Both the position numbers and the translations under genes were made by a program. The notes beneath the pieces are model-generated. The model did no database searches. It saw nothing but the letters and a program-made list of their open reading frames with translations, and had not been told where the DNA came from. Shown piece by piece: positions 1 to 64,000 of a stretch of DNA of 64,000 bases. The DNA lies in the NCBI GenBank assembly GCA_028583405.1, contig CM053243.1:25574524-25638523 (forward strand). Reading direction: 5' to 3'. Every line of letters starts with the position of its first letter. Position 1 is the first letter of the stretch. Origin of the DNA: Pogonophryne albipinna. Taxonomy: Eukaryota; Chordata; Actinopteri; Perciformes; Artedidraconidae.

Positions 1-273
1 AAAAAAGTCTCAAAGGAACAAACCCATGATCAGTGTTGGAGAGATTGTGGCAGCGACGTGCGGTCAGGGGAGGCAGGTGAGGCAGAGCCTCACTTGTCAT
101 TCTCCAATGTAACGGAAAAAAAGAATAATAATACAAATAATAATAATAATTAAATGTGTCCACTGATCTGTGTTGTAAATGTGATTTATGTATGATTCCA
201 ATCGCTTTTTATAGTAAAAATCGGCTAATTTGCCGAGCTCCGCTACAACTACGGGGAGCGATGAGATTGAGAA

Positions 274-419
274 GTGAGGCAGGGACGAGCTCTGCCTCAC
301 AGAAGCCCACAGTAACTTGCTGGAGCACGGGCACTAATTTAGCGCGGGCACTTATTTTGTGAGCGCGATCAAGCCAGTTACTGTGGGGTAAGGTGAGGCA
401 CAGATGAGCTCTGCCTCAC
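274..419. repeat. Internal inverted repeat of the first hAT element
   Basis: The arms at about 274-322 and 373-419 are imperfect inverted copies. Each arm contains a smaller palindrome of about 27 bp (274-300 and 393-419) built on gtgaggca and tgcctcac. The same gtgaggcag word occurs in the left terminal repeat near 77-94. The arrangement suggests subterminal binding sites for the transposase, but this is inferred from the pattern alone. Confidence 0.6.
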
Positions 420-985
420 CTCAGAATGCGTCACCCCACAGAAACTGTCTGGAAAGCGGGCCCTAAGGGCATGCCTGCACCATCTCACTGTAGGTCACCA
501 ATGTAATGTTTGTAGATCCCTTTATTACATTTATCCTCGCCATCCATAGTCTCTAAATAACTTATTTCACGTATATATGATATTTAAGCTCGCTGGTCTC
601 ATACAACGGCAATGAAAAAAGCACCAGGGGAGGCAGCCACAACCTCTGCCGCACTGAAGGGGGCGCACGTGAGCCCACAGGTTCTTGTTGCTACTGTTAT
701 TCTACGCAGAGACGGTAGAGGAAACAACAAACTAGACTTTTGAAACTAGAGGAAGATAAGGAGGACTTTTACAAAAAAGTAATAGAGATTGTTGTCCAGA
801 AGGATAGCATGGACTTCATCTTCAAGTCAAGGTAAGACCACATTTGTAATGAAAATTGGATCTTACTAAGAGAGAACAATCCAATATTTAGATTTTGGAT
901 AGGCTATCCTTTTGTTGAACGGTCTGTTTAAAATGAATCGAAGCATCAGACTAAAAAAGCTTTTGAAAATAACAGAATATTTCGA

Positions 986-1336
986 TTAAAGGTGGGGTAG
1001 GTAAGTTTGAGAAACCGGCACGATATACACTTTTTGTTATATTCCATGGAATGCTCTTAACATCCCGATAGCAATGAATATCTGAAGTGCTTTGACAAAA
1101 AATACATAAAAACATTTAATCTGTGGAAGCCGTAGTACTGTAAAAAGCACGACCACTCATTTTAGCCGGCCCGGCTAAAATAACCTGCCTGTCAGCCTTC
1201 CATCTGTGCACAAACTTATCTCGTGCCCTCATTGGTCATGTGCGCGTTCGTGTGTGTTGGAGGAGGGGCTGTGTATTTTCAAATTCTAGCGCACTCGAGC
1301 TGGTTTCTCCAAAATTACCTACCCCGCCACCTTTAA
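986..1336. mobile_element. TTAA-flanked MITE, copy 1, nested in hAT
   Basis: The element is bounded by TTAA at 986-989 and 1333-1336. Its inverted ends read aggtggggtaggtaa and, on the other strand, aggtggcggggtaggtaa. A second copy lies at 36157-36535. It has no coding capacity. The centre holds a palindrome around agccggcccggct. TTAA target duplications are used by piggyBac and Kolobok-type elements, and I cannot separate these by eye. Position inside the hAT shows it arrived later. Confidence 0.8.
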
Positions 1337-2559
1337 GGTCAAAATATATAATATTTGTAAATCTGACTCTGAAAGAGTCAGTGCCTCACCAGCCATGAAC
1401 CTCACCGCACATCACTGGATTGTGGTCACATGTCTATTTGTCCCCTAATGGACATATGACCACCATTTTTTGTGAGTGTCTTAATATTTTTCTTATTAAA
1501 AAATATGTTATATGTTGTAATATTTAACAATTCTGACATGCCACTTAAAATTCTGGCAAAACTGGAAATCCTTTTCTGATCTGAAATGGGTTCCCTTTTG
1601 TTTATTTGATTTCAGTTCCAGGCCAACATAATGAATTCAAGCTTGATTTACTCACCTACAGTACCTGCTGCAAAAAGCCTAAAAGAAAGAAAGTGGTCAT
1701 TTATTGTTGTTGATTTTTTGGTCGTATTTATTCTGGAATTGTCAATCCTAACCTAGAGTCTCAAAGTCCTGGATTCAGAGGAAAGTGAGAAATCCTGCAG
1801 TGCGTCACTTTCTTCCCCCCCACCAGTCCGATCTGATTTGTTCCTCTGAGTGCATCGTCTGGTAAAAAATGTCAGAGCTGTGTATGAACTGAGACGGACC
1901 CATATCTGTTTGGGAGATCACAATGGTCTCTTCTCCTGGGGTCTTTCACATTCCTCTGCATTGCAGTTTTACACTTTTTTGGACGTCGAGATACATTTTC
2001 CTGGGTTGTCTGAAAGGATATAATGCAATTTGACCCCCCCTGTGATCTCCTGTCATATGTTGTTCTTTTGTGAAGCAGTAAAGCCTCCGCTGATGCTTCA
2101 TGGATCTTAGGCACCTGAAGCTCTTTTTTGTTTCTTTCATCGATGCCTTGATGGTCCTCTTGATTATAGATGTGGATGTTCTCCACTGTCTAATGGGATG
2201 TGTTTCCTCCAGTGTCATTAGGATATGGTAATTCATGATAATTAGGTTTTGTTACCAAGCTTTCTATTAATGAACGATTGGGATTCATCAACATCATCAT
2301 GGATGTGGTTGAAAACCAGTGTTGTGCTAGTTACTGAAAACCAGTAACTAGTTACCATTACTAGTTACTTCATTTCAAAAGTAACTCAGTTACTTTACTG
2401 ATTACTTACACCAAAAAAGTAATGCGTTACTGTGAAAAGTAACGTTTTAGTTACTTAAACAAAGGGCTCCCATTAATGCCCTTATAGCCTTCATTTCAGT
2501 ACTGTTATTGCATTGGAGAATAATACAATCTGTTGATCAACTTGACATGCATTATATGC

Positions 2560-2720
2560 AATCTGGATAGCATCGATATTAGCTGGCTTTCCATTTTTGT
2601 ATATTCTTTCTCCAGGTAGTTGTTAAAAGTTTTCCGTCCCATATGCCGTGTGCCACCCGGACATGGTATCATGCTAACTAGCTCCCTGAAAGCGGGTGAC
2701 TCCACTGTAGCAATAGCCTG
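2560..2720 (-). pseudogene. hAT transposase middle fragment
   Basis: The minus strand reads AIATVESPAFRELVSMI, then GRKTFNNYLEKEY. This matches the hAT/ZBED transposase block in which a short helix with a PAFR or PAFK motif precedes an RKTF motif at the start of the RNase H-like core. It follows the BED fragment in the correct order. A possible intron or indel lies between the two near 2725-2770, and the catalytic core is missing. The fragment has no function by itself. Confidence 0.65.
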
Positions 2721-2758
2721 CATGTGTTCTACACATAGACTGTATATATAAATAGGTT

Positions 2759-3085
2759 CTACAACATACCGTGCAATGGCTTTATCGACTTTTCGCTGGC
2801 TAGCAGTCCCTTGGTTAAAATCCAGCCGCTGTTGCTTAGGTGGAGGTGGAGTGGCGTCGGCTGAGTCTCTGTGGTCTTAGCTACTAGCTTCGTCCCAGCA
2901 TGTTGTTTTTGCAGATGTTTTAAGAGATTTGAATTACTGGTTTGGGCAGTAGATAGGCTCTTTGACCCGCCAAGACACAACTTACATGATTTAACGAAAA
3001 CGTTCTTTTCTTTGTGCTCAACAAAAGTGAAATAGTGAGAATATCTCCAGGTGGAGAAACTAGACTTGAGCTCCGCCGCCGCCAT
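2759..3085 (-). pseudogene. hAT transposase N-terminus, BED zinc finger
   Basis: An ATG at 3083-3085 in a good initiation context (gccgccgcc precedes it on the + strand) opens a frame beginning MAAAELKSS. It holds a BED-type zinc finger: an aromatic stretch (FSTWRYSHYF), then CKLC, then HLQKQH. BED fingers bind DNA and are usual at the N-terminus of hAT transposases and the host ZBED proteins derived from them. A neighbouring frame near 2770-2800 carries the continuation toward the next block, so the copy is frameshifted or depends on a lost splice. It is a relic inside the 2317-3376 element and not a host gene. Confidence 0.7.
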
Positions 3086-4232
3086 GATAGTCTTGTTAGT
3101 AAACAACACAAACACGCCCACAGCGCGTCTCCGCATGTGACACAGGAAGTATCTAAGTACATTTACTCAAGTACTGTACTTAAGTACAGTTCTCATCTCT
3201 GTTCGCCTGGCTGTTGACTATATAAAAAAACTAACGCAGTAACGGAGTAACGCACCATGTAGTAACGGTAACTGAGTTACTGAATTTAAAAAGTAATGCG
3301 TTAGAGTACTAGTTACTGCCAAAAATAACGGCGTTACAGTAACGCGTTACTTTGTAACGCGTTAGTCCCAACACTGTTGAAAACAGATGTTTCTCAAGGC
3401 TTAATGAATCAGGTCAGAGTATTTAGTCAGGATGTTTGCATATGTATAAACCATGTAGCATTTTATCAGAAAATGAAACTCTCTGTGTATCTATAGTATA
3501 CTGTATTTTCTGGTGTACTTTCTAATATTGCTTTTTGAAATACTGACACTATATGCATTTAGTTAGGGTAACAGTAAGTGTGTCTAAGAAAATCACACGT
3601 GATTCTTAGAAAACCCCAATATTCAGTAAGGAATAATATGAAGTGGTTTATTATAATACTGTTGTGTTTTATAACTGTTATTTGAGTTATTTCTCCCTTT
3701 ACCAATGTTTCTTTTGAATGTATTAATAAGACAGAGTTAAGTGATCATTTTTGTTCTGTCTTTTCCCACAAAATTGGTCGCTAAACTGAAAAACAAAAAC
3801 ATTTATGAAAATGTTTTTGCTTTGACTGCAGCTTCATTGTGTGTCCAAGGGGAGAAAGAAACTTAAGGCAGCCAGTAATGAGGAAGCCCACAATTGTGTT
3901 GTTACAATTTCCTTTCATGCATCTTCATTATGTAATACTGAACCAAATCTCACAAGGGAGTGGGGGCCGCATTTTCAAAACATTGGCAACATATTTATGA
4001 TAAATATGTTGCACCGTTTGTAAAAAGGGATATAATAACTTTAACGCATTTGATAATAACTGTTGCTGACCATGCACACTATTGTAACAACATTTCATTT
4101 TGGTTTTTGAAAAATATCCATAAATAGATGAAAGACAGATCCAAAACATATTTAATGACTGCTTGTCAACACTGTTCAGCGTAACAGACAGGGCAGAAGA
4201 CACAATTATCATAATTGGCTGAAGACACACAA

Positions 4233-4235
<3 letters not shown>

Positions 4236-4279
<44 letters not shown>
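4236..4279. repeat. (CA)n microsatellite
   Basis: This is an uninterrupted CA dinucleotide run of about 44 bp, introduced by a short imperfect CA-rich stretch from about 4225. It lies in a gpc6 intron. The cysteine/valine-rich reading frames over it are repeat artefacts. Confidence 0.95.
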
Positions 4280-4280
<1 letters not shown>

Positions 4281-7200
4281 ATTTTGTTGTATCTTGTGCA
4301 GGTAATGAATATTTGCGACAACTGAACAAAACAAACCTGCAGTGATTTCAAGTATTATTATTAGTGCTTGCATTATATTGTGAATGACAATGAGATGGAA
4401 ATGACCTGAGCCTCTTTTAGTACCCGGTGCACACTGCTAACATTATCTGGGGGTCTTTCAAAAAGGAATCCCATAATAAAACATCCATCCTTTATAGAAA
4501 GTGTGGCAGCACTGTGAAATAAAATCATGTAATTTCTTTTAAAAGTTTATCTGTAATATAAAACTAACTTTTATGAATAAAAAACACTTTCTTTGTTGAT
4601 TATATATAAATATAAAGAAAATAGTGTTGCTGTTATACCTCATCTCTACTTTCTATGTGTTAATCTTTGTGTGCAGAGAACCACTAAAATGAATTCCAGA
4701 CTACACCAGAAATAAAAAGAAGCAGAAAGAAAAAAAGAAAGATTGGTGCAAGATGGAAATATAATCATATTTTTATTGTAATATCCCTGTTACACACAAA
4801 ACCGTGTGTTTTCAGTGTGTAAGGTTTTCAGCATCTCAAACATCAAGGGTAACATCTGATGATTCTTTACAATCAAATACAAAGGTATTTGCGTGATATG
4901 TTAATGACACTGACACTATTGCCCTCTCCACTTAAACATCAAGCTAACTCGGGGGAAGAAAATAGTAACCAATAGTAAACTAACGTTACTCCATTCATGT
5001 AGAATAATACACTGAACAAAGCAGTGAATGAAATGTGATTCCTTTGTGTTCAACCTGTAATGTGAGACGCTAACCGTGTCTGTAAGAGGATCTGCATCAC
5101 AGGGTCAGGACTGTGGTGACGTGCTGGTCCAGCACAATTTACTGGTCAACCTTGAAGGTCACCAATAACAGCCCATCAATGTTGCTAACACCCTGATTTA
5201 AATAAAGAGAGTGGTGTATTTCTATGATATAAATGTTTAAATGTTTTAATTAAACAAGACTGAAGCCTCCAGTGTGCTCAGTTGTGAGCTGTCAAATGTG
5301 CCCCCCCCCAAAAAAAAGAAATACCCTTTAAGGAGACATTTTTCAGTGTGATTAACAGCCTATCCAATAGTTGTTGAGATATTTTAATCTGTAACTCAAA
5401 ATATGTTATTACAATTTCCCTGTCTCATTTCCCCCTTGGCTGTAAGAACCAGCAGCAGTTTTTTTCCCACAGTTCATAAGTACTCCAGTGGTGAGAAGCA
5501 GGATGCTCCACTTGTAAACTTGCAGTTCAAGTGGTTCACTCGAGTAAGGCTGTTTCAAAATGTTTTCCCACTTTAACATGTTTGAGAATGATCCATGTGG
5601 CTGTCAACAAGCTGTAGGATATAGAGATTTAAAGAATATAGCAATTAAAGTTTGACTAATAAAAGCCCTTTTTGATTGTAGTGGCACATATTAGCCTGTG
5701 TAATTTTTGTAGAAATAGAGTGATTGTGTCTTCACATATCAATATTTCAGGTATTTGTGAATCAGATTCTAGATTATGCAAGGAAAGATGTTTAATAATC
5801 TGATTTATATTCATTTTTTATATGATGTTTTACATCTTCTGGCAATAAGACAGACTATGCAACGCCTTTCTGACTTCATTACAATTGCAATCATTACCAG
5901 GCTATAAGATATAAGATGTTATAATATCCAGCTAAGCTTTGCACAATGATTACCCTCTGGACATTCACGACTGCTGGACCATTAATTGAAAATTGGTCTT
6001 AATTAACCACACAAAAAATTAGAGATGCCATTGTTTGAGCCAATAAAATTAGTTTTCAAGCAATGTGAATTGAAATTAATGGGAGAGTAGGTCTTTTCTT
6101 TCTTCTTTGGATAAAGTGTTGTTATCAGAGATACAGAAAGGTCACCTTTATTAATCATCATAATTATTTACAGTAATTAGGCCAGATATCAAAGGAGCAC
6201 TTTGTAACTGCTCTCAGAGAAAATTGATTCTTCATGCTCGAAATGACTTCAAGGGTACTAACAGGTTTTATATAATATATGCAGTTTGAAAATAACAAAG
6301 TCCGACCTCAATCACGACTGGCAATAATGTGGTTGTTCACCAAATCACACATTTTGTGTTGAATATTAAGCTTTGTATTTAAACTGTTTCCCTTGGAGCA
6401 AATGTAAAAGTGGCTTGATGATTGGTGATAAAAACAATGATTGTAAGAGATATGTATACAACAGCTTTGTTTTAAAACTACGAAGAAGCAAACAGTAATG
6501 TACTCTATATAACTAAGTAACTCACTGACACAAATCAATACAACCAAAAGTTTTAGAAAAAAGGGAAACCTGAATGCTACAAACCGTTTTTGAACAATGG
6601 TCAACACATTCAAGGTCAGACTGAGTTATTGTAAAATACAGCTTTAGGTTTATTTAGAGTCTGAAAGAAGGTGTAGTCTTCTTTGTTGTTTTACACAATG
6701 AACTTGCAGACTTTTAAAATGTGAGTTGGGTTTCGTCCATTGCCTAACACTTCACATTCCAACATAAATTTGGCCATTTCATTATTCTTAATTTTTAAGA
6801 TGAGCCAAGTTAGCAAACTATTCTACAATGTATATAGTGCAATATGTATTTTGTATATATTTAGTGTAGTTGTAAAGTTCAATAAGCCAACAAGCCACAT
6901 ATTTAGCTAAATCACTAACAGAGATAGCTCAGAAATTGGAGCCCTCTCTTTTTCTGCCATTTTCTTGCAACATCCATATTGCCTTATCCTATTTATTTGG
7001 ATTTGTACGATTTTCATTACTTAAGGGACCTGGATGATACATGTATTGTGTCAGTTAGCATACACCCATTTATCGACATGTTGCCAAGTATTAAGACCCT
7101 AAAGGCCGAATAGCTGAATGTTATCCAAAGTCAATAACTCTCACTGATAATACTTTGGCAAATATATATGTTGGCCAGCAGAGAGCAATTCCCTCTTCAT

Positions 7201-10200
7201 GAGTTGGCAAGCTGTAGCTGTAATCTGAAATTCTGAGAACATTATGTTTTCTAGTTGGAAGACATTGAACTCGGATAGAGACCCAACAGTTTTGCAAGAG
7301 AAGAATGGTGATCATTTCAGTGTACTCGCTTTTTTAGTTCAAGAAGTCTTGAATTCATATGAAGCTCAGCGCAAGTTCTTTCAGGAAGACTGGTATACAT
7401 TCAGTCCGCAGCTGCTTATAATCAGCTCATCACGGGCGTTGTCTTTAACCTATTACATTCACCTCATTCTCCAGCAGCCAATCACTGTGCTGCAGCCAAA
7501 CTTTAAAATGGTTCTCCTCTCTCCCGCAGTCAGCTGTGATTTCAGGTTGTCATGCTGCCGCACGCCTCCTCCCCATCCACCTCCTTTAATCATATCCAGT
7601 GCCAGGAGAGTTAATCCAAGACCTCATCACACCTCCTCTTCATCCCATCTCCTCATCAAATCCAGATCTTCAGCATCACCACCAGTGTCTAGACCCCGGG
7701 GGGTTCCCTATATGCTCACGGCTGCATTTCCCCCTTTAGATATACGATTTCAGGATTGGGGTCTAATCGCCAAAGACTTAACATTTATCATATGACATGT
7801 GTCAATACATGTTCTTTAAACAAAATGAAGTCTCTCCTGATTGAAATTATATAACCTTACACTTTGGGGAATGCTAGTTAAGCAGTAGACTTGTTTGTAC
7901 ACACACACACCTTCAATGATGCAACAAATACTAAAAGTGTTGCTCTTCACACTTTCAACAAGTCCATTGTTATTGCACGCTCAAAAGTGAGGTGTTAAGA
8001 AAGACATTCACAAATGGAAAGTGTTACTGGTTTCAGTGTTACTGCAAAGATCCCAAAAAAAAGATGTATTCTGTTGTTTCGGCAATTGACCTATGATTTC
8101 ATTCAAAATTATTTGGATTGGAAAATCAATAACCACAATTCAATTACAAAGCCACAGCTGACTCAGCCAGAAATAAACCTAGAAATAATGTTGTCTGTCA
8201 CTACTGGCTTATACCTGCCTGCTTGTATAATATTATCAAAGCCATAACTTTATTATGTTAAATTATCTAATTATGATCTATGACCACATTAGCTTCACAC
8301 TTTTGAAGAATTGTGTCTGATCTTTTCATAATGACCCTCATTTAATTTTTTTTGTGAGTCAAATAGTGTGTTTACAAATGTGTGAGCTCAGAATTTAATT
8401 CCCAGCACAATTTATCTCCAACCAGTCTTATATAACTGGTTAATTCCTTACATTAATTATCAACTATGCATACAGGAAAAACTGTCCAAATATGTTTTTA
8501 TTCAACCATTTCCACATACATATTGAGGTTTAACTTTAATTTGAAGAATACAAGTGCATTCTTTTGATTGTTGACATTTCTAAAGCTAATTATTTGATGA
8601 TTAAGATGTAGTCACAACATCTCAGATTTAATTCTAGTGTTCAGGAATGTATGTATGATTTATTACACTCTACAACAGTAGTATGAATAATATTGTATTT
8701 CTTTCGTTCTGTAATGTGAATTATCCTGAGAGCTACTTGAGTGCTAACACATATACTAAATTTAATGCTTAATACACAGGGGCTTACGTGTCCTTGATTC
8801 GGGAAATGAAAAAGTCCCTGTAGGCTCTTAATATTTAACCAAATGTGGGTGTAATGGCAGGTCATTCAGTTGCAAAGAAACTAGACTGAGTAACTAGGGA
8901 CTGGTCTTATTCATTTTTAAGGTGTAAACATTCTGTGCTATTTTAATATATATAGAAAAAGGGATTGGCTAAACAAATTGAAAAAAGGGTCAAAGGCAGC
9001 GTTATACTGTAGCATGAACTGTAATTCCCTGCAGTGTTTGAAGTGGTGGGAAAACGAAACCTCTGGTTGTACATTAGCATGTAGAGCCAGAGGATATGCT
9101 GATGTAAATTTCACTTGAGCTGGTGGTTTCGCACACGCTGCAGAACAGTGGATTATCATGCAGAGTTCATAGTTTGAGTCTTGAACCCAGCTGCAGTACC
9201 AGTGTTTTGTTATTCCACTTGACATATGTTGTCGGAAGTTCATTTCAACATTGCCTTATCCCGTTAAAAAATAAGACATTATGTCAAAATTAATGAATAT
9301 CATTAAAGGAATCTCACGGTGAAGTACGAGCAAATTGAATGAGGTCATGAGTTGTTGTATAAGTTATCCATACTTATTTTTACATATTCAACATTTACCA
9401 GCATTATATGGTTTTGTTAAATGTGTGGTATAGTTGACAATTTGGAATTGTTTCATGATTGCATATATCTATCAACCACATCAGGGATGTTAACATCAAA
9501 CAAAAATGAATAATAAATGTAACTACTTCTCTATTTGTGTTATTTTCTTACTTCACTGGACCTCAAATGTACTTTTATTGCATTTAAATAAATATAAATG
9601 TATTATTTAAAATGACCTCAACTCATCCTGAATCAATTATTAAATATGAAAAGAAATAGTCCTGAAATGTTAATCTTGACATTCTTGCAATCAGAGATTC
9701 TGCTGCATTTTTTATTATTTGAATCTGTCAAACAGATTCTTGTATTCCTTCAATATATACAGTTTAAGGCGCCGTCACTATGAACGAAATAGGCTACATG
9801 TGAACTGATTCATGTTCATTATGGTTTAGTAATATTATCACAGCGGGATTATGTATTTGTAGATGTAGATATAAACCATGCAGTGTTTGACAGCTATCAT
9901 TAACAATGCAAAGACAGACAGAATACCCAACAAGGAGGAGAGTCCCCGTATGGTTTGTTAGCAAGCAGGAAACGTAAAATGAAGGGAGGAGAAATATTTC
10001 TTCCCAACGTTTACCCATGTGCACTGAGACACATGGGATCCTGTGTGTTCGATTCAGTGACACTGCAGTCGTGTTAAGCTACTGCTGATGAAAACGCAAC
10101 ATTTACTGATTTTGCAGCTTCATAAAAGAAGCTTTTAAGATAACAAATTAACAGGGAACTTTAATTGTGGAGAATTTATTGGACATTAAAAGTGTTTTTT

Positions 10201-11149
10201 TTTACCTCTGTAAAGCCAATCCTTGACCATCAGTCACAACAATCTATCAGCCCGCTGCTTTTAACCATCATTGACTTGAGACAGGACCATCATCTGTTAA
10301 ACCCCCACCTCAAGCACGTTGCCTATAGATGAAGATTCCAAACCGAGGTAGGCCAACCAAGCAGAATTGTAGAAAAGGGCTTTAGTGGCCTTTTTTTCTA
10401 AAAAGGGGGAGAAATGTCAGGTTAAAAATGTTGGTAAGCTCTACAGTCTGATGTTCGACATTCAGTAGCATACCACAGAGGTTGGCAGTCAACAGAACTG
10501 AAATATCAGTTCATCTTTAAGGAAAGTTCGAAGACATTTGTTATAAAGTCTTCTTTTTTAATGATGTTACACAAGGAGTGGGCTGAATCAATAATTAAGT
10601 ATAATAGGTCTGCTTGTCACACGGTGAATTATGGGAAAATACAAAGCCATTGAAGCATTTTTCAAACACAACATAGGCTCATGGGCTACCACTACCTTGG
10701 TGGACAGATAAATTGTTTCCGGGAGGAACTGATGCATCTGGCAATAACGGTGGGTGCTCAGAATGATAAGGTATGGTGTCTATGCCTAGAAATTATGAAT
10801 ATATTGTTACAGTATGCAAGCAGAACCTTTACATTAATCATTCATGATTCTTGTGGCCCATTACTTCTCCTATTAAATTATTAATGCTTTGGACCAACTT
10901 TTTTCACATAATCAAGTACTTATTGTTGGCTGCTATAGATTGCTTCTATATATGCAAAGAGAGCCATAAAATGAGACATAAAAGTACAACAACAGACACT
11001 TCATTACATTAAACCAGGCTTTTGTGCTTTGAAAGCCTATTATCTGGTTTATATTGCAGGGCATAAGATACTGTAAATATCAGCACATTGACCCAGCTGT
11101 TTGTCTTCTCTACCCCTCCCTTATTTCCCCAAATCATCCATCTATCTAG

Positions 11150-11541
11150 AGTTTTTCTTGGAGCTGCTGGACAATTCTGAGAAGTCTCTCAACAGTATGT
11201 TCACACGGACGTACGGGAAGCTGTACATGCAGAACTCGGAGGTGTTCCAGGATCTGTTCACTGAGCTAAAGCGCTACTACACGGGGGGCAACGTCAACCT
11301 GGAGGAGATGCTCAATGACTTCTGGTCCAGGCTGCTGGAGCGCATGTTCCAGTTACTCAACTCCCAGTACCACTTCACAGACGACTACCTGGAGTGCGTC
11401 AGTAAATACACAGATCAGCTGAAGCCCTTTGGAGATGTGCCCAGGAAGCTGAAGGCCCAGGTCACCAGGGCCTTCATCGCTGCACGGACATTTGTCCAGG
11501 GGCTAATGGTGGGCCGGGAGGTTGCCAACAGGGTCGCCAAG
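11150..11541 (+). CDS. gpc6: gpc6 internal exon, glypican core (392 nt)
   Basis: This exon encodes 130 codons plus two leading bases of a glypican N-terminal lobe. Glypicans are GPI-anchored heparan sulfate proteoglycans of the cell surface that modulate Wnt, Hedgehog, FGF and BMP signalling. The translation contains [42 protein letters not shown] and [20 protein letters not shown], which match the highly conserved GPC4/GPC6 core. The wording here and in later exons fits GPC6 better than GPC4. The acceptor is ctag at 11146-11149 after a pyrimidine-rich tract, and the donor is GTGAGT at 11542. It enters one base into a codon and leaves on a codon boundary. Whether it is the a or b fish duplicate cannot be decided. 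Upstream exons with the signal peptide are outside the window. Confidence 0.93.
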
Positions 11542-14269
11542 GTGAGTTACATTTTCTTAGCTGTTTGTTGTGTGGCTTTGTGATCCGGTGCTGTTGGGCA
11601 GTGTTGTATTTTCAGATGTTGTATACAGTTCTGCAAATAGCTTTTAAGAAGATATGTCTCTTCTATAACGTGATTGTTTTTAAAGATTTCAATCATTCTA
11701 GTCCTTCCTTGGTGTTTTTTCTAATTGAGAAATATGGTTTGAGGATTTAAACATTCATATAATGCTCTTTTCTTCTGTACTGTATCAAAGTATGGGCACA
11801 GTACCAATGGTATATCCACCTACAACTTTTTATTTATCTGCATTATTCATACTTTCATTGTTTGAAACCTCTACACTGGACTTTTCCTGGATTGGATTAG
11901 TTGCATCTGAATGATTTAATAAAAGCCCAGAATTATAAACAATATGTTGGTTCCATATGAGGATTTTAAGATGCACTTGATCTCTGGTTATGAGTTCCAG
12001 GACCAGATTGTTTTTCACAGTACACAGTGTGCTAGTAGTCTCATTTCAGAAGAAGCAACCGCAGAGAGTAAAGCTTTGCAATAGAGTGAAGATTAAAGCA
12101 TATATCCCCCGAGATTGGTGATGCGGTTTTGTTTGCTGTTTTTCTATTTGCTATTCTCATTGTGTTTTTGGACATTACTTTTTAGGAAAACTAGTGACAT
12201 TTTTAATGGTAACAAATAAATAAGGCAATATAAAATGTTTTTTCTTTCCTGTTGCTCATAGTTTGTTTTGAGAAATTGGTTGATTTGATTCTGAAAAAAT
12301 ATGTTTTTAGAGCATTATCAAACACTGCAGATTATAAATGTGTTTTCCAAGGCTTAGCGGATATGTTTTCTAATTCCATGTTAAACACAGTAAATTACGC
12401 AACAGTTTTTCATCTACGTCTAAAAAAAATTATATAACCAAAGCTGTTTACTTTTGGTGGTGCAATGCATTGCTCAGCTTTATGAAATAGATGCAAGAAC
12501 TGGCAAACATGATAAAACAGGTAGGCAGACTTATTTATGGCCAAATGTCATCATCAAAAATATATACAGCATGAATGTTGTATACAGAGTGGGGTTCCTG
12601 TGACACTGAGCAAAAATAAGGGATGGATTTTTAAGTTATGATATCATAACTTTGATATATGAACACAAATATATGTATATAAAAAATATAGTTTACTGTA
12701 TATCAACAATGATTTGTCATTATTCATTCAATTGGTGATTATATTGATTGCAGGAGACCAATTGATATCCTATGAAATGTGAGATTCCTTATCTCAGTTT
12801 CTCAGACTCTATGGTAATGTTTTGCAAAATGTCTTGTTTGATCAGAGCAATAATCTAAAACCCAATGTTATTTTATTTACATGATTATATACTTCAACTA
12901 AATATTTGCTAATTATTTGATCAGCAGTTAAACCAACAATACAGAGAATATTAACACTTTTTCCGTCAACAATTTCTGTAACTTGTACTTTTGAGACTCT
13001 TTCCAAAATTATCCTTTAAAATAATAACTTACTACACCCTAAGTAAAGTGTTGAATTTAATGTTGAAACTGTAGAAATGATTGTATGTGTCAACAACACA
13101 TGAATTGAAATTGAATTATGTTAGCGCAATTTAACGCACAAGGACTTGAACACGTACATTAAAATACTTAATTTAGTTTTTCTCTCGTCCCTAGACCGGA
13201 CATTTAGCCATTTCCAACTTTGATTGTGTCTGAAATTGAACCATCAGCTTGATATACTATCAGCCTCCTGCCACCCACTGTCCTCACAAAATTCTGGATC
13301 ATTGTTGGAATTTACGTCATAATAGTAGAGTGCCATATCCTTCCCGCCGAACACTGCTGCGGTATATCATCACTGAAGAGTCAATCATATCAAATTGGTT
13401 TGTTATTGTCTTGCCACTGAGCTTGCCGTCCACTGTCCCTCAGTGGCATTTCAGCCATTTCCGATAAAGATTTAAAATGCAACCTCACTCTGGATCAAAT
13501 CCAATATTCCTTGCTTCCTCATCAATTATGAAGTGGAGCCAGGAAACGCAGTGGTGTTGTTGAAGGCTGTCAGGATAGTGCACCACCATAGAACTGAAGG
13601 TGAAGAGTTGCTTGACATGACAAATCACCTTGACCTAAGAATCACCCTGCATACTTGCTGCTTTCAGCGACAGAAAGCCACTTGCATCTCCCTCAAAACA
13701 GCCTTAGAGTACAAACCAATTTCTCACTTCTTAGGTGTAAACACAGCACTATATATATATCAATTTCACATCCAATAACAACTGAGATGTATGTGCTTTT
13801 TGCTGGAGCGCTACATTTGTGCAGTGTTATAGCTGCAAAAATTACTCTAGAAATCACTTTTTTGCAGTTTTTTTAGAAATCATACAAGAGCAAATAGTAG
13901 TTAGATTTGTGTTAAAATGTACTATTACTCCACTTCAAGTTAAAGTCCAGCCATTTGAAAACAAAAGTATTTACAGGTAATTTGTATCAATGGTGTAAAA
14001 GGACTCAATATGCAAAATGTATGTTCTACTTCTCCAGCCCCAGGTTGTCAAATGTGAGGCTTTTCTCTGATTTAAATCATTTCATAGAAAATTAGTGTGG
14101 ACTGTTGGTTGGACAAAACAGTAGAATTGAGGCATCACATTGAAATCTGTATTAAAATGTAAAATATTTTATAAATATTATTGCTGGATTAATAACTGTT
14201 AATGGATTTTGGATCAATCTCATCACAAATTCTTCCTAGTATTGAAGAAGGCCCAGGAGTCGTGAAATA

Positions 14270-14460
14270 AAAACAACCTGAGGGAAAGCCTGAAGGGAAT
14301 TTCCTCATATTTGGTACAATGGTCCACTTGGACAGATAAACTGGCCATAACTCAATAATTCATATGCTAATTATAATTTCACAGAATAGGATAACATAAT
14401 GACGTGATAACATTTTGGAAAGTAATGAATGTAAACTCCAACTTGACTGGTTGGTAAAGG
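14270..14460. repeat. Degenerate dispersed teleost repeat
   Basis: Phrases such as aatttcctcatatttggtac, ggccataactcaataattca and tatgctaattat resemble a family of dispersed repeats I know from many fish introns. No ends or target duplications are visible, so this is a weak call by resemblance. Confidence 0.3.
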
Positions 14461-14794
14461 CATTAAAAACCTTGAGGCGATAATTCTAGTATTTTTTTGC
14501 ACTTAAAGGACTTCTTATCCATGTCCACTTAGAAGAGTGGAGATTGAGATTGAAATATTCTTTTTGACCTTGGATCACCTGACCTTCTTTTTTGACCTTC
14601 TACTGCTGCCAATTTTCTGAACAATTATATTTTATCTCATTAATTATACATAAGGCACCTTTGGGGTCTGCATCAATCAAAAATATTCTCAGTTTCTTTT
14701 CCCCTTTCACCATAACCATTTGAACGGAAAGGTACATCTTCAAAACTACAACATCCATTTCATTATTTTAATTTAGGAAGTTAAATGTCCACAT

Positions 14795-15010
14795 GTCAAA
14801 TGTCCTTGGGCAAGATACTGAACCTCAATGTGCTCCCAATTCCACAACCATCAGTGTGTGAGAGTGCCTGAATGAGCATTAGATTAGATCCTGATGAGCA
14901 GTTTGGCCCCTAGTATGACAACCCCACCATCAGTGAAAGAATGTGTGTGTGAATTGGAAAATGTTGGCATTTCAGTGGTGGGAAAACTAGAAAGGAACTA
15001 TATACATGAA
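14795..15010 (+). repeat. Old tRNA-derived SINE relic
   Basis: The block beginning tgtccttgggcaagatactg, followed by a repeated gtgtgtgaat-type tail and ending near gaactatatac, resembles the body and tail of common fish tRNA-derived SINEs. These usually end in a motif like gcgctatata. The tRNA-like head with A and B boxes is not recognisable, so the copy is truncated and old. Confidence 0.45.
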
Positions 15011-17339
15011 CGTTTCTTTAATATTTACTAACCAATGAGAAAAGGTATAACAAGGGGCATAAAATATGATCTTTTACGCACCATTTATATAACAAATTCA
15101 TAATGTACATCGCCTATGGTGAGTGGCTCTAACAAGGTACCGTCAAGGCTCTTACTCAAATATCCAAATCAGCCGTGAAATCCAGAGATTTTCAAATGAC
15201 AAAATGTGCCTTTTATTAATGTTTAAACCATCTGTCTGTTCAATGTTCCATGTTACTTTAAAACAGGATGGTGCACTGATGATGATGAGCCATACATAAT
15301 TACTGCTAACAGACGGCTATGCATGCAGTCAAGTCGGAACAGGAGGGATATCATTCCATAAAATGAGATTTAACTCGACTTGCACTGAACAGTTTCCCGC
15401 ACCCCAATCCTGGATTAAGAGCCAAATCTCTTTGGATTACAGTTTATGATGACCATTAAGAGTTTTATCCTGGGGGTACTTAAAACACAGTCCAACCGAC
15501 CTGCTCAGAGAAGATTGCAGGGATTTGGACCTTTTGAAAGGTTTTGAGTTCAGGCATTTGGAGCACTTATATCTGACGCTGCATGTTCACAGGAAGCCAG
15601 ACTGGTCCATGATGCATATTTAGTTCTGATGTTGTAAGTATGTAAGGTATTTTGTACTGAGGGATTTGTTTTCCTGATGGCTTACACTGTCATGTTGATC
15701 TCATTATACACTCATGTCCTACCATGAACTGTCAGATAATTTGACATTAAGCTTCAAGGCAGTTTCTAATCTTTACACAACATATACCTTAGATTACTGC
15801 TCTTCCGGAAATAGTCTATTCTAACATTTGATAAATGCCACAACCAATGTGGTGTTCATAGTTTGTTTTCTTTGCTGTTTAATGTACTCAATGCCAGATG
15901 GCATTTTAACGCACTTACTGTCGAATCAGTAAAATGCATTCAACACTTAATAATAAATGCTCAGACAGCAGTGTCACACAAAGTCGTTACTTTGAATTTT
16001 TTAACAAAACTAGTTTGAAACCTAGTAAATGGTTTGATCGCGTTCGTTCGATGGCCAAACTGCCAAACACGAGGCTTCCAATTCGTAGTACTCCAAACAA
16101 AAGGGGACTAAACGCTGATTATCTCCACTTCTTATACAGTTTATCATTAACACCCTACAATTATAGTTTTCAAACAATATAATCAAATCAAACCACTGTA
16201 TACAGTTTCAAACACATTCACAGACACATTCAGGAAAAAATATAAATACATTAAATTAGAGTAGTGGCATTTAAGATTGCAATATATATTTGATCTCCTT
16301 ATGTTGAGCTCTGTGGGCAGGGTGGTGAATGTACTGAGGAAAGGGATCAGATGAGTGAAAGCAGAATGCAAAGAGGTGAAACACTGTCACACTTATCATT
16401 ATGGAAGTGCAACGGCCAGTGGGTTAACCTGATCACTCACAGAGAACATTTGCTACGAATGAAAATAAATAAAAATGAATGGGACTAAAGTGATGAAACG
16501 CCTAAAGATGACTTACATTGCACAATTTTATATATTCCCTTTTTTGGTACTAAACTCTGCCAAAAAGCTAGTAACTGCATGAGTATTTTATGAACAAATA
16601 GCTGTGTCTCAATTACGTTCTACATGCCAAGTGTATGTAGTATACTGTATACTAATTTACTGAATCAGTAGACTCTCTTTTCTGTTTACAAAAATCAAAA
16701 ACTGTAACCTTGAATTACAAACTTTAGCCATAGAAAGCTAAATGTTTATTTTGGTGATGTATTATTATCGATTCTGTAGATGTCCCACCACTGCATGCAG
16801 TTTATCTTAATTGTATTGCAGCTGTGAACAGCTTCCTTTGTGCAATACATTGTGGCAGACAATAGGGTTAATTTAAAAGCACTTTTCACCCATTTTTCAT
16901 TTTACTCTGCACTTAAATGAAAGGAAATAGTGTTTCAAATGTATTTTTGCTAAAATAATATAATAGAAAAATATACATAATATATAACAAGAGGTAGCAG
17001 TTCAATCGTTATACTGTGGTCATATTCAGCCAATCATTTATGGGTTGTGGTTTTTTGCTGTCAGCTGTCAAGTCATCATATTTTGTTCAAAATCTGTTCA
17101 AAAATAGCTGGTATACCGTACTCAATAGGATAAAGCACATTATCATGAGTTATTTTTCCTTTGGATTCTTATGAAATACAGTGCAGCTGCAAAAATAAGT
17201 TTGATTAATCCATCGCCATAAAATGGAAGTATTGGATTAATCATTTAAGTCATTTTCTGAGAAAGGATTCCAAACCGTCTCCAGTTTCCATCAGAGTAAA
17301 GATTTGCTGCACTGCGTTAAATCCTTGTTAACTGAATAG

Positions 17340-18330
17340 TTCAATCAATCAATGTTTATTTATATAGCCCAATATCACAAATGTTACATTTGTCTCAGTG
17401 GACTTCACAGTTTGTACAGAATATCAGTATGACAATACGACAGCCTCTGTCCTTAGACCCTCACATCGTACAAAGAAAAACTTCCGGAGAAAACCCACAG
17501 TTTAAAGGGGAAAATGGGAGAAACCTCAGGGAGAGCAACAGAGGAGGGATCCCTCTCCCAGGACGGACAGACGTGCAATAGATGCCGTGTGTAAATTGAA
17601 AAGATAATACATTTACAACATAGGTAGTCCAAATGTTTGGAAATGCGTGTGTCTATAATAAGATGAATCCACGAGGATATCCATCCAGGACTCATGATCC
17701 AGGACCACAGCAACAGGCACAGCCACGACTCAAGATCCAGGGCTCGCGATGCAGGACACAGGACCGCAGGATCATCCATGACTCCGGATCCCAGCGTATA
17801 TAGACACCAAAAAGAAATTTGGGGAAGCTGGGTTATTCGGAACATGAGAGAACACAGGTATAGACAGAGAGAAGGAAGAAGTAAGATGTCCCCCGACAAA
17901 CTAAGCCTAAAGCAGCAAAACTAGGGGCTGAATCTAATCAGCCCTAACTATAAGCTTTATCAAAAAGGAAGGTCTTAAGCGCACTCTTAAAAACGGATAG
18001 GATGTCTGCCGCCCGAACACAAACTGGAAGCTGATTCCACAAATGTGGAGCTTGATAAGAAAAGGCTCTGGCTCCCATTGTACTTTTAGAGACTCTAGGA
18101 ACAACCAACAACCCTGCATTCTTAGAACGCAATGCCCTAGTAGGACAGTAGGGAATAATGAGTTCTTTAAGGTAAGATGGCGCCTGCCCATTAAGGGCTT
18201 TGTAGGCGAGAAGAAGAATGTTAAATTATATCCTGTGTTCTATAGGGAGCCAGTTTAAGGCAGCCAGAACAGGAGTAATGTGGTCCCTTTTCCTAACTCT
18301 GGTTAGTACACGTGCTGCAGCATTTTGAAT
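17340..18330 (-). mobile_element. 5'-truncated LINE (CR1/L2/Rex1-type)
   Basis: On the minus strand the element ends in a 3' untranslated region and a ttgattgattga tail (17342-17355 on the + strand). The upstream part encodes the last portion of a reverse-transcriptase polyprotein (17944-18330). It stops abruptly near 18330, as expected for 5' truncation during target-primed reverse transcription. The tail and wording differ from the L2 elements at 42.3 and 55.6 kb, so this is a different LINE family. Confidence 0.7.
17944..18330 (-). pseudogene. LINE ORF2 C-terminus fragment
   Basis: The minus strand reads AYKALNGQAPSYLKELI, then ALRSKN, then FSYQAPHLWNQLPVCVR and FKSALKTFLF before a stop at 17944. 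This is the characteristic C-terminal region behind the reverse-transcriptase domain in CR1/L2-like LINEs, where a LWN-LP motif and a final FK-LKT-LF helix recur. The frame stays open for about 380 bp, so the copy is not very old, but the catalytic domains are absent. It cannot encode an active enzyme. Confidence 0.7.
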
Positions 18331-18735
18331 CATAGTTGTGGGTTTTGGATTGTTTGTCGATAATGTCTTTTATGTTCTTGCACTATAGAAAGTCTAATGG
18401 TTAGGTGACTCAGATCATATGGATGAAAAATGAACAACATTAATAGATTATTCCATAATGAAAAAGTGTTAGCTGAGTAAAAAAAAATACAAATCCACTT
18501 AATGAATTGCTCATACTGTAAACAATGCTCTTTGAGACCGCAATGCAATGCCAAAGGAACTGGTTGCGGTATTTTTGTATGTACAAATCCTGTCACTCGC
18601 TAAAGAGATACACTCTACTAATTTCTTCATTTAATCAAAGAACTGAGAATATAAAGTGTCGTTTACATGGGATCTAGTAGAGTCTCATATTTAAGTATCT
18701 GTGGTGAGTATTACAGAAAGTAGACTATAACAGTT

Positions 18736-19020
18736 TGTTACGAACTCAGGCACTTAGGAGGTAGGACCCAATTGCAAGACCCGGGAGACAGAGGTAAAGT
18801 ATTTGTAAGATACTTTATTTTCCAAAACAGCATTGAACAACAAAAAAAGGTAACTATCAAATCTCTAGCCGAGATGACAAAAATAGAGAACAAAAAATGA
18901 AAACGCTCACGTAGTGAGGAATCAAACTTTTCAAAAGCACAAGGAGCATAGACCTGACCATAGAAAGAGACAAGAGCACATAGACCTGAACATGACAAGA
19001 GATGAAACGAACTGACACTG
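18736..19020 (-). repeat. Truncated 3' LTR
   Basis: This copy matches the last 285 bp of the 5' LTR with a handful of substitutions (for example g/t in the gtaggacc word, a/g in gaaaacgc, t/c in caaactttt, a/g in catagaaag). It stops matching at 19020/21390, where the sequence passes directly into the coding repeats. The U3 part is absent. Confidence 0.85.
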
Positions 19021-19145
19021 CAGGGCCCATGATGGAGTTCTCGAGCGGATGGCCCGGGGGCGAGGCAGAGTTCAAGGTGAAGTCCTCGGCTGGGGAACTC
19101 AGGAGACCGGGCTCACGGGCAGGAGCTGGTGGAATCTCTGGCGGG

Positions 19146-20717
19146 TCAGGCGTAGACGAGACCCTGGACGGAACAGGACATAGGGTTGGCAGGACCCCCG
19201 GCAGAAGAGCAGTCGGCGGGATCCCCAACTGGACAGGACATGGAGTTGGCAGGACCCCAGACGAAAAACAGGTGTCGGCTGGACCTCCAACGGCACAGGA
19301 CATAGGGCTGGCAGGACCCCCGGCAGAAGAGTAGTCGACGGGGCCTCCAACGGCACAGAACATATGATTGGCAGGACCCCCAGCAGAAGAGTAGTCGGCG
19401 GGGCCTCCAACGGCACAGGACATAGGGTTGGCAGGACCCCCGGCAGAACAGGAGTCGTCGGGGCCTCCAACGGCACAGGACATAGGGTTGGCAGGACCCC
19501 CAGCAGAACAGTAGTCGTCGGGGCCTCCAACGGCACAGGACATAGGGTTGGCAGGACCCCCGGCAGAAGAGTAGTCGGCGGGGCCTCCAACGGCACAGAA
19601 CATAGGATTGGCAGGACCCCCGGCAGAAGAGTAGTCGTCGGGGCCTCCAACGGCACAGGGCATAGGGTTGGCAGGACCCCCGGCAGAAGAGTAGTCGTCG
19701 GGGCATCCAACGGCACAGGACATAGGGTTGGCAGGACCCCCAGCGGAGCCTCCAACGGACCAGGACATTGGGTAGGGAGTTGAGGGAACTCGAGAGGAGA
19801 CTCGAGAGGGAACTCGAGAGGTGACTCGAGAGGGAACTCGGAAGGTGACTTGAGAAGTGTCTTGAAAGGGGACTCGAGAGGGCACTCGAAAGGGGACTCG
19901 AGAGGGAACTCGAGAGGAGACTCGAGAGGGGACTCGAGAGGGGACTCGAGAGGGGACTCGAGAAGTGACTTGAGACGGTCGGTACGCCGACAGGACACAG
20001 GGAGCTGGCGTCGGCTGGAGAGCCAACAGGAGACGAGGTGCTGGAGTTGGCCGATACGTTGACAGGAGACGAGGTGCTGGAGTTGGCCGGTACGTCCACA
20101 GGACTCGGGGAGCTGGCGTCGGCTAGAGAGCCAACAGGAGACGAGGTGCTGGAGTCGGCCGGTACGCCGACAGGACACGGGGAACTGGAGTCGGCTGGAG
20201 AGCCAACAGGTGACGAGGAGCCGGAGTCGGGATCATGGCTGCTGGGCCCGGTACTTGAGCCGGAACCATGGCTGGAACTGGGGCCGGAACCATGGCTGCT
20301 GGGCCCGGTACTTGAGCCGGAATCATGGCTGGAAGTGGAGCCGGAACCACAGCAGTATGGGCCGGTTCTGGAGCCGGAACCATGGCTGTGGGAACCGGAA
20401 CTGAAGCCTGGATCATGGCCGCGTGGGCCGGTTTTGGTGCCGGAAACATGGCTGTAAGGTCCGGTTCTGGAGCAGGGACCATGGCTGCTGGGGCCGGCAC
20501 TGGAGCCGGAACCATGGCTGCTGGGCAAGGAACCGGAACACGGAACCATGGCTGTGTGGGATGGTACTGGAGCACGGAACCATGGCTGCTGGGGCCGGTT
20601 CTGGAGCAAGGACCATGGCTGCTGGGGCCGGCACTGGAGCCGGAACCATGGCTGTTGGGCGCGGAGCAGAAGCCTGGACCCTGGCTGTGTAAGCCAGGTA
20701 ATGGAGCAAGGAAGCAA
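19146..20717 (-). CDS. Repeat-encoded open frame within the LTR element (523 aa)
   Basis: The longest minus-strand frame across the minisatellites encodes low-complexity protein: tracts rich in Pro/Gly/Ser/His (from about 20717 down), then SSPLSSPLSS-type repeats, then a block repeating RWRPRRLLFCRGSCQPYVLC every 20 residues. Other frames are also open across much of the same DNA (for example 18857-20026 and 19099-20178) because the array periods are multiples of three. Which frame, if any, is translated cannot be told. No enzyme motif is seen. It probably descends from the variable middle of the element's Gag-like protein. Confidence 0.3.
   Translation of the reverse strand: MLPCSITWLTQPGSRLLLRAQQPWFRLQCRPQQPWSLLQNRPQQPWFRAPVPSHTAMVPCSGSLPSSHGSGSSAGPSSHGPCSRTGPYSHVSGTKTGPRGHDPGFSSGSHSHGSGSRTGPYCCGSGSTSSHDSGSSTGPSSHGSGPSSSHGSGSSTGPSSHDPDSGSSSPVGSPADSSSPCPVGVPADSSTSSPVGSLADASSPSPVDVPANSSTSSPVNVSANSSTSSPVGSPADASSLCPVGVPTVSSHFSSPLSSPLSSPLSSLLSSSLSSPLSSALSSPLSRHFSSHLPSSLSSHLSSSLSSLLSSSLNSLPNVLVRWRLRWGSCQPYVLCRWMPRRLLFCRGSCQPYALCRWRPRRLLFCRGSCQSYVLCRWRPRRLLFCRGSCQPYVLCRWRPRRLLFCWGSCQPYVLCRWRPRRLLFCRGSCQPYVLCRWRPRRLLFCWGSCQSYVLCRWRPRRLLFCRGSCQPYVLCRWRSSRHLFFVWGPANSMSCPVGDPADCSSAGGPANPMSCSVQGLVYA
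19168..19770. repeat. 60-bp tandem array, about 10 copies
   Basis: The unit is exactly 60 bp and includes gcaggacccccggcagaaga and ggcctccaacggcacaggac. Copies differ by scattered substitutions, and the edge copies are more diverged. There are no unique spacers, so this is a minisatellite and not a CRISPR array. It lies inside the LTR element at 18736-21626. Confidence 0.9.
19778..19975. repeat. 12-bp tandem array (gactcgagaggg)
   Basis: About fifteen copies of a 12-bp unit, gactcgagaggg, with variants such as gacttgagaagt and gaactcgagagg. On the minus strand one frame encodes serine- and leucine-rich SSPL-type repeats; another encodes valine/proline/serine/arginine-rich VPSR-type repeats. 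Confidence 0.85.
19976..20230. repeat. 36-bp-type tandem array
   Basis: The degenerate unit includes gagccaacaggagacgaggt and gctggagtcggccggtac, recurring at about 36-bp spacing for roughly seven copies. It abuts the 12-bp array on one side and the 33/36-bp array on the other. Confidence 0.7.
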
Positions 20718-20810
20718 AGCTGCGTGGGCCGGTACTGGTGCACGGATCCATGGCCTTGTGGGCCGGTTCTGGAGCCGGAACCATGGCTGCTGGGGCCACG
20801 GCTGGAATCC
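20231..20810. repeat. 33/36-bp tandem array (ggaaccatggctg)
   Basis: The core ggaaccatggctgctggg followed by gccggt and a variable tggagcc recurs about seventeen times at 33-36-bp spacing. On the minus strand one frame reads PAAMVPAPEPA-like repeats, continuing the proline-rich end of the Gag-like start. Confidence 0.8.
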
Positions 20811-20846
20811 TGGCCTTGCGTCTCCTAGAGAGGCTCCGTGGACCTC

Positions 20847-21089
20847 CTAAGGCAAGGCGGGATCCCAAGTAGGGGCTTGAGGCTGGCACTCAGGGCTACT
20901 TGTAAAATCCTTGAGCATCTCGGGCAACAAGCTCCAGAGCCAGGGCTTGCGAGCAACCTCCTGACGTGCCTCCTTCAACGCAGCCTCTCTACCCCGCCTA
21001 GATGAGGCGTCATTCCACGTATAAAAAAGGGACTCCAGAGAGTACTCAAGACGTTCTGCCTGTAGCATCAAAAGGTCTGCTGGGTCCAT
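20847..21089 (-). CDS. Gag-like N-terminus of the LTR element (80 aa)
   Basis: The first ATG after the 5' LTR, 16 bases downstream, opens an 80-residue frame beginning MDPADLLMLQAERLEYSLES and containing WNDASSRRGREAALKEA and KPWLWSLLPEML. This charged helical start is followed by proline-rich sequence before a stop at 20847. I take it as the N-terminal end of a Gag-type protein because of its position, but it has no zinc knuckle or other diagnostic motif. An alternative frame (20413-20889) continues into the repeats with the same proline-rich style, so the stop may reflect a frameshift. It could instead be an accessory protein of the family. Confidence 0.5.
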   Translation of the reverse strand: MDPADLLMLQAERLEYSLESLFYTWNDASSRRGREAALKEARQEVARKPWLWSLLPEMLKDFTSSPECQPQAPTWDPALP

Positions 21090-21092
21090 AAT

Positions 21093-21105
21093 GGTCAGTT
21101 CGTTC
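21093..21105 (-). promoter_or_regulatory. Putative self-priming primer binding site
   Basis: Directly after the 5' LTR the minus strand reads GAACGAACTGACC. It does not begin with TGG, so it does not look like a tRNA site. Eleven bases (21094-21104) are perfectly complementary, in the transcript, to 21376-21386 inside the LTR. This arrangement is known from Tf1 and sushi-type Ty3/gypsy elements, whose RNA primes itself with its own 5' end. Confidence 0.5.
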
Positions 21106-21626
21106 TGTTACGAACTCAGGCACTTAGGAGGTAGGTCCCAATTGCAAGACCCGGGAGACAGAGGTAAAGTATTTGTAAGATACTTTATTTTCCAAAACAG
21201 CATTGAACAACAAAAAAAGGTAACTATCAAATCTCTAGCCGAGATGACAAAAATAGAGAACAAAAAATGAAAGCGCTCACGTAGTGAGGAATCAAACCTT
21301 TCAAAAGCACAAGGAGCATAGACCTGACCATAGCAAGAGACAAGAGCACATAGACCTGAACATGACAAGAGATGAAACGAACTGACACTGAACACTGGGA
21401 GACAAGACACAGGTGGGAACAATCAGGGGCGGGGCTGACGCTGATGAGCACAGGAGACACAGAAGGGATGACAGGTGAAAACAATCAGGAAATTAGACAC
21501 ACCAGGGAAACTAACGACAGACAGGAAAACACGGGAAGAAAGACCAGACAATACACAGGGAGGAAAACATGACAAGGAGAACAGAAAAACACACACTACC
21601 AGACACACAAACTTAAAACCGTGACA
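21106..21626 (-). repeat. 5' LTR, 521 bp
   Basis: Read on the minus strand the LTR begins TGTCACGG at 21626 and ends GTAACA at 21106. The U3 region (about 21387-21626) is present only here. The complement of the probable primer-binding site occurs at 21376-21386, so the transcript may start there. Confidence 0.8.
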
Positions 21627-24600
21627 CAGTTGGACAGAAGACTACTCAGGGCTGATTAAGTGACCTCCTCTGACCGAGAGTATGGTTCACCCATGTTTCT
21701 CAGCTGAGGCCCACTTCTAGAGATGCACCAGGCAAACTTGTCTGTCTCTCTTTCTCTCTCCCTGTCTTTGTCTGTCTCCTACTTGCTGGCTCACAGCTCA
21801 CACAGCTTGCTGTGGATAAGGCCTCAGCCACAGTGCTGTGACGGCAGATGGCAACTGGCTCAAAAAGGTTGGCACATCATCGGGAAATGTGTTGCACCAA
21901 AGATGTCCTTTTTAATTAAAAGATTTTGATCTGTGGTGAACTGCAGAATGTTGGAAAAATGAGAGACAGCATGTGGTCGGAAATACAAGGGCATGATCTG
22001 AAAGGATAATAAAGAAATATATTGTATATACATCCCTCTAAAGTAATACTGAAAATTCCAACAGATGCAGACGCAGTCAGCCTGATACTGAGTGGGAGGA
22101 CTCTTAGAACACAATACAAGAGGACGGCAAATGGTAAAAGATTTAAGAAAATATCCATCAAATTCTAAGATGTTCAAGAAAATATCTGTCTAAGGAGTGA
22201 AAATATGTCACATCAGTTGACTGTGCCAACCCGGATCACGTCTTATGACTACTTTTTTGCACCTTGACTTAAAGTATATGGCGCCACATCTTTATTTAAC
22301 AAGCACTTAGAGTAGGTTGTCAGCACCGGTGTTGTGACATTTGTTCTGAGGTCTTTTGGCAGCCGCATGAGACCTGGTTACCCCTGACATTCAGGCTAGG
22401 CTGCAGACCTTCAGAATCAGATGGACACAGGGTGAGTGCTCTGCTTGAATCTAGAGACGCCACGACAGATGGATAAGAATATAGTGTACTATATGCAAGA
22501 CTTGTACCCACCAGAGATGCAGAGAGGCTCACGGTACTAAAGCTAGTCATCGAGCGGCCTGGTCTTTGCTTTTAACATGTTTGCACTTGTCTTGGTAAAT
22601 TAAAGAAACAGTCCCAACTGCTCCTCCAGGCATGCCACCTAGCATGGTACATGTCAGGGTAGATCAACGGTCACAGGCCGCCAAGTAGTACAGTGTTGTT
22701 TTATGGAGGCAGTGGCACAGCTGCTCACATGTGGATTATGTTGCCAGTCTCAGACATTCATTGATTTGACAGCAAGTGATTTTTAGTGCGGTCTCTCTGG
22801 AATAGTTTTTGGCTCCATCTTACATTCAGCATGGTGAGTGGAGGGAGACTTTAAAGTTTAGCACAGTAAGGAGATGCAAAGTAGACTGTGTTTTATTATC
22901 AATGACAACCTAAATGCATTCATACACTCTCATATTGTATGCAGTTCTTCATCTTTTTATGACACCGTGCAGTATATCCCCGAGAAATACATTAAATGCG
23001 GCATTTTTTAGAAGTTAAACTAGAGGTGGCAGGTATATGGAACATCCGTGGCTATGTTTAGGCAGCTAAATTACTTGGTTAAGGTTATTATCTTCATGTT
23101 TGAAAGAAAGCAGTGTGAGAACAATGTTTGCAAGCCTTTGTAGCAGAGATGGTTCTTCACAAAAAATGATTCCTGTCATCCCAGATCCTATTTGCCCATA
23201 GTTTATTTTTCCTGACAGTATAACTGTTGGAATATACACATAAAACCCATGATCTATTAATATATTTATTTAGGTTCATCCTGGTCATAGCCTTTGTCTG
23301 AACCTGTCCTTCATTATCAATCTGGGATACAGTACATTGTTGCATAGAAGAAGATGTTCCATTGGATGTGTATGCTGTCTGTGATACCAGCAATACTGAC
23401 AGTCATGCCTGTGGTTGGAGCCCCAATAATGTCTTTACCTTTGAAAAGTCTCCCGACTTCAATGTTGCACTTGGTTTAAACTTTAACAGGGCAAAATATG
23501 TTATTAACTTATCTCATGTGCAAGTTAAATATTATTTTAGGCACTAAAGGCATCTCCGAGTTAAATGCAATATGAAACTATGATCTAAATAGAACTCTGG
23601 CCTCACAAAAGTGATAAGAAGCAATTGTGTTTCATGAGTTTCTTCAAAGATACACTATTATATTAAGCAAATTCAGACACACCATAAAACGTATTTTACT
23701 ACATTACAGTTGAATGTGATGAAAGTAGATATTTAAACCTAAGTATGCATTGTCATACTTCTGTCTCATCATCACTCCAATTTGCTCTTTTGGTTTTATG
23801 ATTAAATGAGCTTCTGTCGGTGCAGCAGAAGGCTTGTTTATGCAGGTCTACTGTTACCTTCTGTGAGCATATGCCAGCTAATGTTATGATGTTTTCTCTA
23901 ACCTAAGGAAGCAATTTCCTTGTTTTATTGCTACACCCGTTAATGTAAACCTTTTAGCTATAGGAAGAAATATGTGAAGTTTTGACACAGATGTTTGGTG
24001 TGACCAGGCACATGTTTCTCTTGGTAGCAGATGGCAGTCTGATTTGCTCTGTGGCAGATCACTCATATTGCCATTGACGCTAATGGCTGTGGAATTGAGT
24101 GGGGACACTGGGGCTCCAATGCAGTCTTACATCCATGTCCAATCAGTGCAAAGCATCTCAGCCTGTCACAATAATTATGACAGAACTATTGAGACATGCT
24201 TTTTTTGCGACAGTCTCACTGTCCCACTAGTGTTCCCCTTGATTGGCCTTGGTGGCTCGCAAAGTCATTGTCATTTCTCACAACTTCATTACTTTGTGGC
24301 ACAAAGCAATTTCCATCGTCTGTGCTCTTCCCACTCTGATACTCCTAAAGGGAGTTCACACCATATGTGCATGACAACACCCTGTCGGATAGACAAGGTG
24401 TTGTCTTCCAAGTGTCTTTCAGAGCTATCTCTCATTATTATGGCAGTATGCCGCCATGTCCTTTGTTTTATGATTTAGTTACCTTGGGTATGTCTCAATG
24501 CTGTTAGTGAATTCAGGTGAGTGTATTGGCCCCCGACTGTGGCATTTAAAAAAAATGAAATGAGAAGCAGCTGGCCTTATTATCGCTAATGCCCATTGCA

Positions 24601-27600
24601 TTTATAATCTCACATTTTTAATCCTCAATAAAGTTAATGCTCACATCAGGAGTCTGGCTGAAATGCTGACTGCATCTTAAGTTGCTCTTTTATAGCTGCA
24701 TGTTAATGAGTAGCCAATGTTTATTTCTCCCCTTTTCTCGTTTGTGGGAAGATGTTTTCTTTACAAAACACAACAATTATTTATTTTTTATATTTAATCT
24801 TTATTTAATCAGGCAGTCTTCTTGATTAAGATATATTTAGCAGAAAGTGATCAGCTAATGATGAACACAAAAGATCAGCAAAATATATAAAAAGTGAAAG
24901 CAGTTTGTAGGATGCTACTTATACTACTTGATACTTCTACTTCACCACAGAGCAGAGAGATATTGTAATGTTGACTCAACTACATTTGTTTGACAGATGA
25001 GTTAACAGATCAAGATTTTATAGATAATCTGAAACATAATTCCTTTATTTGTCCGCAACAGGACAATGTACATTATTACAACAGCAGATAGTGCAGATAA
25101 AGTGAGGAGAACAGACTTAAAAATGTAAAAATAACTTAGTATGTACATGTTATTAATAATAAAAGAACACAATAAGTAAAAAAACAAATAGCACCATGGT
25201 AAAACAGTAGCAGTATATCTGTTTTAAAGAACATGACTGTATAAAACTAAAGAGCTGGTTCTGTAGCTGCTTTTACAACAGTAAAAAGCTACAACAATGC
25301 AAACCTTATAACAACATTTATGTTTAATATATAGTAGTTATTTTTCCGCATTATGAGGAACATTTAAACTCTAAGTATATTAAGCTAATCATACTTAGGT
25401 TATTTTCATTATAGGACTTTAGAAAGGGAGTACTTATATTGAAGGAATCCTTCCTGAACTGCTTGATAACTCAAAGCAACCGGCACACAAACACATGCTC
25501 TCCATGTGGTGTTATCATAGCACTTAAACATCAGATGAGTAGATTAGTTTAATCTCACTCTGGATCTGAGGCATTTTGCGCGCCAGTCCCACACTCAGCC
25601 AGCTGTGAAATATTCCATCCACTCCATTGTAAATAAATGCTAACAAGATTATCAGATTACCCTTCATCCAGGGCATACGGCGACGGCTGGATACAGTCAC
25701 TGCAAAGATGTAAAAGTTCCCTGTAAGATAATTGCGTTAGGAAGTACACTTTTAATGCACATTTTTTCAAGCCTCACAAGGCTGAAGGCAGCTTAAAACA
25801 TTTTTCCTATGTGCAGTATGAAATACTTTTTTTTGGTTGCCACTAAAAAGCCACACTGAATGTTAAGAGACAGAACGGATTTATAGTAAAAAAGACTCTC
25901 CCAGTGTTTGTCTTTTAAATATTCTATCTAGAAACTGGGCCAAGTTTAATTGAATTGACAGAAAAAAATGAATCCCAGAAATTAGAGATGTCTTTCCAAC
26001 GCAGGACATTTGTAATGGTGTGCTGATGTAGAGTAGATGTAACAGTATACTATCAATTCATTAGGCTCTTCTATAATGCTGCAATCATTTATACTATAGC
26101 AGTGGAACTGTGAATTTATTATAGGAATAAATTCCAAAGTCATCCTGTGGACTAGGTTTTGTTTTACGATAGAGGTTTAAACTGGATTTTATGTCCTTCA
26201 CTAGGTGCAGTCACTGTGTGTGACTGAACCAAAAGAGGAAACAAAAGGAACAAACTCTTCCTCTCTTCTTTGCCTGTCTCTATAACAAATATATGTATAT
26301 GCAAATTAGCCTGTGAAATCAAATGAACCAAATAGCTTGATAGGAAAATGTTATATCTAATCCGCGGGTTTTGAGTCATTGAGGGAAAGCGATTGCCTGA
26401 TTCATGGGGATGCGGGTGGAAGGTGACGTGCAATCTAAAAACTGTCTTGTCCTCAGCTGTGTTACAGTACCCTGGTGAATTGCATGTAGCAGTCAGATTT
26501 AACTCATGGATTTTTTATGTGAGATAGATTTTGTCAATACAAACGGCAGACAAAGAATTATCAGGCTGAAAAGCAAGCGATGTAAATCAGTTAAATAATG
26601 CATGAAAGGGCAAAACTTAATTTTGTTTTGGCTGTTTTTACTCTCTGCTAACAAAATATCAGATGCTTTTGAAGAAAGAAAAAAAAGATCCTAAAGCTTG
26701 TCAATTGAAAGTGAGAAACGCTTTGGAAAATAAGATGCAGCCCTTTTCAAAGCAAGCACTATGATTGGCATGAAGTTGGTCCGTTTCTCTGTCCAAATGT
26801 GGCGGTAACACCTGCCTGTTCCCTCTGTGTGTCTGCTAGTGACTTGTCCGGTTTCCTCTCCGTCTGTTTCATCTGTATCCGTCTCTGTTTTCCATGGTGT
26901 TCTCCGCGTCCTTGGCAGCGTCTTTGGCTCTCTAAACAGCCGGTTCTTTCTCTGTTGGCTCTTCTCTTTCCTTCTTCTTTGTTGTACTCCCTCCAGCACT
27001 GCCTGTGAATAAGAACATGTAGACATTTAAAGCTAGTTATAGCTGGAATGCAGGACTTTTACATATGAAGGAACGTCCGTTACATTCAACCCCTCTGCCA
27101 AACGAGTTCACACAGCGGAAAGCTGTCTGTATTTCGCGGTTTAGAGTATAGTGTCTGGTGTCTGTGGCAACTGTCCTGCGTTGGCACACTCAGGCCTGTA
27201 AGTGAGCTTGCTTCTTCTCCCCCGCTCTTCTCAAGTCTTCCCATGCAAATAGTTTGTCTTAAATCTTCCTCTGAACACAAAGTTTCTTATTTATTCTCGA
27301 GCATCCACTCCAGAAACTTAGCTTCAGCCACACCTAGCACACCACTCCTAGCTGCTGCTCCGTCACTGTGCTCTCTCCCATCTGGTAATTACTCTCACCG
27401 CTAGCAAGGGAGACAGAGGTTCCGCACTCCAGCTTTCATATTATGCATGCAATCAAATGACTGTGAATGCAGCCATGCGGCCTGAAAGCAGACACTTACA
27501 GAACTTTAAAAAATATATTAATTATTGATAAATATATGGAGACACTAAACATGAGGTACCCCTATTCAACCATTATACACATTACTTTAACGTTTAATAA

Positions 27601-27869
27601 ACAGTTTATAGCACACTATGAAGTCGTCGAGGCAAATATAAGTGTTGTTATCTGTTTAGAAGTGAAGGCTGAGGGTTGAACAAATAATAAATATGTTTAT
27701 ATATTGAGAAAACGTTTTCACAGTTGTGATCATATAAAATATGTCTTAAATACTGTACCTTCATCAACACATTTCCTTGCTCTTACTACACAGGCTTAAA
27801 GTAGCGGGACATTTTCTCACAGTCTGGTTTAGGTTTGTTGGGACCATTTGTTACAGAGATACTGTTCGA

Positions 27870-28095
<226 letters not shown>

Positions 28096-29659
28096 TAGAA
28101 CCCAACCATATGAATAGTTTCCAGGCATGTCAGCTGTATATGATGTTCAACCAAATGAACCATGTTTGTGACACATTTCCATATGTTAACCCCGATCCTG
28201 CTAACACATACCAGCGTATGACATGCAGCTGTGTAATTGACAGCTAGCAACCTAGTTTAATGGCCTTCTTAAAATACATCACGTGTTGTCAGCGGCAGAT
28301 TGCAAATGTCAAAGATGCTTCCTTTTTCCCTTGTTGCCGGCTGCCATCAGCAGTGGAAGTACACTAATAGCTTAGATCCTCATCTCTGTCTCTTCCTCTC
28401 CCTTATTTTCTCTCATAATGTTCCTGTTCTCTCCCTCACACACACACACATCACAGTGCTCACACATGTGGTCTTGCAATTGTTCCAGTAAAGTAAAATA
28501 TGTTGCCATGGAGCTACAAGTTTGCACTGATGTTTTATTGTTTACTTTTATCTTCAGCTGTATTTATATAACCGGGGTTTGTTTGATCTGTCTCTGACTG
28601 TTCTTTTTTTATTGTTCTAATTGTATTAATGTTAAGAGAGGTCAAATTAACATATTACTTATGACAAAGAAAATGGTAAAACACAAATTAAGTAATTAAT
28701 GTATTCTTCTCATAATGAAAAATATTTTAATCGATGCCTTTGTTTTTTTCTTCCTGAGGTTTCTTTTTTGTTGTGTTCTTTGTGTTTGTGGCTGCAAATG
28801 TTAGATATTTGGCCATAAAATAAATTAAACGTGACTTGATCGGACTTCTGGAAAAAGCATTTTCTTTCTGTTTTGCTCTGATGAATGAACATGGCCTTAC
28901 CGTACAATTAGACTTATAATTCATATTTTTAACTCTTCTCTTCAAATCGTTTTTTGAGATGGGTAGATTGCTTCAGCTGCCTCAGCCAAACTCTTGTAGT
29001 ATAAAGATAGTTTCCGGTTGTGTGGTCTTTTTTTATGACAACCACGGACCAATCTGCCAATGCACACACCAACACACACTAGCGGTCTCCAGAGTGTGTG
29101 TTGGACAAGATTTAAAGTCAAGCATGGATACAGAGGCTGACAGGCCAATTATCAGATGTACTCTTCGTTCTGCATCCCCTCCTCTGAAGGGAAGCAGATG
29201 TGAGAATCCTGTCGCTTTCACTCAAGCCGGTACAATGACATGGCCCAACAACAAAAGGCACAGCCTTCACATCAAAATGGACAGAGTTGTAAACATAGTC
29301 TTGTCAAACTGTTTTATCTGGTGGGTTTTCACATTTCAAGCTTCAGAAGATGTGATGTAGGGATGTTTGTCAAGTTGAAATAAGTCCCAATGAACCTTCC
29401 TATTGGGAATTGCAATCCTTACTATTGATGCTACGTTTCTTTGGAAACTTCATGAGGTTTTGTAGAATAATAGAAACGTATGTGCAATATTCTTGTTTTA
29501 TCACAACTGCTCTCTTCCTTAAACGAATCAAACAGCAGGTTATGAAACAATTACTGAGGTTTAATGAGCTTGTAAGACATACAAAACACCAAGTCAAATT
29601 CCTCGTATTAACCTACCTGGTAATAAACCTGTTTCTGATAATGTCTCTTTGTTCCATAG

Positions 29660-29825
29660 GTGAATGTATTGCCAGCTTGTGTCAGAGCCTTGACCAAGAT
29701 GCTTTACTGTCCATACTGCCGCGGTATGCCTGGGCTGAAACCCTGTCACAACTACTGCCACAACGTGATGAGGGGCTGTCTAGCTAACCAGGCAGACCTA
29801 GATGCTGAATGGAACCTCTTCATCG
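29660..29825 (+). CDS. gpc6: gpc6 internal exon, cysteine-rich (166 nt)
   Basis: This exon encodes 55 codons and one extra base. It reads [20 protein letters not shown], then [20 protein letters not shown] and EWNLFI. Six cysteines are present, part of the conserved glypican set whose disulfides hold the core together. YCPYC and the NQADLD-EWNLFI ending fit GPC6 better than GPC4 as I remember them. The acceptor is CCATAG at 29654-29659 and the donor is GTAAGA at 29826. It starts in phase 0, matching the previous exon end. The final G pairs with AT of the next exon to make an aspartate codon. Confidence 0.93.
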
Positions 29826-32800
29826 GTAAGAAATGAAAGATTCTGATTCAAATCCAGTGGCCCTGCACCTGTTTCTCTTTGTAATTTTTCAAAGACGTAT
29901 GTGTGTGTCTGTCCTTCTGTCTGTCTGCCTGTTTGAACAATTGTACTTGTAAGTCTTACTTTTCCGAGGCAGTGTCTTTGAATAGTTTCAGTAGGAATTC
30001 AGTAGGATGTACAGTACTGTGTTAGATTTAGCTTTAAAGGATTTACAGAGACAAAACTGAAATCTTATTTGTGCAACCATTCCTTCTTTCTTTCTGTCTG
30101 AAATGTTATTTGCTGTTGCTGGAACCCTGACATAGTGCTTAAAGCTCTGGTCCCTGCTGTTTGGGATTGATAAAGGAGACCAGATCCTAGGCAAACACAT
30201 TTTCTATAGTGTTTCCAGCTGAGCGCGGTGAGTAATTTAGCACTTGGGTTAGGCTGTAAGTAGCTGGATGCTGTAAGCCCTCCTGCTAAATGGAGGCACA
30301 TTGAGGGTTCCCTTTGGATCTTTTGTAGGCCAATGCTTTATTTGTTATGTACCCCAATCCCATCCTCCCACCCACACCAACAGATTTCTTTTTTATGGGG
30401 CTGCTTTTTTTTCAAGAGACATCCCTGAAGACTGTGTGTCAAGTGAACTGCACTTCTAAGCTTTTGGCTGTTTTGTGACAAGCCTGTCATGTGAGAAACC
30501 TATCAGATGACGTACCGCTTGTTCTCTCCGATGGCCTGTCTGAAGTCTCAGATCAACATAGGCCCCTATGTACTGAATGAGATGTCTCGCAGCTTTATGA
30601 CATGTGTTAAAAAGTTAGTGTCTTGTTCGGTTGTGAAGAGGCAAATCTATTGGCGCAGAGGGACGCTATGCTTGACAGTAATGGGAAAGGCTGTTGTTGC
30701 AACAGAATGATGAATTCGGTTAGACAAAAACACCCTTGAGATGCAGAAAAAGTGGATTTTTAATTTGGAGCAATTTTTTGTGCAGACATTGTTCTTTGTT
30801 TTAGAAAGACAATATTGTTGATGGTATTATAATTAGAAATGAAGAACCTAATGGATGTTTATTTTCACAATTTTTTTATGTCTGCTGACATTTTGTATTC
30901 ATTATCTGTTGCTAAAGAACTTCGATTTGCTTACCATGCAGTTTGCAAGAGATATTGATTTGCCTTTCAGAGACAACTCCAATATGTATCACAGGTCGGT
31001 TCTCGCCACTGGAGCACATCTTTGCATTATAGGAATGTGTGGATTGAGTCTGTGTACAGTCTGTCATTGTCATCCCTTCAAATCATCACTTATTAGAGAA
31101 CATTAGATTAGAGGCACAGCTTTCAATTGTAACGAACACTCAATGACATTTACCTGTGTATTTTTTTCATGCGAGAATGTCACTATTGATACCATTGATT
31201 CATAAGACCACAAAAGAAAGGAGAATCAAAGCTTTTATGTAGTTTGAAACTTCCACAGCAGGAGACAATATGAGCTCAGAAAATGGTCTGGATTCTTTCA
31301 AAATCCGGTTGAATCTGGGAAATTTTTGTCACAAACACTTTTGTTTGGCTTTTATTAAAAACAGACAAAAAATGCCAAATTGGCTAAACTTAAACCAGAT
31401 AATGTTTTTCTCTCTCTCTCTCTCTCTTGCATCATTAATACTCAGTGGAACAAATTGGAAAATAAAAATTGCAACATCTTTTTTGGAGAGAGATATCTGA
31501 AGAAAAGACACACTGAATCAACAGATATATACTATACTTAACATTGTAAAGGTATCGTCAAATTTAGTTAAACACTAAATCAGTATTCAGTGGATCTCAA
31601 AACATTACTCTCAATAAGGACATTCCTTTATTCAGGTTTTCAGTTACAGTTATGCTCACTCTCCTCAGACACATGAAAGCATTTGTGTTGTGTCGATGAT
31701 CCGTCTGAATATTATCTTGCTATCTGTGATAATCTGAAGCCATATCTTTTGGCCTATTGCCAAATCTAGTCCATTCCTGCAAAGTCAGGTGGTGCTTATT
31801 AGTAATTTTCAAGATTGTATCAGCTCTGGAGCGGAAACCCCCTAAAATGTTTAAATGGAGTAAATCTAGTGTGTAGAAACTCACTAGCCTAGCATCATTG
31901 CTGCTACTGACAGCCCATTATACCAGATTCTTGTAACAACAGGCTATTTGTGTAACACCGGAGCAGCATTCAATTATAAGGTACAGTATATACTGACCTA
32001 CACTATGCTTATGACATGTACTGGCCCTTTTTCTAAATGTCATGACAGAAAAATGGTGGTGCAATTAAATCATGAACATTCTCTGCTTTTAATTTGAGTA
32101 CCCCATTATATTAAGAGTCCAAATGACTGATTCTGATATTAAACTCCATATGTGGCAGGTGCAGCACCTTGCATGCCTACTGTTTCCTAATATGAAATAT
32201 GAGCTGTGATTACAGCAAATATAAAAACTGCCAGGTATTTTATTTATTTTTTACAGAGACTAAATACAACATGCTGGCTTTTAAACATGTTCCTCACCTT
32301 GAGTTAAATAATTGCCTGATATAATTGGCAGTGACTTTATGTGTCGAATGAGGTAAGCCTTTTGAATGCGTAAGGCCTGTCCGAGCCAACGGTGTGCGTG
32401 TGTCCTTGACTCATTTCCAGCTCAGTGCAGTCAAACTGTGGACCTGATCAATATTGTTAGGGATATTATCTTCATCCTTGCATGTGTGTGACTAGATGAA
32501 ATGATAACAAATATTTGGGATTAATTATAGCATATACGATAATGAGGTTGAAATGTAAGTATAAGAAGAAAGCCTTTGAATTTTAAACATTAAGTTGGAA
32601 AATGACAATTGTGCTCACATTACATTCTTATTTACAAATATTTAAATGTTTTTTAAGATAAGTATTTCAGAAGATAAAACTAGAAGTTGAAATATAAGTT
32701 TATTATTCAAAATAAGTATCACTTAGTGGATTTGCCTTTTTTAATTTATAGTATAAAAGTAAATGGATAAGATCATTATCTGTATTACAGCTGTAAGCAG

Positions 32801-33367
32801 GTTGAGACAGTAAAGTTATCTTTTTCAGAAATGCATTTCATATTCTAGAAGAAGCCATTAAAATGTCACTTTCGGTAACAAAGGGCATTACCAATAGAAC
32901 CAGAGCAATTTATTAGACACACCGTAACACCACATAATACTTACAAGCTTGAGATTATAAGTAAATTCTTGAAAATCTGACAAATTGATAATCATCCATG
33001 ATTTTTAATAAAGTATATAAAAACAAGACATTTGGCATCAGTATCACACAGCTGGGGAAAGTAGAACAAATGTGCCACTGCTGTGTTTATTCCAGATATC
33101 TGTGTTACATTTAAACAATCATAACCTCTCTAAACTTTGATAAAGCCAACAGTGAAGAAACATTTCTTAGATGATCTGTGTCACACATTTCACATATACA
33201 GTCACAGCACAGTACTTTACAGTTTGTAAAGGTTACCGTAATGACATCACAGCTTTCAGGCTGCAAGTGGAAGATAGATTGTCAGTGAACAATGAGTATA
33301 AACCTGAGGAGGGATGTGATTCACCTGCTCGTACCTCTGCTGAGAGATTACAGGCCTCCTGACTTTC

Positions 33368-33532
<165 letters not shown>

Positions 33533-36156
33533 AGGGAAATAATTCTTGGTTTGGCCAATGGGTGATACCAGACCATTAGTCACCTGCCATCGTGACAAAT
33601 TTACCGAGCTCTGCATCATGACAGACACATCATTATCATTTTTCTTGTCAGCACCTTGTTACAATACCCTCAGAGAGAGAGGGGGAGAGGGACGACACGT
33701 GCTGTTATTCACACACTGCTGCAGTTTTTCAGGCTTACACCATGATCCATGCCATTTTTCATTTTCAACTGCACACATCCAGAATTAATAACTTTTTGAT
33801 AAACCCTTTCCCAAGACAGTGATATTCCTATCATAGCTTTGCAACCATAATTGGCATGGAAGACACCACATGTTATGTGTGGTGTCTGAAATCAAAGATT
33901 TAAGGCACATTTTACTTTATTTACACTAAAAGTAATGAACTCTGTCTTTCTGTAAAGGAAAAGTGATTTGTAAATGCCATTGTATTTCCTTATTTCATGC
34001 ACTGGGCTGTTCTTGTGGAGGCCTATACATTATTCTCCTAATTAAGATATAGGCTTGTGTTGTCCTCTGTTGTCTCCTTTGACACCACAGTGTAAGCGAC
34101 CCTCATTGATTTTATTTGCTCATTTCTTTTTAATTGCATGGAGTGTGATCCAGTGAAACCGGACCTCCCCACAACTCCCCAGTTCCTGAACATTCAAGGA
34201 AATACTTGATTTGTCCTCCAAGAAAGACTTTCTGTGATGGGGGTACGTTTATGAAGATGAGCGCCCTACCAGCGCTTTACTTTAAAAGATATCTAGCTTG
34301 GCAGAAACCAAGCTTGAATGATGTCTTTACTGCACAGTGAAGCCTTTAGGATTATCTACCTCTCTTTCTGTAAATGCTCTACTTTGTCACTCAACATCCA
34401 CATGCTTTAACTGGTGAGTAATTCAGTATTCTTTCTATCTTCTATCTTTACTTGAAACCTGAGACATTTACAAGGGGAAAAGACACACATAGGCACATAG
34501 GTACTCCACCTGACTGACTATTGAGCATGATCGTCTCAGTAACAGACATGACAGAAACAAACAGGCCAGTGGTCTCCTGCCTGTCAGAAAGCTGAAGGCT
34601 GCATGACTCACTTAGTCAAGTGATCTCCATATCGTCTGCATAATCAAAAAACTGTATATTTGTCTTTCTAAATGCTACTGGCTGTACAGAATCTGCAGGA
34701 TGCTGCTTTTCTGTATTTGAGGAACGAATGCTTACGCTGCTATATCTTATATACAAGCAATACTTTGAGTTACCCCAGCTGATGGCCAACTATGTTTTAT
34801 TTAATGGTTGTATTGCCTTCACAGCAGAAGCAGCAGAGTCTCGCAGCTGTAGCAGTATAGAAAGTGTTATTGTTAAAGATATGACAGTCATATGTGGGAA
34901 AAAAAGACATAGTCTTTAAGACTGCAGATGAGCTAAAGTAATCCAGACACGGCCCAAAAAAGCCCCATCAAGACATATTTGTTGGTCGAGTTACAGCTAA
35001 AAGTGCATGAGAAAAGGCCTGTGGAGACTCCCTTAAGACAGACAGATATGTTGGCAGGTTGTAAGTCTTTTGCATTTGATTCACCTCTTGCAGCTGCAAA
35101 CTAGAAAACATGTTAAATGGAACTGACGTCAGACGTATTTTAGCAAAAGGTCTGTTTCCCACAATCGATGAGCTTTTAAAAAATAGCATGAGCTTACTAG
35201 CTAAGCATACATTTTTGTTAAGTTAGTTTTTCTCCAATGTAGGTGGAGAAATATTGATACTGTATCAAAGCTGATGGAGCAATGATTGAGGGTGATTTAA
35301 GTGTCCTTACTTAATTTCCTCTGTGACAATACATGATATGAAACAGCTGTAAGCCCTTTTGTTCTGTGGTAATTATTAAATAAAGCACAAATGCGTCACT
35401 GCACTGTAGAACCCGGAACAGAGACATAATATGTTTGTAATCGTTTATTGCATGTTGCATTTGTTTTCATCCACTGAGACTGAGCCCCTCAATGAAAGGT
35501 CAGAGAGCTCAGTGGTCTGCTGGGACAACAAAAATAATCCATGGCTCTCCCCCAGCTAGTCCCTGTAGAGCACTTTTACTGCACTGACTGCTGCAAAATA
35601 ATATCAAGGTATAATTGTTCAACTTTGAATGTATCTTGATTTTAAATTCTTGCATTTAAGACAGTTTATGGCTTATTTTTTATTAACAAAGAAATGCATG
35701 TTTTTGTTTTGAAATGATGAGCATAATGCAAAGAGAAACGTCAACCATTGCCCACAAATATAAGCAAACTATTTTAACCAGTTGAGATTCTCTTCTTATA
35801 ATCCGTTTTTTTCTCAATGCATTCCCAAGTGACCAATATGGCCATTCATAAAAGGTGTTTTCTGATCTCATGCCCCTAAGGTAAAGATATGGATAAAGGC
35901 ATGTTTTTATTTTTAGTTTCTGCTTTTCTCAATCTCTAGTGGTGGTATTAAAAATGTAGCACTTACGAGAAACGTGATATGTCATGTCAGGTTTGTTGTG
36001 TGCACTGCCCATGAGGTGTTAGAGTTTGTAATTGACACAAGGTCACATTAGACTAAAGCCCAAATCAATTTACTTGACATTTACTGTGATTGTTTCTTTC
36101 TTTTTTTTATTGACAAATGTATGAATTGACCTAACACAACAACAAGTTTATTGTGC

Positions 36157-36535
36157 TTAAAGGTGGGATAGGTAAGTTTGAGAAACCGGCTCGAGATACA
36201 CTTTTTATTATATTCCATGGAATGCTCTTAACATCCCGATAGCAATGAATATCTGAAGTGCTTTGACAAAAAATCCATAAAAGAATTTCATCTGTGGAAG
36301 CCGTACTGTAAAAAGCACGACCAATCATTTTAGCCGGCCCGGCTAAAATAACTGGATGGCCTACCTGCCTGTCAGCCTTCCATCTGTGCACAAACTTATC
36401 TCGTGCCCTCATTGGTCATGTGCGCGTTCGTATGTGTTGGAGGAGGGGCTCTGTAAGGAAGTGGCAGATTTTTTGTGTTTTCAAATTCTAGCGCACTCGA
36501 GCTGGTTTCTCCAAAATTACCTACCCCATCTTTAA
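36157..36535. mobile_element. TTAA-flanked MITE, copy 2
   Basis: This copy is bounded by TTAA at 36157-36160 and 36532-36535. It is collinear with the 986-1336 copy, including the ccatggaatgctcttaac and agccggcccggctaaaat blocks. It carries two extra short segments (near 36353-36363 and 36454-36474) that the other copy lacks. No coding capacity is seen. Confidence 0.8.
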
Positions 36536-36639
36536 CTTTTCTTTGCATGAGGCTCAGTCTGTGACTATGTGGCTTCTGCCAATAACTACAAGCCAATGGA
36601 AACCAACATGCTGTTTAAATAGGTTTAGGGCGAATGAAA

Positions 36640-36883
36640 CATTTACATTAGTTGACACTGTTATCCAAAACAACGTATAATAAGTGCAATTTACCATTAA
36701 GATACAAACTCAAAACACAGAGAATTTTTTCTCTTTTATTGGTAAAGGTGCATTTGAAACAGGTGGGTTTTCAATCTGCGACAGAAGATGTGTGGACATT
36801 CTGATGTTTGGATATTAATAGGGAATGTGTTCCAGCATTTTGGAGCCATTATAATAAACAGGCAGGTTTTTGCTTGAAGAGTA
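36640..36883 (-). mobile_element. Old L2-like LINE 3' fragment
   Basis: Words such as gttttcaatctgcgacagaa, gtgttccagcattttggagcc and acactgttatccaaaacaac align in order with the 3' part of the nearly complete L2 at 55607-58960, with many differences. The copy is therefore old. A Harbinger-like element begins at 36884 and interrupts it. Confidence 0.55.
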
Positions 36884-38112
36884 GAGGCCTGTACTACGAA
36901 GCCAGATTTTCGCTTAGCGGGCTAACTTCAGGGAAAACTCTGGGTTTCCGGTCCTACGACGCTGGTTCTCTTTTTAGCGGGCTAGATCTCCATGGTAACT
37001 TATGCTGAGCGGCTAACCAGGGGCCTATACTACGAATCAGGATTTTCATTTAGCAAGCTAACTTCAAGGATTTCCGGTCCTACGAAGCTGGTTCACTTTT
37101 TAGCGGGCTAGATAACTTATGCTGAGCGGCTAGCCTGCTGAGCAGGATAGGTTCCAGGATAAGAGATCAACTCGGTGAAAGCACCGCCTGCTGACCAATC
37201 AGAGCTCAGTGTGCGGAGTTTAAAGCTATCAAGTCATATTACAGGAGAAAGGAAATACAGTTTAAACTGCCATTGCAGGAAAGACGGCCGGCCAAAATCA
37301 CCGACTGTGTGAACGTGAAAATGAATAGAATATCATGCACCTCCCATCTTCAGAGCAATCTGACTATTATAACTATTATACTATTATTATACTATTATGT
37401 TAAGAAAGCTTAATTAAATATCTGCCACAACATAAGTAACCGGATCAAAGTAACATTACGTAACCTACAGTCCGCGGCACTGTGAGTGCAGACGTCGATG
37501 TTTCCCATTATCATTCATATCACATCATCATAATGTATCATATATTTCCTTATCTGAGTCAGCTGAGCCGTATCTGGCCGTGCAACACTTATAGTGTCAC
37601 ATACTGTATGCAGAAGTATTATTTTAAGCAACACATTAAGTTGAGGAAACACTCGAGTCAAATGTCATTAAAGTCAGATCATGTCTTAGATGGGGGGCAG
37701 TGATATCATAAACCTGTTATTGTATGCATTCAAACACTTTTTCTTTTACCAGCTGTATTCACCTTGCAGGTGCAGCTATGTGGCTTTGATCCTGGATAAA
37801 GTGTTGAAGTCATGGATGTTTAAAGTTTAACTTCTTCATGTCTAATATTATAGTTGACTTTTCATTCAGGAAGTATGATGCGCTGCGCTGTCAGTGCGCT
37901 TCTCCATGTTTGTGATTGGTCGAATGCTCCAAATACCACCCCTTTCATGTGAACGCGCACCTAACTAGATAGGACACCGCTGGCTTGAGGGATCCACTTG
38001 ATAACCCGCGTCGTAGGACCGCTTAGCGAGAGCGCGTATGTTTTGGATTAGGCCAACCGGCTATCTCAAACATATCCAGGTTAGGTTGAACCAGCTTCGT
38101 AGTACAGGCCTC
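36884..38112. mobile_element. Harbinger-like non-autonomous element
   Basis: The two ends are perfect 19-bp inverted repeats: gaggcctgtactacgaagc at the left and its complement at the right (38094-38112). I could not find a clean target duplication, so assignment to the PIF/Harbinger group rests on resemblance to common fish families. No transposase is visible in 1.2 kb. The left end is present twice in tandem (36884-37019 and 37020-37133). Confidence 0.6.
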
Positions 38113-41100
38113 AGGTCATTCACCCGTCACTAATCAATATTTAGTCTCCACATTCCTAGGGGTCAAAAATCAGACAAAGATTGGTTAACAGCCTACCTGA
38201 TTGAACTGTAGAGTAATGATGCCCAAACTGGATATGTAGAACAGTTAGTTTCCTTGCAATATAATTGATATAGCTAAACATAAAATGCAGAAATATTTAA
38301 AATGTTTGTCATCTTCAGTGTTCATATTTTGAACTGGAACGATCTCCATTATGCACTCCATGAAATCTTGGCAGGTTCTGAGAAGTCATTATATACTGGG
38401 ATATAAACGAGACTGCAGTAGAGACACATCAAAGAGCCATGCTGCTGTACAGAATTTAGTCGACACCTTCCCTCATTGAACAAAGCCATAGTAGTTTTCC
38501 TCTCAGCTTGTCAATGTAGCAAAGCATGTAAGCATGGAGCCGTGTCCCCGACACTTTTTATCCAGTGAGGCAGTGACGCAGTGATGTCTCCATGACATGG
38601 AGCTGCTCCCCACATCGCAGATGCGGTTGCAGAGCAGTTTTTGTTACTTAAGAATCAACAACTGTACGCTTGCCATGTTCACTATGTCATATAAAAGATT
38701 GGTATGGTTTATAAAGTGTTATCCTACTGTATAACATTTCCTTTCATTTGAATGCCATCATTATGATAATTTCTCAATTACATTTTAAGTTTTAATCTTC
38801 AATGCTTTCATCAACTCCCTTGTTCCTATGACATATATGCAGAGAAACTGACTTGACTTGACTGTTTGAATATCATTGTAAGATATTTTGTCACAAGTGC
38901 AATTTGTCTATCACGGGCTCCCTCACTCACATCTACACCACACACTTAGCTGCCAGGAGCTCCTCAGAGGACACTGATTGGACACAAACTCATACTTGAA
39001 GCCGTACAAGACGTATTTTTGGGGGATCTCGTAATTTGGCACTTCCAGCGTGATCCTGTGATATTATAATAGTCCTGCTGCGCTGCAAGGAAAGAAAACG
39101 CTAACCCCTGCTATGGAAAATCAGCTGTAGCCGGAAATGTAGAAAGAGTGTCAACTTATATTATGGGATACTTAGTTTGTATGCACTATGCAGACATGTG
39201 CTGCAGTTTGCACTAGCAGATGGTAAATGTTATTTCCTCCATTTTCATCATTGCAACTCTAAATCAATGGGCATTTTTATATTTGTGTGCAATGGGTGAC
39301 AATTCTCTTTGCATTATGCTCATCATTTCCAAAACAAAATAACTAGATTATTGCATATCAATACCGGAAGGGCAATTGCTGCTATAACAAACACTTTATC
39401 AAACGTTATGATTCACTGGAAACATAAATTGAGTTGGTGATTACAAAATGTATTTGATTATCAGTATTTTAAAATGAAGGGCACTGCTTTAATATATACT
39501 GTACATTCAACAATATCAAACAAATGATTACCTCAGTCAGTGTTTTTGGACCTTTTGTGATAGACTGTATGTGACATGTTTACATCATTTGGATGTAACA
39601 TGCCTTTAGATCCTGAAGACAAGGCCTCGCAGGATTATTTTGAACACAGTCTAAGCCTGACTGGACCTTTACCGTTATCTGGTTTGTCACAAGACTTGAC
39701 AATCAGGTCCTCCCATTAACTCCAGAGCAGTCATGCAGAGCTCAGTATGATTTTCTTTCTTGTTTTGTTTTTCATTTCACTTGGTTAATTGTGATCCTAG
39801 TGCTGGCCAATGATCAAGTTAAATCATTGTTAACTCCCTTTTCTTTACAAACTCATATCTGAAGGAACACTGCAATGTGTGATGATCAGAACAAATCATT
39901 AAAATAATAATAAATGAAATAAAAAAGGCAAAGACGCACTATTTGTCAACGTTGTTTTGGTCAATATTTCAACCTCCAGTATGAAGTTTCTCAGCATTGG
40001 CCGGGAAACCAGAGCATGTTTATTATAACTGATGTTATAGGTCACTACTCAGGATGAATTGAATAGTGTGACGGAAATGCATCTTGGTGTGGGTGTATTC
40101 AATGAACACTCCAGCACCGCTCACTGCATCAACATTGTATTGACTGAGCAACCAAAAGTAAAAGGAATACATTCAGCCTCTGGGATATGAGGGCAGACAT
40201 TCCTATGAGAGTTAGTAATAATGTCATAAAATAAGTGATTTGAAGAAAGGGCTTTGTTTGTCCTCAACATTTCACATAAAGTTTTTTCACAAGAGACTTT
40301 GCAGGTAAATTGTCAGTGTGTCTCCAAATCCCTCTGGGTGAAGGGAAAAAAAAAGAGTTTTCCATTAGAAAATAACTAAGCGTGCAGCCTGGAGCTAAAA
40401 AAGAAAGAAAGTTGGCACCATGCAGCCAGCAGTAAAGCACCAGGCCAATACAACCCACTGTGTCGGTCAATGGAGAGATGGATGAATGGCGTTGCAAATC
40501 GTTTATTTGTTAATACCAAAGAGAAAACAATTATGTAATTATTACACAATACTGAAATGTCAGTGAATGTCAATATCAAATAAAGAGAGATAAAGTAATG
40601 CGTTATTAAAACCATTAATTAACCAGAGCCACAGGGTTTCCTCTGGGTACAATCTGAATAAAATAAAAGCCAAAAGGTTTAACATAAACCTCTGTTATTG
40701 TTTGCAAGCCTGAAAATGACATACCCAAAGTCACATTTTTACTCAAAACCCTTTTTGAAAATACTAGTCTCTCTTTGGAATTAACTGTCAAAAGGTCAAA
40801 AATAGTCTGCATGGAAGTAATAGTAAACCTACATTTGAAGAGGCAGAAACATGATATTTAATTTCATGCCCATTTTATTTGATCTGATCACAGAGATTTG
40901 GAAATCCTAAAAGTTCTCCATAAATATAAACATGACTTATGGTTAAATTGGATTTGTATTTAAAATCCTGTTCATCAACAGCTCATCATTTGTTTTAAAT
41001 GTTTATGTGACACAATTGTAAAAGTTATTTAGCATGTAGAAGTAACAAGTTCTTAAAGCAATTGATATGGCTGACTCATGCTCCCAATCCATCACATATT

Positions 41101-41204
41101 CATTAAGCTATATGAAAAGTAGGTTGTCAGAACTCAGCTGAAGATATAATTTAAGGCCTTTGAGCCTTTCATAGAATGAATAACAGAGTAGCTGCCAATT
41201 TCCC

Positions 41205-41404
<200 letters not shown>

Positions 41405-42275
41405 GTATTCCACTGAGGCTTTTTGTATGCGGTGGTATTAGAGCAGTACTCTGCTAAACATAGGCAGCTGAAGACTTCACAGGACTCGGGTTGGCCCCCC
41501 GCAGTGACCTCCAGCCAGCTTCTGATGGAAATCTAACCAAGCATCACACCCAATTTGGGACTTGGGAGTAAACAAACAGGAGTGCTCTTCAAAGGTGGAG
41601 CCACTAGCAGACAGAGGAGTGGGGTCTCTCTGTTCAGCTCTATTCACTCAGTACCCCCTAAAAGCATTGGCTTGCATTAGAAAAAGTTGAAAAAACAAGT
41701 TAGCATAATCTATGTTTTGTTCAAGAATCTCAGATGTGTAAGATTCTTTAGCCCTGAGTTTAGGATTAGCTGAAAAGAGTCCAGGAAGCTTATTTACAAG
41801 TTAACAGTGTTTAATAAAACAATGGTGCAATGATACAATGAATTTGCAATGAGTGACTCTGGCCCGAGTGTGCTCTCTCTCTGCGGTCGTGGTGGGACGG
41901 ACTTCCTGTTGGCTTCCCATATTATCATCTGTAGTCTTCTCCCATTGGCTTAGCGTCTTCCTCTTTGGCTTTATGGTGATGTGGCATAGATCGTCTCCTG
42001 CGAGTGATTAATAACGTCAATAAGGAGCATTAGACTTTGTGTATTTAATATGTAACGCTACAAGTCACTCTCCTCATATTCTCATTCATACCTGTTTTCT
42101 TCATGCTAATGGCTACAAACAATAATACTCTGCGAAGGCAGAAGTTGGAGCTACTGCTCACAAAACCGGAAGTCGAGTGGAGTGAACATCTGGTTTTAGA
42201 ATAAAAATATTCAATGTTTCCCTTTGTGAGAATATCATGCAAATCTATGTTGGTGCTATAACACTTTTGTCTTGG

Positions 42276-42590
42276 TGGTGGAATGAGCTCCCCATTGACA
42301 TCAGGACAGCAGATAGCTTACACACCTTCCGGCGCAGACTGAAAACTCATCTCTTTCGACTCCACTTCGAGCAATAGAACTATTAACAAAGCACTTATAC
42401 ACTAATAAAGGACTGGCTTACCTACAGCCAGTTGAGTAGCACTTGAAATGTTTTTGCTCTATGAAACCTGATGTACTTATATGATTCTGTTTTCTTCAAG
42501 TTTGTATTTTGTTGGTCGAACGCACTTATTGTAAGTCGCTTTGGATAAAAGCGTCAGCTAAATGCAATGTAATGTAATGTAATGTAATGT
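42276..42590 (+). mobile_element. 5'-truncated L2 LINE tail
   Basis: The sequence from ggtggaatgagctccccatt through gtaagtcgctttggataaaa to an aatgtaatgt tail matches the 3' end of the L2 at 55607-58960, here on the + strand. A probable target duplication, tgtcttg, occurs at about 42269-42275 and 42588-42594. It keeps only the last residues of the polyprotein and the 3' untranslated region. Confidence 0.8.
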
Positions 42591-43507
42591 CTTGCTCTTG
42601 CCAATAGTTCAATCTTAAACACGTGAATCTTTTGATCTGGTCTAATCCAGATTGGAATGACCACCAAAATCTAATCATCTTGTCCTATGCCAAGTTTCTG
42701 TCCATGACACTTAAGCCACAGTTTTTATGAACTTTCTACAAATATTCTCTATGGATTTGTGTTTACACATTCACTTAAATACAACAAATGTGTGTTTGAG
42801 TAATTGTATTCAGCTCTTTTTGGATGAGGTTGGGTTGCATTGGATGGTTGCCCTGCTCTGCTTGGCTGAGACAGGGCTCCTGATTTTATTACAACTTAAT
42901 TCAATGCTAATTGGCAATACCGGGTTGAGTATTAAACTTTATGCTTTTTATTCACCTCTGTTTAAACGAGCTAGTGGTCTCTCCTCTATCCTCACCTGTC
43001 CTCTAAATCACTTGGCTCAGTCAAGCGGGTGAGCTTAATATCCTTCCCTGTCAATCCGCTGAGAGGAGGCAGACTTTATGTTCCTTAGGTCTCATGACAG
43101 CCACTCTGAAATGCTGGCCTGAGGGCAGGAGCTCAAACTCATTCTGCTGCGGCTGGTCAGGGCAGTCTTGAGAGGTATTGGCTTTCCTCAGTGCTGCCTG
43201 TTATACTGTAATTGTGATAGCTATACTCGATTTACCCCAATGATCTCATTTGTCAATTTAACAAGTCTCCTATAAGCTTTTTCTTACTGAACAAGTTTAA
43301 GTTTAAGTTTTCCTACCATGTTAAACGCTCCTCAGTAAAGCAAAACTTTGGTTTAACAATGAATGCAGTACAAAGTGTTCAGCTTTGACACTGAAAATAA
43401 TAATAATAATAATACATGGGATTTTTATAGTGGTTTTCCTTATGCTCAAAGATGCTTAAGATAAGATGTGTTGCATCGCCTATCAACAGTCATTAATTGT
43501 TAGTTGT

Positions 43508-43870
43508 TATTACGTTACCATTGACGGTTAGCAGGCTCAATGTCGAGTCAAGGCAACATAATAAAGGAGACGGTAGCCGAAGTAATCAAAAGGAATAATT
43601 TAATTAATAATTACCACCATGGTTGAACAAAGGGAATATAAAGTAATGACAGACAAGAACACATACTGCACAGACAGGATCAGCCCCTGACAAAGGGGAA
43701 GGCAGAATACTTATACATGAGGTAATGACGAGACAAGACACACCTGGGTTAATTACAAATGGGTACACCTGGAGGGGAAACGATAAGGACTACAAAACCA
43801 TAACAGGAAACTACAGCTAGACATGACACATCACACTAGGAGCGCCTGATCAGGGCACAAACACATAACA
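43508..43870 (-). repeat. 3' LTR, 363 bp
   Basis: Read on the minus strand it begins TGTTATGTG and ends GTAATA. By direct reading it differs from the 5' LTR at one position (ggaataattt here, ggaagaattt in the other copy). Confidence 0.93.
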
Positions 43871-43884
43871 CCCCCACACCCAAC
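43871..43884 (-). promoter_or_regulatory. Polypurine tract
   Basis: The minus strand reads GTTGGGTGTGGGGG directly before the 3' LTR. Such a purine-rich run primes plus-strand synthesis in LTR elements. Confidence 0.6.
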
Positions 43885-44042
43885 TTTATGTCCATAACCC
43901 CAAGGCGAAATGGGGGAATGAACATAAACAGAAGAAGGAAACAAGAAACAATAATACTGTCAGCACAATAAAAAATACGAATTGTACTAACAGCACCGAT
44001 ATGGATGGCCATAACCCCCACAGTAATGTCATTAAGGGTGAA

Positions 44043-45009
44043 CTTCGTCTCATGCTCAGACAAGCTGTTCCTGAGTGCATCCGCCTCCACAGTCTGGGCC
44101 TTCTCGATGGCCTCCTTCACTCCTGTAGTAAGCTCCCTCTCTTTCAAAGACATCTGCGTGTTGAACTCCCGCATCAGCTGCTTGATGGCAGAATTTTGCT
44201 TCATCTCCACATCTTCCAACTCCAGCTTCAACTTGTTCTCATTCTCTTCCAACAGCTCTTTCTTCATGCACTCCAGGTCCTTCTCGTGCTCCTTCCTCAG
44301 AGTGCGGATGTCTTTCTGCAGGCTGACGAAGTCCTTGTGGATTTGCTCTCTCATTCTTCACCTTTTTCAGATTGTTCTGGAGCGAGTCCAGAGCCTCAGT
44401 GTCCTGCGCTGCAGAGCGGTCTTCCATCTCAGCGTGCATCGCGCTGCTGCTTTGCTGCAAGCTGCTGCACTCCACCTCAGGTCCTGATGGGTTTTGGATC
44501 TGCTTAATCGTTGCCTGATGTTCATCAAGCTGGGAATCTTTCTGACATATTTCTTCTTTCAGGCGATCGACTTCCGCTAAAAGGTTTCCGCGCTGCTCCT
44601 CTGCTTCCTTCAGCTTGGCCTCGACTTCCTGTAGCGCCGTTTCAGTGTCTTTGAGCTCCCCTTGCTGCGCCGCATCCCTCTGGAGTGAGGACAGCTTCTC
44701 TTCATACAAAATGTTCAATTCCTCTAAAGACTTTTCTTTCTCCAGCCTCTCATTACTCAGAATCACTTTGAGTTCTTTCTCCTGCTCTTCCTTAAGCTTG
44801 ACGAGAGCCTCCTCCAGAGTTGTCGTCTTCTCTTCCAACGTCTCCGTGTGTCGTTTGCCGGTCGCTTCGCTGCTCTTGATTTCCTCCAGGCTACTCTGAA
44901 GAACCTTTATCACCTGCTCCTTCTCCTCCAGCTGCGAGGTTAGCTGTTTCTTAATCTGACTGATTTTCTGCTCGGCTTTCTTCTTCAGCTCAGAGACCTT
45001 CCGAGCTTT
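44043..45009 (-). pseudogene. golga4: Captured GOLGA4 (golgin-245) coiled-coil segment
   Basis: About 970 bp encode a heptad-rich coiled coil. ARKVSELKKKAEQKI at the start, LQKDIRTLRKEHEKDLE and QLMREFNTQ further on, and AIEKAQTVEADAL near the end match, in order, the C-terminal third of GOLGA4 as I remember it. GOLGA4 is a trans-Golgi tether whose C-terminal GRIP domain binds ARL1; the GRIP domain is not included here. The intermediate parts are shorter than in human GOLGA4. No intron is visible, suggesting origin from spliced RNA. A two-base change in a short AG run near 44354 shifts the frame: upstream residues are fused to Gag and downstream ones continue in the next frame (43836-44354). 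After about 44043 the sequence returns to the element's 3' untranslated region. Confidence 0.75.
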
Positions 45010-46194
45010 CATATCCTCACCCCTTTGGGCATCCCTACTCAGAGATGTGTGTGTGGGTGTCATTACCAACGATATTTGTTTACTGGGACGGGTAAGGGCA
45101 AAACAGTTCCCCTTTATGTGGCCTTTTTTACCACAGTGGAAACACTCACGCATTTCTCCCCTCATTCCCCGCTCAGCAACCTCGCCCACACTGCCACCGC
45201 CAGAGGCCACAGGCCTGTCACCCAAGCCCCACCTCGGTCTACTCTCCACACTGCGCACAGGATAATTAGGTCTGTCAAAGAGCACTTTGTGCGTCAACAC
45301 GAACTCATCCGCAAGGCTCGCAGCCACTGAGCACTCAGTCACCTTATGTTCATTAATGTACATCGCCACATTATCGGGAAAACAATAGGACTTAAACTCT
45401 TCAAGAAGCACGAGTTCCCGCATCCTAGCCACAGTGTCCACCTTCTCCGACGCGCACCAACGATCAAACACCAGCTCCTTCTCGTAAGCAAACTCCACGT
45501 AGGTCTGCGCATTGTTCTTTCTAAGGGCGCGAAACCTCTGCCTATACGCCTCCGGCACAAGCTCGTAAGCCCTAAGGATAGCAGCCTTCACCACGGCGTA
45601 ATCCTGGGTGTTTGGGCAAAGTGACGCGTAAACGTGTTGTGCTTTCCCGGTGAGTGCGCTCTGGAGAAGTAATGTCCACTGGTCATTAGGCCATTTCAGA
45701 GTTGTGGCTATATTTTCGAACATAGAAAAATATTTGTCAACATCCTTCTCTGAAAATTGCGGGACCAGACGTAGGTGCCTAGTAACATCGAACCTAGCTT
45801 CAAGATGCACTGCCCGCGACTCTACCCCAAGCCTTCCAAGCTCAAGCACGCGCCTACGTTCTGCCTCCTCCGCTTCCCGAGCGCATAACCGCTCTGCATG
45901 TCTCAGCTGCTCGAATTTAAACTCTAGTTCCATCTTCCTCAGCAAAACCTGGTTCTCCGAAACCGGGTCACATGTGACTACCTCCTCCTCCTCCTCAGGT
46001 TTGCCCACAGAGTACTCCATAACCTCCTTGGCGGTCAAAGCCTCCACCAGCGCTAACCGCTGCTGCTGCTTCTTCATGCTCGGGGCAAGCCTGACACCGT
46101 AATGCTCTGCTATCCCCGATAATTCCTCCTTAGTGCACAAGCCCAACAAGTCGACCGTTGGCCTAGCCACAAAATCATCTACCCTCCCAGGCAT
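44239..46194 (-). CDS. Gag-golgin fusion frame (651 aa)
   Basis: One uninterrupted frame from ATG at 46194. Residues 1-130 are charged and helical, with a KEELSGIAEHYGV segment. Residues about 140-305 form a capsid/SCAN-like region (EAYRQRFRALRK, ELVLLEEFKSYCFPDNV). Residues 351-364 are a CCHC zinc knuckle, CFHCGKKGHIKGNC, which binds RNA during packaging. From about residue 396 (ARKVSELKKKAEQKI) the protein turns into a long coiled coil matching golgin GOLGA4, with no stop in between. After about residue 613 the frame leaves the golgin frame and ends in unrelated sequence. The normal partner after the knuckle, a protease and polymerase, is missing. Such a fusion could be co-packaged by a related element. 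Expression is unknown. Confidence 0.85.
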   Translation of the reverse strand: MPGRVDDFVARPTVDLLGLCTKEELSGIAEHYGVRLAPSMKKQQQRLALVEALTAKEVMEYSVGKPEEEEEVVTCDPVSENQVLLRKMELEFKFEQLRHAERLCAREAEEAERRRVLELGRLGVESRAVHLEARFDVTRHLRLVPQFSEKDVDKYFSMFENIATTLKWPNDQWTLLLQSALTGKAQHVYASLCPNTQDYAVVKAAILRAYELVPEAYRQRFRALRKNNAQTYVEFAYEKELVFDRWCASEKVDTVARMRELVLLEEFKSYCFPDNVAMYINEHKVTECSVAASLADEFVLTHKVLFDRPNYPVRSVESRPRWGLGDRPVASGGGSVGEVAERGMRGEMRECFHCGKKGHIKGNCFALTRPSKQISLVMTPTHTSLSRDAQRGEDMKARKVSELKKKAEQKISQIKKQLTSQLEEKEQVIKVLQSSLEEIKSSEATGKRHTETLEEKTTTLEEALVKLKEEQEKELKVILSNERLEKEKSLEELNILYEEKLSSLQRDAAQQGELKDTETALQEVEAKLKEAEEQRGNLLAEVDRLKEEICQKDSQLDEHQATIKQIQNPSGPEVECSSLQQSSSAMHAEMEDRSAAQDTEALDSLQNNLKKVKNERANPQGLRQPAERHPHSEEGAREGPGVHEERAVGRE

Positions 46195-46203
46195 ACCTGC
46201 CCT

Positions 46204-46784
46204 AGTACCGTCGCACCGGGGAGGAAGAAACTAAAGAGCCACCTCCGCTTCCACCAGCATATACGACCAACCAATTAACATATACACAACAACAAACAAA
46301 ACCGGCTTCACCCTACACGTCTGTACAGTCTGTTCTTAATAACTCTGCCCACCGCTCCCCTACCGCTATACACTAAATAGAGAAGAGCACCGGTGTGACC
46401 TTCTGAAGCATCCACACTCAAAATTATTCGCAAGAGATTACAACTGTCGTGTGTTCAAAAAAAAACAACCTAAAACCCATCCCTTAAACGTTTCCATCCC
46501 TCACTATCAGACCCCCTATATAACTAACTAGCTGACATACACCGGCCTAGGAGGAGCCTGACAGGGTCTTCCTACTACCCCGACCAGCATAGACGGTATG
46601 TCTACCAGGCGAAGGAAGGAACCATAGAAAATGGTCCAGCTGCCCTAGCTGGATGAAAACGCTCCTTATTGGAGAATTATTTACCAAGAGGGTATAAAAC
46701 ATGGGCCACACACACGACACTGTCAACCCTAATTCAACGTGTGGACTCAGCTCAGCGGCCACCACCAAATTCCTGCTCACATCA
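46204..46784 (-). other. Untranslated leader of the young LTR element
   Basis: About 580 bp between the primer binding site and the Gag start. No long frame is seen. Packaging signals would be expected here by position, but I cannot identify one. Confidence 0.5.
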
Positions 46785-46802
46785 GTTTGGCACGAGCCCC
46801 CA
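46785..46802 (-). promoter_or_regulatory. Primer binding site, tRNA-Pro type
   Basis: Immediately inside the 5' LTR the minus strand reads TGGGGGCTCGTGCC. The first eleven bases equal the proline-tRNA primer site familiar from gammaretroviruses, complementary to the tRNA 3' end with CCA. Confidence 0.7.
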
Positions 46803-47165
46803 TATTACGTTACCATTGACGGTTAGCAGGCTCAATGTCGAGTCAAGGCAACATAATAAAGGAGACGGTAGCCGAAGTAATCAAAAGGAAGAATTTAATT
46901 AATAATTACCACCATGGTTGAACAAAGGGAATATAAAGTAATGACAGACAAGAACACATACTGCACAGACAGGATCAGCCCCTGACAAAGGGGAAGGCAG
47001 AATACTTATACATGAGGTAATGACGAGACAAGACACACCTGGGTTAATTACAAATGGGTACACCTGGAGGGGAAACGATAAGGACTACAAAACCATAACA
47101 GGAAACTACAGCTAGACATGACACATCACACTAGGAGCGCCTGATCAGGGCACAAACACATAACA
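46803..47165 (-). repeat. 5' LTR, 363 bp
   Basis: Same length and orientation as the 3' copy, with one visible mismatch. LTRs are identical at insertion, so the element is recent. Confidence 0.93.
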
Positions 47166-47511
47166 GTTGTACACAAGTCATCTTTTATGCGTAACCAAGT
47201 AATCACAGTTACCTAAACATAATCTGAACCACAGGGTAGCAGATCAGTAAAAAAAACTCAGGTAATGCCTTAAAGAAAGGAAGGAAAGTATTTGTTTTGT
47301 CGTTTTTGTAAAGAAAAGTCTTGCAGTGATTTTATTTTAGTGTAGTTCTCACAGCTCACTGAGGATGTTTTTTATTTTTCCATTTTTTTCTTCCGGGTAC
47401 CAAGTGACGTAAGGGTCTAAGTGACGTAACGGCTAAAATGGCTCAAATAAATCAGTAAAACAAATATACATTTAAAAAGGAAACAAATAGGATAATATAA
47501 TAGGTCCAAGG

Positions 47512-48087
47512 TAGGGCTGAACGATTAATCGATTTTGAAATTGCGATTCTTTTTTTTTAAACTTTTTTTATTTTTTATTATTGTGTGTCAGTCATCCACA
47601 TCAATCAGAAGTGCTGTGCTCCACATGTACCAGCCATTGTTAACCAATCAGAAGTGGCCCATGATAGAAGTTGATAGACAGATTGATCCAATCACCTGCC
47701 AAGTACTTCTGAAAGTGCCTGCCCTTTCCAAATGGCTTCCAATGGAGCTTTCCTAGATGGTTTGGTGAAACCAACCATCTGAGTCAGGTTAGTAATGCTC
47801 CATCACATGTTTTACATCTACTGTATTACAGGGTGAATCTTAAACTGAAGCTTGACTTTAAAGCAACCCAACGGAAGTTTCATGTAAGTTTAGTTCTTTC
47901 ACTCGTAGCTCAGGCTGCAGGGGTGCTAGAGACGGGAGCATGTTGATGCGACCTTCCTAGCCGGAGATATGGCCGCATTTTACAATAAACTTCCGTTGGG
48001 AAGACAAATATCGCAAATCGCAATCGCAATCGCAATATCTGTCAGAAAAATCGCAATTAGATTATTTCCCCAAATCGTGCAGCCCTA
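47512..48087. mobile_element. hAT-type MITE, 576 bp
   Basis: Inverted ends begin tagggctgaacgatt and, on the other strand, tagggctgcacgatt. An exact 8-bp duplication, gtccaagg, flanks it at 47504-47511 and 48088-48095. There is no coding sequence, so it is a non-autonomous hAT. Confidence 0.88.
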
Positions 48088-48737
48088 GTCCAAGGTAGGG
48101 TTTTTTTCTATTCAAAATAACTGGTCTTATGTCAACAGAAACCGTTTTGCAAGGTTTTTTTTTGGCAGTTTTTATGAGATGCAGTCACTTTTCCAATGGT
48201 TGGGCCCTTGCTTATACCATCAGGCGTCGCCCCCTCAGCTCATAGAGCTGCACAGAGCCCAATGAGCACTCTGCATCAACATTTAGTTAATGACCTATGA
48301 TCCTATGATGTCATTCTACTTCTGCTTAAGTGGTAGAGGAACTGTGTTTCTGCTGCCCTTTCATAGGGAACAGCTCCCGTAGGTGTGACTATACTTTCGC
48401 TTATTGATTCACATCCCTGCAAATGTCAGTGCACAGAGATGAAGTGTTATTGATATCACTGTTCCCTGCCCTCACCACTTAACCACTAACTACACCACAA
48501 ACAAGACTTGCCAGACTTTTTTGGAGAGATTAGATAGAGTTAAGCGGTAGTATCAAACACATTATTTTCACCACTGATACCTCCCTATCCGACACGATCA
48601 ATAGAGCCGTTCCTCTGTATTGATGTTAATATCGCAAAGTTATAATGAAAAATGCAAAGTGGCAGTTTGGTGGGTTATCCGTTTTAGGTATTGATTCATG
48701 CCGAGACTTATTCACACTAATAAGGTTATGGTCTCTG

Positions 48738-49116
48738 TGTCACGATTCTCATGTTATGTCACGTTTGTAGTTTTGTATGTTTGGGTGTTTGCTGTCATGT
48801 TTTCCTCCTGGTCTGGTCCTCTTCCCTGTGTTTTTCCTCCCGTCGTTAGTTTCCCTGGTGTGTCTAGTTGTCTGATTGTGTTCACCTGTTGTCCTTGTGT
48901 TTCTCCTCCCCTGCCCGGCTGTTTCTCGTCTCGTGATTACCCCTCCCTGTATTTAGTCTTGTCTCTTCCTGCGTTCAGTGTTGGTTCGTCTTTTGTTGGT
49001 GACTGAGTTCACCGGTGAGTGTTCTGTTTTGTCTGTATTAGTTTCATTATCCTTGAAATAAAGGTTTATCAGAGTGATCTGCATTTGGATCCTGCTTCCT
49101 TCACTCAACCATGACA
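48738..49116 (+). mobile_element. Solo LTR, 379 bp
   Basis: The unit begins TGTCACGATTC and ends CATGACA, with a perfect 5-bp duplication ctctg at 48733-48737 and 49117-49121. It contains an aataaa signal near 49058. The start and the cctcc-rich U3 style resemble the LTR of the 18736-21626 element, suggesting a related family. No internal sequence remains, as expected after recombination between two LTRs. Confidence 0.85.
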
Positions 49117-49946
49117 CTCTGTGATTGTTGTTGGTTTGTTTTGACCATTTTAATAAAACCAGAGAATATTCTTTGGTTTGTATTGTATTGTTTTCAAAAG
49201 ACATGATTAGATGCTAAGTCAGAAGTTAGGGTTTTGACAAAAAAAGCAGGGAATCATTACAACTCTGTACCTGAGTAAATTACCTGCGTCAGATGATCTG
49301 AGTGATGTTTTTTGGTGATGCAAAGTAATTGCATGTGTGTTAGTGAATTCACATTTGCCAGAAAGAACTAAGTCAAGCACTGAGTGTCTGAGATGTAAAG
49401 TTATTAAAAAGTAATTAGAGTACAAGAATGATACATAGCCGTACATTTATATCTCATTGATATGCTTTCCCAATTTAGAATTACCAATGCAAATTGATGA
49501 ATACATCAGAAGTGTTGTGGCTCTCTGTTAAACTGCAGTGATTAGCATGTTTGCAAGTCAATGATTTGTTTTTATGAATAAGCTATTTGTAAGCTAAGCA
49601 CATTGAAATTGAATTCATACGTGATGTTGCACATCCTCTTACAAACACCTCGGTTGCTCCAGAGATCTCTTACTTAGTGTGTGTTTGAATGTCTAGATAA
49701 AGGTCTTGCAGGTTCCTTTTGTGTTTGTGATTGTTGACTGTCGACACATTTGGATGAGGAAACAGTCTTTGGAGCAATGTCCTAGACTTATAATGAAGCA
49801 AAGAACCCTGAGGGTTTGCACTGAGTATTGTTAATGCCCAGACATGATGTAAACATATTGATGTGTGCGTAAACAGAATTAGTTAAATATCTATGTGTGA
49901 ATGTTTAATATTTCTCTGAGCTGACATGTGTCCTCTGTTATGACAG

Positions 49947-50077
49947 ATGCCATGTTACTGGTGGCAGACAGACTGGAGGGACCCTTCAATATTGAAGCTG
50001 TTATCGAGCCGGTCGACATCAAGATCTCTGATGCCATCATGACCATGCAGGACAACAGCATGCAAGTGTCAGCCAAG
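49947..50077 (+). CDS. gpc6: gpc6 internal exon (131 nt)
   Basis: With the G from the previous exon it encodes [20 protein letters not shown], then [20 protein letters not shown] and a final lysine. [16 protein letters not shown] is shared by GPC4 and GPC6; NSMQVSAK is the GPC6 form. It lies in the helical core between the cysteine-rich region and the cleavage loop. The acceptor is TGACAG at 49941-49946 and the donor is GTACCG at 50078. It starts with two bases completing a codon and ends on a codon boundary. Confidence 0.92.
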
Positions 50078-51722
50078 GTACCGTCTTCTCAATCAGCTAT
50101 GGTCGTAATGCTATGATGCAATTTAATTTTAAACATTATAGAGCATGAAGTAGTTATACAGACTGAAACATCTGGTAGTAATTCCTTTCATACTACTTCA
50201 TCACTGTCTCGTCAAATGACACCGCTGCATGCAGAAAAAAACTTTACAATTATTGAGCTGCAAACTGAGCTTTCTGGCTCAACATTTGAGTACGATTTTG
50301 AAAGAGTTTATTCAACACATCAGTAACTTTTTATGAACATAATGAGGAAATATAACCATATAAAGGTGAGTCTTTAAAAGAGAGGTGAGCAACAATCTAC
50401 CTCTTCCCTCTCTTTTGACTTTATTTTGCTGATCATTCTTTGTAAATTTTTAATTTCCAGCAGCTCATTCAGGAGGTTATCAATCACAGAAGTGTTAGTC
50501 ATTGTCTTTCTTGTCAAAAGGCTTTTGTTTTAGTTCAATTTCTTATTCAGACCCTTTGGTGTAGTCTGGTCTATCTTCCTGCCAGAGTTACAAAGGTCAG
50601 TTTGAATTAAATGTCACATTATTTTCCATATCAAAAGGGCTGCAATTTACAACTGTACCCATTGTCTATGCACTTGATGCTCCATCCCTGCACGGTTGTG
50701 CTTGGCTGACAGATTGCTCCGAGATTACAATCTTTCCCCTACGGTCGTATTTTGACCATAAGTACAGTGCTTTCATTCCTGCTGCGCAGACCTGTTGAAA
50801 ATCGGTTTGCTTGCGTGATGTACAAGATAGTGGAATTGTAATCATGTTGAAGAATTGATAAATGTTAGAGAAAAGACAGCCTCTTGTCCTGACAGCCATG
50901 CAGCACATTAGAGTGCTCATCACATACAGGCCAGAGAGGAATGCTAATGAGCCGTGTGCTTTGGAGGTGAGCTGTTTGGGCCGTCAGAGCCTGTAGAGAC
51001 CAAGCCATCTGAAAACAATCTATTCTCACAGTGGACCTCTATGAACTACCCATTGATTATCGGAACAAGACATTCTATATTTTATGAAGGCAAATGTATC
51101 ATAGTTACAGGATGAGATTGTTCTATTCAACATAAAAATATGTGTTATTGGCCACATTAAACTATGTAATCATCAACTAATTTGTTATGTATTTATGTGT
51201 TAATTGGTATGGGCCAAAAAGGATTTTGACCTAGAAATTCAAGTTAAAATCACCAGATTGTATGGGGTACATAAACATTACAGCATACAAAGATTTTGTT
51301 CTCTCTTTTTTGCCACCAATTTGCCACTTCCTGTGAAAGGAGACTGCTCACTGATAGACAGCATTGGTTCCAGGCTGGCTCTATATAGTTTTATATTTCA
51401 AATCACAGACCATAAATTGTGCTGTGACCAAATTGACAGAAGCCTTAAAGGGAAAAATGTTGGTTGTGTAAGTAACCCAGATCTGTTATGGGTTCAAGAG
51501 GGATGTATATTCTACCAGAGATTGACTTAGCCCTAGTTCACTGTACAACTCATGCTGATTACCTCCTTTTAACTTATCGGTACTGCAATGAGCTCACATC
51601 TTATAATAATGGAAAAACATGTTATAAAATGTTGCAAAAGCTGTGTGATTTCCCCAAGAAGTCTACTCTGTGTCGTCTTTCACTTTTGCATTGGATCTCC
51701 CTCTGTCCCATGGTCATTTTAG
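50078..51722 (+). other. gpc6: gpc6 intron between 50077 and 51723
   Basis: A short phase-0 intron of 1.65 kb, the only compact one in the window. It contains no mobile element or other feature that I can recognise. Confidence 0.8.
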
Positions 51723-51866
51723 GTTTTCCAAGGGTGTGGCCAGCCAAAACAATCAGGAGTTGGCAGATCTGCACGCGGCATCTCAGATGTATTCAGTGGT
51801 CGCTTCAGACCCTACACTCCTGAAGAGAGGCCAACCACAGCAGCCGGAACAAGCCTGGATAGACTG
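51723..51866 (+). CDS. gpc6: gpc6 internal exon, convertase-loop region (144 nt)
   Basis: Forty-eight codons in phase 0 at both ends. The translation begins VFQGCGQPK and ends [22 protein letters not shown], a conserved GPC4/GPC6 segment with one of the core cysteines. RSAR in the variable middle fits the R-x-x-R pattern cut by furin-like convertases in glypicans; this is by motif only. The acceptor is TTTTAG at 51717-51722 after a pyrimidine-rich stretch. The donor is CTG|GTGCGT, a weak match because +4 is C. Reading on past it meets a stop within six codons (VRSETT then TAA), which supports a splice here. The next coding exon is not in the window. Confidence 0.9.
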
Positions 51867-53552
51867 GTGCGTTCTGAAACAACATAACCAACCACATACT
51901 ACAGATTACTTAATGTACTTCATCACACAAAATGTGAATGTTCCATATCCCAGAATTTGCAGGGCTGAAACAGATTGCCACCAAACCTTAGGCTGATGTC
52001 AAATCCTCAAATATTGTTTGAGGCTATAAAAAGATTTGTTTCAATCCCCATGAAACTGAAACACAATGAGGAGTATGCTGTCAGTGCTAAGCTGCAGTAC
52101 AAATCAACACGTTGTCCCTCAACTTGACAAGGTGTAAACTCAGTGTTAACCCACTCCTCAAACTCTGGTCTCTGCTGCCTACAAGTTTGCTTATTTTCCC
52201 TATTGCTACAAAATGGTTCAAGGTGCTAAAAAATTGAAATAGTGAAATAGCAACATGTCAGCCTATGGGTTGGATATCATTCAACCATAACATAACCAGT
52301 GTGTCCTTTGACCAATCCATATACCAATTTATATTTTATGTAATCCTCTCTTCATTTGGCAAATCTAGCTTTAAAATCATATATTGTCTTTTTAAATAAA
52401 AGGCCCAGTTGATAATCTTCTGCTGTAGAAGTTGTTTGACAGGATTAAAGAGGAAACTATGTGGGAGAAGAGAACCAGATTGGAAGATGCAGAATATACA
52501 GTCCAAATGTAATCTCTAAATATAAGGAAACAACATGTTAAATTCACTAAACTGGTTCTATGAAACATGACAAGAGCCTTTGCAATGTCCTTATTCATTC
52601 CTGGATTCAACCCATATTTACATACAGTGCTGTTTAAAAAGATCAAATCAAACCGCCATCTTTGCTTCATAACATACATCTAAAAAGTGCAATAGAAAAA
52701 GTTTACTAAAAAGGTAAAAGCATCTTACATCGTAAGAGATAAGAAAAAGTCTTCTAAGAAAGGTGAGTTACTTACTCACTAGATCACACACTCATATTTT
52801 CTGTGTCTGAATTTCCATGTGTAAATGTATGCATATCTGATATATCTGTAAGTGTTTAAGTGATTATGTATATCTTGCTAAAGCAAGCTGATTGCATTGA
52901 ATGAAACTACTGTAATTACACTAATTTTCCATATGACGCTGCTGTTTGTATGCAGGTCCCAATCTTTGCATGGATCAGTTGTGGCAGCAGATTTTTAAAC
53001 TGATTTCACAGAAATAAATTGGTGTGGATAAAAAAGTTTGAGGTACTAAATCTCATAGTCAGATGAGGCTGGTGGATATAATTTTTCAGCAGGACCATTT
53101 ATCATTAAATGTTTTGCTTCACTAACTAATAGACATTCTTTTGCTGCTATTCTCTCTCTCAGTCTCACAATTTCTCCGATGTCCAATTAAATCTCTTTCT
53201 TCTTCATTTCTCTGCTGCTCCCAGAGGGTTGTGTGGAGGACAATGCAACACAGCGTAAGCCTTCATTCCTCCTCTTACTTTCACCATGTCATATGTCTTG
53301 TGGTTTTTTAATCAACCTGCCCATAAAGCTCCGCTTCTTTACATTATTCAAAGTAGATATCGATTGCTTGTTTGTGACATGTCTGGCTGTTTATTTATTT
53401 GGTTTGGATTTTTTGGGGTGTTGTCTAGTATAAAATTGAGCTACGCTGCTTAGGTACATTTTTATAATCACTCTTATCTTATCTTGTCTAAAAAAATTAG
53501 GATTTTGCAGGATGGTGGTTAATTGCTTAGGACTCTTTTTTTCCTCACATTA

Positions 53553-54167
53553 GGCGCTTTCACACCGGAGTACTTTTTCCAGGAATAGTTCCGTTTGTTC
53601 CTGGGATTTTGTGTTCAGACCAAAAATATCTGGAACTAGAACTTTTTTCGGAAACTTTTCACCCCTTTTCAGTCCCTGCTAGAGAGGTGGTACTTTCCTG
53701 GGGAGGAAAAGGTTCCAATTTCTGATTGGATGGGCAAATTACAAACCACGCCCCGTAAAACTCAGAAAAAAGTTTTATGAAGCCGCCATTTTATTTGCTC
53801 GCATTAGCATTATTAGCATTAGCATTAGCCCAGCGCACCAACAGAGAGAGACTAACTTATGGCAACACAAAATTAAACGTGGGAGCGGTGGAGTGATGAG
53901 GAGGTGTCGGCACTTCTGGCGATTTACCCGGGACTTCCGGGGACTCCGGGACTTCGGGTGGCAGTATACGCCGTGAAGTTGTTTGCGGCCTGCCAGTAAA
54001 CCCAAAGCAGAAGAAGAAGTGATGTCAGCGGCTTCATTTGCGTAATCCTCCGTCAGGGACTTATTCCGGTGTGAACGCGATCTACTAGATAGTTCCGGAA
54101 CTAAAGAGTTCCGGGGAATTATGTTCCGGGAACTATTCCTGGGAAAAGTACTTGGTGTGAAAGCGCC
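53553..54167. mobile_element. PIF/Harbinger-type MITE with Myb remnant
   Basis: Inverted ends read ggcgctttcacacc and its complement, continuing with tactttttccaggaatagtt against a close match. The flanking trinucleotides are TTA and TCA, one base off a perfect 3-bp duplication of the kind Harbinger elements make. A remnant of the Myb/SANT-like accessory protein lies at 53877-53930, which supports the superfamily. Confidence 0.75.
53877..53930 (+). pseudogene. Myb/SANT-like domain remnant of Harbinger
   Basis: The + strand reads TWERWSDEEVSALLAIY. The W-(S/T)-DEEV-ALLAI pattern is the first helix of the Myb/SANT-like domain of the Harbinger DNA-binding partner protein. Only about 18 codons are kept, without the rest of the domain or a transposase. 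Confidence 0.55.
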
Positions 54168-54175
54168 TCATGATT

Positions 54176-54790
54176 AGGGTTGCAAAGGGGTGGAATGTTT
54201 CCGGTAAATTTCCGGAAAGTTTCCATGGGAAGTAAAGCTGGGGAATTTTGGAAATATTCGAAAATTCAACAAAAAACATGACATTTCAACAGATTTAAAA
54301 AAAAAAAAAAAAATGTTTTAAGTAGAACAGAACAACTTTTCATTATTCTATTGAACAATTATTTGTTTAATTGAAGAACGAAAACAGGAATGTTGAGTTA
54401 AATATTACACATCCCCCCCCCAACCCCACTCATTAAAAAATGAACAAAAATGCACCCCCATCCAAAAATCCCCACAAAGTCCCCTACAAAATGTTAAATG
54501 AAAAGAGCCCTTCTCCCTCCACAAAGTGCCATTAAACAAAAGCAAATCTTCCTTCAAGCAATCCTCTGCATTTTTGCTAAACCCTTTCAGTCAATGGGCT
54601 CTTCCTGAGCCTCATCAACATCCAACTCTGAGTCTGTCTTCCTCTTCAGTGTCACTGTACAGCCTTGTTGAGGATGGCTCTGTGTCAGGCTCAAAGAGCC
54701 TTAGGTTTGCCCGAATGCCAACCAGTCTTTCCACTCTCACATTTGTGAGCCTGTTGCGAACCTTTGTGTGGTCTCACTAGCCATGCAGTA
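54176..54790 (-). mobile_element. hAT transposon end fragment
   Basis: It begins tagggttgcaaaggggtgga, the style of a hAT terminal repeat, and carries on the minus strand the C-terminal end of a hAT transposase (54590-54775). The other terminus is not visible, so the copy is truncated near 54790. It abuts the Harbinger element at 53553-54167. Confidence 0.55.
54590..54775 (-). pseudogene. hAT transposase C-terminus fragment
   Basis: The minus strand reads RVRNRLTNVRVERLVGIRAN, then LRLFEPDTEPSSTRLYSD and an acidic run. This corresponds to the end of the hAT dimerisation region and the acidic tail that follows. Two frames share the tail (DSELDVDEAQEEPID lies in a shifted frame), so at least one indel has broken it. 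Confidence 0.5.
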
Positions 54791-54852
54791 AGCTACGGAG
54801 CCCCCTAGGGGACATGGAGAAGAAAAAAAAAATTATTTGAAAGAAAAAAAGC

Positions 54853-55600
54853 TTTGCGAGATATCGCAAAAGAGATCTCGCAATACCCTGTTTCAGTTTG
54901 TAGACGGTCCCTAAGCACTCCCTCCTCAAGCTGCAGATTGTGACCAATTCTTGATGTTTAGCTCGGATGACGGCGCGTATCGAACTGTTCTGATAAAAAC
55001 GACTCTGTAGCTCGTTACCTGAAAATACCTTGCTATGATTGTAAAGTCATGTTGTTTGTATTTTTACAACGTTATGTTCATGAGTTATTGATACGCGAAA
55101 TTCGAATCTGTCAATAACTCAGCTCAGAGGGACGTGCATGTCCCCTCGCTCTGAGTGTTCTCTTGAGGTGTCTTTCACTTATGTGAAACCCGTGACTATT
55201 GCCAAGCACTGATGTTATATCTTTATATTTAAGGCCAAGCTCAAAGTAAAATCGATGAACCGCACCATTGTTGTGGTTTCTGTGTTGCCGTAGCAGCCAA
55301 ACTAACCAGGAAGTACATTGAGCTAAATTAAAGGTTTAGCTCAATATCTCGCAAAACCCCTTTGCGAGATATCGCAATACTTTTAATTTAGCTCAATGTA
55401 CTTCCTGGTCAGATATAACCATCAACAATGGAGCGGTTCATCGATTTTACTTTGAGCTTGGCTTTAAATATAAAGATATAACATCAGTGCTGTCTGTTTT
55501 CGTGGGATTTGTGCTGGCTTATCTCTAACAGCTGTCATTTGTATCTCAAATCAGAAGGGAATTAGATAAAGGTGCTAACATACCATCTAATCATCCTCCT
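54853..55600. repeat. Unclassified region with tgcgagatatcgca palindromes
   Basis: The word tttgcgagatatcgcaa, itself palindromic, occurs near 54855 and again near 55358. A large inverted repeat lies at 55205-55491. The region is probably part of one mobile element starting near 54786 (taagctacggagccccctag), but I cannot see matching ends. Confidence 0.4.
55205..55491. repeat. Large inverted repeat, arms 111-128 bp
   Basis: The arms 55205-55332 and 55381-55491 are near-perfect inverse copies (agcactgatgttatatcttt against its complement at the far end, and gtacattgagctaaattaaa at the inner end). The left arm has an extra insert of about 20-30 bp. The 48-bp loop contains ttgcgagatatcgcaa, itself a palindrome. 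The RNA could form a long hairpin. Confidence 0.8.
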
Positions 55601-55820
55601 TTTCCAGCTCATTGCATTACATTACATTGCATTTAGCTGACGCTTTTATCCAAAGCGACTTACAATAAGTGCGTTCGACCAACAAAATAGAAACTTGAAG
55701 AAAACGGAATCATATAAGTACATCAGGCTTCATAGAGCATTTCAAAACATTTCAAGTGCTACTCAACTGGCTTTAGATAAGCCAGCCCTTTATTAGTATA
55801 TAAGTGCTTTGTTAATAGTT

Positions 55821-57130
55821 CTATCGCTCGAAGTGGAGTCGAAAGAGATGAGTTTTCAGTCTGCGCCGGAAGGTGTGTAAGCTATCTGCTGTCCTGATGT
55901 CAATGGGGAGCTCATTCCACCATTTTGGAGCCAGGATAGCAAACCCACGTGTTTTTGCTGATGGGAACTTGGATCCACTTCGCAGCGAGGGTGCAGCGAG
56001 CCGTTTGGTTGATGCAGAGCGGAGTGCACGTGCTGGGGTGTACGGTTTAACCATGTCCTGGATGTAGGAAGGGCCAGACCCATTCGCAGCATGGTACGCA
56101 AGTACCATTGTCTTGAAGTGGATTCTAGCAGTTACCGGAAGCCAGTGGAGGGAGCGGAGGAGCGGCGTGGTGTGGGAGAATTTAGGAAGGTTGAAGACCA
56201 GGCGAGCAGCTGCATTCTGGATGAGCTGCAGAGGTCGGCTGGCACATGCAGGTAGACCAGCCAGGAGGGAGTTGCAGTAGTCTAGGCGTGAGATGACGAG
56301 AGCCTGGACCAGAACCTGCGTCGCTTTCTGGGTCAGCTGGGTCAGCCTCCTGATGTTGTAAAGCGTGTATCTGCAGCAGCGGGTTGTAGCAGCGATGTTT
56401 GCAGTGAAGGACAGGTTGTTATCTAGGGTCACACCCAGATTCCTTGCAGTCTGAGTCGGGGAAACAACAGAGGTGCCAATGTTGATTGTTAGGTCAAGAG
56501 TGGGACAATCTTTTCCCGGAAGGAAAAGGAGTTTAGTCTTGTCAAGGTTGAGCTTGAGGTGATGATCAGACATCCACTGAGAGATGTCAGCTAGACAAGC
56601 AGAGATGCGTGCGACGACCTGGGTCTCTGAGCGGGGAAAGGACAGAATTAATTGGGTGTCGTCAGCGTAGCAGTGGTATGAAAAACCATGCAGGCTAATG
56701 ACTGATCCGAGCGAGTTTGTGTACAAGGAGAAGAGGAGGGGACCAAGAACAGAGCCCTGAGGGACCACTGTAGTTAATTGACAAGAGTCGGACTCGGACC
56801 CTCTCCAAGTAACCCTGTAGGTGCGGTCTTTGAGGTATGAGGTGAGGAGGGAAAGTGCAGAGCCTGAAACTCCAAGTTCTTGGAGAGTGCGAAGGAGGAT
56901 CTGATGATTCACCGTGTCGAATGCAGCAGACAGGTCCAAAAGGATGATGACAGAGGAGAGGGAGGCTGCTTTAGCAGTGTGCAGTTCCTCAGTGACAGCA
57001 AGGAGGGCAGTTTCTGTGGAGTGACCTGCCTTGAAACCAGACTGGTGCGGATCCAGAAGGTTGTTCTGATGGAGATAACAGGAGAGTTGTTTAAAGACAG
57101 CGCGTTCAAGTGTTTTAGACAGGAACGGGA
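55821..57130 (-). pseudogene. L2 reverse transcriptase, C-terminal part
   Basis: In the second frame, upstream of 56939 and down to a stop at 55821, the polymerase continues: DLSAAFDTVNHQILL (first catalytic aspartate), VVPQGSVLGPLLFSLY, then CYADDTQLILSF with the YADD catalytic pair near 56670. After this come SRLDYCNSLLAGLP, LHWLPVTARI and the terminal WWNELP and FRRRLKTHLFRLHF motifs. All recognisable blocks are present and undamaged. The frame opens upstream of 56939 as far as the shift near 57131-57143. Confidence 0.85.
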
Positions 57131-58753
57131 GGAGAGAGAGACAGGCCTGTAGTTTATAACATCAGACGGGTTGAGAGTGGGTTTCTTTAGGAGAGGGTTT
57201 ACTCTTGCCTCCTTGAGACTGTTTGGAAAGTGACCAGAAGTTAGAGAAGTGTTGATGAAATGGGTGAGAAACGGTAGAATATCAGGAGCGATAGTCTGAA
57301 GGAGGTTTGAAGGGATAGGGTCCAGAGGACAGGTGGTAGGGCGGGCAGAGGTAATGAGGGTAAGAACCTCACTTGGAGAGAGAGGGGAAAAGGAGGTCAG
57401 TGTGTGGGTGAAAGGAGGGTCTGGTGACCCAGCGGTGAGTAGAGGTGAGTCCGAAAAAGAAGAGCGAATATCATCAACCTTTTTTTCAAAGTGGTTAACA
57501 AAGTCGCTTGACAGAAGGGAGGAGGGGGAAGGGGCTTTTGGGGGGTCCAGGAGGGAGGAGAAGATGGAAAATAGTTTTTTGGAATAGGAAGATTGGATCT
57601 TATCTTGAAAGAAAGTGCTTTTTGCCTGAGAGATCGAAGCAGAGAAAGAGGAGAGGAGAGCCTGATAGGTTAGGAGGTCGTCACGGTGTTTGGATTTCCA
57701 CCATTTCCGCTCTGCTGCCCGAAGGACGGTTCTATTAGCACGCAGTGCATCATTTATCCAGGGAGCAGGAGGGGACTGACGAGCCTGCCGAGATGTGAGA
57801 GGACAGAGAGAGTCCAGAGAGGATGAGAGAGTAGAGAGAGTAGAGAGGAGAGTTTCTGCAGCAGAGTTTGGAGGTAGGAGTTGGAACGAGTCAGAGGAAG
57901 GGAGGGCTGAGAGCACCGATGAGGCAAAGGTAGAGGGGGAGAGGGAACGAAGGTTGCGGCGGACAGGTGCAGGATGAGAAGAGATTAGTTTGTTATGTTT
58001 GGAAAGGGGTAGAGAGAATGAAATGAAGAAGTGATCTGATGTGTGGAGCGGGTTTACAGAGAGGTTAGAAGTAGTGCAGTTCCTTGAGAATATGAGATCA
58101 AGGACATTGCCAGCTTTATGAGTTGGTGGGGATGGAGACAGTGAGAAAGCAAAGGCGGTTAACAGAGATGTTAGTTCGTCTATCTTCCCTGTCTGGAGGT
58201 TGAAGTCTCCGAGAAGTACAGCGGGAGGGCCAGTTTCAGGGATGTGTGAGAGGAGATTATCTAATTCCTCCAAGAAGTCTCCCAAGGCGCCTGGTGGACG
58301 GTAGAGAACAACAATGGTTAATTGTATAGGATGGGTTACTGTGACGGCATGGAATTCAAAGGTGGAAGGAGTGAAGTTAGGTAGCTTGAAGAGGGAAAAG
58401 CTCCATTTGGGGGAGAGCAGGAGACCAGTGCCACCTCCTCTGCCAGTGGGTCTGGGTGTATGGGAGAAGGAATATGCTGTGGAGAGAGCTGCTGGGGTGG
58501 ATGTGTTGTATGGAGTAATCCACGTCTCAGTGAGAGCAAGGAAATCCAGAGACTGCAGGGAAGCGTAGCCAGAGATGAAGTCAGCCTTAGGAACAGCTGA
58601 CTGGCAGTTATACAGGCCGCCTGAAACTAGATGTTGGATCTCAGTGGAGCATGTGGGATAGACGAGAGCCGGCCGGTTATATCGATTAGGAGATACACGG
58701 GGCCAGTGATAATTGCGAGAAGACACATGAACAGGAATGGAGAAAATACACAT
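56909..58753 (-). pseudogene. L2 endonuclease and N-terminal RT part
   Basis: The frame opens at ATG 58753. It has an apurinic-type endonuclease (ALTETWI, a GGTGLLLSPKW loop, LLGDFNLQTGK, then SDHFFISFSL), which nicks the target DNA. It then has a linker and the start of the reverse transcriptase (CPLDPIPSNLL, LKEARVNPLLKKP, NYRPVSL). Right after NYRPVSL a run of alternating T and C on the minus strand has two extra bases and the frame is lost; the remaining residues to 56909 are out of frame. The continuation is in the next feature. It is a recent copy of an active family rather than a working gene. Confidence 0.85.
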
Positions 58754-58850
58754 GATTATAGCATGAGGGGCTAAACAACCAAATGAAATAAAACACCAGC
58801 GATACTTAGCTCAATCAAAGTAGGATTTGCCTCCTCTTTGCCACCCTCGT

Positions 58851-58920
58851 GACTCCAGCAGGACTCTAATGTCTTTGTCAGTCTTACTCCAGCAGGACTC
58901 TAATGTCTTTGTCAGTCTTA
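58851..58920 (-). repeat. Tandem duplication in L2 5' untranslated region
   Basis: A 34-bp unit containing ctccagcaggactctaatgt and ctttgtcagtctta occurs twice in a row. Duplicated promoter units in LINE 5' regions are known from other families, but a role here is only inferred. Confidence 0.75.
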
Positions 58921-60319
58921 GCCTGTCTGACGCTGAAGCTGACGCTCCAGGAAAGTGCTACCTAAAATGGACACCTGATTGCTGAGTTCTCACAGATGTG
59001 GGGCCACGTCCCTTTAATTAGTTAACTCTCTGCAGCTGGTGGCCCTCAAAAGGAAATCTAGACTGGCTCCCTCCTGAATTGTTATTGTCTTTTAAGTGGC
59101 CCAATGGTTTTACAATTACATTAAACCCTAACTTATAAAGTTATGAGTATTGCTACACAATTTAAAGCTGATGGCTCTGTTGTAAAGAGTCCTATTGGTG
59201 ACAAATGTAAAAATGTCTTTGCTTCATGTCGACAAAATATACTGTAAATACACAGATAGTAGTACTAGTTTAAACAATGAACTCAGTTTTTTATGTGCTG
59301 TTATTTATGTTTGGCTTGGGCTGTTTTGCTTTGCCTGTTTATTTAATCGGAATAACTGGGCTATTCCCCCATACAGCATAATCCAAATTAATTGAATGAT
59401 ACTGTTTAATGTTTATTAATGAATGACCTTCTCCCTTTAATCTTAGATTAGGAGAGAGCTGTTTCACTGTCCTTTTATAGCATTGAAGATTCAGTTGTTG
59501 TTCTGTGACACAGTAGTTATATGCATATAGTTTTGTGCTCTACTACTTTTTTTTAAATATATTAAAAAAAAGGCTATTCTTTTTAATTAAAAAAATATTT
59601 TAGTGTCAGCTACAAACTCAATGCTAAGTCTAAAAAAACTAAACTACTCTTATATTATACAGTTTTTTGGCTCAGCTAAGGCTTTGATTCATGTTTAGCC
59701 ATGCTACTGGCACAGCTGTATGAATTGAATTGTTGTACTGTTGTACAGTTGGTAGGTTCACCTCTTTAGTCAAAGCAAATATTTCTTGGAACTTATCAAT
59801 TACCAGGAAGTTCATATAGACTTACATGGTCCCAGTTGTATACATTTAACATGACTTTAGTGTTCCTCTACCGTTTGTTGGTCTATGACTAAAATACATG
59901 CAAAACTAAAAGAATGACCCTCAGCCATAGAGTAGTTGTACTGTGTGTTTGGTTCCAATTAGCAATTGTTGACATGCGACCAGGGTAAAGTTTGATGTTG
60001 GACCTGGTAAATGTAATATTTGTTATGTATTGGCTTGTTTACTCACGTTAGCATTTACTTGAAAGCACTGCTTTTCCTTAGTACAACCTCACAGGGTTGC
60101 TAGCATTCCTGGAGCTCTGTAGTTTTTTGTGACCTCTCATACTCATCCTTCTGTTCATCACAGACTTTGTTTACGTTGACGTAAATTAATAAATACAGTC
60201 TACTCTACAGTAAATCTACAGTCATATTTATATTCTGAGGGTGTTGAGAAGAGCGCCGTACATTGGATGAACATCAACATTTAGATTCTTCATTTATTTT
60301 GCCAATGATAAGCAGATGT

Positions 60320-60572
60320 GGGCGGTGGTGGCGAAGTCCATAGGGACTTGGCTTGGCAACTGGAAGGTCACCAGTTCAAGTCCCGGAAAGACCAAGTGCT
60401 ACCGAGGTGTCCCTGAGCAAGGCACCGTTCCCTACACTGCTCCCCGGGTGCCGTACATAATGGCAGCCCACTGCTCCTAACACTAGGATGGGTCAAATGC
60501 AGAGAAACTGTTTCGTTACATGGTACCTGTACTGTGTAATGACAATAAGTTGAATCTATCTATCTATGTCTG
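60320..60572 (+). mobile_element. tRNA-derived SINE
   Basis: A tRNA-like head starts near gggcggtggtggcgaagtcc and has a recognisable internal promoter B box, ggtcaccagttcaagtccc (60365-60383). It is followed by a body with gtgtccctgagcaaggcac and a tail of aataagttgaatctatctat repeats. This layout is typical of fish tRNA SINEs. It is well preserved, so relatively young. Confidence 0.75.
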
Positions 60573-61784
60573 ATGGCACAAAATACTTTGTTCTATGTCA
60601 GCTTAAACTATCATTGCTGACAGAGCATTGCTATCAATTTCTCCATTACACAAATGCTTGCAGAAAAAGATTGATGGATGTCCCAAGGGGAAATTCATTA
60701 TTGATTTATCTGACCGATTTATAAATATTTCGAGGCTCTCTAATGGGTTGTTTGTTTTTGAGCACTGTTGGAAAGGGGATGCAGTTGGAAAAAAAAGTAA
60801 ATCTGTCATTAGCAGTGTCCGGGCCTTTCTCCACGGTCCATTAAACGTTGCTTTAGCAGAGCGCCAGGGCCAGGAAACAATCTGGCAACGACCATTTTTC
60901 TCAAGAAGTGTAAAATAAATGATCAGGCTTTTATTTCTTCTATCAATCACAGTAATTCACTGTTGATGGATACCACCTATGTAAACTTAGTTATTGTAAC
61001 TACACTACACTGAGAGGACTTAAGGGTGTCATGGAGATTAAGGGAAACACACTTTGAATTTTAATTCATGGGTGACAACTGAGCTGAACATCCCTCAGCT
61101 TCTGAATAAGAGTAGAAATCTCTATTCCCACATGAAAGTTTCTTCCTGCCAGAGCAATCAGTCATTGAGGAATCACTCCACCCAGTGCATTGCAGACAAC
61201 TGCCAATTATGAACAATGGTATCAGGGCTACATTTATTAAATTCATGAGTCATGCAATAAAATGATCAAGTTACAGCTATAATGAAATGTTGGCATGTAC
61301 TGCAGAACTGTTCTCTATTCCTTCCATAGCCGCAATTTCTGTACAGATCAGCAGGCAAAAAAAGACCAAGTATAAGAACCAGTTTTACTGGCATGCAAAT
61401 ATTGTATGCTGGGCATGCTGAGCAAATTTTCTAACAGCAGTAACAACCACAGGGTAAGAGCGCTTGTAGGGTTCTCATTCATAACACTCCGTTCGATGTC
61501 TCACTATGGGATGCGCCTCAACGCGTATGCAAACGGAAGCATCAATCTCATTACGCCAATCCTGATTGGCTGGTGATCTTGACGTCAACGTCAGGGAATC
61601 CACCCACCCTTTAAGTAGCTTGCGCTACGACGCAGCGTCATTCAAACACCTCTTCTCGCTTCAGAGCACATCTCAACTTATCAGTAACCGGGCTAGCTTA
61701 ACGGTCCACAGACTGAACCCAAAGTTAACATTCGGTCGACGGGCGCTTGCCGGTTACTTTTTTGCTTTGCAAGAAGACTGAGCA

Positions 61785-62160
61785 ATATTAACACACCAGT
61801 TAATATTGTGATCTGCCTCGCCGTTCTTTCTGTCGAAATAACGGTAAGGTTTGATTTTTTCTTCAAGCTAGTAACATACCTGTTGCTAGTTTGTTCTTCC
61901 CTCCACACAGACACCAAGGTAAAGAGGACGTTCTCTTTTCTCTCTCACACCAGAGGAGACAGAGATAAAAAAAAGTATTAACACACCAGTTAATATTCTT
62001 TAAAGAATAAAATCTACACCGTCGCCTTTTTTCCTTTCGGACTAACGGCAAGGTTGGATTTTTTTCTGAGTAAGGTACCTGTTATTAACGTGTCCACTCT
62101 ACGCCGACACCCCGGCGATCGAAGATGGACCCTTCTCTCCCTCACACCAGAGGAGTCAGG
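61785..62160 (+). repeat. Tandem duplication of DIRS leader, about 185 bp twice
   Basis: The first copy begins attaacacaccagttaatat at about 61788 and runs to tctcacaccagaggagacag near 61967. The second begins with the same words at about 61978 and ends with ctcacaccagaggagtcagg near 62160. They differ by substitutions and small indels. The second includes the start codon of the Gag frame and its first codons. Confidence 0.75.
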
Positions 62161-63748
62161 GACTCGGAGGCCCGGCTATGCCGCTGCGGATTTAAGATTT
62201 CAGGCACAGACTCACACCAGGTCTGCTCGTCCTGCCTCGGGCTGGAACACGCCCGGGAGGCTATCGATAACCCCGGCTCGTGCGGGCATTGTACCCGCTT
62301 CACCATGAAGAGCCTCCGCCGACGGTTAGCACGCCAAGCTAGCTTGTCGGGACAGGACCCCCTCATGTCCGCTGATTCGCCGTCCGGAAATAAAGACATG
62401 GTGGCGTCCGCCGCAGAGATTGAGCCCCGCGCTGTATCAGACTGGGGCTCAACAACGGCGACAGCCGCTGAACCGGAGCTCCACGCCGTTTCAGGCTGGG
62501 ACCCGGTGGCGGCAAGAGCCGCGAGAGCAGAGCCCCGCGCTGTGTCAAGCCGGGGCTCCCAATTGGACCTCACCATGGTTCCACCCGCGGAGGATGTCCT
62601 GGAGTTGGACTACATGGAGGACGAAGAGGATGCCTCTGAGTTCCTCCTGTCTGACTCGGATGGGGATGACATCTTCGTTTCATCGGCTCAGGCTGCAAAG
62701 CAAAGCAAACCCGGGCGAGAGCACACCAGCTTCGCCCGTCCTAAGCATGGACTTGCAGGCCGTGTGTCAACGCGCTGCGTCCAGGCTGGACATCCCATGG
62801 CCTGAAGTGGCCAAGGAGACCTCCAGATCTCGCTACGAGGGGAAGAACTTGCCCCAAGCAGCGAGGACGAAGAGGCAGCTCCTTCCAGTCTTTCCGGAGA
62901 TGCTGGACGAGGTGTCGGTCTCGTGGAGAGACCGTCCCTTCAGCAACAAGGCCCCAATCCAGGGTGCCTCCTCCCTGGACTGTGACGGTATGGAGAGGCT
63001 CGGCCTGCTCCGCATGCCGCCCATGGAACCGCTGGTGGCAGCCCACCTCCAACCGAGGCTGGCTTCGACACCAAGCAGGAACCCCATGCTACCGGCAAAG
63101 GCAGACCGGTTCCAGTCAGCGATGACCGAACGGGCCTATAAAGCCGCAGCTTTGTCCGCCAGGGCTCTCAACGTCTCCTCGCTGCTGACCGCCTACCAGG
63201 CGGAGCTTTGCGAGGACATGTCGAGCAGACCTGAGCCTGCCGTGTGGGACGAGATCGCAGCGATCACGGACATTTGCCTCCGTGTGCAGCGCTGCGCAGT
63301 CCAAGCCACGGGCAAAGCGCTGGGAATGATGGTGGTACAGGAGAGAGCCAGGTGGCTCAACCTGACCAACCTTCCAGACCGGGAAAAAGAGGATGTTCTG
63401 GACATGCCTATTGTTCCCGAGGGCATATTTGGCTCCGCTCTAGCTTCAATGCAGCTGAGGTGCGAGTCAAAAAGGAAGGGAGACGAGGCTCTCCAGCTCT
63501 GTCTCCCCCGAAGGGTCCAGCCGCCACCTCCAATGGTCCCGCGGCAGGCCTTCACCCAAGCTGTCTTACGTCCTGTCCGGTTCAAAATACCGAAGCAGCA
63601 GAGACCGCAGCCCGTCCCGGGTCCCCAGCCCGGGCACGAGACAAGAGGGAGCTGGCCAAGAAAATCTCCGGTCCCGGCAGCTGTCGCTCAGGCACAGCCG
63701 ACACAGGTTTTCAGCCACCAGACGAGGAAGAAGAAGCGGGCGGCCTGA
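62125..63748 (+). pseudogene. DIRS Gag-like ORF1, frameshifted
   Basis: The frame opens at ATG 62125 (MDPSLPHTRGVRDSEA). A cysteine/histidine cluster follows: CRCGF, then HQVCSSCLGLEHA and SCGHCTRF, a likely zinc-binding fold typical of fish DIRS Gag. An acidic region (EDEEDASEFLLSDSDGDD) comes next. Between about 62690 and 62740 the reading passes to the second frame, which goes on with SMDLQAVCQRAA, MLDEVSVSWRDRPFS, LPAKADRFQSAMTERAYKAA and MPIVPEGIFGSALASM to a stop at 63748. I place a single small indel there. The protein would coat the element RNA. Codon use is GC-richer than the surrounding intron. Confidence 0.7.
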
Positions 63749-64000
63749 CCGCCTCCTCTCCTCTCCTCGATGAAGGAGCTGGAAGTTCCCTGTTCCCCAG
63801 CTCCAGAGCACGTTCCAGTGTTGGATGCTCATGTGTTTTCGGGGTGCCACCATGCCCCCATTTTCCCGCCGCCTCGAGTGATGCCAGAACGTCATCCTCA
63901 AGTTCGCGCCATCAGGGAAATGGACTTAACATCAAAGACAGCAAGTTCCGCTGCCTGTTTAAGTCACACAAACACATGTCATCATTGTTGTTTCAAAATA
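63749..64000 (+). other. DIRS sequence beyond ORF1, cut by window edge
   Basis: A further open stretch begins ATGAAGGAGCTGGAAGTTCC near 63771 and includes PSRVMPERH-like and IREMDLTSK-like words in one frame. It probably leads into the reverse transcriptase frame, but the window ends before any catalytic motif. Confidence 0.4.

Follow-up and report, generated by a model that had tools for sequence, protein, structure and literature searches.

How can an LTR element deprived of all enzymes multiply in a genome, and what is a piece of a host golgin doing behind its Gag? The question is raised by a locus of Pogonophryne albipinna (assembly GCA_028583405.1), contained in a window of 64,000 nt of contig CM053243.1 (25,574,524-25,638,523, forward strand), to which all positions below refer. 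A first-pass annotation, made from the letters of this window, had noticed there an LTR element without pol, with a Gag frame running into a coiled coil that resembled the golgin GOLGA4.

An element with a golgin in the place of pol

The element, which we describe as young, occupies 43508-47165 on the minus strand. All the hallmarks announced by the first-pass annotation are present: two LTRs of 363 bp (5' LTR at 46803-47165, 3' LTR at 43508-43870) that differ at a single mismatch, a 5-bp target-site duplication (GTTGT, 43503-43507 and 47166-47170), a primer-binding site abutting the 5' LTR (TGGGGGCTCGT, 46792-46802) and a polypurine tract abutting the 3' LTR (TGGGTGTGGGGG, 43871-43882). We take the primer site to resemble the 3' end of tRNA-Pro; its bases recur unchanged in 25 of the 28 golgin-carrying copies that were measured, L021, L031 and L035 having single-base variants. 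Comparison with other copies delimits a 5' leader from the primer site to the start of Gag (46195-46791), and the 3' noncoding tail (43871-44022) is of parental origin. Between the LTRs no pol was found, as tblastn with relatives bearing integrase and reverse transcriptase matched the Gag part only, and the chimera is without protease, integrase and reverse transcriptase. Elsewhere in the window lies a LINE-like endonuclease/reverse transcriptase pair. A tRNA scan returned none, and no relatives were found among viral contigs (two scans) or phage records.

The fusion frame (44239-46194, minus strand) codes for 651 residues followed by a stop. Its Gag part (45004-46194) is common to parental copies, and residues 88-397 match a protein of Chaenocephalus aceratus (P0008) at 94%. 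It comprises a SCAN domain (residues 214-302, 45289-45555; Pfam PF02023, E 5.5e-13) and a CCHC zinc knuckle (residues 350-364, 45103-45147) that stays below the Pfam cutoff. The frame is indeed open from Gag into the coiled coil, but a frameshift in this copy (44345-44355, near 44349) cuts the golgin after residue ~222 or so, leaving the last ~35 residues out of the golgin frame, while the remainder of the golgin continues in the frame 43836-44354. In a structure model of the whole frame, the golgin is predicted to form long helices; neither Gag nor golgin had a useful match among solved structures. Searching proteins with the golgin piece alone retained none of 1269 candidates at E 0.001, because full-length golgins exceed the length limits of that search. 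Repeated with the whole frame and with a region of it, the search gave seven coiled-coil matches with 58-70% identity, all seven with a GRIP domain and two of them named golgin subfamily A member 4.

The host gene and the parental element

At the DNA level the captured sequence, as the first-pass annotation had supposed, is host golga4 coding sequence, with 95-100% identity to the exons of the fish itself. The source is a single locus with GRIP-side exons adjoining, which makes one-by-one comparison with other golgins moot. The main piece (44227-45006) is the 3' end of a giant exon, identical at 98.6% over 789 columns; it is followed by the next exon (44105-44226, 100% over 122 bp) and the start of the following one (44080-44104, 26/26), the introns of 100 bp and 697 bp that precede these two exons in the gene being absent. 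Both missing introns are of the GT-AG type, and their absence indicates that a spliced golga4 mRNA was captured. Most blocks thus follow the order of the gene, as first read, but the last ~57 bases (about 44023-44079; 95% over 65 bp) derive from a part of the giant exon lying further upstream and are attached via a 7-base overlap. An early guess had placed the 3' join in the end of pol, on account of a motif ADALSR; it was abandoned when host golga4 identified this piece as golgin. The junction of Gag and golgin, formerly put near 45009, lies at 45004-45006, where three bases (GCT) are common to the Gag parent and golga4. The three joins display overlaps of 3, 7 and 1 bases, the last of which chance alone would provide. 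Golga4 accounts for the captured sequence along its whole length, with no fragment of a further host gene.

The same genome harbours the parents. Eleven copies were fetched that have the same Gag and lack the golgin; in all six that were read past the first junction, the sequence there differs from golgin. Ten of the 11 share the 3' tail, and in eight of these ten about 3.6 kb separate it from Gag. The parent L042, searched in three pieces, displays H2C2, rve and p58_C, then RVT_1 and RNase H, and the relative P0093 also has integrase before reverse transcriptase. A frame of 1599 residues is open in three of the 11 parents, and LTR difference is zero in three of nine measured; in L042 and L047 no frame of at least 100 residues starts after the 1599-residue frame within the element. 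Integrase upstream of reverse transcriptase is, we assume, the hallmark gene order of Gmr1. The SCAN-type Gag of the chimera and the gene order of L042 are alike those of Gmr1-like elements, and together they indicate a Gmr1-like Ty3/gypsy element, which in the chimera misses protease, integrase and reverse transcriptase. Among frog LTR elements, SCAN is reported from Gmr elements only (PMC4131045), and SCAN has been traced back to a Gmr1-like Gag (PMC3406341).

Missing introns and short overlaps at the junctions argue for capture of an mRNA into such an element, as first proposed. The scenario that we hold to be very probable is that template switching onto golga4 replaced pol in a Gmr1-like element, and that the resulting chimera, a non-autonomous lineage, spread with the golgin as a passenger. 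The RNA of a parental element under reverse transcription would, near its 3' end, have yielded to spliced golga4 mRNA as template; one more jump inside golga4 would have created the out-of-order piece, and a return switch would have entered gag at its end. The joins and the replacement of pol are visible in the anatomy, while the order of the switches is the one we infer. In this way a golgin stretch of 331 codons (993 bases), continuing the Gag frame, took the place of about 3.6 kb of pol. Having retained LTRs, primer site, polypurine tract and Gag, the chimera has come to occupy about thirty sites, presumably by means of enzymes from parental copies.

A family of copies

The golgin segment does recur elsewhere, in a multi-copy family. 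All 33 candidates returned by a golgin query were scored: one is golga4 itself, and at each of the 32 other places element sequence adjoins the golgin. We studied 29 of these with their flanks and three by pieces of 0.7 kb. A 5-bp target-site duplication frames 27 of the 29, on many contigs, the exceptions being L014, without a full 5' LTR, and L030, with an N in its flank. Three pairs of copies have common flanks, which leaves 26 distinct sites. LTR divergence ranges from 0 to 0.0139, with zero substitutions in nine of 28 measured golgin copies. The joins are identical across copies, and three differences from host golga4 are common to 24 of the 26 non-duplicate copies, a fourth to 23 of them (counts that include some copies without coverage of these sites). 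Common joins and common differences from the host gene point to a single capture. Seven of the eight copies of subfamily C have LTRs 99.1-99.7% like those of parents L043/L046, with a Gag closest to L038/L040, a mosaic that suggests co-packaging and recombination with parents.

Other origins have to be weighed against template switching. One reading makes the coiled coil a generic one, or a regular feature of such elements, with no particular tie to golga4; in its favour one may invoke the weak likeness of all coiled coils (secondary matches have ~20-27% identity). It is refuted, on sequence comparison, by the match to one golga4 locus and by the 11 fetched parents without golgin, the golgin being also absent from the 120 best listed of 262 Gag relatives. 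No more credible is a join of gag and golga4 by DNA-level rearrangement or assembly artefact. The pairs with common flanks do witness some duplication, yet introns are missing and target-site duplications accompany insertions at many sites. A processed golga4 copy made by a LINE, inserted in a parental element and amplified as a composite, is a trifle more plausible and still very improbable. It would also account for an intron-free golgin, and the window holds the LINE-like pair mentioned above. However, pol is replaced rather than interrupted, parental similarity ending and resuming at the golgin borders; the captured piece starts and stops inside the mRNA; one segment is out of order with joins overlapping by 1-7 bases; and neither pol remnants nor a poly-A end are present.

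Passenger or tool?

Does the golgin serve the element? In 15 of 29 copies, a frame that begins with an ATG within or close to gag stays open across the golgin and reaches into the 3' LTR. In seven of the 29 (six distinct sites) the frame ends after golgin residue ~222, as in the window copy, which could reflect recurrent slippage. Of the Gag changes that recur in at least two chimeras and are seen in none of the fetched parents, 21 are nonsynonymous (N) and 15 synonymous (S) (P 0.03). Within subfamilies, from which L014 and L019 were excluded, Gag has 5 N and 9 S (P 0.003) and golgin 11 N and 1 S (Fisher P 0.005 against Gag); the broader comparison of Gag with golgin (21:15 versus 14:5) does not reach significance (Fisher P 0.38). 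Changes private to single copies show little constraint in Gag (50 N and 21 S, omega about 0.83) and lean to constraint in golgin (32 N and 17 S, omega about 0.63, P 0.09). Transitions are given a weight of 2 in these counts, and common changes may move by recombination. They come from comparisons separate from a MAFFT-based divergence table that is misaligned for L013, L017 and deletion edges; trees were interpreted without support values. On such substitution patterns, the analysis shows Gag to be under apparent purifying selection, golgin constraint being not significant, and the golgin is for this reason more likely a tolerated passenger than a tool: of the two roles initially envisaged, directing Gag to partners or simply riding along, the data lean to the latter.

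It is nevertheless conceivable, though unlikely, that the tail is used, its coiled-coil arm aiding assembly, stabilising Gag or borrowing golgin partners, with selection for the fusion. The copies still open into the 3' LTR, the helices of the model and the private changes would fit, and no stop occurs in golgin among 72 distinct changes against 3.4 expected (P about 0.03); this and the private changes hint that keeping the golgin frame could be of some importance. Common golgin changes (18 N, 5 S, omega about 1.2) are, by contrast, unconstrained, and the shared frame end tells against use. Of the seven large golgin deletions that were resolved (that of L013 was not), six have a length divisible by three, a possible sign of selection that we rejected: this sequence holds 39 pairs of direct repeats of at least 7 bases, 100-320 bp apart, and 30 of them are in phase, so that in-frame loss is expected (P 0.44 for at least six of seven). 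Indel counts cover upstream sequence without L014 and L030, and golgin without copies lacking the 3' anchor (L013, L017, L018, subfamily C), the golgin deletions of which were taken from separate alignment and repeat analyses. A stronger version, in which a functional new fusion alters the assembly or destination of Gag (towards Golgi membranes, say, or partners of golga4) and the family spread through it, is slightly less likely again; were function real, we would have a retrotransposon that has built a host tether into its own structure.

With the passenger reading preferred, the family lets the capture of a host gene by a vertebrate LTR retrotransposon be followed in one genome, where source gene, parents, three joins and datable copies are all readable. 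Two questions become testable: with what frequency do such captures, in elements other than viruses, found lineages that propagate themselves, and does an element ever retain a Gag-fused host domain for its function? In acute transforming retroviruses of the gag-onc type, host coding sequence replaces pol behind Gag and propagation depends on a helper. The chimera likewise has host sequence fused behind Gag in the place of pol; unlike these viruses, it carries a structural golgin in place of an oncogene, was amplified in the germline and shows no sign of infection or of env. LTR-mediated retroposition was reportedly described by Tan et al. in 2016. The chimera conforms to it, with intron-free host sequence between LTRs and joins of 3, 7 and 1 bases. 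Such capture of host mRNA, through template switching at short similarities, is reported from zebrafish, chicken, mosquito and Drosophila, with products described as retrocopies (PMC5408686), whereas the chimera is a family of many copies in which Gag and host sequence share one frame. On partial coverage of the literature, the closest known case is maize Bs1, an LTR retrotransposon with a gag domain fused to fragments of three host genes and reported as expressed (PMC8616336). Both have gag in frame with host coding sequence. Bs1 belongs to a plant and draws on three genes; the chimera, known from genome sequence, belongs to a fish, draws on one golgin gene, sits at 32 places and has its enzyme-bearing parents in the same genome.

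A Gag frame joined to golga4

The LTR element of the window lies on the minus strand at 43508-47165 (3658 bp). Its LTRs, of 363 bp each, differ by one mismatch, the target duplication GTTGT stands on both sides, the primer-binding site comes immediately 3' of the 5' LTR and the polypurine tract immediately 5' of the 3' LTR, so that the first-pass annotation was right to describe an intact-looking element. A Gag frame was also said to lead uninterrupted into a coiled coil. This holds for the main frame (44239-46194, minus strand, 651 aa), where Gag comes first, with a SCAN domain recognized by Pfam and a CCHC motif that falls short of its cutoff, but a frameshift near 44349 terminates the fusion in this copy, leaving the rest of the golgin in another frame (43836-44354). 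The predicted structure of the window ORF (mean pLDDT 72, pTM 0.30) would combine Gag helices with long golgin helices, in an overall arrangement that is not reliable.

The coiled coil is that of golga4, as had been proposed. Residues 388-615 of the ORF found 7 protein matches among 7514 candidates; all seven carry a GRIP domain, two are annotated as golgin subfamily A member 4, and none contains Gag. In the genome of the fish itself, the GRIP-side exons of golga4 occupy a single locus (C1, near 38.576-38.583 Mb), where all 6 matches from 25 scored candidates fell. Alignment to the species' own exons revealed the exon joins: the captured segment is 98.6% identical over 789 columns to the giant exon and 100% to the next one (122 bp), and it matches the start of the following exon at 26 of 26 bases. 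These three exons adjoin the GRIP-side exons, and the introns that separate the three (100 bp and 697 bp, both GT...AG) are absent from the element. Most golgin blocks do follow golga4 order, as first read, but the final ~57 captured bases come from the giant exon ~0.5 kb further upstream (95% over 65 bp). This out-of-order piece was joined via a 7-base overlap; GCT is common to gag and golga4 at the first join, and a single base to the golga4 piece and the element 3' tail at the last. The captured golgin comes from spliced mRNA, acquired through three template switches whose order we infer from the course of reverse transcription.

Elsewhere, the window holds a plus-strand glypican exon (11092-11580; PF01153, E 4.4e-66) and, on the minus strand, long frames across dense 12-, 33-, 36- and 60-bp tandem repeats, from ORF and repeat reading (18860-20846; no Pfam match in the one frame scanned), and LINE-like endonuclease and RT frames identified by domain scan (55824-58810). 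ORF reading also gave overlapping long frames at its right end (62089-63999; no Pfam match in the two scanned).

Copies, parents and relatives

The junction recurs across the genome. Among 40 scored candidates, out of 146, 29 including the window match it whole at 97-100%, and 11, the parental copies, match its gag side only. Every one of the 33 candidates from a pure golgin query, in a search that may pass over very common words, was scored; they comprise the golga4 locus and 32 other places. Twenty-nine of the 32 are the copies from the junction search; the remaining three, checked in pieces of 0.7 kb, likewise sit beside sequence of the element and carry deletions close to the join. A 5-bp target duplication borders 27 of the 29 copies, the exceptions being L014, which lacks a full 5' LTR, and L030, with an N in its flank; three pairs of copies have 500-bp flanks in common, leaving 26 distinct sites. 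LTR divergence ranges from 0 to 0.0139 (zero substitutions in 9 of 28 measured), which, with 4.13e-9 per year as the synonymous rate (zebrafish, quoted in an excerpt of PMC3091775), gives insertion ages of roughly 0 to 1.7 million years, a rough estimate with a borrowed rate. The golgin sequences of the copies are ~0.5 to 2.6% different from golga4. Three differences are common to 24 of the 26 non-duplicate copies and a fourth to 23; being unpolarised, they may be changes of either the element or golga4 itself. Together with the common joins, they point to one capture for the whole family.

The Gag part was matched in all 11 parental copies. Similarity returns at the element 3' tail in ten, after ~3.6 kb in eight of these; in L045, neither this tail nor a second LTR was found within the stretch examined. 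Past the junction, the six parents read continue like the icefish protein P0008 (YLPFISEG...), L041 just briefly, into a putative protease; no Pfam protease model had a match in scans of parental copy L042 and of Gag relatives. Three of the 11 parents have a 1599-aa open frame. That of L042, scanned in three pieces, displays integrase domains followed by RT and RNase H, and integrase before RT is an order which we take to be a mark of Gmr1-like elements. Among nine parents with two measurable LTRs, these are identical in three, and six have a 5-bp duplication.

P0008, from Chaenocephalus aceratus, is the closest Gag among the matches listed (94% over 78%) and lacks the golgin, which matched none of the best 120 of 262 Gag relatives. 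In three predicted proteins (P0086, P0099, P0105), a SCAN-type Gag is followed by an SLC6-type transporter fragment; PF00209 is listed for all three and was confirmed by domain scan in P0099, whose cluster has 45 members. A protease-like stretch is also present in P0099 and P0105. These proteins possibly reflect a second, independent host-gene capture in such elements, or a gene-prediction merger.

Selection on Gag and golgin

Fifteen of the 29 copies, the window copy not among them, have an uninterrupted frame that starts at an ATG within or close to gag and crosses the golgin into the 3' LTR. Gag changes found in two or more chimeras but in none of the parents retrieved comprise 21 nonsynonymous and 15 synonymous ones (omega ~0.49, P 0.03), and private changes 50 and 21 (omega ~0.83). 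Within subfamilies, the nonsynonymous to synonymous ratio of common changes is 5 to 9 in Gag versus 11 to 1 in the golgin (Fisher P 0.005); the broader contrast, 21:15 versus 14:5, is not significant (P 0.38). Indel lengths are divisible by three in 12 of 17 gag events versus 2 of 22 leader events (P 0.0001), seven of the 12 being located at a 33-bp repeat. This in-frame tandem repeat lies at ~45848-45890 in the window and at the same place in element loci L009-L036, varying by one or two units.

Does the golgin tail have a function? Its 72 changes include no stop, where 3.4 were expected, and its private changes lean to constraint (omega ~0.63, P 0.09), both of which would favour a function. 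However, amino-acid constraint on the golgin is not significant, with omega ~0.76 for pooled changes (P 0.17), ~0.94 for those in 2-19 copies and ~1.2 for all common ones, and the in-frame golgin deletions match what repeat phase predicts.

Probable recombination and propagation; known counterparts

Chimera subfamilies are set apart by deletions in golgin and gag. In subfamily C, a group of eight golgin-carrying copies, the LTRs of seven show 99.1-99.7% identity to the LTRs of L043 and L046, which are parental copies; the Gag of the same copies is nearest, by small margins, to parents L038 and L040. The mosaic is suggestive of co-packaging of chimeric and parental RNAs, and is consistent with mobilisation in trans without proving it. 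Among parental and golgin-carrying loci (L009-L047), LTR and gag trees, read without support values, are discordant, a sign of recombination.

To propagate, an LTR-driven RNA would encode Gag-golgin and, having primer site, polypurine tract and LTRs, would be packaged, then copied and inserted by enzymes that parental elements may supply. Gag probably contributes to particles; the golgin would be carried along as a passenger.

Our literature search, of incomplete coverage, found no description of a Gag-golgin family amplified in a vertebrate. Excerpts of published work describe LTR elements capturing host mRNA (PMC5408686), the same kind of event as the capture of golga4, and maize Bs1, where, as in the window family, gag is fused to host sequence (PMC8616336).
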